From positions 17,003,501 to 17,067,500 of the forward strand of contig NC_067287.1 of NCBI RefSeq assembly GCF_020740795.1: DNA of 64,000 nt, written 5' to 3'. The notes under the pieces are model-generated. The model did no database searches, was not told where the DNA came from, and saw only the letters and a program-made list of their open reading frames with translations. The stretch comes from Apus apus (taxonomy: Eukaryota > Chordata > Aves > Apodiformes > Apodidae). Position 1 is the stretch's first letter; each line of letters opens with the position of its first letter. Positions 1 to 64,000 of this stretch are shown here, in pieces. The translations under genes were made by a program, and so were the position numbers.

Positions 1-165
1 CAATCCTATTAACGCCGCCCCGCCACGCGCTCCCTGCTTAGCGCCGCCACTCGCCAATGCAATTTGCCCATGATATATGGGAAAAATAATTGAACTATAT
101 TTGAGAATATATTGAGAATTACGGTTTGCACTCAGTGGGATTTATAGGGGCCATATTTCACAAAA
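1..165. promoter_or_regulatory. AT-rich block, candidate conserved non-coding element (left edge)
   Basis: After about 60 bases of GC-rich sequence the window turns sharply AT-rich (about 61-165), with TAATTGA-type homeodomain cores and several ATAT(T) runs. It stands out against the GC-rich, CA/TG-decayed surroundings. No coding potential or known repeat is visible. It may continue to the left of the window. The regulatory call is inferred from composition only. Confidence 0.25.
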
Positions 166-1369
166 CCACAGCCCTGCACACCAAGGCACCCGGTGATCCC
201 AGGGAGACACCCGTGGTCACGGTGGGTGCAATGCCCAGAGGGAAGGCGACCCACCACCCTCATGGGGCTCAACTCTTGCCCATGGGAGCAGGTGCAGGGC
301 ACAATGGAGTCTGACACAACCCCTTGCCCTGGGAGCAGTGTGGGGGTGCCATGGGAGTGGGCAGTGGCTGCAGCAGTCACAGAGCACCCAGCTGCCTTGG
401 GAGCCAAGGCAGCAGCTGCAGCCAGGACTAGGCTGAGCTTAATCCAATCCTGTTGGGAGGGAGGAAATGCTCCTGGCATCAGGCTGCCTGCTCAGCTGCA
501 TGGCTCTGCTCACCATGCCAGGCAGCCAGTCAGCTGGGTTCTGGTGTCCTCTGGACTGCTGTGGGTGTCCCCTTGAGGGGCTGGTGGCTCCCCAGGCAGT
601 CCAGCCCCTGTGCAGAAGGAGGCAGGGAAGGGGCTGAGGGCTCTGTGTAGATCTTCAAGACCTGCAACCCTCTGCAGCTGCCTCTCTAGCCCCTTTGGCC
701 TTGGTGCTGCCCTGCCTGTGGGGTGGCATTCCCTGCCTGGATTTGGATGGCTGATACAGTGATGGTGGCTCGGTGCCCAGGGGACATGTGCCTTTGGTCC
801 TCAACCCCACCTCTGCCTCCCACACAGCACCCCTGCTCCTTCGCCACATGGCCTGGGCACCCCTGGCTCAGCTGCCCTGGCCCAGGTTGCCATGCTGGGC
901 ACATCCTCAACACCATGGATGCTGCTGGCACAGGTGCCACGGGAAATACTAATCTTTAATTTCCTGTCAAAGCTTCTTGCCGCAGACAGCAATGTCTGGC
1001 ATGGCAGCACAGCAGACACTTGCTGCCATCGGGGGGCCAGGAGGCAGGCACAGGGCACAGGGGGCTTGGCTGGGGCACACAGCCCTCCACCGTATCCCGC
1101 AGCTGCTCTGCCCCATCCTGAAGCAGGCAGGGGAGCAGCAGCAGGAGGAAGAGAAGAGATGCAGTATTGCTACCCAGATGGAGAAGCTCCCCCAGGGGCA
1201 GCAGCTGCCCTGGCTGGGCAGGAAGCAGATCCTGGGGGGAGCCCACCCTCTCCTTGGCTCAGACTGACCTGGCTGCCCTTGTAGCTGCCCCTGCAAAGAG
1301 ACCACACAGGGATGAGGCATCTTTGCAAGCAGCTCCCTAGGCCACAAGACTGAAGAGCCTTCATCCCTA

Positions 1370-1700
1370 CAGCTCATTGAAGGGATCCCAGAGCATCGCT
1401 GTCTGGAGGAAATTCCCGGCGTGCCCTGGGGAAGAGAAGCTATAAATAGCCACCCAGCGAAGGGCAGAGAGTGACTGTTTGGGAAGCCGCTTTGTGATCA
1501 GGACAAAGAAGAGGCGTCTTTGCACTTGCTCTTCATTAGCTGCCTTCCTCTGGCTAGCCGGGCCAGGATGCGCTTGCATCGAACGACAGCAGGATGTTGC
1601 TGCCGGTGTCAAGGACGCGAACAATAAGGGCTTTAAATAGTAGCGCTGCCTTTGAAACCGGCTCGCCTGCGCGGAGCCCGGGCAAATTGTGCCGTGCAAG
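1370..1700. promoter_or_regulatory. Candidate regulatory block with perfect MEF2-type site
   Basis: CpG-containing block with CTATAAATAG at 1440-1449, a perfect match to the MEF2 consensus CTA(A/T)4TA(A/G) that could also serve as a TATA box. A second AT core, CTTTAAATAG, lies near 1630 beside an intact GC-rich stretch. CpG retention is unusual for this intergenic region. A muscle enhancer is plausible because SPEG and DES lie nearby in the human locus, but that is inference. Confidence 0.3.
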
Positions 1701-2259
1701 AAGCCGGGAACAAAGAAAAGGGGGTGCCCTCACCCCCAGGAAGGGTTCCCCCCAAGCCATGGCTTTTGCCTGTTGTTCAAAGCACCCCCTGCACTGTCCC
1801 CTGCCTCCCTGGGCACACAGTTAATTAGCAACACCTCCCTGCACCGCCAGAGAGGTGCCTCTTCACTGCATCTGATTTCCTCTCCCTCTGGCTCCACGGC
1901 TTTGATCTCCTCCTGCCCTCCTCCAGGAGATGAAAGAGCTCTATGGGCGCTGCCAGCGGTTCCCCTCCCATGCTGGGCATGGAGGCACCTCTTCACCTCC
2001 GCCAGGACGAGCCAAACAACCAAGCAGTTCCCAGCAGCGCTGGCAGGGATTTGGTGGCAGGTGAGATAGAGAAAGAAGGTGCTCTGCTCTCTTCGGGAGC
2101 CCAGCCCCATGCGGTGCTGGTGCAGGATGGCCCCAGCCCTGTCTCGGACATGGGGTTGGGCAGCCAGGAGCTGCACATCACTTGGATGGAGAGAGATCGG
2201 AGCTGGCGAGCCACGTGCCGGCACGTGCATGTGCACGGGGGAGGGGCGGGGGGGGCGGC

Positions 2260-2435
2260 TGCGCGTATTAGCGGGCCCTTAAATCAACACAGCACTTCAG
2301 ACAGGAAGGAAATAGGCTTTGCCGACGGCAGGAGCGGCACTTGCTTTGTGCACATTACAGAACATCAGGAAAATGTCAAATTTACATAAAAATGATACAA
2401 ACTCATTGGAAGAAACATGCATCCAATTATCGGCC
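2260..2435. promoter_or_regulatory. AT-rich candidate conserved non-coding element
   Basis: Abrupt change from a G-rich run (2238-2260) to a CpG-retaining, AT-rich block with TTAAATCAA, ATTTACATAAAAATGATAC and ATGCATCCAATTA. No reading frame or repeat is recognisable. The composition fits a developmental enhancer, but no alignment could be made. Confidence 0.28.
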
Positions 2436-3639
2436 CCAGCGCTGGCACGGCTCCGCAGCCAGAGGCTGGCCGGCCGGCTGGCTGTGAGGGACCCAGCCCC
2501 GGGGCACGCATTTCATCTCTGGGTGTTTAGCATCAAAGCAACAAAACCGCCTCAGCTCTGGCTGCCACCCCGCTGGCCTCCCACCCCACCACTGTCACAC
2601 ACAGCCTGGGCACGCCAGGTGCAGGGTGAGGGGGTGGCAGTGCCCAGCCCCAGCTGGGTGGGCATTTGGTCCTGCTCCTGCCTAGGCATGATGGGGAAGG
2701 GGCTGTGTGGCTGCAGCACCCGCATACGGTGAGGGCACTGGAGAGCCTGGAAAAGCAGGGATAGAGAGCTTGCTCATGCAAAACCCCTCTCGGATTTTTT
2801 GCCAATGCTGAGTTGGGACCCTGTTCCTGGCTTTACACCAGGCTGTCCTGGTGGCCCCTTCCTGCTCCCACCTTTCCCAGAGAATGGCCACCAGCATCCC
2901 GAGGGCTGAGAAAAGGCACATCTGACACATCCTTCCTGCTGTGGCCCCACAGCTAGACAGTGTGGGCTGGGCACGACAGCCTGCATTTGCCCTGGGGCTG
3001 GGGAGGTCCAGAAGGACAGAGGCTGTATGAGGGGACACAAGCAGCGGTGTCCCCAGAGGGTGCCCTCCAGCTATGCCCTGCCCGTGCTGGCATCCCACAC
3101 AGCTGCCCAGGATTGATGGCCCATCCTGCGGCCCATTCCCGGCACGCTGAACGCTGCGTTTCTATCCCTGCCACCCGCCGGGATTGATGTCTCACTGGGC
3201 GCAGGCAGCGGCCGTAACTCACGACTCGGGAGCCAGGCTCCCGGCTCGTTACTCACCGGGCACCGTCACCCCCTGAGTTATGGCTCTGCCTTGCGCCAGG
3301 ACACCTCAGCAGCGGGGGGTACAGGGCTGAGGCGGGGCTGGGACAGACCTCTCTCTCGCAGCAGCCCACGGGCTGCTAACCCTGGCAAACCTGCCTGCAC
3401 CGGCTGCCTCTGTCCCCGGCAGCAGGGTGGGAGGTGGGCACCCGCGGCCGCCTAGGAGGGCTGCTGGGGTCCCGGCTGGGGCGGGGGGTGGCACCACAGC
3501 GGGGATTCCCCCCGCCGCACCCACCGGCTGGTGCCGAGGCTACAGCTCACGGAGGAGGCTGACGAGCTGTTAATTACAGGTGCTGCTTGGCTGGTGCAGC
3601 GCGTCTCTGCTGCTCGGCTGGCAGAGCCGTGCGGCGGGT

Positions 3640-3755
3640 GACACACTCCATGATAAATTGATATCCCGTTTAGCATCAATTTTCCTTTCTCTGGCGGCAG
3701 ACAGCTGTGCTAATGGGATGGGACAAGTGAAAATGAAATAACAGGCCCTGAGCAC
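3640..3755. promoter_or_regulatory. AT-rich candidate conserved non-coding element
   Basis: A short block with TTGATATCCCG, AGCATCAATTTTCC and GAAAATGAAATAAC inside GC-rich DNA, next to a CAGCTG E-box near 3701. Called on composition and motif density alone. Confidence 0.22.
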
Positions 3756-3899
3756 ACCGGCACGTGCCGCACCACCGGCCCTCCTGCACGGCTGTCGCTC
3801 CCCGAGAGACAGGCAGGACCCCACGCACCCTGGGGTGTGGGAGCCGTGGGGCTCAGTGCCGCCTGCAAGCGGCTTGCCAGGTTGCTGTTGCACGCTCAG

Positions 3900-5620
3900 G
3901 GCAGGTTTGTGACACATGGTGTGCCACACAATATGTCAGCGCCCGGTGCCGCTGCTGCCGAGCCCGGTGTTTACAGAGCACCCGGCGCCCGGGGCGGAGC
4001 TGCGCTTTGCATCGGGCTTTGAGGCAGGTGCTGGAGCAAGAGGGCTGGTTGCGGCGTGCCCGGCTCTTGGTGGTCACCATGGGGTGCCTGGTGTCTACAT
4101 CCGTTTGGTGTTTGCGACGCATGTAGAGCGTGGTGCCTTCTTATTCATAACGCAGCACAAAAGAAGGACCCAGAGGAGCATTTGGTTGGCATTCAGTGCC
4201 CATGCTATTTTGGGTATTTGCAACACAGACAATACCGAAGCTGGTGTATGCAGTATCCCCAGTGCCCACGCCGGGTTTGGTGCATGCCATAATTTGTGGC
4301 ACACTGTACCCACACTCTACGGCTCTTTTCGACACGCTCAGCACCAGCCACAGGCTTGTTATCAGGAATATGTTTGTCAAATTGGTGCCTGCGGTGTGTT
4401 TGGGGTCGTGGTGTGTGCAGCACTTCATGCCCACAGTTTGCTTGATAATTGTAGAGTGCTCAGCACTTAATACCTGTGGCATCATTATTATTTGCACAGT
4501 GCTTGCACTCAGTCTCAGCTGTGCTTGGCACATGTGGTGTACTTGGGGTGTGGAACTCACCGCCTCTGATGTTTGCAGTGCATTCAGTTCTTGGTGTCAG
4601 CTGTAGTTTTATGTTTGCCAAGAGCTCAGCAATCTCCACAGGCAGCATTTGATGTTCCAGGTGTGCCCAATGCCTGTTAATTTTGGCATTTGCAGTGTAG
4701 TCAGCGCTCGCACCAGCTTGCTCTCAGCGGTGTGCTCAGTGTTTTGGTCCCCGTGGTGTGATCAGAGTTCACAGCAGACTTCTAGAGCTGCAGCCAGTGC
4801 TCGGTGCTCAGTGCCAGTGATGCATGCAGTGTTTGCAGTGGGCTCAGTCTGTGGTGCCAGCAGCATCCTCCCGCTCCCTGCTTGCTCCCTGCACGCTCCC
4901 CGCCTGCTCCCTGCACGCTCCCCAGTGCCTGGTGCGCCGCTCCCTTGCTGCGTGCTTTGCGATCGCAGCTCACGGTGTGGCCAGAGCAACTTCCTGATGC
5001 TTTTGCGGTTTACAGAGCTTACGGTACAGCCTTAGCGGTGCTTCTGCTGTGTAGCCTGTGCTTGGTACCAGCTGCCAGCCTGCTTCGGAGTGGCAGTATG
5101 CTCTGTGCTCACGGCTAGTGCCGGCTCTCCCATTAACAGTGCCATCAGCCCGTGCTTCCCCTGCCGAGGCTGGCTTTGCAGCACACTCGGCACTCACAGA
5201 CCCCTGTGCAGCCCATGTTCACGGCACAGTTTTCAGTGCCCGTGGCACGTGCACCACTGGTGCCCTCAGTGCTCAGCATTAGCTGCCTGTTTCCAGGGAG
5301 CTGAAGACATTGCATTTGCAACTGCCCAGCTCACATTTGGGGTCAACACTTTGAGGATGCTCTGTGGGCGGATGCTTTCCTTACTCGCTCAGGATGAAGC
5401 ACAGAGAAGTGTTTGGCATTTGCAGTGTGCTCAGCACTTGGGGCCAGCAGTGTGCCCGGGGTTTGCAGCACATGGGGCACTGGGGCTGCCTGGCTCTGCA
5501 ATGCCTGGCATGGCACATGTGGCATGTTTGCTGATAGCCATGTACTCTGCAGCAGGCGGTGCCCACCGTGCAGTCAGTGCTCATGGCCCGTGCTGGGCTG
5601 GTTGATGTGATGAGCTCAGT
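3900..5620. repeat. Decayed tandem array, unit roughly 35-60 bp
   Basis: For about 1.7 kb the same words recur in the same order: (T)TTGGCATTTGCAGTG, then (G)TGCTCAG, then (C)ACTTGGTGCCAGC. Clear copies are near 4450-4510, 4570-4600, 4685-4760, 4795-4860 and 5410-5470. Copies are strongly diverged and differ in length, so this is an old minisatellite-like array and not a young satellite. It leaves unusually long stop-free frames on both strands, which I do not regard as genes. Confidence 0.6.
4868..4922. repeat. Short tandem repeat, GCTCCCTGC/GCTCCCCGC units
   Basis: Within the decayed array, about 10-bp units (GCTCCCTGCT, GCTCCCTGCA, CGCTCCCCGC) repeat five times. A local young expansion inside an older repeat. 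Confidence 0.7.
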
Positions 5621-8600
5621 AGCCAGCTATGCACTGTACCCAATGTTCTCTCAGACCTGGGACCTGCCACCAAGCTGGACCCCAGACCCAGGATCCGGGC
5701 TGTGAAGCTCACATTGGGCCTTCTCTTAAATTACTGCTACCTTCTGCAGAGTGGGTCCAGCCACTGAGGGGCAGGGACACTCCTGGGCTGGGCTACCAGT
5801 CCCTTTACCTGGAAGCCCCAGGGTACAGGTAGGGTGCCCCCACAGCACAAGCCACTGGGGGGGCTGTGGCATTAAGGTTTAGGGTTTAATCACACAGATG
5901 TCAGGAAAAGGGGAGCCACAGTTCCCGTGGTAACTCTAACTCTGCCCCTGGCCCGCGGCATGGCAGCTGTGCATGCACCAGGCCGTCCTGGGCACCATGG
6001 AACTGAGATACAGCTGCTAAGGGACCCATAACTTCCAATCTCCTGACTTGGGTGCATTTAAAACCTCAGTCCTATTGCTGTGCTGAGGCAGCTCTGCTGG
6101 CAGTTAATGGCTTTGTTGTTTTTAGGAAAGGCAGGCAGGAGGCAGGAGCCACCTGGGAAAAGCGCTGAGGATGGGGCACAAGGAGCAGTCCAGGACTGGG
6201 AGGAGCACAAGGGCACTGCCCAGGCACTGGGTACTGGTGCCTGCAGGGGACAGGGTAGGACAGGGCCTGTGGGCACAGCCAAATGTAAGTGACAGCTGAG
6301 TGATACCTCTTGGAGCATGAAGAGTGGATCTGCATGCTCTGCTGGCTGGGCGCTCTCCTGTCCAGCTCCTCGGATCCCTTGGGGCCAGGGCTGAGATGGA
6401 GGACATGCAGCAGGTGGGCACCAGCCCAGCTGTCCAGTGTGGGTGCTGCTGTAGTACCAGCATTACCTGTGCCCAGCACTGGGGCTTCTTGCAGGCTGCA
6501 CCTTTCCAGATGGTGTCTAGGAGAGGTTGATGATGCGCTCCCCACCACTGCTGTGTCAAGCTCCAGCCCTGCAGCACCCATCACCCTTCTGCTCCCATGC
6601 TGGCACAGGAGAAACCTGCTCCCTTAGTGCAGGACCAGGGATGTTCAGGGTGGGATGGTGCTCTCATCCTCCCCATGCAACACAGCAAGGCTGCACCCAT
6701 CTGCTTCATGTTCCTCCAGTGTGGCACAGCTCAGGGCATGTCCCCTCTGATGTGATATGTCCTCTCAGCTGTGCCAGCTGTGCCCATACAGCTGTGTATG
6801 GGCAACACCACTACCCACACATGCAGCTGTGCATGCCTGCACACCAGCCCTGATGGGTGTGTGTGAAGGTTGGCACTGTCAGGGCAGGAGAGGGACACCT
6901 GGCTGGTGCACAGGGGCTGCACCTGGCTGGTGCACGGTGGCCAGGGCTCACCTCAGCAGGGAGCCCAGGGCTATGGGGGCCTCCCTCTGCTGTAAGCAGG
7001 GTGTTCCCCTAGGCTCAGCCCAGCTCATCTATCTGAGCATCCCCTGCCTATGTGTCAGAAACTGCCTTATGGACCCATGCCCCTCATAACTTCTTTTCCC
7101 CTGAAGGTCTCCTGGCCTGGCTTCTCATCAAAGGGGATTGTGGCCAAGGTGGGCTGCATGCCCTTCAGTCACTTTTCCTTGGTTGTAGAGAGTGAACCAG
7201 GGGATTCCCTTCTCATGGCAAAAATGGGGTAGACTTAACTGTCCTGCCGAACTGGCTGGAGCATCTCCCAGTCCCAATGCTGCTCTCCCTGCCTAACTGC
7301 TGCAGCTCCTGTAATGTATTCATCCCAGGGTGCCCTGGTACAGCTGCAATATCATTATTGGAGTTTATTACACCATTAGCTTTAAAGTTTTATAAACCAC
7401 TAGGCAGGTGACAAGTGATGGGGGTGGGGGGGCTCATGCTGTGAGTTGTGCAGGGATAGCACTGGGGACTGTCCCAGCAGGGTGCTGAGCCCAGTTTCTC
7501 CACCGTGCTGGTGCTTTCACTAGTGGTGGCACCTTGGACCAGGCACGTGCCCGGTCACCAAACTGCTCAGCACAGCACAGCCACACACCAGCCTGCCCAG
7601 GTGCCCTCCTCAAGATGGCAGAGAGCAGGGAGGATCAACCAGCTGCAGCAATAAAAGGCTATAAAATCAAAAAAGTGCCTTTGGAAGCTGCAGCCACGGC
7701 TCTCAGGACGCCTTCCCCTTCTCAACAGCAACAAGGGCAAGAGGGACTGTGCTCACCCAGCACACTGCGCTCAGAGCTGGGGCTCCTGCCGCCACGCAAC
7801 CACTCTCTGGTCACGTCTGCGGTGGCCTTTCCATCCACAGGGGACGCTCTGAGGGCGGTGAGGCCTTTCCCTTCATTCGCTCTTCACTCCCCTTGCTCAG
7901 GACTAGAGGGCAACATTAGCCGAGCCTGACCTCCTGCTGGTCATAGGCCACTGAGCACCATGGGACCCTGAGCCTGGAGATGGGTGCTAGGCTGAGGTTC
8001 CTCCTGGGGATGTTGAACATCCTCTGTGCTGAAACATGTGCCCATCCTGCTGGGAAAAGGGTTCTGCTTTGCTCTTCTCCATGAATTTGGAAGGCTTTTA
8101 GGTGTGTTTTCTCTCAGTGAGAACGTTTGTGAGGTACAATCAAGTGGGTGGCTCAGTTCGGGGGTGCTGACCAGGTCAAAGTAGAATAAGGATAGCAGAT
8201 GATGGTCCCTCCTGCTCCCATTGCTTTCAGCTCGGCAAAGCTGCGGTGGTGCAGGACCGTGGCACTTCGGGTGTCTCAGATGGAGACCATGAGAGGGGCC
8301 TGCTGTGCACAGGTGGGCAGCCCAGAGCAGCTGCTGCCTGCTCCCCTTCCCAGGTCATGAGGGCAGGGGCTGGCTGGGATGGCGGCACGGTTAAGTACCT
8401 CTGCACAGAGCAGTCAGGAGGAAAAGTAGCAAGGTCTCAGCTGCTCCTTGGGATTAGATCCCACGGGATCAGCCTGCACCCCACATAGACCCTTTTCTCC
8501 CATGAACCAGGTTGGGATTTGAACCATTATCCCATTGAGAGTCTATGGAATCTAACATGGCTCTGTTGCAGGCAGACATTGTTCTCCTAGCTATGGTGGA

Positions 8601-8754
8601 TACTCCTACACTCAAATCCTACTGAAGCCCACTCCTTAAACTCCTGGAGACAGGACCCCAAAAGCCACATAAGCTCAGTGTTGATTTTCTGGCAACAAGA
8701 AGAGGTGTCCAGGGCACCTTGTGCGAGCGTGTGCACACAGCTTACAAAAGAGAT
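5621..8754. other. Intergenic sequence without recognisable gene
   Basis: CpG-poor GC-rich sequence. I see no exon, RNA gene or classifiable repeat. One AT-rich island (7340-7415) is listed separately. Confidence 0.55.
7340..7415. promoter_or_regulatory. AT-rich island, candidate enhancer core
   Basis: Contains ATCATTATTGG, TTTATTACACCATTAGC and TTTTATAAACC, i.e. homeodomain/HOX-type TTTAT and TTAT cores, in an otherwise GC-rich stretch. Composition only. Confidence 0.22.
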
Positions 8755-8940
8755 TTTGTAATTGAGGTTTTGCGCTTAATGAAGGAATAAATTGAATGGG
8801 AGTACTGTCCCTAATTGGGGTGTTGCTTTAATTAAGATACTGTACTTAATTGGGGTAAAGCATTTAATAAAGTGTTGTGTTTAATGGGGGTAGTTTACAT
8901 AAATGGGGTCAGTGCATTAATGGGGTGCTGCACCAGCAAT
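8755..8940. repeat. AT-rich decayed tandem repeat, unit about 30-35 bp
   Basis: Five or six diverged units carry the core (C/T)TTAATTGGGGT or TTAATGGGGT followed by a GTGTTGTGCTT-like spacer: near 8775, 8810, 8845, 8880, 8905 and 8920. This sharply bounded AT-rich island in GC-rich DNA is explained by tandem duplication of one TTAATTGGGG element. Confidence 0.65.
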
Positions 8941-10299
8941 GCATCTGCCAGCCTTGGTAAATGTGTCATCTACTGCACGTGAGGGACCTCAGTCCAGACC
9001 AGTCCAGCCACTTCCTGCCCTGGCCCCAGGGCCACCAGTGAGGCTGGTCTGTGCATCAGAGTTGCTGTCCTCCCCATTCCAGCACCGCCTGGCTGGTGCT
9101 TGTATCCGTGGCTCCACTCCATGCCCTAAGGCATACAACTCCCTCCCGGTGTTCCCAGCCCCACTGCTCCCCACAGGCACAGGAGAACAGAATGGAGGTT
9201 TCGGTGAGTGGGGTACAAGCCACCCCACAGCTGGCCCTGTGGCAAGCTGTGATGCCTGCCATGTTCATCACATCTTTACCAGCCCTGCTCTCCCGTAATT
9301 AGAGTGGACATCTTGTCATCCCACATCTCCCCACAGCTCAGGTGTTTGCTGCCCTTGCTGCAGATCCTGACCTGCCAAGCAGGCACCAGCAGTGTTCCGG
9401 GGAGACCAGGAGCAGAGGCTGTGCTTGTTAAGCCGACGTGTTTCCAAGGGTCTCAGAGGATCTGACCGGTGTGAGGCAGAGCTGAGCACTGCAGCCAACT
9501 GGGCTCCGCAGTCACGTTTCCTTCAATTAGATCAAAATTAATGATTGCCCCAGATCCACTTCCCTTCTGGTGCGGGGCTGCGGCCAGCGCCAGCTCTGGA
9601 GCATGTGGACCTGGTGAGGAAGATGTGGCAGCCGCCTCACAGGGTTAGGCTGGGGGCAAAAGTACCCAGAAAAAAGGATCCACATCCCAGCTGGCTTGGA
9701 CTAGTGGGGGATCAGCTGAGGGCTGCCTGCTGGGGGTGTCTCCTTGGGCAGGTGCCTGCTGCCTGCCCAGGTCTGTAACTGTCCTGTCACCTGTGTTCCC
9801 CAGCCTCCTGGGCCGTCTTGGCCGTGGCACCCTGTGGTGCCCTGGGCTGATCACCTGTGTCTGTGCTGAGGAGCCACAGCCCAGTCAGGTGGCTAGGAGG
9901 GTGGGCTCACCACAGTGGCACCACGCAGAGGGAGGTCAGGTGCTGATACAGCAAAGAGTCATTCCATAAGTTTGGTGGCAAGATAGGGAAATCACAACCA
10001 AACCCTCATTGGGTTCATCTGAAGAGTAGGAGTTGAGAGTATTTGTGTCTTGGAGGGGAAGAATCACCACAAGGGTGCTGGAGGTCATCACAGCAGGATC
10101 AATCCCACCAAGCACCCCTCCAGGCTGTGGGACAGCTTCTCCCACACGGAGGCTCCAGCTAACCCCTGCTTTCTTCTACAGTGTGTCAGGGTCCTGATGC
10201 TCTAGTAAGCTCCCTCCTTCCATGCTCACAGCAGTTATCTTGTCTATGGATGCAGCCTCTTACTGTCCTCCAGTCTCGCCCAAACCTCCAGGGCACCCA
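8941..10299. other. Intergenic sequence without recognisable gene
   Basis: No supported exon. A TTCAATTAGATCAAAATTAATG block near 9521-9543 is AT-rich and resembles the other candidate regulatory islands, but is too short to call separately. Confidence 0.5.
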
Positions 10300-11000
10300 G
10301 ACGATCTCCAGCTCTGCTCTTTGTTATTGCCATCCTGTCTACTCTTTCCAATTAGTTTGGATTTTTCTTGACATGTGGTCCCAGACCAGGCGCAGGACTC
10401 CCACTAAGGCCCCGCCGCCAGTAAGTGCTTCACATGCCTTGTGAATGATGCTCCTTTTCATACAGCCCTGAGCAACATCCTCCTTTCCACTGAGCTCAAT
10501 GCACTTGCAGGGCAGCCAGACATCCCCTATTGAACTGGCAGATCCCATGTCCCAAATGAATGAGACTTCTCCTGTTTTTTCCTAGCTCTCGGCTGCTTTT
10601 CCAAGCAGATGCTTGGCTGCTGGGCATCTGGAAATACAGCTTCTGCACATACACAAATAATTGCACCTTCACAGTGCATCCTGCCTGGGGGTGTCCAACC
10701 CTCTGCCAACCTTGTTTATCTGCCTGGAACTGCTCAGAGTTCCGGTGTTAAACTTGGACAAGCCAGTGGTGCTGCCAAGCTTGGGCTCTGCCCGTCTCTC
10801 CTGCTTGCTTGGCAGCTCTGCCCTCCAGCAGCTCGCCCTCCACTCACTGGGCAGATTTCCTTCCCACCCCAGCCCAGCTCTTGGCACTTGTCCTTTTGAA
10901 TTGTATCTTATTGTTTTCAGGCCATTTCTCCGATTTGTCAACATCATTTCAAATTCCAGTCCTGTCTTCCCTGGCGTTTGCAGTCTCCTCTGTTATATGA
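10300..11000 (-). repeat. Ancient CR1 LINE remnant (CR1-L-like), reverse orientation
   Basis: Read on the minus strand, 10880-10990 matches the segment of old amniote CR1 reverse transcriptase that follows the FADD box (LEDR-x-I-Q-N-D-L-D-K-x-E-N-W-type sequence), with many changes and lost frame. The plus-strand words near 10375-10470 (GGTCCCAGACCAGG..., AATGATGCTCC) fit the part of the same element nearer its 3' end, which places one degraded copy across the interval. The family was recognised from memory; boundaries are approximate. Confidence 0.5.
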
Positions 11001-13179
11001 GCATAGCACGTGGGCCCTACGCCAAGTCCCTGCTGCTCAGCATCCCCATGGGTTGGGGAGCAGAGGGGCAAGCAGGGAGGTCCCCACTTGCCTAATCTGC
11101 TGGCAAATCTTTGGCTGGCTCTTCTGTCCTGTTGGCTCACTTGTGCTGTGGCTAGTGAAGTCAGCAGTCCAGAGCCCAGGGCACCAGACTTCTACTGTCT
11201 GTTAGCATCAAACCCAAGGGTTGGTTGTGGGAGCATCAGGCTCTGCAGCTGCTCATGGCTGGGCAGAAGGTTGGAGACATGCTGCAAAGTCCTTCCTTGT
11301 GGCCTCCATGCTCAGCCACAAGTAGGATGCTCAGGTACAGAACCGTGAGCCACAGGCATGCTGCCAAGTTTCAGAGCTGGCCATTCCCAGCTGATGCTTT
11401 GCTCACTGACTTGTCTGGTCACAGGAAAAAACAGCCCTTGAGCCCTGATGCCTCCTCTCCTAGCCGTGCTGCTCCCCCACTCCCTACCTCTCCAGCCTAA
11501 TGTCTCTCTTGGCGTGCCCTTGCCCTGGGTACTGGTGGCCATGAAGCCACAGCCCTGCCTGCTCTGTGGCTTGCAGGAGACCTGTAGCTACAGCTGGAGA
11601 TTTGGCTTGTGTCCTTGGTGCCACTCATTGGACACAGCTTGATCCCAACCCAGCCTGGCTGCACTTCATCCCTGGGCCATCCTGCAAGGGGATGAGCCCT
11701 GACACCCATCTGTCCTTGCTAGGCAGCCAGGCAGGATCAGGACACAGCAGAAAAGGAGAGGCAAGAGAGGGCACATCTCTTTGGCCACACAGGATGGGAC
11801 AATGCTGAGGGTGCTGAGAGGTGTCCCAGCACAGGTGGCAGTTGCTAGTGGAGCAAAAGATGCCCAGAGAGGATCGCAGTCTGTGGGGCATGGGCTGAGC
11901 AGGGAGCTTAGATGTGGTTCTGCTCTTGTGTGATGACTGTCGAGCATCAGAGGACACCGGGCTCCTGCTGGTCTCATACTCAACACAGCTCAGTTTGCCC
12001 TGTACCTCAGAATCCACACTGATGTGCCCCTCATGCCCCTCACCACCACAGCACTGAGAGACACAGGCAGGGACTCACTGACTGACGACCTGATGCCAGC
12101 CATTGCCTTGCACTGCAGAGCCTCCTTGCCACAGGATCAGTCCCTTGGCCCACAGGCCCAAGCACCCCCCCAGCCCTGTGGAAGCTTGTGGCTAGTGGCT
12201 GGGGTCACCTGTGTTGATGGCAATGCTTGGGCCACCTGCCCAGCCCAGTGCCAGCCGTGCCTCTCTGAGCTGGGGATGCGGGGCTGGCACGTGCACGCCG
12301 CGTCCCCTGGGCAGGGTGACGCCAGGCTGTGCGTGCTCCCTGCCGGAGGCAGCCTATCATGCTGTATTGACCTGCACAGAGGCAGGAACATGTGTGCCAT
12401 GCACGGATCGATGGGAAGATTGAAGATGTGTGTGTGCTTGCCGGACGACTGGGGAAAGCTTTGCCGTTGGCACCGGCAGCACAGTGAAGGTCACGCTGAC
12501 CTACGGCGCAGTCCCCAGGGGGAGGCGAAGCCTCTTGTCGAGCTCATGGGCGGCTGTCTCATCGCTTGTCCTCGGGGGACCCTGGCTTCCCAGCCAGGCA
12601 CGCACCTACCCAGCAGAGCCACGTCTCCCGGAGCGGGGAGGGAGGGTCGGGGCATACCCGGTGCTGTGCTTGTTCTGGGGGCAGGGAGCTGGTGTTTCCC
12701 CCACCGCTGAGCCACTAGGCAGGGTTGCAGGGGGTTGCTTGACTTGGGGGTGAGGGGTCTGGCTCAGCCTTTCTAAAAGAACTAACTTGCCATCACCAGC
12801 TGAGGAAACTGAGGTAGGAAGCTGAGGGAAATGACGATTTGCTGGCAGAAGGTGCCGTGCATGGGGATCAGCCAGTTCCAGGTGCCGTGTGTCTCTGTGG
12901 TTGGTGCCTCAGGGTGCACCTATAACCTCATCGCAGCTCTGACCCTGCTGAGCGATGCAGGCAGAACCCCACTGCTGCGGGCAGGATGGGGCAGGAGGAC
13001 ATCCTGCTCCCCCTGCTGCGTGCCGGACGGTGCTGCCACGGGAGCAGGGTCCTGCCTGGGGCCGTGCACAGGGGCAGACCCAAGTCTGCTGCAGAGGGAG
13101 CAGAGCCAACCCTGAGGAGGGGCAGGGGCTCAGCAAAGGTGGGAGAGAGTGACCCTGGCTCAGCCTGTCTAGCAGAGCC
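11001..13179. other. Intergenic sequence upstream of the ASIC4 CpG island
   Basis: No exon supported. A 228-codon open stretch at 12024-12710 lacks domain similarity and splice context and is treated as chance. CpG density rises from about 12240 towards the ASIC4 promoter island. Confidence 0.55.
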
Positions 13180-14437
13180 GGTCACTGCCTGCGATCCCCC
13201 CCGCTTCTCGCAGACGGGCCGTGGGGCGGTGCGGAGCCCAGTGTGCGGCACAGAGCGGTGTGGGGGTCAGAAATGACTCTGGGGGAGCCCAGCTCGGGCG
13301 CACAGCGGGGGCTGTGGGGAAAGGCGCGGCGGGCACGGGGGTTGGGTGGCGGTGCTGCTGCCCCCTCGGCTCCGGGACACCGGGGAGCACGGGGAGGGGG
13401 GACGCGGGTAGGTGCACCCCCGGAGCCCCGTCTTCAGCCCCGCTTCGGTGGCCTGCTCGGAGCCGGGGAGCGGGACCGACGGATCTAGGCGCCCGCTGAC
13501 TCGGGGCGCGGCGGGCCGTGGCAGGGAGGCAGTTAACGGCCAGGGAGCCGCCGAGGCAGGAGGAGTCCGCAAGCGGGCGAGCAGGAGGGGGCCGCCGGGC
13601 GAGCTGCCCGCAGGCTGCCCGCCCCCGCCGAGCCGCGCCGCGCCGAGCCGCGCTCTGCCCCGGGGCGCACGGGCCGGCGGGGCACGGCGGGGCCGGGCGG
13701 CGACCGCGGTGGCTGCGGCGGTGGGGGACAAGCTCCGTGCCCCGCCCGCCTCGGCTCGGCACGACTCGGCACGGCGCGGAGCAGCGCGGTTCAGCAACGC
13801 ACGGCTCGGCATCGCACGGCGGGGAGCGTAGCAGCGCGGTTCGGTCTCGGCACGGGCTCGACACAGCACGGCTTGGAACGGCTCCGGCAGCTCCCGAGCC
13901 ATTCAAACAAGTGGCTCCGGCAGCACTTTCGGACCCGGGGCTGGGGAGAGGGCGCAGCCCGGCTCCCTGCCCCGGAGGCGCCGGGCCCTTCACACTGCTT
14001 CTTTTCTCTGGCGCTCGCTCTTTATTTGACGATGAAATAATGTTGACATGTCTTGAATTATTAAGTATTCCCTGGATTTTATTAGCACATGATGCTTAAA
14101 TGCTGCCTGTATCTGCTGGGGTCTTAACCAGAGAGGAGCGAAGGAGAGAGGCAGAGAGACAGAGCGAGGGAGAGGAGAGAGGGGGGTTTTTGACAGCTGT
14201 ATTTGTGCTGATAAGCGAAGGCACACGGAGACGATCGACTAGTGAGACAAGAGGGAAGCGGCGGCTCGGAGCTGCTGAGAGGGGCTGCGCTTCCCTCTCG
14301 AGACGGCTCGGCCCTCCTGGCGCCGTGCTGGGGTTTGGGGGAGACCCGAGCCCCCTCCCAGAGCCTGGCCGGGCTCTCAGCTGGTGCCCGTGCCAGGGGG
14401 CAGCTCGCTGGCTGGGCACGCCAGACACGCGGGGCAG
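13180..14437 (+). promoter_or_regulatory. ASIC4: ASIC4 exon 1a CpG island, promoter and 5' UTR
   Basis: Very CpG-dense from about 13200 to 13980 (GGCTCGGCACGG-type sequence), then a striking AT-rich stretch (about 14010-14110, ATGAAATAATG, TTGAATTATTAAG, TTTTATTAGCAC) immediately upstream of a purine-rich GAGAGGAGAG leader and exon 1a. No canonical TATA box is positioned with certainty. The AT-rich strip inside a CpG island resembles a conserved core-promoter/enhancer element. The start site was not determined. Confidence 0.65.
13755..13890. repeat. GC-rich imperfect direct repeat in the ASIC4 CpG island
   Basis: The word AGCAGCGCGGTTC occurs twice about 53 bp apart, each time followed by GGCTCGGCA/GCACGG-type sequence, with further CTCGGCACG copies on both sides. 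A short tandem duplication within the promoter island. Confidence 0.55.
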
Positions 14438-15013
14438 ATGCCGATTGAAATCGTGTGTAAAATCAAATTTGCCGAGGAGGATGAGAAGCAGAAGGAGAAA
14501 GAAGAAGGGGATAAGGAGAGCCTGATCGAGGAGCCCGCCCGGCCCCGCTCCCGGGACCTGGCTGCCTTTGCCAGCGCCAGCACCCTGCATGGCCTGGGAC
14601 ACATATGCCAGTCAGGGCGTCTGGGCGTGCGCCAGACCCTCTGGGCATTTGCTTTTGTGGCCTCGCTCGCCTTCTTTCTTTACCAGGCGGCCAAGTCTGC
14701 TCTGCTTTACCTGGAGCACCCCCACGTCATGGCCCTGGACGAGGAGGCCATTCATGAGATGGTCTTCCCCGCCATCACCATCTGCAACATCAACCGCTAC
14801 CGCCACTCAGCACTTACTGATGCCGACATCTTTCACTTGGCCAACATGACTGGGCTGCCCCCCAAGGACCGGGATGGCCACAAGGCCACAGACCTGCTCT
14901 ACCCTGACCCCGACATGGCTGACATTGTCAACCGCACCGGCCACCAGCTTGACGACATGCTCAAGAGCTGCAACTTCAGTGGCGAGAACTGCTCCTCTCG
15001 TGATTTCACTGTG
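14438..15013 (+). CDS. ASIC4: ASIC4 exon 1a (canonical first coding exon)
   Basis: Encodes residues 1-192: cytosolic N-terminus, the HG gating motif (STLHGLGH, H51-G52), TM1 (about 67-88, [16 protein letters not shown]) and the first third of the ectodomain, including [10 protein letters not shown] and [17 protein letters not shown]. Potential N-glycosylation sites are at N136, N165, N179 and N184. The start is fixed by the family's conserved MPIEIV. The frame stays open upstream but offers no earlier ATG, only GTG. The donor is GTG|GTGAGT at 15014, phase 0, matching the ASIC1/ASIC2 first-exon boundary just before VYTRYGKC. The next coding exon for this isoform is 23.6 kb downstream. Confidence 0.96.
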
Positions 15014-18000
15014 GTGAGTGCACACCTGGGTCAACTTCCCTGGGGACCTCAGCTGGTACAGGGGCACCCACCTGGCCATGCCTCACTGGAGCAGGGCTCT
15101 CTGGCTTGCTCCAGCTGCTGAAGTTTGCATCTCTCTCTGTTTGAGTTTCCCTCTGAGTTTCACATGGAGAGGGAGAGAGGATCCTCCGTGGGAATTCTCA
15201 GTGGGGCTCTGCACTACTGGAGCAGGCTGTCGGCAGGTCTGTGCCAGAGGTGCTCACAGGCAGGAGCTGGGGTGGGGGGGAATCAGGGCTCAGTAGTCCC
15301 TGGGGTGGGTGTGCAGCAGGCTGGGGGAGAGCTGTGGTGTAGAGCTCACTCCAGCCTGCGCTTGTCCCTGGGTTGAAGTGCTCCACCTCAGGGTGCTTCG
15401 GACAGCAAGAATGGCAGGGGAAGAGGGGGGGTGGGCAGAGAGCCCTTTGCATAAAAGGGAACCGTCCTGTGTTTGGGGGGGATGGGCAGTGGGATGTTTG
15501 TCAGTCTGGAGGCTGCCAACATTGTACACGCACATGTGTGACACACTGAGCAGCTCTGCTTCGGAGACATGGCTACGACTGGGGGAGTGGGGGGCTGCTG
15601 GGGGCTGCCCACTCACTGCCCTGGGCTCCCTGGCAGGGCCTCTTGCCTGTCCAGGCAGCGAGCTCCTGGCTGGGCACCACCAGCGTGCAGCTCTCACTAA
15701 TATTGAGCCTGGAATCACAAATCCCCGCTGTGGTTTGGGAAAATAAATGTGCTGAATGGGCGGAATACCTGATGGGACCCTTTTCAGACTGTAATGACTC
15801 TGGAAATGAGCCGCTTCTCTCCTAGGGCTGCCAGGGGCTACTGCTCGGCTGGCTTGCTCCGCTCCCGGGAGCAGTGCTGCCAGCCAGAGCATGCTGCATG
15901 CCGGGGGGGAGGAGATGCAGTGCCATGGGCTGTGTAGGATGCTGAGGGGGGAGAGGAGGCACCGTGGGGCTGGAAATGGCTGATGCAGCGTGTCCTGCTT
16001 CACTTCGTGCCCATCAGTACGATGCCCGCTCGCTGCTCAGGAGGATGCTTGTCCCCAGAAAAGAGCTGTTTTTGGAAGGGCTGCGCTGTGCGGGGGGGTG
16101 GCATGGGGCACTGTAGTGGAGTGGGAAGGAGCAGGGGATGGGGCCTGGGGGAACAGCCCCACTCCTCCCTGGGATTTTGCTGGGATCTGCACCTGCTCTA
16201 CACCAACCGCCTGAGTTTGCTGGGAAGAAGTGCAGTTCAGCAGGGCTGGAAGCAGGGAGCTCCAGGGCTGGACAGTCCTGCACGTGTCTCGGCCATGCTG
16301 GCTCTAGCCCTTGGGGTCTTCCTGAGGGATCCTGCACAGCTTCAGTTTGCAGGGGAGGCAATGAGCCCAGACTTGTGCCAGGCAGTGGCACAGCAGGGCA
16401 TGGCAATGGGATTTGGCGTATGCTGAGCTGAGGCTGGCAGAGCAGAGCTCAGGCAGATGGGGCTGGGTACAAGCTTCCCGGAGTGTGGACATGGTGTGTG
16501 ATGTGTACCTTGCTGTGTAGCAATGGAAGGTGACCACCAGGACAGTCACCAGGACCCGGCTTCTCAGTGGGTGGCCGTGCAGGACCAGCTGGCCTGCCTG
16601 CCTCAGCTGCTTACGGATCTGCTCTGGGGATGTCAAGTGTACTGGCACTGTGTGACGGAGCAGGCTTTGGGCATGAGGATGGCTAGCACTGGCTGACCCC
16701 TGGCCCCTGACCTGAGCAAGAGGAGCGCAGTGCTCCTGCAGCCTTCACCCCCTGTCCCCAGTTCAGCCCTCCAGCCCAGCCTCTGTCAGCAAAAAAAGGG
16801 GAGTCCATGTCACCTCTCACTTGCCTGGAGCAAGGGGGTGAACCTGGGGCAAGAGGGGCTGCAGGACTTGGGCATGGGGAAGGATGGGGGAGGATGTGAC
16901 TCCTCTCTGCCATATACCATGTCCCAGAACCTTGCCAGGCAGCAGTGGGACCTGTCGAGGCATGACATCTTTTGCAGCTGGATCCTCCTACTCCGTTCCC
17001 CAAGCTCAATCGGTCCCTCGTGCTTCCTCCTGAGAATGACTAAAACACAGCACAAGCTGCCTGGCAGGCAGGGTGAGTCCCAGATGTTATGTGTGGGCTT
17101 GGGCACCACTGTGCCTCCCAGCTGTGGCACCTGGTCTGCCCTGCACCCAGATATCATGTGGCATTGAGCTCCAGGCTTCACTGGTCCCAGTCGTAGGTCC
17201 CCATGTGTGCCTTTTTGTTCAGAAAGATCTTATGCCCCCGCTGCAGTGGGAGGATACGTGAGTCACAGCATGTCCCAGCAGTGATGGAGGGCTCCCAAAT
17301 TGCAGCACATCTCAGTGGGACAAATGCCGTGGGGTCCCATGGTGAGTAGCCCCTGGAGCAGAGGTCATGTCCCTAAGGATAGCAGGGAAGGGAAGGAGCT
17401 TTTCCTGTAGCCGTGCTTGCAGGAGCACTGGAGTCCTTCCTTCCCTCTTGGCACAAGGTGAACTTTATCCAGAGGCTGGAAGTTTTACAGCAAGAGGATG
17501 GCCAAGCCATGGGGCTGCTGCCAGCCATCTGTCTGCTTGGGAGTAAGAGTAGCACCGAGGCTGGAGCATGTCCCCTCATGCTGCCACTTGCAGCCTGTGC
17601 TCACACAATAAATAACTCATGCGGATCCTTTAAGTAAGAGCTGTGAGTGGTAAATGATCTTCCCCTATTTAACGTCACAAATCCACATTCTTTATGGGAT
17701 AGAAAATTAAGAAACTATGGGGGAAAAAAAATGCTCAGCGTAAGCATCTTCCATGTAATAAAGCCTGGCTGGGCTGCAAATCTCCCCAGGCAGCAGGGAC
17801 AGCCCTGAGCCACAGCAAGGCTCCCCTGCAGCCCCACTGACAAATGTGGCCCCTGCGTCAGCTGCCACAGGCCGGTGCTGGAGCCCCCACAAAGCCTCTT
17901 CTGACCCCCACGAGCTGTGCCATGCTCCTCAGCCCTCCTGATCCCTGCCCTGCCCGGGGGCTGCCCCTGCCCATTGCCTGATGCCTTTAGGTACCCTGCC

Positions 18001-21000
18001 TGGTGCTGTGGGGAGGGTGGTGGTGCGGAGCTCTGCTAGCAGGGCAAGCACGGCTCTGGGGCCGAGGGTGAGAAGTGCGCAGCGCCAGCACGGGAAATCA
18101 ATAGGGCTCTTTACGTGCCATTAAACGAGGAGGTTGGGAAGCATCCCCACAGGGCTGGGGCTCAGCTGTGGCAGGTGGCTCGCGCTGCGCTCACCCCCGT
18201 GCCTGGCACCCTCAGTACAGCCACAGCCCGAGGCCACCGCTGGCCACGCCTGGCCGCACTGTGGGAAAGGAGAACCCTCCCGGCCGTGCTCTGGGGACAC
18301 GGAGGATAGGCAGGGGTCTGGGGGCCGTGGGAGGAGGTGCGTGGAGGGGGTCCCCCCAGCCGGCAGCAGCATCCTGCCGGCTCGCTGGCAGCGGCTGCAG
18401 CAGGAGGCTCCGCTCATGACTGGGCGAGAGCCCGGTGCCTTTCTCTAAACCGCGTCCCCTGTCAAAAGCCTTTTGTTTCTGATGTGTGGCTGCCGAAGCT
18501 AGTCCTGCCAGGGCTGGAGGTTGGGGGGGAGTGGGGAGGCTGCTGAGAGCTGGCAGAGCTTCTCAGAGTTGGCATCAGCCCTGGCTTTCCAGGCAGGGTC
18601 TTCTCCCTGCCCAGGACACGGGTGCTGTGGGGGGGTCTCCCTCGAAGCCCATGCAGACCACAGAGAGGGAAGGCCTTGTGCCGAGGCAGGGAGAGCATCC
18701 TCAGTGGCACCCCAAGTGCAACCCAAAAGATCCTGGCTGGGGAGTGGGGAGAGTGCAGCAGGCTGTCTTTCACACAAACTGCACTGCCCCCGACACAGGA
18801 ACTCTCTCTGACCTTTCTGCCAGAACCGTACTTAATAAATGTCACATTTTCAGCCTATTTTTACACTGGGTAAAAGAGCTAGACTCGCTGCTCCTCACCT
18901 GCCCTGCCCTGCTTGGTGCCTGCTCAGGTCTCAGCATTCCACCCCATGTCCCCTCTCCCTCTGTGCAAGGCTGAGTGTGCCCTGGGCCATGGGGGAACTG
19001 CTGGGAGCCCCTCAGCTGCTCTCTGGGCTCCTGGCACTGCAGCACCTGCCCTGGCTGGAGCACAGAGTGGCTCTGGGGACAGACAGGACCATATGGATCC
19101 CAGCACAGTGTTGTCCCCACTGGAGGGTGGCGTGTCTGCAGTTGTGGTGGCTATCCTGCCATGCATGGCAGGGACTGGCTGGGCTGGGGCTGATGGTGTT
19201 GGTGCCCAGGAGAGCCTTGAACATCCCTTGACAATCCCATTAACTGCTTGGCTGAGCCCAGCCATGCCCATCTGGGTCACCACACTCTGCTCACCAGATC
19301 CACGTCCTGCAGCCCCAGCCCAGTGCCTGAGCCACCTCCCTTGGGGCTCGCAGGCCATCTAAGAACCCCCCCCACCCTCACAGCCTGGCCACCGTGCTTG
19401 TGCATCCCCAGGTCTATGTCCCAGGTGGTGCAGATATGCCACAGTTTGGTTGTGCTCCTGTCTGGAGCAGCGGCAGTGGCAGCTCTGGCACTGTTACACA
19501 TGAGCTGGCCAGGCATGGCTTGAGGCGCTGCTGGTGCCAGAAAACGGGGGACTTTAATGCAATTCGTTGCCATTTAATTTTACACAATTCCTGCTGCTTA
19601 ATCCACTGAGAAATGCTAATTTATACAATTCACGTCTAAAAATAAATGTCAGTCCAGCAGCTCCCAGCAGTGGGTAGCTGCTCCCACCAGCCCCTGCTGG
19701 AGACTTGTGTGGGGACCCCAGCCTGAAGCCCACCCTGCTCCCAGCTCACAGGCTGCTGCTCCTTGTCCCAGAGTGCCTGGGCTGCAGCAACATAGGAGTG
19801 ATGAGGATTTGGGGTACCAAGGTGGGACAGTGATAGATTGGCTGCACCTCGGGATGTCACTGCAAGGTCCCTCATCATGGTGCATCTTAGAGCACTGTGG
19901 CAAGGGGGCTGGGGAGGTGTGAGGGCTGTGAGGCTCCTTAAGTGTCTTTGGGACCCCTGCTCCCCATAGCTTCCCCCAAGAAAGATGGGCTCAACACCAC
20001 ATGCGGCTGCATCCTGGACAGTGGCTAGGGAGGCACAGGGCAAGGGGGCTTCTGGTGTGAAGGGCTGGTGTGGGGACATTGGGGCTACACATGAGGGGTC
20101 TGGCCATGGGCTGGGGCAGCCTTCGCCTGGCTGGCAGGTATTAATTGGTTGTAATGCCCCATCAATTAATGTGGAAGGGGAGGGAAGCACACACCCTGCC
20201 TCCCTGGGGAATGGGGATGCACCATTAGGTCCTTAAGGAGCCTGTGGGGGACAGGGAGGGGGTCGGATGTTGTGGGGAAGGGGACATGTGGCTGGGGTGA
20301 GCCTGTGCTCAGCTCCTCAGATCCTCTGGCTCTTGCCTCTGAGCATTTCCATACCCTGCTGCCCTCCTCCCCAACCCTGCTGGCCCTTGCATCTTGGCCC
20401 AATAGCCTCCCATCTCCCACCCCTTTGCTGGGCAAGCCCCCATGCCACCCCCATCTGAGTGGGGTAGCACCGGCAACAGCAGCAGCACTGAAGAAAGGGT
20501 GCTGGAGCAGAGGGGTGAGCAGTGAGGGCTGTGGCTGTGGGTGCTGGCTCCCTGAGGATGGGGGCTGAGGTCGGGGAGCAGGGGGCTGTGGAGGCGACAC
20601 AGCAGGGGAGCGGAGATGCTGAAGGAGCCAGCGGCTTTCCCACCGTCTCCCTGATTGAGATCGGATCACTGTGAGCATAAAAAAGCTCTCTTCATAATTA
20701 TATTTAATGAATTGACTTTAAAAGCTCTTACGCTCTTATCTGGGTAATTTAATATCACACACTTAATAAGCCTGTCTCCGATACGGGGGGAGCCAGCGGC
20801 CAGGACGCCCGCGCCTGGTGTAGCTCCCCAGGGATGTGGGACGTGCCATGAGGCGGGTCCCACATGCTTAGCTGGGCGGATCAGGGGCAATGCCACCCAA
20901 TGCCATCCCCTGGGGCCTGGGCACCTGTGAGGGTCTATGGGGCAGTGCCTCCCCTCCCTCTACCCCCCGTGCTGCTACTGCAGAATGGAGTGAGCAACTT

Positions 21001-24000
21001 GGGCAGCTGTAGGAGAGATGAGGCTGGGGCAACCTTTGGGCTTGGCTCTGAGGGCAGGCGCTTGCTGGTGCATGGGGCTGCAGGGCTGTGGGACTGTAGG
21101 ATGACAGGGACACAGCGCTGTGGGGCTGATGGATTGCAGAGTGACTGACTGGGGGGTGGGAGGAGGGGTTCATAGGGTGCATTGTGGCTGTCTGTGCACA
21201 GGAGCTCTGAAGGTGCAGGTACCCTGTGCTGACAGTGTGGCTGGATGCCATGTGGCACTGTGGCTGGCAGGGCATTGCTGTGACCTTGGTGCCAGTGTCA
21301 CCCATGGCAGGGGTCCCATGACCGGGTGGCACTGGGGGCAGCCACAGGGCAGGGCGCACCACCAGTCCCAGTGCAATGATGCTGTTGGCTCCCTGTGTCC
21401 CTCTGTCTCTGGCCATAGGCCCACCTGGGGTAGGCAGCTGTGGTTTCACATGGGTAAACAAAGGCTTGTCACCACAGTACCCGCAGCTCTGATCCCCCAG
21501 TTCCTGCATTGCCAGCCACGGTGTGGGCTGCCTCCCAAGCCCCCTTGTGACCCATCTGTGTGTGCAGGAGGGTGCCTGCAGTGAGCCAGAGGGGTAAGCT
21601 TTGCCATATGGAACCAGGGGCCCCAGGGACTGTGGGAACCTGCATGCAGGCTGAGGATGGAACCTGTGCCCCATGGCTGTGGGAGCAGCCCACAGCATCG
21701 CCTGCACCAGGCACTTGCTGGGCAGTGGGGTGGAAAGCTACTGGCTAGGCTCATGTCTCCTGTGTGTTAGAGCCAGAGCTGCAAGGGGCTGGCCAGTCCC
21801 CCAAACCTGGCACTACATCCCCCTAGTCACCCCCTTCCCTCAGGTCCCTGATTCTCAAGCAATGGAGGATGTAGCGACACCTCCCTGCATCCCTGCTTGT
21901 GCTGCTCCAGGATCTGCAGCAGGGCTAGAAAGGGTGACAGGGGAAGGATGTGTGGCACTGGCCCATGGCTGGCTGTCCCCGGGCGCCAGGATGCTGGGCA
22001 GTGCTGGCTGCCATGCCAGCACTTGATGCCAAGGCCAAGAAGGCCAAAGGAAGACACATGCCGAGGCGGCAGGGCAGGGAGATGAGGACACAGCTGCCAC
22101 CTGGTCCTGTGGCAGCTGGGGATAGCCCCAGGCGGAGGGGGACCCCAGGCTCCCTGCCAGCAGCGCCAGGCACGGGGCAGCCATGCTGGGTCTCCCTCCA
22201 CAGGGGAGCGGCTGGAGCAGGAGGTTTACGGAGCTGCACTAAGTGACGCAAATGGTTTGAAGCCCATAAAGAGAGACGGTTTTATGTAAGACGACTATAT
22301 AAAGCTCTGCTGTTCTGCCATTGATGAGATATAGGCCTTTATTTATAGAAGGCAATGTTTGCGGTGCAAGTGCTGAAAGGCAGCCAGGGACCCGCAGATA
22401 GGGCGTCGAGTCATTTCACATGCAGCTGCCGTCGACACTGTTCACACATTAAAGAAAAAAATTAACAAGTTTGCAGCCAGTCAGGTGGAAAAAACAATAA
22501 TTGTCAAAAATCGTATTCCCCCCTTTTTCCAATAACAAATAGCTGGAACGCTGCTGTGGAGGCTTGGGCTTGCTGTGGGAAGGGATGGGCTAAGGCTCCA
22601 GTCAGACTGGGGAATGGAGCAGGTTGGGGGAGGCAGACAGGGTTGGGAGAAGAGCCCAAGCAAGGGTTGCAGGGGCTTCTGCCAGCATCCAGGCAGCTGG
22701 CAGGGGATGGACATGGCTGCCTGGACATTTATATGTCTAGGACTGGATTAACAGGGCCTGCACGCAGTGACAACAATGGTGCCGAAAGAGCAGCAGGGCC
22801 AGGTGTGTGGTGGGGGCTGGGGTGGGGGGCAGACACCAGGAACATATGGCTGAAGGTTCTCACTGCACAGGGAGCTTTGGACCAAGCCCCACTGAGTTTT
22901 CCTGCCTGGGCTGGCATTGCTTTTCCCCACCTGCACAGACAGAGATGCACTCAAGTTATTTCTTTGCCAGATGTGGCTGAGTTTTTACTGGAGAGCAAGC
23001 AGCAAGTCCCTGTGGTCAGAATGCCCTGCCAAATTTTGTTTCATGCACGAAAGGAGGAAAAACCTCTCATGATTAATCGCGCAGTAGGGGAGAACATGCA
23101 TCTCTCTAACCTGCTGCTTGCCGGTTGCTGGCTTTTTCTCCCAGGTGCCAACACCTCTGCCACATCCTAACTCTGCAAGGGCTGCTACGGGGAGGAAAGC
23201 CAGCCAGAGCTTCCCAGCGGGGGAGCAGAGTCAGGTCTGTGCTTGAGCAGCTTCCCTGCAGCTCCCGGCACGGTTCTGCGGGTGGCTGTCCCCTGCTTAC
23301 GCTGCAAAACCTTCCCCCGGTGCTCTGAGCCGTGCCCCGGCACTGCCGGCTCCGCCGGCCCACGGCTGCATCGCCGTGCCCGAGGTGAGGACAGACACAC
23401 CGCTGAGCCAGGGCACATGGCACCGTGTGGCAGGGGGCTGGACCTGCACCCTGCCCTGCTGGGACAGGGGGCTCCTGCATGTGCCTGCCCTGTCCCTGGG
23501 GAACATAGCTGCCTGCACAGCCGGTGCTACCCAGCAGCTCCTGCACCGGTGGGGGGGCTCTTGGCGGAGGCACCCCAGCTCATCAAACCCCTCTCCAGGT
23601 GTGGATGCAAGCCAGGGCACGCTTTGCACCTGAATGGCTGTTAAGGGCCAGCTAAACTGGGCTGGACTCAACAGGTTTTCTTCTAGCAGGACAAAAGGTG
23701 CCCTCCTGATTGCAGCACCAGGAAGGCAAGCTCAAGAGGAGGGATGGGGGAAGGCAGGAAAGCCAGAGGCTGGGAGGACTTGTGGGTGATGTGTCCCAGT
23801 AGCACAGGGGCTGGGGACCCTTCTCTGTGCTGGGGAGCAGGGTTGGGCTGGAAAACTGTGCTATCCTCTGCCCACAGTGGCTGGGCAAGCAGGGAGCCAG
23901 GGTTGGGAGACTAGCTGGCCCACTGCCAGCCACCAGCCCCTGGGATGTGCAGGGCAGGAGGGGAGAGGAGACACACACCTTGTCAGAGCAGAGCCCCTGA

Positions 24001-27000
24001 TTAATCACTAACTGCCGGCCCCCCAGCCAGCAGCTCGTTAGCAGTTTAATTCCTGGTGCCCAGTGTGTTGGAGGGCCACAGGGCTCTGATTGAACCAGTC
24101 AGCTCATCTGGGCAGCTTCAGTCAGGCAACAGCCCCTCAGCCCTGGTCACAGTGGACAACAATTAGTGGCCATGTCCACTGTGTCCCCAGGGTAGGCTGA
24201 GCAGCGGGTGCTGCAGGCGCTGTGGGCAGGCACAGATGAGGCACATAGGTGACAGTAGCTGTGGAGGGCAGCCACAGGGCAGGAGACATGCTTGTGTCTC
24301 CTCCTGTATTCGGCTGTATCTGCAGGGTCATGGTCCCCACAGGGTCATGGGGCCAGGAGTGGCTGTCAGCAGCGTCAGTGGCTGTGGTGAGGTGCTGTGC
24401 TCTGCTGCACAGGGGTATCTCACCAGTCTGTTACCCCCAGGGGACAGTGACACCCTGTACATCCCCATGCTCTGACACCTGTGTCTGCACCCACAGGGAG
24501 GCAAATCAAGGGCTGTGACACCCACAGCGGAAGCAGGGCCAACATAGCATTTGTTGCTGCCCTTGGAAAGGGCACAGAGAAGCTCACTTTTCTGGGCAAC
24601 TCAGGACTGAGGGCACTGTGCAAATCCAGCCAATCCTGTGTGCCATGCTGTGCCAGGCCAGCCCTGATCTCTCAAACCCCTGGCACTGCCTGGCTCAGGG
24701 GACAAGGCCAGTACTGAGCAGGGAGATGAACAGTCTGAGGCAGGAACAGCATGAGAGCTGTCAAGCAGCCTGGCGTGCCTGGCTCTGAGGTCTTACTAAT
24801 CAGAGACTGTCAGCAATTACATGTGCTAATTATGGGCAGAGGTTCACAGAAATTCCTGCCCTGCCAGCATGGTGGTGGTCACATCGGGGCTGTTGCTCCT
24901 GTGCAAGCACAGGAGTGGAGAAGCATAGAATCATAGAATGCTAGGGGTTGGAAGGGACCTCTGGAGATCATCAAGTCCAACACCCCTGCCAGAGCAGGAC
25001 CACCTACGGCAGGTCACACAGAAGTGCATCCAGAAGCGTCTTGAAAGTCTCCAGAGAAGGAGACTCCACAGCCTCTCTGGGCAGCCTGCTCCAGTGCTCT
25101 TTAACCCTCTACAGTAGTAAGTTTTTCCTCATGTTGAGGTGGAACTTCCTGTGTTCCAGTTTGCATGCGTTGCCCCTTGTCCTATCACAGGACACCCGCC
25201 CTTGACACCCACCCTTCAGATGTTTGTATACATTCATAAGATCCCTTCTCAGACTTCTCTAGATTAAACAGCCCCAGTTCTCAGCCTTTCCTCATAAGAC
25301 AGGTGTTCCAGTCCCTTATTCATCCCTGTAGCCCACTGCTGGATTCTCTCAAGTAAGTCCCTGTCTCTCTTGAACTGGGAACCCCAGAACTGGACACAAT
25401 ACTCCAGGTGTGGTCTCACTAGGGCAGAGTAGAGGGGGAGGAGAACCTCCCTTGACCTGCTGGACACACTCTTCTAAGTGCACCCCAGGATACCATTGGT
25501 TTTCTTGGCCACAAGGGCACATTGCTGCCCCGTGGATAACCTCTTGTCCACCAGGACTCCAAGGTCCTTCTCCACAGAGCTGCTTTCTAGCAGGTCAGCT
25601 CCTAATCTCTACTCGTACACAGTGTTATTCTTTCCCACGTGCAGGACTCTACACTTATTCTTGTTGAACCTCATAGGTTCCTCTTTGCCCAGCTCTACAG
25701 TCTGTCCAAAACTTGCTGGATGGCTTCACAGCTTTCCAGTGAATCAGCCAATCCTCCCAGTTTCATATCATCAGCAAACTTAGGATACACTCTACCCCTA
25801 AGTCATTGATGAAGATGTTGAACAGGACTGAAACCAGCACTGACCCCTGGGAAACTCCACTGGTTACAGGTCTCCAGCTGGACTCTGCACCACTGATCAC
25901 TACCCCCTGAGCTCTGTTGTTTAGTCAGTTCTCAGTCCATCTCATCATCTACTCTTCTACCCCACACTTCATGAGCTTGCTCACGAGGTTGGGCTGCTCA
26001 GCCAGGTCTCTCTGACCAGCCATGACATACCACAGCCAGGCTTCCTGCCTGCACCATCCCATCCCATTCCATCCCCATTCCCAGTTGACCCCTTACTGGA
26101 CAAGGGTCCAGCATGTGTGGTACCATCCTTGGAGATCCTGCACATGCATCTACAGCAGCTACTCTATCCTAGAGTTTCTGGCTGATCATATCTCAGTGGA
26201 GTTGCTCTTCAGAGGGATTTTTTCAGGCTCTGACTCCCCTGTGCTGCTGCTGCTCTGACATCCTGTTTCTTTATCACCTGACATGACCTTAATTAACTCC
26301 CTGGGCTGATAACGCTCTGGGCTTCTCCTCCAGCTGTATCTTGGCAAGTGTCCTGCCTCACCTGCTCAGGGATGGCTGCAGAGACTGCACAGGCAGCCTG
26401 GAGCAAGGGAGAGAAAGGGGCTGCATAGTCCAGGCAGGGCAGGGTGGTCATAGCTGGGGACACTGGGGTGACATGGCTGGCATGGGGCAGTACCGGAGGG
26501 AATGAGCTGGTGCTGCACTGGGGGCTGCAGGGGAGATCCTGATGGACGAAGATGGATGTCCTGGTGCAGAGGTAGGAGTGAGGGCAGGAGAGGGGCTGTG
26601 CTGATGGCCTGTGGCAGGGTGGCACAGGCAGCAGTGTCAGTGGCAGCAGCATCCATCCCAGGCAGGCAGAGGTGTTGTGGCAGTGTGGAGGGGTCCTGGC
26701 TCTCCTTGCACTGCTTCATGCAGGGCACAGGGGCTGCTCGTGTGGGAGCCAGGGCAGGGGGCTTCGGGGGCTGAGCTCTCAGGGCCCCACCACCCCAGGG
26801 GCTGCCAGTCTGCCAGGACACCCCTCTGCTGCCAGCCCAAGTGAATTGAAATGCAGGCACTTATGACTTTTGTAGCTACTTTATCTCCCGCACTTGGCAA
26901 ATATTGGCAGAGGGGAGAAGATTCAATAGTGAGGTTTGCAGATGGGAATCTCAGCATGTGATCCCACTGGCTCCATGCCATGAGGGCAGCCACTGCTTGC

Positions 27001-30000
27001 CAGGGCTGAACTTGGCATGGGCACAGCCCAGGGCCAGCGAGGCTGGTCCCAGCACCACCTCCCCATGGACTGGTCCCCAGCAAGGCACTGGTCACGTCTC
27101 ACCCACCCTCCAGCACAGGCAGCTCAGATCCTGGAGCAGGGTCCCAACCTGGGTCTTCTGTCACTTAAATGCCACCAGATCTGTAGGCAGCCTCAACTGG
27201 GAAGATGCCATGAGCTCTGAAAAAAAAAAAAAAAAAAAAAAAAAAAGGGTGCAAAACGCTGTCAGACCATCTCTTCCCAGGTTGCAGTCAGACAACTCTC
27301 CTCCCCACAGTCTTAGTCCCCAAAACCTTAGTTCTGCCCATCTCGGGTGCTCAGCTCACATCCCCAGGTGCCCACCACAGGCAGCCGGTGGGATGGGGTC
27401 CATTTGTTCCCAGGATATCTGTGGGTAGGGTGCAGTTTGTCCCCTTTCTTAATGCTGCCTGCAGATGTAGTGGGAACTACATTTTCCTGAAGCTCAGCAT
27501 GCAGTGGAGACCATGGGCATTATGGAAAGGGTGCACAGATACTGCTGCTCACAGCACGTGATGTATAAGCTGCTGCAGGCAGCACACGGTCCTGGGAATG
27601 GAGCACTAGCTCAGAGCAGAGGAAAGGGGGGATGATCAGGAGGACAGATTAGATGGGAGCTGCTAGTGCTGCTCCCCAGTGTGTGGGGGGACAAAGGGGA
27701 CATGAGGAGGGGGAAGGAGTCCCCCAGCTGCAGGGACAGTTGTCCCATCTCAACCCTGCCAGGACATGTCCCTGCACCCATAGCAAGCCGTGGGAGCTGG
27801 GAAGGGACTGGGGAGTTCCTGCAGATGCTGAAGACCAGCATCAGGGCAATGGGGCCCAAGCATCCAGGAGGGGCAGTTGCCCTGGGAGTCCTGAGAACCC
27901 CTGGGTCATTGCCACCTGCATGGTGAGCAGAGGAAGGGGTTACGGGGATAGGGACCATGATGTTACACCTCGTCCCTTGCTGGGAAGCCCCACAGAGGGA
28001 GCCCCTCCCAGCACGAGGGTGCAGGGGCTCTGTCAATCAGCCCCTCCGCCCAGCAGCGTGCAGGCTGGGGAAAGCCAACCCCTATCATGTTTGTTCCATT
28101 GATTTAGCGCCGCGGAGAGGGTTTAATCAGCCTTTAGCCTGCACGCTCCGGCGTTAAGAACAAATCCATTAGCCACAAGATAACCACAAAGGGTTGCGCT
28201 GAGGCTGGATGAGGTCCCAGCGCCTTCAAGATGCAAATTGGCAATCAAAGATCAAAGCCGTGCAGCTCCCTAATCTCCACTAAAAGGGCTCAGCTATTAA
28301 CGAGCCCTTTCCCGCTGGGCTGTGATCACCCACTTCACTCAGGCTCCTGATGTGCTGGCCAGTTTCACCATCACCCCGACTGGCCCCCCAGCACTCCCAG
28401 CACCCCGAGCTGGCCCTGGGGAGGAGGATGCAGCCGGGCTCGATCTGTTCATTTGCATGTTGTTTCCTTAAATTCTGACATGCTGGGGTCGAATTCATGT
28501 TGGCGGGCAGAGCGGAGCCCCCAGCACTGTCAAAGGGTCAGCAGCTGGAAGGGAAAAGAAAGGAAAGAGGCGGGAGCTGGGATGGACCAGAGTGGTGGAA
28601 GTGCTGTGCAGGGCTTATGCGGTGACTCTGGGGGCAGAGGGGGATGCTGGCAGGTGGCTCCTCACACTGCTCAGGGATTTAGCCTGGTTCAGCCCCTGCC
28701 TGGCTGCACCAGGTGGCTCAGGGCAATCCCTGCTGGCCCCAGGGAAATCAGCGCTGGGGACCACGGTGGAAGGGGGGAAGGGGCACAGGCAGCAGGGTGT
28801 GGGTGAGTGACTGGGGCAGAGCAGGGTGCCTTGGAGCTAAATTCCCCTTTTTGAAATATTCCCACCCCATGTCACACTGGGTCATGGGGTTCACAAGCCC
28901 CTGCCTCCAATAGCCACCCTGCTGGCCTCCCATGTGGTGCCAGGGTCAGGCTGCAGGTTGGGGGGCTTCTCCCCACTCTCTGCCCAGACTGTCCTGCCTG
29001 CAGTAGCTCCACACAAGGCTGCGTCTGCAGCCCCACGAGTCCCAGCTGCCCTGCACCGTGCAGGAGAGCTGCGAAGCCGCCGAGCTGTGACAGGAGCTGT
29101 GCTGCCAGCACCATCAGCAAATCTCTGGCAGCACAGATGTGTGCTCTGCTCAGACTGGTCAGCTTGGGGACAAACATTCCCCTGCATCCTACTGCTGTGG
29201 GGAAAGGCTGGGTGAGGCACCCTGGGATGGGTGGACAGGGGACCCATCAGACCTGACAGTGGGGAGCAGAGGGTCATGCCCAGCTCTCCTCCATCTGGGG
29301 ACATGCTTTGCTGGCAGCCACTCAGTGAGGTGCTGCTTATGGTCTCATGGCACCCCTAGGCAGGTGGCATAGCCTTGCAAAAGGAGGAGACAGTGAAGCT
29401 CTGGCAGCACCTCAGCCACGGTGACAATAAATCTTATCAGTGTAAATCCATCTGTAGGCAGCAGGATAACCCCTTTGACAACCCAGCTAGTGTGGAGGCT
29501 TCATCTGCACCGTGTCAGTTGCTGCAGATTCACAGATAAATGCCATGGCTGGAGGGACCGTGCCTGTGCCAGCACCTGCCAGCTCCCTGGTGATAGCCCG
29601 CCCTCCTGCACACCCCTGCCCTGCAGCTACAGGAGCTGCTAGGGCCAGGCTGGGGGTTACCCGGTGACATTGTTCATGGTGTGCCTGGTGATGTGAGCAG
29701 AGAGCAGAGCTGCTCTGGCATTCAGCAGGGAAGTTCCTGGATAGGTGAGGATGGGGGCAGGGGGACATGCAGGATGAGGTGGTGTTGCCCTGCCTGCTGT
29801 CTTGGCCCTGCTGTGTCCTACACACACTGTCTCATGGAGCCCTACGTCCTCCACCCACACATGCAGGCTTGGGCATTGTGGAGGTTGGACCACCAGAGTA
29901 CATGCAAGGGGGCAAAGACCAGGAAATGTGTGGATGTTCGTGTGTGACACTCACTGGCAGTGTGTCCCCGAGGCTGTGTGACAGTGCCAGGTGTGAGCAG

Positions 30001-33000
30001 TGCCATGTGTGACACAGCAGGCTCCGTGGGTGCAGAGTGTGTGTGTGTGTGTGTGTGTGTGAGTGTCCCCCACCCCGTGCAGCAGCCCCGATCGGGCTGG
30101 GCAGCGGGGGGGCTGCGGGGTGCCAGCGTGCGTCCGTCAGCCCGGCGGGGGCTGGCGAGCGAGGCGGGCTGGCAGCAGCCCCGGGCCAGCGCTCCCCGGC
30201 TCAGCTCCCGCATCTCATGGCGAGCCGGCCGCGCAGCCGTGGGAGCCGTAATGAGATGGAGCAGCAGAAGGACGGCGAGATAAGGCTGCCTGCGCTGCCC
30301 CAGCAGATTAAACGCTGGGATTAAGCAGGCGGTACCAGCTCTGCTGCCTTTTTATCTCTCTGCTTCTCCCCTCTTATTCTCCCGCAGTCGATAGTGAACG
30401 GTCTCCGAGCTGTCAGCAAAGGAAATTGCTTGTTAACCCTTTGGGGACGAGTGGCGCAGCCGTCCCCGCACGGATGCTTTCAAAGAGCAGGGGTCCTCGG
30501 GGATGGGGCTGCCTGGAGACATCTGCTTGCGCTGGGGGGTCTGGGGGGTGGGGGTAGAGCAGCGGGGACTGCGGGGCAGGGGGCTGCACCCCCCCCCCCG
30601 GAGTCCCCCGACAAAGCAGGGCCTCTGGCACCCAGGATCTGCCGCTGTCCCTTAGCCAAATGCCGCCAGCACCCAACCAGCACCGTGCGGAGGCATTGAT
30701 GTACCTCCAGGGCAGGGAACGTCCTCCAGCCGCGGGGTCCCTGAGAGGTGACAGCAGGCAGAGGGCTGAGGTTGCCCAAGCTCCACAAAGGAGCCCCAGG
30801 GGCCCCACATACCCCACTTTCAGGTAGCCTTGATGTTCTCTGCTTCCTCCAGTCTCCAGGATGGATGGGCTCAGTGCTACATCCCTGAGTGAAACCACAG
30901 CTCCTTGGATCCTTCCCTGGACCTGGGGCCAAGCGGCACGGACTGGCTGTGTCTGCACAGCACCATGTGTGGCACTGGGTCTCCTCCAGCAGCCAAGAGG
31001 AACCCTCAACCCAAAACCTTAACAATTGTTCTCTGTGTATGTGTGTGCTTTGTTGGGTTTGCAGCAGCGAGGCTGAGCTGCAGCTCATCCCAGTGCTTAC
31101 CCATAGTGTGCTGAGCTGCGTGCCCAGTGGCAGTGTGCCTGGCGCGGGGGGTGTCTGAGGATGGGAAGCCAGCTGGAGAGTGCTGGAGGGTGCACAGAGT
31201 GATGGCAGCATAACAGCTCAGTACAGTCCAAACCCAGGCCAGGGAGGGTGTTAGCAGCTCAGCAATCTTGCTCTGGTACATCTGGGGGTGCAGCTTTAGT
31301 GCATCTTTCCTGTGGGGACCTTGAGCACCTCCTGGCTCTGCCCCATAGCCTTTCCCCATCTTCCTCTCAAGGGAATCAGAAGCAGAATCCTTCTGCAACC
31401 TCAGCACCCAGCCCACATTCTTAGGGAGAGATCAAGGAAAGTAGGCAGCACACTCAGCATCTCAGAGAGGGTTTGCTGGCTGCTGACAGGCTGAAGTGAC
31501 CTTCCCAGCTCCTACTCCCCTGTCACTCTGCACCCCTGTCCAGCACTGCAGCACACCTTCTCCCTCCACCAGCAACCCCAGCACTTCATCTTTTGGTGGA
31601 TGCTTTAAAGCGCTTAGTGCAAGCAAACCATATGAAAGCACAAGCCACTTGGAAATCTGCAGGGAGCACGTTAGCCCTGGGATGCTGCCCCATGGCCACT
31701 GTGAGATGGAGAGGGCAGTCAGGCATCTGTGTGGGCTGGAGACCTTGCCAGAGCAGTGTCCAAGCAACCTGCTAGGGAGATGGAGCAGATGCCATGCCAG
31801 GCAGCTGGGCTGTGCCAGTGAGCAGAGCCCAAATCGGGATCAGAATCCAGGAGGGATTGGCACGTGCAGGCTGGCAGGCTGAAGGCTGCAAAGGGATGGG
31901 ATTGCTGTTTATAAATACATCAAGGGAGTATACACAAGGGAGGGAAGGGAGCTATTTCAGTGAAGGGACAATGCTGGCAGGAGAACAAATGGTACAAACT
32001 GACCATGAATAAATTTAGGTTGGGAATGGGGAGCTGAATGGGATTCTGGGGCAAATTGCCCTCAGGAGCAGTGGGAGAGGAAACCACAACTTTGTGATGA
32101 CACTTGCTCTGCTACTGGAGACAGCTGTGTGCTGCCATGTCTGCACAGCAGGGCTGAGAGGTGAGGACCTGGCATCGCCAGCCCCTCACGTCCATGTCAC
32201 AGCCACCCTGGATCCATGTGGCACTGGTATCGTGGCTCCCTCTGGCTCCTGGCATGGCCAGTTCAGGACTCCTGGGGCAATGTCTCGCAAAAGAGCTCCT
32301 TCCCCGACCACATGAGTTTGGATGTGCTGCTCCTGAAAACAGGATAGTGCCAATGTCCCCCTGCTTTACTGATGTCACTGGCAGCATTGGGCAGATGTAC
32401 TGGGAGAGTATCCTTGCCTGTGTGGTGCATTCCTCTGACATGCATTGCATCCCCATTCTCCTGACCTGCCAGGAGCAGGGAGCCGTGGTCTGGATCCTGC
32501 CCACTCCTGGGGGACACTGGGCTGCTTGCTGGCCCTGATGCACCAGCCTGGCAGTGACCTGCTCACCCTGCCTCTCACTGGGGTTTGGGTGCCTTCTGCT
32601 GCTCTGCCTGGCTGATGGCACAGCCCACAGCACAGCTGGGCACTTGGTATTCCTGCAGTAAGCCTGCTTGGCAAAAGAGGGGCTCTGCCAACCCTGTGTG
32701 TCTGCATCTCCACTATTGTCTCAGGCCTGGCCAAGGGGGCTCAGCTGACACGAGGTGGCCTCTGGCAAAGAGAAAGGCATGTATCTGTGGTAGCAGGAGG
32801 GGTCTCAGCCCCTCCAGGATGTCATCGCAGCATCCCCTGGTCCCCTTGCCACCCCATTGTTTCCCCCTCCCAAGGAAACAGATTGGGGCACCACAAAGGA
32901 TGCTCCAGAGCTTGTCATTTCACAGTATAGGGGAAAAAAAGACCAGACCAGAGCTGGTGTGCCCTACTCAGGGCCAAAAGTATCCTGCTGTGCCCGGTGC

Positions 33001-36000
33001 TCCATGGAGAAGTCAGCCCCAGCCTCCACAAGCAGGGCTGCATCCAGCAGGAGCCATCCCAGCAGCTCTGCAATGGGCAGGGGGCTGTGCCGAGGGGCTG
33101 CCGCTGGGTGGGGGTGGCTGTGCTGCTGCCGGAGCTGGGGTTGAGCCAAACTGGCACCATTGCCCAACCCCTCCTGGGAGTGAGAAAGGGAAATGGTGCA
33201 ACCGTGCATGAGAAGGGACGTTTGCAGAGGCGAAAACATCCCACTGGCTCAGAAAATTGCTGCAGAATCGGGCTTGAAATGAGTTGAAATTGCTGAATCC
33301 AAGCGGATCTCATATCCCGGGCAGTTGCAATGCTGGCGTCAGCGCTGCAGCTTCCCTCCCGGGGCACCAGGCAGGCCTGGCTGAGCAGCGCAGAGAGAAC
33401 AGGCAGCTGGGGGGGTGCAATGGGGGGCCAGGGGCATGGGGAGGGGCTCCAGCAGAGCTGGGCTCCAGGGTCTGGGTGGTGGCAGCAAGAGGCAGGAGCA
33501 GAGCCAGAGACAGCATACAGGGTTGCATCATTGTCCCAGCTCTACCACTGTCTTCCCAGTTTGGCCCCAGCTCCTGTGCTGTGTCTCCTGGCCAGGGGCA
33601 TCCTTGTGTCTCCAGCTGCCTGCACTCACTCAGGAAGCAGCATTTCCAGTTTTGGAGGCTGCTTTCTTTTATACCACAGCCCTGTCCATGCTAATTTGCT
33701 CTCTGGGCTGGAGTATCCAAAGATTACTCTCAAGGTTGCCCCTGTACTTATTTCCCCACCAAGACCAAGTTGGGCAGGACTCCAGCATCCTCCCATCTCT
33801 GTCCTCATCCCCATCATGCCCCAGTGATTGTTCTCACGGGTGTGTCTATGCTGGATCCCTCACTCCTGCGTGGTGTGCCCATGCCCAGCATCTGCCTGCC
33901 AGCTGCATGCCCCAGAGAGCATGTGTGAGCAGGGACATGGGAACAGGGCTGGGTGACCCCCGCATGCAGGAGCAGGACATGGTGCTGGTACCGTAAAATC
34001 CAGCCAAAGAGAACTCTCTAAGGCTCGTGTAAGAGTTTTAGAAAGCAGGCATTCTTTACTGCAGTGCTGGATGCATGAGGAATAGCTTCTGAAGTCATGC
34101 ATAAACCCTGTTTTACAATGTTAAACTTATATAGACCTTTTAATCACAGTTCTCAGAAGAAAAGCAAAATATTTTAAAACTTCTTGTGATATTTACATTT
34201 TCTTTATGTGTGCGCAATAGATTATTAAAACTTCCTGCGTATTTTACTTCCAAACATGAGCATTGCTCAGTGAAGGGGCCAAGTTTTGCAGCTGGGTGTC
34301 ACGAGCTTTACCAGTAACTCAGTCCCATGAGCTGGGTATACTGAGGCAGACTAAATATCGATACCTGGTGGTGCTCCTGGTGCCACTTCTCTACCACTTC
34401 TCATAACAAGTCTGGAGCCCTATCACTTTCTCAGGAACACAGGAACAAAACTTCACAACACATAACTTCAGAGCTAGTAATCTTCCATAAACAATAGTCT
34501 ATTGTTATGAGATAGATTCACTCCAGCAGGTTTCCAAAAGGCTTTATTTTACTTTAACACTTATATTAAATAATTCTATTAAACACTTCTATTAAAATTA
34601 ATATGAAAGGGTCTATAGGTATCACTGCAGCTCATTTCCCTCACATGAAAATGTTTGGCTGGAAGCTTAGAGCAGCCTCTTGTCTCCTCAGAGCAATCAG
34701 GATTTGTTGCTGCTTGCAATGTTTAACGTCGTCTTCCAGAGGCTAAATACCGTGGGGAGCCGTGTAAGCTGCAGAAATACCTGCATGAGCTGGGGTCAGC
34801 TGGAGGCTGGCATAGAAGACTGGCAGCAACAGGGATGGGGGACTGGGAATGTGTGGGGCTAGTTCTTCTGCCCCCAATGCTCATAGGTGTTCTGGCATGA
34901 GCTGGTGTGAGGATGCTGGAGGTCAGCACCTTGCTCCCATGGGGTTCCTGCAGCAGGGGGATGCAGGGGATGGTGAGCCCCAGGGAGGTGAAAGGGACTT
35001 GAGGGTCCTGGAGCTGTGTGGGGCAGGGAGGAGGATGCCAGGGCCTCTTGTGATCTCTGGCTGGGATCTGCCTGCCAAGAAGGCAAGCAGCTATTTCTGT
35101 CAAGGTCAGCATGTCTCCACAGCAGAGATCAGGGAAATGAGGAATCATGTTGAAAAATTACCTCCCTAATGGGGTCTCCCCTGCATGTGAGCATGGCGTG
35201 GGGATGCCGGTGTGTGCTGGCTGAGTGGGGAGATCGACATGCAATGCGGGAGCCCTTCCATCCCAGCCCTGAGGCTGTGGCACCCATGGGTTCCTCAGGC
35301 ACTATCCCTGGCTGCACACATGTGCTCCAGCCCTGCAAGGCACTTTTCTGGATCAGCTGTAAGGAGGAAATAATGTTCCCAGTACAGGCCAGATCTCCTC
35401 TGCCCTTCCTTTTGCTCTTCCTCCTCTGCATACACTCACTGTTACCTAATTGGGTTTGTCACACTGGAAAGGCAAAGCCCTCCAGAACTGTGCTGTGCTC
35501 TCGCCAGTACAACTTCACAGCTGGCCTCTGCACCCTGGCAGCCACGGGCATCCCTGCCCTTCTCACATACCCCTGCAGCCATGCCTGCCTCCCCGGGGCT
35601 TCAGGGGACAGGAGACAAGGCCACTGCCATCACTGGACCTTTTCCTTCAGCCCTGGCCAACGGTGGTCCCTGTCCCCAGGCTGTCTGTCCTAACATGCCC
35701 CAGCCTCTGTATTCCATCCTTATCCTTTACCCCACTCCAGGGTGATTGAGATGCTGCCCAGAGATGTCTGAACCAACACAAGATGGAAGTGTTCAGAGAA
35801 ATGACATTTCCTCCAGTCTGGGAAGCTCATCCTCCATTTAAAGAAAACTAATATAAAAGCTGCCCTGATGTGTACAAGGGGCTGATGTTATCAGGCTGGC
35901 AGCCTCTGGCTCTCGGAGGCACAATAAACCTCAGCAAGAAGCCAAGCCAGCTTAAGCGGCCCCACACGGACACACCGGCACGGTGGAGGGGGGCTGAGCC

Positions 36001-39000
36001 GTGTCCCAGGGATGGTGCAGGGACACACAGGCTGAGGGTGACATCTCAGCACGGGGTGGGGTGACCCACTGGCCTGGTCCCAACGGTGTAGAAAGGAGGC
36101 AGCCCGCAGCAGTGCTCCTGCTCACGACGGATTTTTGCCATGGTGGGAATGATGCCAGGACCGATGACAACTCTGGGATGTGGGGTCACGTGGGTGGTGA
36201 GGGCTGCAGTGCCTCGGGGGTTCCCTCCCCATGGGGATCGTCCTTTCCTAGGGCCAACGGGTGCCGGGGACAGAGGGTGCACCCTGAGAAGTGCAGAAGT
36301 GGGACCCTGCTGCCCTCTGCTGGACCCCGGCACCCCGCTACGCCGGCTCGCCGGATCTCGGCAGCCGCCGGGATCCGGGGTGCAGGGGTAGGGGAGTGCC
36401 GGGGTCTGGCAGGGTGGGAGGGAAGTGCTCTACCTCTCCTGGGCGTCAGAGATGCTGCCCGCTTCCTCTGCTCACCTCCCTCCGTGCCCATCCCTTTTCC
36501 TGAGGACAAACCCCGTTCCTGACCTGCTTGGCATCCTCCAGCGCCTGTCACCAAGCTGCCGGCTTGGATCCTGGACAGGTCCTTGGGATGGTCACAGAGT
36601 CACACCTTGCTCAGGAAGCAAGGCCGACAGCACGGATGGTGCTGGGAGTCACTACTGAGGCGAGCAGGAGCTCCTTTCTTTCTTCTTCATCCTTTCATGG
36701 CTGCCCTCCTCCCATGGAGCAGCAGGGATGCTGCCCTTCACGGGAGGCAGGGCTTGTCCCAAGGCTGTGGGCCCCCCCGAGGGTCTGCCCGCACCTTGGC
36801 AGGGCTGGTGCTGAAGACGGGTGCCTGGGATCGGTGGCAGCAGGAGATGAGAGGCTGCTGGGGAGCACAGTGCTGAGCTTTGAAGGCACCCTGACAGGCT
36901 GTCGGGCCCCGCCAGCCGTGCTGACAGCCTAGTGCACAGACACCACCCCTCCCTCTCTCCCCCAGTGCCACGCTCTGATCACAGCCTCGGAGTCACTTCA
37001 AAGCACCCGCCAGGCTCAGGTGGGCTCCCACGCACCCTCCCGCCCCACTGCTCTATTCCTCTTGCCCCACGGCCCCATTTCTCCTGCCCCACAGGGCCCA
37101 TATCTGCTGGGATCCCCAGCTCCAGGGTGAAAGATACAGGATACAGCATTGGGGACCAAGGTACACATATGATCCCAAAAAGTGCTGGTAGGAGGCAGTG
37201 GTCCCCCAGGCCTGGCACTGTTATGACTCAGTGGGGCAGGACCCCCAGCCTCAGAGCAGCTGTGACTGGAGTCTCTGGGATTTCAGGCAGGGATCCAAGG
37301 GAGGCTGCAGTGCCAGGACAAGAGACAATGGGGACCAGCTGGGGTACAGCATCCCCAGGGAGAGGGCTCACACAGCATGGCTGGGACAGGGTATCACCAT
37401 CCAGACACAGGTGCCCACCATGCACTGGGCACTGGGTGCTGTCAGGTCACCCTGCCTGGAGTAACGGAACATCTCCCCTCCATCCCAGCCTGGCTCAGGG
37501 AGGAATTTTCCATTCCTGAATGGAGGTTGGGGGAAGGCGTGTGTTTGCAGCAGCCCCCTTCTCTCCCTCCCCTCGCCCGTCACCATCTCGGAAAGGCGCC
37601 TGCCACATTCATCTCCAGAGAGGTGCAGAGCAAAAGCCTCCCAGAAGGAAGAGCTACCTGAAACGGACCAGGGACCCCGGGCAGCCTTAGGGGCAGCCTG
37701 CACCCCATTTTCCAGAGAAGCAACCCTGCTTGCAGCTATGCCGCTGTCCTTTGCCTGCTGCCAGGACAGGGAAGCCCTGGCAAAGGCTCAGGATGGTGAC
37801 GTTGCCCAGCTCGCCGTCGGCATCCTGCGAGCCACCAGGATCCCAGGGCTGCACTACATGTGCACCCGGCCACAGTCACGCCTGCGCTGCCTGCTCTGGA
37901 TCCTGGCCTTCCTGGCCTCTGTGGGGCTGCTGGCTACCAGTGCCACCGACCGCCTGCACCACCTGCTCTCGCGCCCCGTGCACACCCGGGCTCGCCTCAC
38001 CTGGGCCCCCCAGCTCCGCTTCCCAGCCGTCACCCTCTGCAACCCCAACCGGGCACGCTTCCTGCACCTCACCAAACCTGACCTCTACTCGGTGGGGCAG
38101 TGGCTGGGGCTGGCCCAGGAGAACCATTCGCTGGTGCCTGAGATGCTGGCTGTGCTGGGGGAGGACCAGCGCGCCTGGCTGACCCGTCTCGCCAACTACT
38201 CGCGCTTCTTGCCGCCCCGCCACTCTGAGCGCACCATGCAGAGCTTCTTCCACCGCCTGGGCCACCAGATCGAGGACATGCTGGTGGAGTGCCGCTTTCA
38301 GGGAGAGCGCTGTGGCCCCCAGCACTTCGCCTCTGTGAGTCCTCTCTTGGCAGGGGCAGGACAGCCCCATGGGTGCTGGGAGTGATGATCCATCTCCCCC
38401 CAGCAAGGGCAGAGGGGTGGCAGCATGAGGGGAGGGCTTGACGAGCCTTCCCAAGGACCATGCAAGACTGGTCCCCCCTTTAGCACCCCCATGGGATCTA
38501 AACCTGCTTGTGGAATGCCCTGACAGATCACTGCCTCCATCCTCACCTCCCGCCTTTCTCCATCCCCAGGTCTACACACGCTATGGTAAGTGCTACACTT
38601 TCAATGGGGACCGGAGGAACCCACGAGTGACTCGCCAGGGCGGCATGGGCAATGGGCTGGAGATCATGCTGGACATCCAGCAGGAAGAGTACCTGCCCAT
38701 CTGGAGAGAGACCAGTAAGTGGGACCATGGGGCAGACAGGGCATGGGCAAGGGGTGCTGGGAAGGAGGGCTGCTGGGCCAGCAGGGCACCCCAGGGGAGC
38801 TATGGGGAAAGCAGGGCACTGGAGAGGTGCTGGGCCCCGGGGTGCAGGTGCTGGGTGGGTGCAGACACGTAGCCACTCTGTCCTTCTCCTGCAGATGAGA
38901 CATCATTCGAAGCTGGCATCCGAGTCCAGATCCACAGCCAAGATGAACCACCCTACATCCATCAGCTGGGCTTCGGTGTCTCACCTGGTTTCCAGACCTT

Positions 39001-41741
39001 TGTGTCCTGCCAGGAGCAGAGGGTAAGAAAGGATGACCCTGGGGAGGTTGCCCCTGGGGAGGTGCCCACGGGCACCCAGCCCAAAGCAGCCCTGCAGCCA
39101 TGTCCCTCTCGCCCTGGCAGCTCACCTACCTGCCACAGCCATGGGGGAACTGTCGGGCCAGCGTGCAGGGGGAGCAGACACTGCCCGGCTATGACACCTA
39201 CAGCATCGCTGCCTGTCGCCTGCAGTGTGAGAAGGAGGCCGTGGTGCAGAGCTGCCACTGCCGCATGGTCCACATGCCAGGTGAGGGGCACATGTGACAG
39301 CGTGGGAGAACCCTGCTGCCCTGACACTCCTGCTAGGCCTGTCCTGACCCCCTACAGCTTGCACCCAAAGATCACTCCTGCCCCATCCCTCTGCACTCCT
39401 GGACTACCCCTACCCCATCCCTCTGCACCCAAGTGTCCCTCCCACTCCAGCCCTCTGCACTAATGAGTCCCCTTGCCCTGTCCTTCTGCACCCAGGAACC
39501 ACTCCATCCTGTCTGCATGCTGGGTGAGCCCCTGTCCTACTCTTCTTACAGACCCTTCCCTATCTGCCTTGTACTCAGGGGCCCTCCCCCATCCAACCTG
39601 CACCCAAGGGCCACCTATCCCCATCCCCTCCACACCCAGCATCCACCCCCACCCCACACTGCCTTTAAAAGAACGAGTTCAGGGTGGGGGGCAGAAGCAG
39701 ACCAAACTCCCACCCCCCCAACCAGATGCTTCTCTGCAGGAAATGAGTCCATCTGCTCCCCCAATGTGTACATTGAGTGTGCTGACCACACGCTGGGTAG
39801 GTGCAGCAGTGGGTGGGCAGCTGGGGGCCAGCAGGGTGCCCCCGGGAAAGGGGCTGGGTGGGTGCAGCCATGCTGATGGGTGTGTGCCCCCAGATGCAGC
39901 GGTGGAGGACAGTCAGGAGCGCTGCAGCTGCCCCACGCCGTGCAACCTGACACGCTATGGCAAAGAGATCTCCATGGTGCGCATCCCCAACAAGGGCTCG
40001 GCGCGCTACCTGGCCCGCAAGTACAACAAGAACGAGACCTACATTCGGTGAGCCATCAGTGCCAGGGTTTGCCAGAGAGGTGGGCAGAGGGCTGGGGACT
40101 TGTGGGAGCCTCACCCCTCTCCAGGCAGTGTGCAGGGGGCAGGTCCAGACACGTGCGGTCCCTGCAGCATCTTCTGCCCACGGGTGACTGTTGCTAGAGC
40201 ATCCCCTTGACCCATCTGTGTCCTCCAAGTCCTTCTGCTGACATCTTCCCACCTCATGGTCTCTCCCAAACTGATACATGCCCCTCCCATGTCCCCACTG
40301 CACCAGCCTGAATAAGTTACGAGGGCCCTGGGAGCACCTGGGAACTGGGGGACAGGGTTGTGAGGTTTGGGGGCAGTGGGGGTAGGAGGGTTGGTGACCA
40401 GCCCTCCTTGTCAAGCACTATGGTGTCCCCACAGAGAGAACTTCCTGGTGCTGGACATCTTCTTTGAGGCGCTCAACTATGAAGCCATTGAGCAGAAGAA
40501 AGCCTACGACCTTGCCGGGCTTCTCGGTGACTCTCCCCACCCTTCCCTGGGACCAAAAGTGGGGTCCCAGCCCAGAAGGGTATAGGGCTGGTTGGGGAGG
40601 GACCGCATGGGGCAGAAGCTGGCCACAGCCTGGCTAAGGGGTGGCATGCTGCTGGCTGTGCCATCCCTTGCCACTTCTGCCCCTGTGACCACACTGTCTT
40701 CCTTGTCTGGCAGCCCTGGCACTGCTTACAGCCCTGCTGGCCCACCCTGGGCACCCAGCGGGCTGCATAGCAGCTCCCTCCCAGTGACCATCTCTCCTTC
40801 TTTCTCCTTAGGGGACATAGGGGGACAAATGGGCCTGTTCATCGGTGCCAGCATCCTCACCATCCTGGAGATCCTGGACTATGTCTACGAGGTGCACTGA
40901 GCCCTCAGGGTTGTGGCTCCATGATGGGAGTGGGGCTATTGCTCACAGCGGAGGAGCAGCGTGGGGACCAGGATCCCCAGGGAAGGGGTGCTGTGTGTGG
41001 CCACCCCAGAGGCTTACTTGCAGCCCCTACATTGGGGAACTCTCAGCAGGAGACAATGGGAAGAGGATGGGTTCCCCTGCACCCCTCAGTGGCCGGGGGA
41101 CTGGGGAGGGTGGGCAGTGGGCAGAGGTCCTGTCCCCACGGCAAGCAGGGGAGTGGGAGGTAGGTCTGTGCAGACCAGGGTGTGCACACATGGGGTTCTG
41201 CCTGCATGTGGGTTCAGAGCTGACCTTCCATCTGCCCCCAGGTGATCCGGGACAGGGTGAGCAGGGTCCTGCGCCGCTCCAAACCACCCCTGAAGAAGCC
41301 CTCGGGCAGCATTGCCACACTGGGACTGGAGGAGCTCAAGGACCAGGTACTCCCATGGGGGAGGGATGCCCAGGGGGCTGCAAGGACAGGGCCTGGGCAG
41401 CATCCATCCCCCACCCAAGGAGGAAGGGACACCATCCCAAGAGTGGGGGACAGCACAGATCCACATTTGGCAGCCTCAGGTTGCAGAGCTGGGGCAGCCC
41501 CAGGGTGGCAGGGAGCTGGGTGCCCCAGAGGGGCTGCTGGGAACAGGCTGTGCTAGGGGTCGGAGAGAGGCAGCAGGGTGCATGGGGTCTGCATCCGTCC
41601 CACTGACTGCCATCCCCACAGAGCCCCTGCGAGACACTGGGCCGGCATGTGGAGGGTGCCTACAACGCAGGCATCCTGCCCAACCACCACCACCGCCACC
41701 ACTACCCTCACCAGGCTGTCTTCGAGGACTTCGCCTGCTAG
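14438..41741 (+). CDS. ASIC4: Acid-sensing ion channel 4 (ASIC4), two alternative first exons
   Basis: DEG/ENaC-family channel subunit with two membrane segments and a large cysteine-rich ectodomain, acting at the plasma membrane of neurons. In mammals ASIC4 gives no proton current alone and lowers surface ASIC1a/ASIC3. Exon 1a (14438-15013) or 1b (37738-38334) joins shared exons 38570-38714, 38895-39022, 39121-39280, 39740-39796, 39894-40047, 40435-40526, 40812-40891, 41242-41346 and 41622-41741. All introns are GT-AG and all phases fit. Predicted proteins are 538 residues (1a, close to the roughly 540 of human) and 545 (1b). The N-terminus [15 protein letters not shown] and the C-terminus VFEDFAC identify ASIC4 specifically. 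The selectivity filter GAS lies in [17 protein letters not shown] (TM2). The C-tail has a His-rich stretch, [11 protein letters not shown]. Transcription is convergent with CHPF. Confidence 0.97.
17590..17720. promoter_or_regulatory. AT-rich intronic candidate enhancer
   Basis: Contains ACAATAAATAACTC, TTTAAGTAAGAG, GTAAATGATC and CTATTTAACGTCAC (a CRE half-site) in a GC-rich intron. Composition-based call. Confidence 0.25.
18815..18880. promoter_or_regulatory. Short AT-rich intronic block
   Basis: Contains CTTAATAAATGTCAC and TATTTTTACACTGGG. The AATAAA could in principle act as an intronic polyadenylation signal for a short transcript, but nothing else supports that. Confidence 0.18.
19545..19650. 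promoter_or_regulatory. AT-rich intronic candidate enhancer
   Basis: Runs of homeodomain-type cores: TTTAATGCAATTCG, CATTTAATTTTACAC, TTAATCCACTGAG, GCTAATTTATAC and AAAATAAATG. This is the densest such cluster in the first half of the intron. Composition-based call. Confidence 0.28.
20650..20790. promoter_or_regulatory. AT-rich intronic candidate enhancer with CpG-retaining flanks
   Basis: Contains GAGATCGGATCAC, TTCATAATTATATTTAATG, CTTATCTGGGTAATTTAATATC, TTAATAAGCC and TCCGATACG. A mixture of AT cores and unmutated CpG is typical of conserved vertebrate elements and unlike the CpG-poor intron around it. Confidence 0.3.
22240..22530. promoter_or_regulatory. AT-rich intronic candidate enhancer with MEF2-type site
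   Basis: About 290 bases with retained CpGs (AGACGG, AAGACGAC, GCGTCGAG, CCGTCGAC). TTATTTATAG at 22339-22348 is a perfect reverse MEF2 consensus, and CTATATAAAG lies near 22296. Several AT runs follow (AAAAAAATTAACAAG, ACAATAATTGTC). This is the longest and most convincing regulatory-looking block in the intron. Confidence 0.35.
24923..26010 (-). repeat. CR1 LINE, 3' portion, inserted in reverse orientation
   Basis: On the plus strand it begins with the reverse complement of the CR1 3' end (two ATTCTATG octamers at 24926-24940) and the usual GGTTGGAAGGGACCT sequence. On the minus strand it encodes the C-terminal half of CR1 reverse transcriptase: VTSGVS/PQGS-like, VLFNIFIND, a FADD-type box near 25775, then [20 protein letters not shown] within an intact 67-codon stretch (25264-25467). 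The 5' part is missing, as is usual for CR1, and the frame is broken upstream of 25467. Moderately young copy. Confidence 0.9.
27220..27246. repeat. Poly(A) run, 27 bases
   Basis: Uninterrupted A27 following GAGCTCTG. I cannot identify a retrocopied gene upstream of it or a matching target-site duplication, so it is listed as a mononucleotide repeat. Confidence 0.9.
28080..28310. promoter_or_regulatory. Candidate enhancer with POU octamer and tandem SOX/TCF sites
   Basis: ATGCAAAT (28231-28238) is the exact POU octamer. Six bases later comes ATCAAAGATCAAAG (28244-28257), two adjacent matches to WWCAAAG-type SOX and TCF/LEF sites. The rest of the block retains CpGs (AGCGCCGCGG, CTCCGGCGTTAAG) and has TTTAATCAGCC, ACAAATCCATTAGCC and GCTATTAACG. 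Motif quality and spacing are better than chance expectation for intron sequence. Confidence 0.4.
30037..30061. repeat. (GT)n microsatellite
   Basis: Twelve uninterrupted GT units followed by GAGTGT, directly upstream of the intronic CpG-rich block. Confidence 0.95.
30080..30440 (+). promoter_or_regulatory. Intronic CpG-rich block with AT-rich flank; possible alternative promoter or enhancer
   Basis: About 220 bases of CpG-dense sequence inside ASIC4 intron 1, followed by a block with CCGTAATGAGATGG, GCGAGATAAGG, CAGATTAAACGC, GGGATTAAGC and CTGCCTTTTTATC. An ATG at 30217 opens a 35-codon frame ending at 30324 (begins [13 protein letters not shown]). It may be chance. The layout could be an intronic promoter, an enhancer, or a short unannotated exon. 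Confidence 0.3.
31885..32090 (+). repeat. Ancient CR1 LINE remnant (CR1-L-like), forward orientation
   Basis: The conceptual reading resembles the C-terminal end of old amniote CR1 ORF2: an A-x-YKYIKG-like start (TTTATAAATACATCAAGG), then TREGRELF, a TNG motif, and a W-x-PxGAVG-like end reduced to CCTCAGGAGCAGTGGGAG. Strongly diverged with a broken frame. Family assignment from memory. Confidence 0.55.
32091..33985 (+). other. ASIC4: ASIC4 intron 1, unclassified part
   Basis: GC-rich sequence without recognisable exon, repeat or regulatory block. Confidence 0.5.
33986..34460 (-). mobile_element. Candidate solo LTR of an endogenous retrovirus, reverse orientation
   Basis: About 475 bases of sharply AT-rich sequence in a GC-rich intron. 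On the minus strand it starts TGTTGTGAAG and ends CGGTACCA, has a TATA-like TATATAAG in the middle and a terminal AGTAAAGAATGCC...GAGTTCTC-type segment like the R/U5 part of avian LTRs. No internal retroviral sequence adjoins it, so it looks like a solo LTR. No convincing flanking duplication was seen, which fits an old insertion. Family (ERVL- or ERVK-like) not resolved. Confidence 0.5.
34461..34660. other. AT-rich sequence flanking the candidate LTR
   Basis: Contains TAAACAATAGTCTATTG, an inverted repeat, and long AT runs (TTATATTAAATAATTC, TATTAAAATTAATATG). It may be a second old insertion next to the LTR or part of the same element. Not classifiable by eye. Confidence 0.35.
34661..37737 (+). 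other. ASIC4: ASIC4 intron 1, 3' part, and upstream region of exon 1b
   Basis: No exon other than 1b recognisable. It contains an AT-containing block near 35840-35960 (AAAACTAATATAAAAGC, CACAATAAACC) and a CpG-retaining block at 36300-36400 with a CTCF-type site. Sequence immediately before exon 1b has no TATA box and no strong CpG island, so any exon 1b promoter must be of another type or lie further upstream. Confidence 0.5.
36307..36323 (-). promoter_or_regulatory. CTCF-type binding site
   Basis: Read on the minus strand, CCAGCAGAGGGCAGCAG matches the core CTCF consensus CCA(C/G)(C/T)AG(A/G)(G/T)GGC(A/G)(G/C) at every position. It lies 1.4 kb upstream of ASIC4 exon 1b, in a CpG-retaining block that follows CpG-poor intron. 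Confidence 0.55.
37738..38334 (+). CDS. ASIC4: ASIC4 alternative first exon 1b, ASIC2b-like
   Basis: Open from ATG to donor TCT|GTGAGT (phase 0), 199 codons. Contains TM1 (about 51-72, [14 protein letters not shown]) and the first third of a DEG/ENaC ectodomain: HTR-x4-W-x2-[37 protein letters not shown] and [10 protein letters not shown]. These are the landmarks of the ASIC2b first exon as I recall it (HTR, QLPFPAVTVCNNN, GHWLGL, FLPPRHFE, RLGHQLEDML, ELCGPHNFSS), so it is closer to ASIC2b than to ASIC4 exon 1a. It splices in frame to VYTRYGKC in exon 2, 235 bases downstream. The position of the HG motif reads IPGLHYMC, with Pro36 for His. NHS129 and NYS153 are possible glycosylation sites; C7-C8 could be acylated. 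Real exon very likely; its expression is not shown here. Confidence 0.87.
38570..41741 (+). CDS. ASIC4: ASIC4 shared exons 2-10: ectodomain core, TM2, C-tail
   Basis: Exon 2 (38570-38714) starts [14 protein letters not shown] and ends in LPIWRET. Exons 3-4 carry [34 protein letters not shown] and the cysteine-rich [10 protein letters not shown]. Exon 5 (57 bases) has NESICSPN and the conserved ECADHTL. Exon 6 has [17 protein letters not shown]. Exon 7 has [19 protein letters not shown]. Exon 8 carries TM2 with the GAS filter. Exons 9-10 form the cytosolic tail. Sequence is highly conserved with mammalian ASIC4, apart from the segment after the exon 5/6 junction ([11 protein letters not shown]). 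The exon 8 donor is GTGCAC, weaker than all the others. Confidence 0.96.
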
Positions 41742-43775
41742 GACAGCTCGGGACTGGGGGGGGAACAGCCCCCCTGCCACCCCCTTCTCCCACCATCTGC
41801 ATGGAGAGGGACCGCGGCAGGGGTGGGCCCCCACCTCCCCCAGCCCACCGCCGGGACCAGCCGTGCCGTTTGCCCCCGGTGATGCCGCTGGAGCTGCCTT
41901 GGCATTGACACCAGAGCAGCCCCCCAGCCCTTTTGCCTGTCCCCTCCGCTTGCCCCCAGCACACGGGCTCTGCCCTGTCTCAAGCACATGGCATGGAGGG
42001 GCACGGGCACACTGGGGAATTCTGGGGAGCAGTGGGGTGCAGGGCAGAGGGGCCCTGGAGATGCAGAACACGGAGGTCGTGAGCTGGGGTTCCTGTGAGC
42101 CCCTCCAAGCTACCCTCTGCTGACCCCTCCCGTATGGGGGTCTCTGCCCTGCATGATCCTCCCCAGGAGAGAGATATGCCTGGAACAGCTTCCCTGTGCT
42201 CCAGAGACCACCACACCCCACTTTCCTGCTACAGAGCAGGGCAGCATAGCAGGGCACCCCTCTGAGCAGAATGGCCCCCTGGCCAGCCCAGGGACACCCT
42301 ATGTGCAGCCACACCTGCATGGCACCACCCTGACCCCTGGAACCACCACCACTGTGACATACCCCCAAAAAAACATCTGCCCACCCTTCCCCAGCCTCAC
42401 GCAGTCTGCCAGGGCTGCAGCCACCCCCACTGCTGTTCCCAGCCAGACCCCTGCACTGTGATGATCCCCCCCAACTCCAGTGTTGGCCCCCAGTAGCCCC
42501 CAGTGATTGCAGCACTGCAACCCTTCTGCCTCCCCCCTCTCTTGGTCCCAGTCCACCATGCCCCCCCAGACCTCCCTGTCCTCTCCTTGCCCAGGTATTG
42601 CCCAAAGTGGCTCATCCCTTGGTGCAGCTCCTTGGCTCAGCCCAGGCAGTGCAGGGGGGTCCTGCCCTCACTCCCTTGCCTCTTGCCAAATTTTTGCACC
42701 ATGCACGTACCCCTTGCCACACTCCCATCCCTGGGGTGCCAAGCACCCGCTGTGCCTCCCCCAGACTGTACATGGTTAAGGAGGGTGTCCCATGCCCAGC
42801 ACCACCTGGACAGCCACAGCCCAACCCACTGGCTGAAGCCTCAGCCAGGACTGGCACCCACAGCCCTCCCGCCTGCCCCGAGATGGCAGGACCCATGGCA
42901 GGACCACAACAGGGCCCACAGCAGAATCCACAGCACTCCTCCTGTCCTGACAGACATTGCCTCCTCCCCCTCCACTGTAGCAGACACCAGCGCAGGGCAA
43001 ACTGCCCCAAAATATCTCAGGAGGGGGGGTGGCTGGCAAAGCCCCCCTCGACACACACACACAGGAGAGAGGGGGACCCTGGAGCAGGAATTTGAGACCT
43101 CTGGAGGAGGCTGGGATTGGGCCAGGCAACCCCTGATTCTGCTGATTTGGTGCCCATCCCCAGTGCCCGCAGACAGAACACGGCTGTGCTGGCCGTGGCA
43201 AAGCCATAGGTGCAGGAGGAGCCATCATCCTTACAGCCCCCAAGGCCCCATGCATCGGGGGCTCGTGATGTCTTTGGCAGCCCTGGCTCTGGGTACATAC
43301 AGCCCAACAGCCCCCCAAAATAAGCATCCACGTGGAAATGTGTTTCCCATTGGTGCAAGCACCTGGCAGCATGGCGTCCCATGTACCCCTGCACAAAGGG
43401 ACACAGAAAGCATCCCAGCAGGGCAGGCACAGTGCTGCTCCCTGAGGACCTCCTCCACAGCACCCCATGCCAGCGCTCCACAGGGTCCCCCTGCACCCAC
43501 CACCCAAGTGCAAGCTGCAGTGTCCCCACAGGGGTGACATGCATAAGCCCGGGGATGTGCCCTGGCCATGCCAGCCAGTCCTACATCAACGTTTCCTGTG
43601 GCAAGCAAGGGGGTGCAGGATGTAGCCCCCTCCCATCCAGCAGGAGCAGCAAGCCCTGAGCAGGGTGGGCACAGGCACCATGGTGGGAAGGCTACTGAAC
43701 GTGAGAGATGTGTGTCACTGTTTTATAAATGTACAAAAGCTCCCTAATAAAGAGGCACAAGACATGAGTGTGAAG
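41742..43775 (+). terminator. ASIC4: ASIC4 3' UTR and polyadenylation signal
   Basis: About 2 kb, C-rich, without conserved open frame. AATAAA at 43745-43750 is the first canonical signal after the stop and is preceded by an AT-rich TGTTTTATAAATGTAC. Long open stretches on both strands here are due to C/G richness. Confidence 0.75.
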
Positions 43776-44144
43776 AGCCAGCTGTGAGGGCCAGGGTGGG
43801 CACCTCTGCAGGGCTGGGGGGGCAGAGAAGTGGGAGAGCTGGTCCCACCCCAGAGGTGGTGGGACCTAGGGAGCACTCTGCAGCTCTGCACTATGCTGGG
43901 CAGGAGAGCCAGAATGCCTGGTCACCCGACTGAGCATCTCTGCATCGCTGCCTGCAGGTGGCCTTGCCCACTGCCCAGCAACTCCTGCCAGGGAGGTGCT
44001 GTGGTTGCAAGTGCTGTGGCCCCCAGATGTTCCTTCCCATGCTGCTCCCATCCAAGGGCCGCCAGGACACCTGGCCTCCCCGGGAATGGGGCCACTGCCA
44101 CATGGGGCTCACCAGGCTACAAAGCAACGTTAGCCCAGCCCAGC

Positions 44145-44260
44145 ACTGCTTGAATCGCCTTTAATGAGACACATGAAACAGCTGGGACATAATTAGAAAG
44201 GGATTCACTATAGTGAAACAGGCCCTTAATTTTAACGAGCGCAGCCCTCTGGACAAATGC
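44145..44260. promoter_or_regulatory. AT-rich candidate regulatory block downstream of ASIC4
   Basis: Contains GCCTTTAATGAGAC, ACATAATTAGAAAGG and CCCTTAATTTTAACGAGC, homeodomain-type cores within GC-rich DNA. Composition only. Confidence 0.28.
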
Positions 44261-45084
44261 CAGACACCAGAACCCAGCAGGACCGGCTGTGCTGGCAACA
44301 GTTCCTGTCACCGTGGAGGTGACAATCCCAGCAGACACAGCTCCTGCAGGATTTGGTGCCGGCCCCTGGGAGAAGGCACAAGGATGGAGCAGGCAGCAAG
44401 GGCTCCTTCTGCCTGTGGGACAGGCATCTCCTCAGGTACTTACAACTGTGCCTCTACTGCCACACATGGCAATTACTGCTGCTCCCAGGGAAAAGCTGCA
44501 TTTCAAAGAAAATAAACCATTGGGCTTGGGAGTGGAGAGGCTGGACGTGAGACCCAGAGTGCAACTGGACATGCCACCTCGCTGTTGTCACCTCGTCCCC
44601 ATCACCTCCTGCCCAGAGATGCTGGCAGTGACAGGTAACCTTTGGAGAAAGGAGTTACCCTCAGCCTCTCCTGATGACCTGAGCAAACCAAGCTTTCTGC
44701 TTTGCTCCTGGCTGTTTCTCCATAACCCCCTTGCTGGGAAAATGGACTGGTGGGGCCTGCTGGTGGGGCAGGCAGGGGACACACAGCCCTTGCTTTCCAG
44801 TGCTCGGTCCCTGGCAGCAGGCAAACAGGCAGAAAAAAACAAGGAGGACAATTAAAACCTAAATCCAAGCTGCCTGCATCCACCCCCAGCCCCAGAGCTT
44901 CAGGCTCCTGCAGTCTCCCTTGATGGGGCTGTATGTCCCTGGAAGGGGCATCCACAGAGATAGCTGGGTGGGCTGACATCCCTGTGCAGGGAAACCCCTG
45001 CAGGCAGGCACAGCCAGCCATAGCCTTGTCTGCACTTACAGCTAATGGCTGTTTCCCTCTTCATCAAAAGGCTCTGATTTCACA

Positions 45085-45210
45085 AAATGCTTTGGGTTGA
45101 AAGGGACCTTAAAGATCATCTAATTCCAACCCCCTTGCCTGGGCAGGGACACCTTCTACTAGATCAGGTTGCTCAAAGCCCCATCCAAAACCTTGTTTCC
45201 CCTGAGCTTG
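45085..45210 (-). repeat. CR1 LINE 3' fragment, reverse orientation
   Basis: Plus-strand GGGTTGAAAGGGACCTTAAAG, then ATCATCTAATTCCAACCCC and GATCAGGTTGCTCAAAGCCCC are the reverse complement of the CR1 3' UTR. The terminal octamers are degraded. Confidence 0.85.
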
Positions 45211-46044
45211 GCCAGAAAGGCTCCTGGCCAAAGCCCTCTGCACCCTCAGTAGGTTCTTGGTAGTGCATTAGGCTGTGACCCAGGGCACTGGGCACAGACA
45301 AAGCCTGGTATCACCCTTCCTGCTCCTCCTTAAGCAGCTTCCCCATCCTGCTTGCAGCCAGATGGAAATATTTGCCAGGTTTGGTTCCCACTCTGCGGCT
45401 GGCAGAGCTGCTCCCGTGGGACAGGCAGTGAGGCATTGCAGGCCCCTTCCTAATGAAAGCAGGGGGATAAAAGGGCATTGTGCTTATCCTTACCCTTCAG
45501 CCCTCTCCTGGCACAGCCTCACTTCCTGCATCCTCCAGGTCAGCTATCGAGCTGATTAACATCGATGGGGCTGAAGTGACTCTGCCACCGGGTTTAGCAC
45601 AGCCTGAAGTGACCCAAGCAGGGCTACAGAAGGAGGCTTTGCCTTCTCTGCTTGCAGGCTCTCTGCTGCATGGCCACACTGGGGGAACAAAGCTGGGAGG
45701 GAGAACAGCAGAGCAGCAGCTTGGGTATTCCCTGGTTTACGTCCCCTGCCTTGCACAGGAAGGACAGGGGAGGCTGGTGCCCACCCAGCCCATGTGCCCA
45801 GCCTGCCTCTCTTGTGCTTTGGAGTGCTTTGCTCTGAGCTGACCCTTCACACCCTCTTCCAAAAAGCTCCCCAAGAGGAACCTGAGCAGCTCTTCATGAA
45901 GACCGTGGGAAGCCAGTAACACTTTTACAGAATTTTCTTGAGGGAAGCAGAAGTCTACAGGTGGCAGATATGTCTTCTCCTGCCCCATTGGGAAAATTAC
46001 GCTTTCACTGCTCTGCCTCTGCACAAAAATCAGGACTTTGTATG

Positions 46045-46170
46045 GAATCACAGAATGGTTTGGGTTGGAAGGGACCTTAAATACCACCTAGTTCCAACCC
46101 CCCGGCCACTAGACCAGGTTGATCAAAGCCCCATCCAGCCTGGCTTTGAACACTTCCAGTACCAGTCAAA
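46045..46170 (-). repeat. CR1 LINE 3' fragment, reverse orientation
   Basis: Starts GGAATCACAGAATGG (degenerate terminal octamers) and continues GTTTGGGTTGGAAGGGACC, then AGACCAGGTTGATCAAAGCC. Only the last roughly 125 bases of the element are present. Confidence 0.88.
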
Positions 46171-46442
46171 ATTGAATAGGGATTGCAGAATGTCCCTGTC
46201 TGCTCAGCCACCCACATCAGCACCCAGGGCCACTCCTCTCTGCCTCTTTCAAGGGTGTCACAGTCCTGGTCCAGAGCACTGCCTGCACCTGCCAGCTAGG
46301 CAAAGAGGACAGTTTCAGCACATTGTGACACTGCAAATAACTTGGCAAACACCAAAGCAGCTTCCAACACTGCCAGCTCCCTTTTAAAGGGGAGGGCCCT
46401 GGGGACTGTAATTTGCTCGTAGGTCATTTGCTTGCTGGCGCG

Positions 46443-46453
46443 GGGGGGGGGGG
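46443..46453. repeat. Poly(G) run
   Basis: Uninterrupted G run after GGCGC; a likely site of sequencing or length error. Confidence 0.8.
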
Positions 46454-46499
46454 CTTCATTGCTGTTGGTAGCACAGAGCATCAGGTATGCAAACATAAC

Positions 46500-46920
46500 C
46501 TAACTCTGTCTGGGCAAACAACAAAGAGGAGACATGAGTAACTCTATCTAGACCATCTTGTGACAATTAAATGACAATTTGGCACTTCTTTTTGCAGCCA
46601 ACTTGATTTGAAGCCAGCTTGCTTTATTACCATTTGGATACTCTTCTAATACCTCATCACATCCAACTTCCAAGGTCTGCTTTTCAGAAGAGAAATGTAT
46701 CCGCAATGCACATCCATCCGCCTCACTCCTGCTGTCCCAGATTCACATTTAAAGGGAATTAGGGATGCGCATGGGAAAGATCAAAAATAGAAATACTCAG
46801 AGCAACGGTTACTGTCTGAAATACAATAAAATTACATTTAAACATATATGCTCCTACACAGTGGATATGAAGACTGGAGCATGAACATATGAATTATACG
46901 GGGATGATATGCCTTCTTTG
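46500..46920. other. AT-rich unclassified sequence
   Basis: Composition is clearly more AT-rich than its surroundings (AAATACAATAAAATTACATTTAAAC, here split between two runs around 46825-46845). It could be an old transposon remnant or a conserved element; no terminal structure or frame allows a choice. Confidence 0.35.
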
Positions 46921-47494
46921 GGAAAGGCATGTCACACAGCCCAGGGGCTTTCCCCTGAGTTTTGCTGAGCCCTAACAGCCTGGCTAACTAACAGCAAGTC
47001 AGTTCAATTAATTTTCTTGGGGATGTCTCTTTGACACAGGTGTTTAATGAACAAGTGAAAAGTGATGACCAAGGAACTAGTGGAAAGAATACACAGAGCC
47101 ATGAAAATCATGCCTGGAGCAGACAGCATGGGCAGGGGATATAGTCCCTGTTTTGCACACTGCAGACAGGAGCTGCAGGTGGTGAGACAGTCTGGGGCAG
47201 GACAATGGTGCTTTGCTTGACACAGCACCATGGCAGGGAGGATCTGGAAACCACAAGAAGTTGAGAAGCCCTGAGATGCCAAAGAGCCTGAGAAACCCAA
47301 AGTAATGATTCATCAGTAGCCTAGCAGTAATAATTCAACACAGTGCTCAGATGCGGTTTCTGGCCCAGGAATTTCCTTTGGACCTGATCCCAGATGCCAG
47401 AAAGCAGTGCTCAACATGGCCAAGGGTCCCCTCTTACTCACACACAGCCCATGAAGGCTATGGGGACAGCCCACATAGGGAGGACACATGGCTG

Positions 47495-47670
47495 CACCAA
47501 CCCCTCACCACCACACTTCGGTGGTAACTCCACCACTTCCCTGGGCAGCGTGTTCCCATGCTTCACAATCCTTTCGGTGAATAAATTTTTCCTTATATCC
47601 CATCTAAACCTTCCCTGGCACAATGTGAGGCCATTCCCTTTTGTCCTATCCCTTGTTACTTGAGAGAAGA
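47495..47670 (-). repeat. CR1 LINE fragment, reverse orientation
   Basis: Plus-strand CACCACTTCCCTGGGCAGC, AATTTTTCCTTATATCCCATC, CTGGCACAATGTGAGGCC and TTTTGTCCTATCCCTTGTTAC are the reverse complement of the internal CR1 3' region, just beyond the CHPF polyadenylation site. Confidence 0.85.
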
Positions 47671-47964
47671 GAACAACACCCACGTCACAGGACTCCTGCT
47701 GTGAGGCCCTAGGTGTTCAAGCTGGTATTTCCAACTGTTGGCTTGGCCTGGTGTCTGCGAGCCTGTCCCTAAGCCAACAGCCTCCCCTGGCCTCACTAAG
47801 GAGAGGAAGTCATCTCCCAGATCAGGCAGAGAACGCTTGGGGAAAGCAGCAGTCCTGTGGGGAAATGGTCCAGCCATCTTTTGTACAAGCAGTCAGCACC
47901 CACCTCCACACAGAACTCCAGCAGGGTGCCCAGAGATGCCCTGGTGAAGAACCAGCCAGACCCA

Positions 47965-48916
47965 CTGGTTCATCTCTCCATTTTATTAGTGTAAACGCAC
48001 GCCCCTCATCTCCCCACTATTAAATACAAATGAGGAGCAGAGAGCAGCTCCTCAGTCACTTTCTCCTTAGGAGATGCGCAGCCATACCCTCTGCCATGCC
48101 CACCAAGCCAGGAACCACGTCCCCCACCCCCAAGGGTGGCCCCATGGCAGCAGGGCTGCCACCTGCCGGGAGGCTCTCATCCGAGGGCTGCGACCCCCGA
48201 CGTCCTATCAATATTGCAAAGGCCAAAGCGGCCTGGGTCATGGTTCCCATGGGGAGCAGCTCACGGTACGTGAATACAGCAGGACCCCCTCTGGCACCCC
48301 CTGTGCCCACTGGCCCTGGGGGCCAGGACCTCCCACCCTGACTCACTGGGAGTGCCCTGGCTTGTTGCCACGTGGCAAAATCCCAAAACCAATGTCCTTA
48401 TTGCTCTTTTGGGGTGGGACATGCCCCATTCCACTGTCCCTGTATGATCAGGCCAATGCACCAAAGGAGCAAGGGGTACAGCCCTGTCCCAGGGTGGGAT
48501 CACCACCAGCCCTGTGGCAGTCACTGCAGCAGGGGGACCTCGGACTCTGTGTGCCCCTGGTTGAGGGGGGCCAGCAAGGGACAGGGCAGCCTGCTGCCTC
48601 TCTGCTGGGCAGTGGGGCCAGGACGGAGGGAGGGAGCCAGTGTCCAGCAGCTGCAGGGTGACGAGCTGGGCATCCCAGCTGGCAGCTCAACAACTCCAAC
48701 CCCACCTCATCCTGGGGTCTACACAGCCACAGCTGCTCTGGAAGGACCTGGGCACTCTGGGCTGGCAGACCCCGGCCTGGCCAGCCCCAGCGGGGCGAGT
48801 TACAAGCCTGGGCACCAGCGATCCCAGCAGTTGTCAGGAAGAGGAGTACAGATTTGGGCAGCAGAAGAGGTGGGGCAGGCAGGCAGGGCAGGGCCAGCCT
48901 GTCTGTGCCCCAGGGT
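47965..48916 (-). terminator. CHPF: CHPF 3' UTR and polyadenylation signal
   Basis: On the minus strand AATAAA lies at 47987-47982, about 930 bases after the CHPF stop, and is the first canonical signal downstream. The intervening sequence has no conserved frame. Confidence 0.7.
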
Positions 48917-51900
48917 TCAGGTGCTGTTCCCCTGCTCCTGCTCAAAAAGCACCATGGCCAGTTGGGACCGAGAGCCTACGCCCTCGAGGCTGCTCTGCAC
49001 ACAGCGGTGGTAGATCTCCTCGCTCAGCCGGGGGTTGCAGGCCTGGTGCCTGTAACGTTGCAGCAGGGCAGGCTCCACAGCCCGGAAGACGTGCAGGTTG
49101 GAGTACTTGATGAACATGTCGTAGATATCCAGGGTCTCCAGGATGTCCTCGTTCTCCTGCACGTCGCCCACCATGCGGGTGCGTGCCGCCATGTAGTCAG
49201 CATTGTAGAAGCAGGCTTCATGGAAGACGTCGCGGTCAAAGCGCCCCGCATCCCTCAGCAGGTCCAGCGTGGCGGGTGGCACCTGGTTGTGATAAGCAAT
49301 GGCAGGGTTGTAGCCCTGGAAGTGGATGGGAAAGAAGACCTGCCAGTTGTTGATGGTGTTCATCCGGCAACGGTTCAGGAAGTCAACAGTGATCTCTGTC
49401 CCCACACCGGCCACAAAGAAAAGTGTGTCCACAGGATGCTTCTTGGAGATGATGTCCATGACCTTGATTTGGGAGGGCGCATCCGTCTTGACGCTGATCC
49501 ATGGGATCTTCACCTCTGCATACTTCCGCTCATACTCAGTGATCTGGGCCTTCACACGGGCAAAGATGTCATTCTGGGTGACCTGCTGGGCCTCAAAGGG
49601 GTCATAGATGAAGAGGAAGGTGAGCACTGCATTCTCACTGCTCTCAAAGGCAGCCGCTGCATAGGTCTCCAAAAAGTGGGCAGCATGGTCCCGGTCGTGG
49701 GCTGTCAGGGGCAGGACAACATTGATGCGGCTGGCCTCTGTTACATAGGGCATGGGGATGATCTCCACCTCACTGAGGGGCCGCACCAGGTGCACACGCT
49801 TGGTGACAGAGCGGCTGTGCCCCTTCTGGGTGACCACCTCCACCTGGAGGTCCAGCGTGTACTCCATACCACGCGTGGGGTCAAAGCGCCGGTACCCGTT
49901 CACCAGCTGCTGCTTGCGGACCTGGAGCACTGGCTGGTACTTGCGGTTCAGCTCCTCCATGGCTGTGGCCACCACATCGGCCACATCTGCCAGGTCTGCA
50001 CCAAGCAGCTCGCACTTGGGGGAGCCATCCACACAGGCATAGACCTGCTCCTCTGTGAAGTAGTCCCAGCGCAGCACCTCAAAGCGGGTTTTGGGCTGGA
50101 AGGGGGGTGGGATGCCAATGGGCCACGTGGCACTATGGTCCCCATCAGCAGACAGGCTGCTAGCATTCTGGATCTCCAGCTGCAAGAGGAAAGATGGAGA
50201 GTCAAGGCAGGCTCAGATAGGCATTCCAGCCCTGGCTGCAGGCAAGATAACTCCCAGTACTCAGCCATTCCTGGCCCAAAGAGCACTGCCAGAACAACTC
50301 TGCTAAAGGCTGACTGCTCAGACTTCAGCACCTCAGTTTTCCTTTGGACAGCATCTGAAATACAGCACTCCAGCTCCATTAGCAGGATTTGCACTCTCTC
50401 CCACCCTGCCTGGCCTTGCTAGCATACCTCAGCACCCTGCTGGCTCCGTGATCCTGAACCACCATTGCAGCGCTAGGACCCATTCAGATCCAAAGCCATC
50501 CTCCAGCTAGCACCCCTGCCCCTGCAGCCACCCAAGCTCAGCTGATCCCGTCCCACAGCAGTTCCAAGTGCAAAACCCTCATATTACAGTGGAAAGGTGA
50601 CACAAAGTGACCAGAAAGCACATGAACATGACAGAAGGAGCCCAGACCCTCCCAGGCAAGTAAGGTCTCACCTGAAGCTGCTGGATCTCCTGGTATGTCC
50701 TCTCAAGCTCCACCTGCGCAAAGTACTTGTGCAGCCGGTACATCTGAAGGGGATCCAGCACGGGATGGACAGTGAAGGCACTCTGGAAACGGAGGTCAGT
50801 CTCCCGCTCAGGGTCCGTGTTCTTTCCCAGCTCAAAATAGTGGTAATGCAGGCCCTGTGCCAGCCAGGAAAGACAGGTCACAGCTGGCCCCAACCTGTGC
50901 TCTCACCCCATTGTCTGCCAGCATAGCAAGCTCAAAGGACAACAGGGTATGGGCCCCAGACCCTAGGAGCCCCTGAGGAGGCAGCGAAACACGCTGGGCC
51001 AGGGTAAGGCTCCTGGAGGCCATCTCCACTGCAGGACCTACCTCATGCTCCTCGGCACAGTTGACGCCTGTGTAGTCAATGATGCAGCGGCCCAGCCACT
51101 CATCGGGCCGGGCACTGAGGATGTCATTGCGGCAGCTCTCCAGGTGCTGCTGCAGGAGCAGAAGGAGGCTGCGGGACAGCAGGTAGCCAAACCCCCCATA
51201 GCAGTAGCGTCCCTCGGTGTCCCCACCAATGAACTCCTCAGGATGGCCCAGGTAAAGGTGGGTGTCAATGCTGAGGTGGGCGACCAGGCGGTTGATGCGG
51301 TGTGCCTCTGTGTAGGTATCGTCCTGCACCAGGAAGAACCAGTCGAAGTCATTCACATAGTGGTCCAGAAGGTACCTGATGGTCTGGTACATGTTCCAGA
51401 TGGGCCGCTCGTCACTGTGTGTCACCACTGTCATGCCATGGGGCACCTTGCGGCCCCGTGTGCCCGTGAAGTAAACCAGGCGCTCCAGGCGGTGGGCCAG
51501 CGTGCGGTTGACAGCCACCCCCAGTGTGTTCAGCGTGCTCTTGGAAGTCAGCACACCCACAAAGAGCCGCTGCCGCATCCCCAGCTCTGTGCTGATGTAC
51601 CGTGTCCTGCAGGAGGGAGAGAACATCTGACCCCCAGGTACTGCACCCCACCTTAGCCTGCACCCTCCCCATCCCCACCAATGGCACCAACCTCAGTCCC
51701 TCTGCAGGAACTGCTATGAGGCTTCCACTACATGCATATGACCACCACAGCAGCACCAGCTGCCACTGTGCCTGGGCCAGAGGCACAGCAGAGGGCTCTG
51801 CCGAGGTCTCCCCCAACCTTAGACCACAGGGGACCTTCCCCTCCCATTAGCGGGTCAGCCTCACTCAAACCAGAGGCTCACAGAAGGCTACAAGAGGGAA

Positions 51901-53159
51901 ACAGGGCTGCACACCTCAATTCTAGCAGGGACACAACCCACCATGCACCCCACCATGCTGCCAATCCCAGCCAGAATGTCCAAGCTGGGAAGCATCTTCC
52001 TGCTGCCCGTGCCAGAAGCACTGCTCTTGAATGGCAGGAAAGCTCCTGCAGCCCCCCAAGGGGAAGCCAGACCCTGCTGGGGTGCCTGAAGCCTGCGTGG
52101 CTGTGCCCCCCTCCCCACCATGGCCCTCAGCTGCCTCACTCACAATGACTTCCAGGTTTAATTCTCCCAGCCCGGTGCAGCAGCAGGAAGCAAACCCCCC
52201 TTGGCCCCCAGCTGCCGTCTGGCACACACTGGCTCCATTCAGCCCCCTCCATCCACCCACCACCTCACCGGGACAAGGAGGCCCTTTCACTGCCTGCTCC
52301 CTGTCATCGTGGGGACGGGGAAGCAGGCTGGAGTTTGCAGTACGGGGTGGGGACATGCCACCGAGGAGGGGTCCCTCCTAGGGCAGGGCAGCAGAGGGGC
52401 CAGGGCAGGGTGCCCGGCAGCTTGTGCTGCAGCAGGCAACCCTTGCACTGCAGGCAGCAGTACGAGAGAAGAAGGCTGTTTCAGGAAGTCCTGAGGCAGG
52501 CAGGGAGGGTAAGGAGAAGGAGACAGTGCAGAAGAGAGGAAGGGAAGCAGCAGGGAAAGGCACTCGCAGTGAGAAAAATCCAGCTGCAGCCCTGAGTGGC
52601 TTTCAGGGGTTGGGGAGCACCTTGTCAGGTTACCTGCAGAGCTCCCCAGTACCAGCCCAGCAGGCAGGGGCAGGCAGGCAGCCCCCAGCACCGGCCTGGC
52701 AGACACACACCCACGCACCCAGGCACGCCGGGCTCGGCCGCAGCTACTCTCTCCTAAAGCCCGGTTAGCGGCGGCGATCCTTCCTCCGCCACAGCCGCAG
52801 GGCCCAGCTCCCCCCAGTCCGCTCCGTCCCGCCCCGGCCCCCCCGCACCTGACGGCCTTCTTGGCGGCCCTGCCGGGACTGGGCGGGCGGTAGGGCACGA
52901 CGCGGGGCTCCCAGCTGTCGGCGCCCAGCCCGGCGGGGACAGCATTGGGCCTGCGCGCCGCGTTGCCGTTGGTGTTGCCGGGGCCGGGGGGCGCCGCGGG
53001 GCCACCGTCGGGGCGCGGGCGGGCGGCGGGGCGCGGCGGCGGCCCGCACGGCTCCTCCACCCAGGTGACGCTGAGCAGGCTGAGGGTGAAGCCCAGCGAG
53101 ACGCCGATGGCCACCGGCCCAGCGGGCCGCAGCACCGATAGCACCAGCGACAGCCGCAT
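48917..53159 (-). CDS. CHPF: Chondroitin polymerizing factor (CHPF)
   Basis: Golgi type II membrane protein that partners chondroitin synthases (CHSY1/CHSY3) to elongate chondroitin chains. Coding exons: 53159-52849, 51606-51042, 50854-50672, 50179-48917 (2322 bases, 773 residues; human about 775), all GT-AG. Residues about 14-34 form the signal anchor (VAIGVSLGFTLSLLSVTWV), followed by a Pro/Gly/Arg-rich stem. An N-terminal Fringe/beta3-transferase-like domain contains TRYISTELGMRQRLFVGVLT, DFDWFFLVQDDTYTEAH, CYGGFGYLLSR and ARPDEWLGRCIIDYTGVNC. The C-terminal GT7-like domain contains GMEYTLDLQVEV, IPMPYVTEASRINVVLPL, FLNRCRMNTINNWQVFFP and ACFYNADYMAAR. It ends in AMVLFEQEQGNST, shared with human CHPF. 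The synteny excludes CHPF2. Convergent with ASIC4 and divergent from TMEM198. Confidence 0.97.
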
Positions 53160-53720
53160 GGCCGGGACAGGACCGGGACCGTGGGCGGCTCCGGCTGCCG
53201 CTGGCGGCGCCGCCGTCCGACGTGTCACCCCCTGGCCCCGCCCCGCTGCACGTCACCGCGGGCCGCCCGCCCCGGCCAATGGACCGCGCTGCCGCGGCCG
53301 CGTCAGGGGGCGGTGCGGGGGGGAGCGGGGGGCGGCGTGGTGGCGGGGCGAAGTTGCTAGGAGACGGCGCGGCCGCCCCATCCCCCTCCCTACCGGCCCC
53401 CTCGCTGAGACCCCCCGGTGGGGCAGGGCCAGTGGCCATACCCCCGGCGGCGAGGCCAAGGAGGTTCGCTGTGGGGCTGCCCCGGCACCTGGCACCGGCT
53501 CCTGCCCCGGCCCACTGCGCTGCGTGGCGGCGGGGCAGCGCCCCCGGCCCCGGCTGCCCGCTTGGAAAGCGCCTTTGCCCGTGCGGCGGCGCGGCTGGCA
53601 CCGGGACAGGGCGCCTGAGCCGGCTTAAGGGCTGATTTCCCCGGGGGAGTGCGGCGAGGCTGGGGCACAGCCGGCCCTTTGTGCCCGGGACCGGGGGAAC
53701 GCCGCGGGGCCGGCCGAGCA
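53160..53720 (-). promoter_or_regulatory. CHPF: CHPF CpG-island promoter
   Basis: Dense CpG island spanning exon 1 and extending to about 53.7 kb. A CCAAT box sits at 53276-53280 (ATTGG on the gene strand), about 115 bases upstream of the ATG, with CGTCAC CRE half-sites between them. GTTGCTAGGAGAC at 53353-53365 is a near match to an RFX X-box. No TATA box. Confidence 0.65.
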
Positions 53721-55700
53721 CAGCCGCTGCGTCTCCTCCCTGGGACAGCCCAACCCACCACACTGCTGAATTCGTGGTGGTCTGGAAGCGCCATGTTCCC
53801 CTTCTCCAATTGGTGCCCTGGGGGTCTTCTGGAAAGTGTGGGTCTCCACCTGGGCGTCCCCAGGAGGTGGGCCGGTGGTCACGGTAGGTGGGTGGGTGCG
53901 TGGATTTGAGGCCAGGAGCAGAAAACACGGCCTGCAGGCTGCAGAAGGCAGCAGGGCAGGCCAGGTGCTCAGGGAGCAGGCGTGCAGGAGAGCAAGCAGC
54001 ACCTGGGAGGCCTTTGGGAGCAGAGCAGCAAACCGTCCTGAGGCAGAAGGCAGGTGCGTAGAGCAGCAGGAGATCTCAGTGGCAGGGCCAGAGAACCCTC
54101 AGCGGCTGCAAGTTAGAACGGGACCAAAAAAGATGGGCTCCTCCAGCTGGGAGCAGGCCACTGTCAGTCACACTACGAGGTGTCTGCAGCACAAAACCAA
54201 CATCCTGCCGGCCGCCAGGGAGAGCCCCGGGGCAGACAGAGCTGGAGGAACAAGCTCGGGGAAGAGTTTGCCACGTACACAGAGCCTCCGGTGCGGGAAT
54301 GATCCAACCCAGAAGCTGCAAGGCCGGCAGCCCTACATGGGCGCTTGGTGCCAGGCATTACTGAATAAGGACAAGGAGAAGGACCCAGCCTTTCTGCCCG
54401 TTCCCAGCCTGTGGCTCTGCTTCCAGCAGCCTTGCAGCACTCTAAAGTGCCCCTGGATTTACCCTGGCTGGTGGGAGCCCATCCAACCCTCTCCATGAAA
54501 TACATCCCGCCTGCCCCAGGGAGTATGGATGGCTACATAGCACAGCAGGGCACCAAGAGCAGGCGGAAGCCCACTCTGCTCCAGGGTCTCTTTCATTTTC
54601 TGGAACAAAGCAGCCTGTTTTCATCAGGAAGCAGCTGGCAGCATCCCACCCTCCAGAGACAAGGGACCATCCAAGCTCGGCTTGTCTTCATAGACGTTTT
54701 TCTCCTGAATAGGCCAAGAGAAGCAACAGGCAAAGGCAGTCACATGGATGGCAGTTTAATGAAGAACAAATGAAAACTAGGAACAGGGGGAACACGGTGG
54801 GATGAGGAGATGCCAGAAGGGAAAAGATGCAGAAGTAAGAAGTGAGTGGAGATTTTCCATGGATGATAAACCAAAAAGCAGGTGTGATCTTAGACAAGCA
54901 AAGTTGCCTGCTTTATGTACACAGAGAAAAATGGTAGAAACAGATTAATTTAATTTCCTTTAGAGTATTGGAATATTGAGCATCAGTCACCTTAGACAAA
55001 CCCAGAGATTTTACAGGAGATTTAATTCTGAAATGACCCTGCTGATCTGAACTTGTATTTAGATAGAATTGCAGATGTGAAAAAAAATCTGAAGTTTTCA
55101 GAAATAAGACTCTTGAGCTCAGGAGAACCAAATGGAGATGAAGCTGTGGGAAGAGCAAACACTTCTCTGTGGCTTGCCAAGGCAGTGCTGGAGTCCAGGG
55201 CCCCATGCTTGGCCCCAGGAGATCCCGGGGTGGAAGCAGCCAGCAGGCAGCAGCGCTGTTCCTCCACCCGCCCCTTCCCAGCCCCCCACCAGCTGCAGCT
55301 CCTGTCTTTGTCTCCCCGGCATTGGCGTGGGGCTAGGATGAGGCTGCCAGGGGAACGGCTGCTGCTGCCAAGTGACTGCTCCCTGCCAGCATTTTCACAG
55401 GGTCTCCACCTCCCCACAGTCCTCCCTGCCTCCGTTGAGTTCCATAGCCTCCCACCTACTCGCCATGCTGCGTCTGCCAGCATCTGGCAGGGGGTCTTCT
55501 GGCCAGCCTCACTAGGTGCCCCCTGAGCAGGCATCTGCCCCCTCCGAATGCAGGCACCGCAGTCCCTGTGGCCCCGACACCAGCCCCTTGCAAAGTCCCT
55601 TTTGCACGCTCCACCAGGTGTGCACCATCAGCACCAAGCTGCGCACACCCAACGCGAGGCGCTCCTGCCCTTTTCACACCCCTGCACGCCCCTCCTGCCC
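53721..55700. other. Intergenic region between the divergent CHPF and TMEM198 promoters
   Basis: No exon supported. An AT-rich stretch at about 54700-55130 has no recognisable repeat. Confidence 0.5.
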
Positions 55701-56800
55701 CCCACACCTGCACCCCGCACCGCCGTGCCGCGCTGCGCACCGCGCCCTGCCCAGCTCAGCACTCCGGGGCCTGCTGCGGGCCTCGACGCACGCCCCGACG
55801 CACGTGCTTGCGCAAAACCGCAACGGGCGCGCCCCGCAACCCGCGTCCCGGAGCGCGGCCCCACCGCACGCCCCGCCCCCTCCGGGGAGAAGCCCCGCCC
55901 CCCCGCCTGGCCCCGCCCCCGCCGGCCGGCGCGGTGACGTCAGGCGGAGCTGTCCGCTCAGCACCGCGCCGCCAGCATGCGCGGGGGCCGGGAGCGCCGC
56001 GCGCCGCGGGGCCGCCGCCGCTGCGGGGCCGGGAGCGCAGGTGGGAGCGGGAGGGGCGGGGCGGGAGGGGGAGGGGCAGCACGTGGGGGCCCGGGAGGGC
56101 GGGGGGCGCGCCGGGCCCCGCAGCGGAAGGGCCCCGGCCCGGGGCTCCTGGCCTCACACCCGCGGGTGCCCGGGACGGGCGTGCGGGGCCTGGCGGGGCG
56201 CCCCCGGGACCCCCGCCCCGAACAAAGAGAGGGGCGGAGCAGCGTCGCGCCCCGGCGGCCCTTGCGGCCGTCGCTTAGCGACGCCGCGCCCGCCCCGCCA
56301 GCCCGGGGCCCCCAGCCCGGCGGGGCCAGCTGCGGGGCGGGGGGAGCTGCGGGGCGCGGCGGGGCTCGGCCCCGAGCGCTGCCCCTGGGGCTCCGCCGCC
56401 TTGGGACCGCAGGGGAGGGAGAGCGGGGGGCTCGGGGCAGGCCGCGGCGGGGAGGGCGGCAGCAGGTGGGCAAGTCCCGGCGCCAATGAGCAGGCGCTGG
56501 GCTCCCCTAGCAACAGTGCCCGCGCCAATGGGCGCCGGGAGCTGCCGGCAGCGCTGCCTGCCACCCTGCCGGGGAGGCGAGGTGGCCCAGGCGGCCCTTC
56601 CCCGCTGCTCCGGCCTGGCGCGGGTTGCGGGGCACGGAGCAGCACCTCGCTGCCTTCCCTCTGCCCCGCCGGCCCGGCAGTGCCACATCCCCCGCGCCCT
56701 GGGCAGGGCCCTGCTCGCACCCCGCACGGCGTCGCCCGGCCCGGCCGGGGCAGCCAGGGCCGGCGCCTTGCTCCCAGACTCGGGTTAAAGTCCAATCCTG
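55701..56800 (+). promoter_or_regulatory. TMEM198: TMEM198 CpG-island promoter and probable non-coding first exon
   Basis: Very dense CpG island. TGACGTCA, the palindromic CRE, is at 55935-55942. A good donor, GCAG|GTGGGA, follows at 56041, so a first exon from about 55950 to 56040 is plausible. Further in are a 15-base palindrome (56269-56283), two GCGCCAATG CCAAT boxes (near 56480 and 56522) and CTAGCAAC, an RFX half-site, at 56507-56514. Exon 1 itself is inferred. Confidence 0.5.
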
Positions 56801-57509
56801 CTTAGCATCCATCCCTCTGGGGGCTCAGACAGGGCGGGCAGAGGCCCAGCTCCGGGCTACCACCTCCCTGCACGCCTGCTTTCCCGGGATTAGGAACCGT
56901 GCTCGGGCTTCCCCGGGGGGTTTTACCCGGGCTGGTGTTTCCTTCCCCAGCGGGAGGGAAGGAGGAGGCCGATAGTGGGGAAACAGGTGCCGGTGGAGCC
57001 CAGCCCAGTGCTGGGTAATAGACATGACTGCAGCCTCTCCCCTCTTCCCTGCCCCTTCACCATGCTGTAGTTTTGTGAGCCGTCCTGAGCTGGCTGCTTC
57101 AACTTGGCACTTGGGAAGACCGGCGCTGGCACAGGGACAATGAGTGACAATAAACTCATCCTAAACCAACTGAGCCTGGAAAAGTGCCAAGGGAGCACAG
57201 GGATCCTGGAACTGGCTCCAGGTGCCAGTGAGCAGACAGCTCCTGTAATTAGGTTTAAGCTGGAGCTGGATCAGTCTTTGTGGGGGATTATGACCCCTCC
57301 ATCTGCATAGGCACTGTGGGGGGCCTGGTGTCTACCTGCTCAGTGTCCCAGCACAGCCACAGTGTCATGGGTGAGCTCTTGAGAAAGGGGCAGCACCAGC
57401 CAGAGCCGGTCCCACTCTGGCCCCATGGGTTGGCCTGGGAATGCTGGATGCAGTGCAGGGCCTGCTTTGTTTTAACAAGGACACTGGGAGTTGGAGTGGG
57501 GGTGAAAAA
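56801..57509 (+). other. TMEM198: Presumed TMEM198 first intron, no features seen
   Basis: GC-rich sequence without recognisable exon or repeat between the CpG island and the old CR1 fragment. Confidence 0.4.
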
Positions 57510-57745
57510 CAGCCAGAAATATGATTAGAGGATTGGAGAAAATGCCTCGGAGTACAAGCTTTAAGAGCTCAATCTGTTTAGCCTATAAAAATAGAAGACT
57601 GAGGGGTGACTTAATTACCAAGCATAATTACTTCGCAGGCAGAAAATACCAGGTAGTGGAAGTCTCCCTTTAATCGAGCAGGAAAAGGGCACCAGAGAGC
57701 CAGGGACAGGAAATTGAAGCCACAGACAAATTATAAAGCACCGCA
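57510..57745 (+). repeat. Ancient CR1 LINE remnant (CR1-L-like), forward orientation
   Basis: GGATTGGAGAAAATGCC, GAGCTCAATCTGTTTAGCC, AGAAGACTGAGGGGTGAC and TTAATTACCAAGCATAA match the old amniote CR1 segment encoding GLENMPYGERLKELNLF and RRLRGDLITVYKYL. Strongly diverged, frame lost. Family assignment from memory. Confidence 0.6.
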
Positions 57746-57980
57746 TCCTGGCGGTGAAGCTCCCCAGGGGTGCAGACGGGTTCTCCAGGGTTGGCACATC
57801 CCTGCAGCCACTCTTTGGGTGACAGTCTGTGCTCCCACAGACCAGGGCAGATGAGGCTGTTCCTTCATTCCCTTCCTTCCCACCGTGGTAGCAAGGGTCC
57901 AGAGTAGGTTTTCTGGTGGCTGGGTGCCAAATGGTGGGCATCACTATTGGGCATGTGCTGGCGGTGCCTCCATTCCCCTT

Positions 57981-58008
57981 CTCTCTCTCTCTCTCTCTCT
58001 CTCACCAG
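57981..58008 (+). repeat. TMEM198: (CT)n microsatellite serving as a polypyrimidine tract
   Basis: Eleven CT units (57981-58003) run directly into ACCAG (58004-58008), giving a very strong 3' splice-site signature for the exon that carries the TMEM198 start codon. Confidence 0.7.
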
Positions 58009-58096
58009 CTGGGGTGGGTGCTGGGGCACAGTTTTGCTGGCGAGCCATGGGGCAGGAGCGGAGATTTTGATGCCTCTCCCAAGAGTCCCCAGAGCC

Positions 58097-59957
58097 ATGA
58101 CTGCAACTGTGCAGACACTGCGGTTCAAGCTGCTGCCACATGAGCCAGACCAGGAGTGGGGGCACAGCTGCCAGCAGGAAATAGAGCGTCGCTACCAGGT
58201 GGTGCCTTCGGTGGTGTGCGCCATGTGCTGCCTCTTCGGCATCATCTACTGCTTCTTTGGTGAGCCAAGCAAGCCCAGTGGCTGGTGGGGCAAGTGGGAA
58301 GAAGGGCAAGGGGGAGCCAAGGGGTTGCTGGCCATCCACCCCCTGACTGCAATGGTCTCTCCGCAGGCTACCGCTGCTTCAAGGCTGTCATGTTCCTGAC
58401 AGGGCTGATGTTTGGCTCCATCATCATCTTCATGCTGTGCTACAAGGAGCGGGTGCTGGACACACAGCTGAGTGTGGAGGCCTCAGTGGGCATCGGGCTG
58501 GGCATCGGGGTCTTGTGTGGGCTGGTCACCATGCTGGTGCGCAGTGTCGGTCTCTTCATGGTGGGGCTACTCCTGGGGCTGCTGCTGGCGGTGGCCACGC
58601 TGGTGGTGATGGAGCAATTCTACCACCCACCGACTGTGTGGATCCCCATCGCACTGCTCCTGGGTGTAGGGATGCTCTTTGCTGTCCTCACCCTGCAGTG
58701 GCAGCGCTTCTTCACCACGCTGTCCACCGCCGTCTTCGGCAGTGCCATCATGACCGTCACCGTTGACTACTTCATTGAGCTTTTCCTCCTGGTGCAGTAC
58801 ATCTACGAGCGCATCAAGGTGGCCCCTGCTCGTCCAGTATGCTGGTACAGCTGGGTCATCCTGGGCGTCTGGCCACTCCTCACCACACTGGGTGTCCTGG
58901 TCCAGTGGAAGGTCACGGCTGAGGGATACTCCCACACAGAAGGTGTGTGTGGGCTGGAGGAGATGAATGTGGGATGGGATGGATGCAGGAGCTGGGAGGC
59001 TGGGGTGGGAGTTCTCAACACCTAGTTTGCATGCACAGATAAAGGGATTTGGGAACCTGCAGGGGCACAGCACTCAAGGGAGGGCCTGGATGCACAAAGC
59101 TGGGGCCATTTTGGGTGCAGGGAGGGTTTTGGAGTGCATCCTGGAACTCACAGGCCTCTCTGCCTTGCAGTGATCATCAGCCGGCAGCAGCGCCGCGTGC
59201 AGCTGATGCGCATCAAGCAGCGGGAGGACCGAAAGGAGAAGAAGAAGAAGCGGAGACCCCACCACCCACCACCCCACCAGCACAAAGCCCACCCACCTGA
59301 GCCTGCCTACCGCCGCAAACCCAACCCCGTGCGCCGCTTTGATGGGGACGTGCTCTCCCCTGTGAGTCCTGTGCCCAGGGTAGAGATCTCCCCCAACCTC
59401 TATGGCACTTCCTTCTCCATGCGGGTGGGCTGGGGCGTGGAGAGGACAGAGACGCATCTGAGCTCTTTGAGGGACAAAGTCAGTTTGTCCCAGGGGCTGG
59501 GCAGCTCCCCAGGGACTGAGCTGGGACATGCTCACCTAGGAGTGCTTCAGCTTTTGCAAGCAAATGTCAGCCACTGGCCCAAAGCGCTGTGGCCATGGTG
59601 AAAACAGGCAATGGGCAAGTTGCAAAGCGTCCGCCCAGGGAAGGGATCTGGCTATGCACCCTGCTACACCAGCCCCCAGAGGGCCTGAGTGCTGGGTGCA
59701 GATGGGATTGCACAGGGCAAGTTCTGGGGAGCTGCTGCAGAGTTTAGGATGGGATGGAGTGTGCCAGGAGCAGAGCCCTCCTCACTTTCTCTCCCTCCTC
59801 TCTCAAGCAGAGCTACATCCAGAGTTTCCGAGAGCGGCAGACGGGGCCATCCCTGAACAGCCTCATCACCAGTTCCCATGCCATGGTGGACCTGGACTAT
59901 GACTGCAGCTCCACCGTGCCCCTCACCACAGGCTCCGGCCCTGCTGTGCGGGTGTAA
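58097..59957 (+). CDS. TMEM198: Transmembrane protein 198 (TMEM198)
   Basis: Multi-pass membrane protein reported to bind LRP6 and promote its casein-kinase-dependent phosphorylation in Wnt signalling. Coding exons: 58097-58259, 58367-58942, 59171-59361, 59811-59957 (358 residues; human about 360), GT-AG with phases 1, 1, 0. Seven hydrophobic segments lie at about residues 36-56, 59-79, 93-113, 115-135, 146-165, 175-197 and 215-235, forming the TMEM198/TM7SF3-like (DUF4203) domain. Landmarks: [36 protein letters not shown] and [19 protein letters not shown]. The cytosolic tail has a basic run ([18 protein letters not shown]) and ends TGSGPAVRV. The start follows a short upstream frame (58047-58070). 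Confidence 0.96.
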
Positions 59958-61205
59958 GCAAACCCAGTGACCTCAAGTGACACCAGCACCCCAGCCTACT
60001 CCGACAGACCCCTGGGAGAGGTGGGGCTGTGCTCTCGGCCCCGGGCAGCCACACGTGCCTCAGGGCTGTGGATGGAGACCCTTCCTGAGCACGTGTGGAC
60101 TTGACTGGGTGAGCCTCAGCTGCCTGCTGGGCCCAGAGGTGCTGTGGGAGCCATCCAGCAGGGACTTAGCCCAAGGACTGAGGACACCAGCAACCATGGA
60201 CGTATGGTACGAGCGGCTCTGCTGGGGAAGGGGGTCCCTGAGCCGCCCCTGCTACGTGTTTCCCCATAGCCTGGGCACACTCATCCCGCATCCCAACATC
60301 TCCATCCCCATGTCTGAGCCCCTCTTCCCCAAGATCAGCTCCTCACACCTGCCCCCCACCCCATCGCACTCCCCCAGCAACTCCCCAAGTGCCTGTGCCC
60401 CACATCCCTTCCTCTAAGAGCAGGCCCCACAGCTCTTGCTCCCCCCCAGGGACTCCCCCAAGCATGTGCACCCTATCCCACCCTGGCCCTGAGACCAATT
60501 TCCAGGAAGCACTTCCCAAAACCTGCCTCCTCAGAAGTTTCCTCTGCCCTAGACACTGTCCCTGCCCCCCTGAGCGGCTTGCCTACTCCCCTTCTCCCAA
60601 GCTGGACTGGGGTGGTCCTGGGGCAGAGGCCGGGTGGTTCCAGTGAGGACGCTGCCCTGGGGTGATGTGTGTGCACACCCTCAAAGTGTTTTGGTGAGAG
60701 ACAGGACACTGGATCCACCCTTTGGGCAGAGGCTGGGCTGCCTCAGGGACATGGGGACCCCCATGGCATCAGAGGCCGTCGCTGTTTTGCTGGCGACTGG
60801 ATTTTATAGTGGCCAGGGGGGACCTTGAGGTTGGGCCAAGCCTCCAGACACGGCCAGGCAGGGCAGGAGCCCCTGCCCAGGGCACCACTGCAGGCAGAAG
60901 CTCCTGCCCTGTATATATTTCTCTTGCTGAGATTTGTATTAATTTATTATGGAGTGAGCCAGGACTTCCCCATAGCCAGGCAAGCAGAATGGCAGCAAAA
61001 CTGGACTGGGGTGACCCCCTGCTTTGGGAGTGCCCCCCCCCAGCCCAGCCCAGCCAGCCACACTGTCCTGGGAACTGCATGTTTCTGTCAGGCGACCCCA
61101 TCTCCCCACAGTGCCGCGCCGCCGTCCCACTTTTCAGTCTCTTTTGTAAATGTGCCAAATGCTGCTGAGGCCACGGCCACACAGTAAAGAGCCTTTCAGA
61201 GCCTG
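59958..61205 (+). terminator. TMEM198: TMEM198 3' UTR
   Basis: About 1.2 kb ending near AGTAAA (61183-61188), a common variant signal; no plus-strand AATAAA is seen before it. An AT-rich strip (60910-60955, TATATATTTC, TTGTATTAATTTATTATGG) lies within it and contains AATAAA on the opposite strand. Confidence 0.5.
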
Positions 61206-61450
61206 GCGTGCGGGGCCGGGGGGCAGGGGTGAGGGGTTGCTCCTTCTCCTGACAGGACCCTAGCTTGCTGGGGTGGAAGAAGCCATGTCAGAAAAAAAAA
61301 AATAATGCTGTTGAATGCAGAGCCCTGAGGCCAGAGCAGGCTGGGGATGGTTGTCTGTGTGTCTGTGCATCCTGGAGGAAGCATGACCTCATCTCCCCAC
61401 AGCGGTGGCCATCCATCTGTGAGTGACCCCTGAGAACTGCTTCCTGGCTC
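61196..61450. other. Short region between TMEM198 and OBSL1 3' ends
   Basis: Contains an A-rich run at 61291-61301. If OBSL1 uses the minus-strand AATAAA at 60948-60943, this interval is OBSL1 3' UTR and overlaps the TMEM198 3' UTR. Confidence 0.4.
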
Positions 61451-61458
61451 CTAGCTCC
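61451..61458 (-). CDS. OBSL1: Possible terminal coding exon of OBSL1
   Basis: On the minus strand a good acceptor (TTGTGTCCACAG) is followed by GGAGCTAG. After the phase 1 donor at 61697 this would add Gly-Ser and a stop directly after the last Ig domain. Short intron (about 240 bases). The alternative is read-through past that donor into an open but non-conserved frame. Tentative. Confidence 0.35.
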
Positions 61459-64000
61459 CTGTGGACACAATGGGAGTCAGAGAGAGCTGCAGAAGCCCTG
61501 GAGCTGGTGGGCCACCCAAAAGGGGTGTTCCAGCAAAGGGGGGCACAGATCCCTGGTCCCATATCCAGGCTGCTCCCCCCACCCTAGTGTTTGCAAGCAG
61601 TGAGGTATGGGGACAGGCCCCCCCAGTGTCCTTCTGCTGTGAGGTGTAGTGGCACTGCCAGCCCCTAGTGGTCCCCCCCCAGTGAGTGCCCCCTCACCCT
61701 CCACAAGGAGCCGGGCGGTGGAGCGGTCATCGAAGGCATCGCAGGTGTATGAGTCCTCATCCTCAGGGCCCACGCGGTGGATGATAAGCGTGCGGTAGCA
61801 GTCCAGGTTGCAGATCTCGTACTTGTCACCAGCAAAGATCTCTGTGTCCCCACGAAGCCAGCGCACCCGGCCCCGGGCGTGGGACACGGTGCACTCCAGT
61901 GTTGCCTTGTGCCGTGCCAGCACTGTCTTGTCTCGCAGCGGCTTCACGATACGGATGGGCAGTGCTGGTGGGCAGGGGGGAGCCATTTGCCTTGTGGGGC
62001 AAACAGGCTCCCGTGGGGACCCCATGAGCCAACTCTGGTGTGCCCCAGCCCTGGTGCTGGAGCCTGGCCAGCCCTCATGTCCCACACTAGTACCTTCCAC
62101 CCGCAGGCTGGCCTCTGAGACTACCATCCCGGCCACAAAGCGAATGAGTCCTGCATCCTCAGGGCGCACACTGCAGAGCAGCAGGAAATGCCGGGTCCCT
62201 GGAGAGGGAGAGGCTGGCTCAAGGGGATAGTGGTGATACCCACAGTAGGCAGGAGGCCCCCTTCCCAAAGAGCAGCTCCTGACATCTGCCCCCACCGCAT
62301 CACATCCCCCCACTTCAGGTGGGAGGCATGGATACCACCTTTGTCCACACAAAATCCCCTTTCTTGAATTTGCCCCCTCCCAACCCCAAACTGGGTGTGG
62401 GGCCACCTGCACCCCCACCTTCTTGCCGTATCTTCACCATGCTGGAGACCTTGATTTTCTCTCCATCCCGGAACCACTCGCCCTTTATGTCCCCATGCGA
62501 GGCCTCACAGGTGAAGACAGCGTTGTCACCCTCCCGCACCTGGGTGTCCTGCAGGTCCTGCACGATGCAGACCTGGCGCTCTGTGGGTGAGGTTCAAGGT
62601 GCCAGGGAGGCCAAGGGCAAGGGGTGTGGGCAGCATAGGCTTTGGGGGTGCACATGTCCCCAGGCCATACCCTGGACATGCAACGTGGCGGAGGCCTGGC
62701 AGTCGCCTGTGTCACAGGTGTAGGTGCCAGCATCGGCCAGCTCACAGTGGCTCAGCTGCAGAACTCTGCGTCGACCCGCTGAGTAGATGCGGCAGTTGGG
62801 CCCTGGCCGCAGCTCCTGCCCATCCTGTCACGAGGAGCACACAATCAGGGGTGCAAGCAGGCAGCACCCTTCTGCTTCACACCCCCCTCTCCTGCCCACA
62901 GCCCCAGCAAAGAGGGCAGTGGCCAGGGGGCAAAGCAGGGACAAGGATGTGGCTGGACACTGCTGGAGGGAGTCAAGGCAAGCCCTCACCTTGAACCACT
63001 TCACCTCCACGCCGGGGCGAGACAGCTCACACTCAAAGCTGGCAACCCCTGTCTCTGGTACCCCCAGATCCCGTGGGACCTTCACCATAGTGACTGGAGG
63101 CTCTGAGGAGAGGGGACACAGGATGGAAAGGTTTGGTAGAGGACAGAGATAGTCTTGGGGCTGTGGAGACAGGGTGTGCTGCCCAGGACATCTCAGCATA
63201 GGACGAGGGTGGTACTTCTCAGGGCACCACCATGGGCAATCACGTATCACTGGTATCCCAGCGGGCTCTGGACCTAGACCATGACCAAGAGGCCCCACTC
63301 TTGAGCTCACATGTCCTCCCTGGGGACAGGGGTACATCTGCTAGAGTATGCTTGGGGTGGCTCAGCTCTGCCCTGGCATCTCCCCCAGGACTGAACAGCT
63401 GCAGGACATGCAGTGCTGGTGCCCCACAACCCCCCAGTGCCTGCTGCAGTGACCATACCCCGCACAAGCAGGCGGGCGCTGCAGCGCAGGGTGTCAGCCG
63501 TGAAGGTGATGGTGCCTGAGTCCTCCAGTGCCAGCCTCTCCAGTGTCAGGCTGTGCCCGCAGCCTGTGGCACTGATCCGGCACGTGCTGCTGGGCTTCAC
63601 TCGGATCCCATCCCGTGTCCAGACCCCAGGCACATCAGGGTGAGACAGCTCCAGGTGGAAGGTGACTGTCTCCTTCTCGAAGGTCTCCATGTCTGCCAGT
63701 GGTGTCTGGATCGACACCTTTCGGGCTGCAAGGGACCCATGTCCACAGGCAGGCACCTGCTCCACCCCAGACCTCCCATGTCCCTAGTGTGTGCTTGCTG
63801 AACTGATCACCTCAATCCAGCCCTTTTAACCAGGCACCCATCCCTGCCCATCCCTGATGCCCACACTCAACTCCCTGTTTAACCACCCCTTCCAGCCAAG
63901 TACCAGCTCTGCCCATGCTCCCTCTTCCAGCCTACAGCACCTTTGCAGCAGAGCAGACTGGAGCTCTCCCTGTCCCCATCCCTCTCCTCAGCCCCATCCA
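61451..64000 (-). CDS. OBSL1: Obscurin-like 1 (OBSL1), C-terminal part, continues beyond the window
   Basis: Cytoskeletal adaptor built of Ig-like I-set domains (human about 1,900 residues). It joins titin, myomesin and the CUL7-CCDC8 (3M) complex. Only the C-terminal Ig domains are here; the 5' part lies right of 64000. Exons on the minus strand: 63725-63459, 63102-62990, 62824-62671, 62580-62419, 62198-62094, 61964-61698, then a tentative last exon. All introns are GT-AG. They encode four complete Ig modules with the canonical Cys...Trp...D-x-G/D-x-Y-x-C pattern. Identity rests on Ig sequence plus position next to TMEM198, as in human. Tail-to-tail with TMEM198. Confidence 0.92.
61698..61964 (-). 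CDS. OBSL1: OBSL1 Ig module D (last in the window), single exon
   Basis: 267 bases, phase 1 at both ends. Begins ALPIRIVKPLRDKTV, contains ATLECTVSHARGRVRWLRGD and DEDSYTCDAFDD, and ends ARLLVEG. Complete I-set Ig with both disulfide cysteines and the core Trp. Confidence 0.93.
62094..62580 (-). CDS. OBSL1: OBSL1 Ig module C, two exons
   Basis: Exons 62580-62419 (162 bases: ERQVCIVQDLQDTQVREG, FTCEASHGDIKGEWFRDG, KIRQEG) and 62198-62094 (105 bases: TRHFLLLCSVRPEDAG, ASLRVEG), together 267 bases. The final Cys-containing strand is FLLLCSVRPEDAGLIRFVAG: the usual D-x-G-x-Y-x-C is changed, with no second core Cys in F-strand position, so this domain may lack the canonical disulfide. Confidence 0.9.
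62671..63102 (-). CDS. OBSL1: OBSL1 Ig module B, two exons
   Basis: Exons 63102-62990 (113 bases: EPPVTMVKVPRDLGVPETG, FECELSRPGVEVKWFK) and 62824-62671 (154 bases: DGQELRPGPNCRIYSAG, CELADAGTYTCDTGDC, TLHVQG), total 267 bases. The intron between them is phase 0, inside the domain after WFK. Confidence 0.93.
63459..63725 (-). CDS. OBSL1: OBSL1 Ig module A, single exon
   Basis: 267 bases, phase 1 at both ends. Begins ARKVSIQTPLADMETFEKE, contains VTFHLELSHPDVPGVWTRDG and LEDSGTITFTADTLRCSARL, and ends LLVRG. The usual first and second core Cys positions read His/Leu and Thr, so the canonical Ig disulfide is not evident; the Trp core is kept. Confidence 0.9.
63726..64000 (-). other. OBSL1: OBSL1 intron at the right edge
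   Basis: Upstream of the acceptor at 63726 I see no further Ig-coding sequence before the window ends. The next 5' exon lies outside. Confidence 0.6.

Follow-up and report, generated by a model that had tools for sequence, protein, structure and literature searches.

How many kinds of channel subunit can a single ASIC4 gene encode, and from where are its alternative starts derived? ASIC4 is, to our knowledge, the least understood of the ASICs, and most accounts of it, which draw on mammals, present a proton-insensitive subunit. The window analysed here, a 64,000-nucleotide stretch of the Apus apus genome, raises the question in that an open exon resembling the first exon of ASIC2b lies directly in front of exon 2 of this gene, many kilobases downstream of the canonical first exon. 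On sequence comparisons we consider it likely that this exon, 1b, is a genuine and long-conserved alternative first exon of ASIC4 and one of three old tandem types, and that its predicted product, ASIC4b, is probably a modulatory subunit. One ASIC4 gene may then build three different channel subunits.

The gene was assembled exon by exon on the forward strand, with GT-AG boundaries and consistent phases throughout. The canonical first exon, 1a (14438–15013), is a type I, ASIC1b-like exon of 192 codons. It is followed by exon 2 (38570–38714), which is common to all isoforms, and by exons 3 (38895–39022), 4 (39121–39280), 5 (39740–39796), 6 (39894–40047), 7 (40435–40526), 8 (40812–40891), 9 (41242–41346), and 10 (41622–41741), the last of which carries the stop. 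Joined to exons 2–10, exon 1a yields 538 residues and exon 1b 545 residues, neither with an internal stop. From its own sequence the locus is ASIC4, the tail being 99% identical to a crane protein of that name, and the neighbours agree: downstream come a gene of the chondroitin synthase family, one that is TM198-like, and one with Ig domains, which we take to be CHPF, TMEM198, and OBSL1, a set whose synteny with ASIC4 fits.

Exon 1b, a type II or ASIC2b-like exon, extends over 199 codons on the forward strand from an ATG at 37738 and stays open through 38334, ending in phase 0 before a GTGAGT donor at 38335. The 235-base intron that follows (38335–38569, forward strand; GTGAGT ... CCCCAG) ends with an acceptor AG directly before 38570, so that the junction with exon 2 is phase 0 with both GT-AG signals present. 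The initial annotation had described this exon, a canonical exon 1a whose end lies 22.7 kb upstream of the start of 1b, and the entry of both first exons in frame into the VYTRYGKC of exon 2, and these coordinates and joins were confirmed. The four motifs on which it had based the likeness to ASIC2b (HTR-x4-W-x2-QL, WLGL, FLPPRH, and RLGHQ-x-EDML) are likewise present in exon 1b.

The open frame and the donor of exon 1b are uninformative by themselves, because the GC-rich window holds 146 open reading frames of at least 120 residues and 476 plus-strand GT sites that score as well as this donor under a simple consensus. The above-chance evidence is homology, to Pfam, PDB, and database proteins. 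Exon 1b alone matches the ASC domain (PF00858) with 70.1 bits against a curated cut-off of 23.6 (E 2.4e-19), and all 15 sequences matched in the PDB are ASICs (best E 7.5e-25). A scan of the window against Rfam at gathering thresholds gave no match.

Conservation continues upstream of the start codon. The closest in-frame stop 5′ of exon 1b is at 37462, and the region from there to the ATG (37462–37737, forward strand) probably comprises the 5′ UTR and proximal promoter. A Cuculus gene model reads through it, and the extension is 86% identical to the window over 42 codons (37458–37583) and 58% identical over 48 codons (37594–37737), with E 4e-27 for the Cuculus match. Taking as CpG-rich those 400-base windows with GC >0.55 and CpG o/e >0.65, such a region was found at 13201–14600, 5′ of and overlapping exon 1a; with the same thresholds there were none at exon 1b or at the further exon, 1c, described below. 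Some 280 bases before 1b that are conserved between birds, together with a CpG island at 1a only, would fit a separate and restricted 1b promoter.

The initial annotation had credited ASIC4 with a second first exon. Exon 1b stands as such, but the candidates number three, the third lying outside the window. Comparison of exon 1b with its own assembly gave nine matches, of which one, in the same orientation, lies roughly 21 kb 5′ of the window. This candidate first exon, 1c (C7:16982460-16983113, forward strand), is ASIC1a/2a-like, has 218 codons from a plausible ATG, and ends, as exon 1a does, in phase 0 with GTG followed by GTGAGT. The resulting spacing is 1c, 34.8 kb, 1a, 22.7 kb, 1b, 0.24 kb, exon 2. 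The possibility that 1c belongs to a separate ASIC gene was rejected: no ASIC tail exons were found between 1c and 1a, and two tail queries located ASIC tails at no fewer than three places of the assembly (C7, C26, and C29), such counts being lower bounds. ASIC3 was not found in this assembly. A search with exon 1c returned 31 rows, among them six models in which 1c is joined cleanly to an ASIC4 tail (hoatzin, Chamaea, alligator, Paroedura, Heteronotia, and Podarcis). Three more (Junco, Aythya, and Buteo) fuse 1c with pieces of 1a or 1b, three have no tail, and the other 19 are ASIC1, ASIC3-like, or lamprey proteins by name or sequence. ASIC4 of this bird has three candidate first exons, 1c, 1a, and 1b, which are 26–36% identical with one another.

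We define three exon types, namely III (distal, the closest to 1c by tblastn), I (1a-like), and II (1b-like), which by comparison with database names we take to be the exons of ASIC1a/2a, ASIC1b, and ASIC2b, respectively. Within the same genome, exon 1c has its best tblastn matches in the distal, type III exons of ASIC2 (46%) and ASIC1 (48%, for the first of two pieces), exon 1a is closest to the proximal, type I exon of ASIC1 (39% over 209 residues, tblastn), and the best match of 1b elsewhere is the proximal exon of ASIC2, 2b (47%). With 1c counted as type III, the exon order in this genome is III-I-II-exon 2 for ASIC4, III-I-exon 2 for ASIC1, and III-II-exon 2 for ASIC2, and in this one genome the orders of ASIC1 and ASIC2 are subsets of a single III-I-II series.

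The arrangement resembles that of the known isoform pairs. ASIC1a and ASIC1b (ASIC1, ACCN2) arise from alternative first exons that meet the same exon 2 boundary, and ASIC1b is of type I like ASIC4-1a; ASIC2a and ASIC2b (ASIC2, ACCN1) show a like kind of boundary and phase to those of the ASIC4 first exons. The ASIC2b exon is of type II like 1b and also proximal to exon 2, but lies about 45 kb from it, as against 235 bases for ASIC4-1b. In this genome ASIC2 has types III and II only and ASIC1 types III and I only, compared with three types in ASIC4, and a type II exon is found on a shark protein with an ASIC1 tail.

All three first exons end at one boundary and in one phase, so that the choice between them would swap roughly the initial 187 residues, counted as in the matched ASIC1 chains. 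The canonical and the 1b forms are identical over exons 2–10 and only 26–27% identical over their first third; the N-terminus, TM1, the strand after TM1, and the ectodomain that follows would be exchanged while the remainder of the subunit would stay constant. The exchanged part includes two positions at which the exon types differ. The column equivalent to His73 holds His in 19 of the 20 type I and III rows, 1a and 1c included, and in none of the 15 type II rows; the column equivalent to Asp78 is acidic in 19/20 and 0/15 of the same rows. Exon 1b of the window has Val and Arg at these two positions, whereas exon 1a has both equivalents. The His-Gly motif before TM1 is important in DEG/ENaC channels, and here exon 1b retains the Gly and has Pro in place of the His. 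Among 41 rows, 18 have PG (the window, birds, rows without a species name, and Alligator), 15 have HG, and eight do not cover the site. This PG, which sets the archosaur 1b exons apart from ASIC2b, is a motif variant and is outweighed by the match to the ASC domain.

Published work on related subunits bears on how these differences may be read. According to one study, ASIC2b is a proton-insensitive modulatory subunit that is retained in the ER without a partner; given the ASIC2a N-terminus alone, or the N-terminus and TM1, it passes no current, and with 17 further residues it reaches the surface and gives a small proton current (PMC4967927). According to a review, a stretch of 24 residues after TM1 that contains His73 decides whether an ASIC4 responds to protons (PMC6790391). 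ASIC4b is probably modulatory because type II exons are without the proton-gating His; most likely it would be proton-insensitive and would modulate other ASICs in heteromers, as ASIC2b does. The 1a and 1c forms, which bear His73, are potentially proton-gated. This physiological reading is drawn from residues and from chimaera experiments with ASIC2 and with ASIC4 proteins other than this one.

It is possible, if rather unlikely, that ASIC4b is instead a functional channel gated by protons or otherwise. Its tail is common with that of the 1a form, and in the review just named the ASIC4 of chicken (isoform unnamed), frog, and coelacanth is reported to respond to protons and that of rat not to do so (PMC6790391). 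A gated ASIC4b is harder to reconcile with the Val at the His73 position and the Arg at the Asp78 position, since the non-gating ASIC2b is also without both, or with the Pro that replaces the His of the HG motif in all archosaur rows covering the site.

As a query, the exon 1b part matched 40 database proteins, all of them predicted: 17 rows from 16 named bird species (tinamou, grouse, and turkey included), seven without a species name, 10 from eight turtle species, one from alligator, two from lizards, one from axolotl, and two from the polypterid fish Erpetoichthys. The named bird rows are 74–94% identical to exon 1b over the part covered, apart from a Buteo row at 46%, a fused model that holds only the end of the exon. 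In 28 of the 40 models 1b is joined directly to VYTRYGKC; in the other 12, four read through the intron into exon 2, seven enter the intron and do not get to exon 2, and one has a gap where the join would be. The claim that 1b is, by its anatomy, a conserved alternative first exon of ASIC4 is borne out by these homologues and their joins.

Over the exon as such, identity to the window is 80–90% in the six bird models compared (crane 90%), 58–64% in 10 models from turtles, lizards, and the alligator, 53% in axolotl, and 49% in Erpetoichthys. The corresponding tails are 99% (crane), 91% (turtle), and 74% (Erpetoichthys) identical to the ASIC4 tail of the window, and exon 1b is thus conserved yet faster-evolving than the tail (64% against 91% in turtle). 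By eye, the DEG/ENaC residues that are invariant in a 33-row alignment are retained in exon 1b of the window. ASIC4 named as mammalian, frog, or teleost was absent from the matches to the window exon and from the 69 rows matched by the Erpetoichthys exon, both in a word-limited protein search in which some rows carry no species name.

The faster evolution of 1b, its want of a CpG island, and the 12 of 40 models without a join to exon 2 would also suit an intact but unused relic that makes no protein and has been kept by chance or otherwise, for example as an enhancer. We regard this as improbable: exon and join point are retained from polypterid fish to birds at 49–90% identity, the invariant DEG/ENaC residues are preserved, and an annotated isoform with 1b joined to exon 2 exists in several lineages. 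We favour a translated exon, and for it we infer a promoter, expression, a modulatory role, and a loss in mammals.

The origin of exon 1b was addressed with two trees and constraint tests. The first-exon tree has 35 rows, taken from 27 of 116 proteins picked by eye for spread and completeness and from seven exons of this genome; a fused Crotalus model was split into its two exon parts and long database N-termini were cut to the last 200 residues. A repeat tree drops five doubtful rows of the 35: a masked one, one of odd composition, both halves of the fused Crotalus model, and Xenopus. The tail tree has 28 rows, that is the same 27 proteins and the tail of the window; its ASIC2 rows are all carriers of a type II exon, and the ASIC1 and ASIC2 tails of this genome are outside it.

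In both the 35-row and the repeat trees a split with 100/100 sets type II apart from the other two types, which places 1b with ASIC2b as had been proposed from the motifs. The type contains the ASIC2b exons, ASIC4-1b, one lamprey exon, and one shark exon with an ASIC1 tail, so that the type II exon on ASIC1 is represented by one shark protein cluster. The type I clade (98/94; repeat 98/98) contains ASIC1b, ASIC4-1a, and ASIC3-like exons, ASIC1b and ASIC4-1a being both of this type with 93/88 (repeat 88/86). ASIC4-1c forms a clade of its own (100/99) positioned near types III and I, with 83/72 for a grouping with type I in the 35-row tree; constraining it with type III costs little (lnL -0.4, p 0.18). 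A firm assignment of 1c to type III was set aside, as neither the trees nor the constraint settle III against I. For a lamprey type II exon placed outside those of jawed vertebrates the repeat tree gave p 0.205, neither establishing nor rejecting this placement.

The tails, by comparison, cluster by gene: ASIC4 and ASIC2 with 100/100 each, ASIC1 with 97/90, and ASIC3-like with 91/88. The shark row with the type II exon falls in the ASIC1 tail clade, and the two lamprey tails pair with 94/90. That exons cluster by type and tails by gene is the conflict predicted if the exons were duplicated before the genes, and argues that exon duplication predates gene duplication. Forcing the five ASIC1 exons into one clade has an lnL cost of 142.

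If the first exon of ASIC2b had been copied into ASIC4 at a later date, by retrocopy, transposition, or gene conversion, this would account for the 47% identity of 1b to the ASIC2b exon of this genome, its best match elsewhere. The initial annotation had named a tree showing a recent copy among the outcomes that would refute its proposal. What we found is that the ASIC4-1b exons, those of Erpetoichthys and of birds included, cluster in a clade of their own (98/92; repeat 96/88), and that one clade of bird 1b and its own ASIC2b exon is rejected (lnL -80, p 2.5e-4). A recent copy is rejected on this test, and we give a copy of any later date very little credence. An exchange of exons between genes near the vertebrate base may have occurred, as it is compatible with the trees. 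Duplication of first exons within ASIC4 alone, with convergent likeness to ASIC2b and ASIC1a, would agree with the shared fold family and the 26–36% mutual identity of 1a, 1b, and 1c, but we give it next to no weight, since in both trees the models applied reject a single clade of all ASIC4 first exons (lnL -115, p 1e-102; repeat lnL -100.5, p 3e-5).

Exons older than the genes that carry them are thus the reading we favour. Two agreeing lines, the trees and the exon order in one genome, support this evolutionary reading. The suggestion that the layout is older than ASIC4 fared well, given that the exon type is common to other ASIC genes in the trees. It is, in our judgement, somewhat more likely than not that the vertebrate ASICs derive from one gene with tandem III, I, and II exons before exon 2, and that ASIC1a/1b, ASIC2a/2b, and the single starts of mammalian ASIC3 and ASIC4 reflect differential exon loss. 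Each daughter of the gene ancestral to ASIC1–4 would have retained a subset, and ASIC4 of this bird would have kept them all: 1c and 1a, potentially proton-gated, and 1b, modulatory. Transcription would begin at 1c, 1a, or 1b from separate promoters, and the phase 0 donor of each first exon would splice to exon 2. ASIC3 probably once had both III and I, since type III-like exons occur in an eel protein whose tail is ASIC3-like and in one of the two parts of the fused Crotalus model.

If sauropsids do make three ASIC4 subunits, the role of ASIC4 ought to be studied in birds and reptiles. Names by exon type would then be preferable to the letters a and b, given that ASIC1b and ASIC4-1a are of one type and ASIC2b and ASIC4b of another. 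The origin of ASIC diversity also becomes testable, as exon gain before the gene duplications followed by loss can be set against independent origins of the alternative starts of ASIC1 and ASIC2.

The initial annotation knew of no description of a second first exon in ASIC4, and in the parts available of the open-licence literature (PMC9949801, PMC8388743, and PMC6679542 included), with subscription papers mostly outside that scope, we found such exons neither described nor classified nor read in evolutionary terms. In three reviews, splice variants are listed for ASIC1 and ASIC2 (PMC6790391, PMC5405051, PMC9612379), and in one of them C-terminal variants are given for human ASIC3 (PMC9612379). 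Human ASIC4 is tabulated there as "isoform 1", so that some isoforms, of unstated kind, have been catalogued (PMC9612379).

In automatic annotation the exon is no longer new. Exon 1b proteins are already present in NCBI and UniRef for several species as ASIC4 isoforms X1, X2, or X3, and these database isoforms are the same exon 1b and exon 1c proteins as those discussed here. Two NCBI models make exon 1b a separate gene, called "ASIC2-like" in Agelaius and "ASIC1-like" in Cuculus. Among the predicted homologues, the models of Junco, Aythya, Buteo, and Crotalus are evidently fused.

Exon 1b of ASIC4 (window 37738–38334), which is of the ASIC2b-like type II, carries Pro-Gly at the pre-TM1 motif in the bird and alligator rows that cover this position; the same motif reads His-Gly in exon 1b of turtles, lizards, axolotl, and Erpetoichthys. 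His-Gly before TM1 is an otherwise conserved DEG/ENaC motif. In four database proteins (P0003, P0006, P0009, and P0011), the open frame continues across the intron between exon 1b and exon 2 and into exon 2 itself. A stop closes the frame within this intron in the window (38335–38569), and the ORF ends at 38385.

A third candidate ASIC4 first exon, the ASIC1a/2a-like exon 1c, was located 21 kb upstream of the window (G000:C7:16982460–16983113 in the Apus apus assembly; 1336–1989 of the extracted locus L004). All four aligned archosaur copies of exon 1c possess a two-residue LG insert, reading GHQLDLGEML or a near variant, which is absent from both lizard rows of the same alignment. Exon 1c and the type III (ASIC1a/2a-like) exon of ASIC2 are unsplit in Apus apus, whereas the type III exon of ASIC1 is divided by an intron into parts at ~1230.2 and ~1231.6 kb of G000:C29 (locus L012). 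The ASIC1B isoform X2 of the shark Stegostoma (P0077) combines a type II first exon with an ASIC1 tail, which suggests that type II was formerly present in ASIC1 too, as its third first-exon type.

ASIC3 was not seen in the Apus apus assembly with the ASIC4 tail and an ASIC3-like snake tail as queries; the matches listed for these queries were to ASIC1, ASIC2, and ASIC4 only. ASIC3 is reported in zebra finch and chicken (PMC6679542).

The ASIC3-like models of eel and frog (P0057, P0058, P0061, P0064, P0067, and P0068) display two C-terminal endings, RTCYLVTRL or a close variant in some and SIREFAC in others. The models that differ in this way include two Phyllobates models seemingly from one contig, and they point to putative alternative last exons. 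Separately, in P0067 and P0068 (both Phyllobates), ~100 residues that appear reverse transcriptase-like by eye separate the first exon from exon 2; these derive either from exonisation of a retroelement or from faulty annotation.
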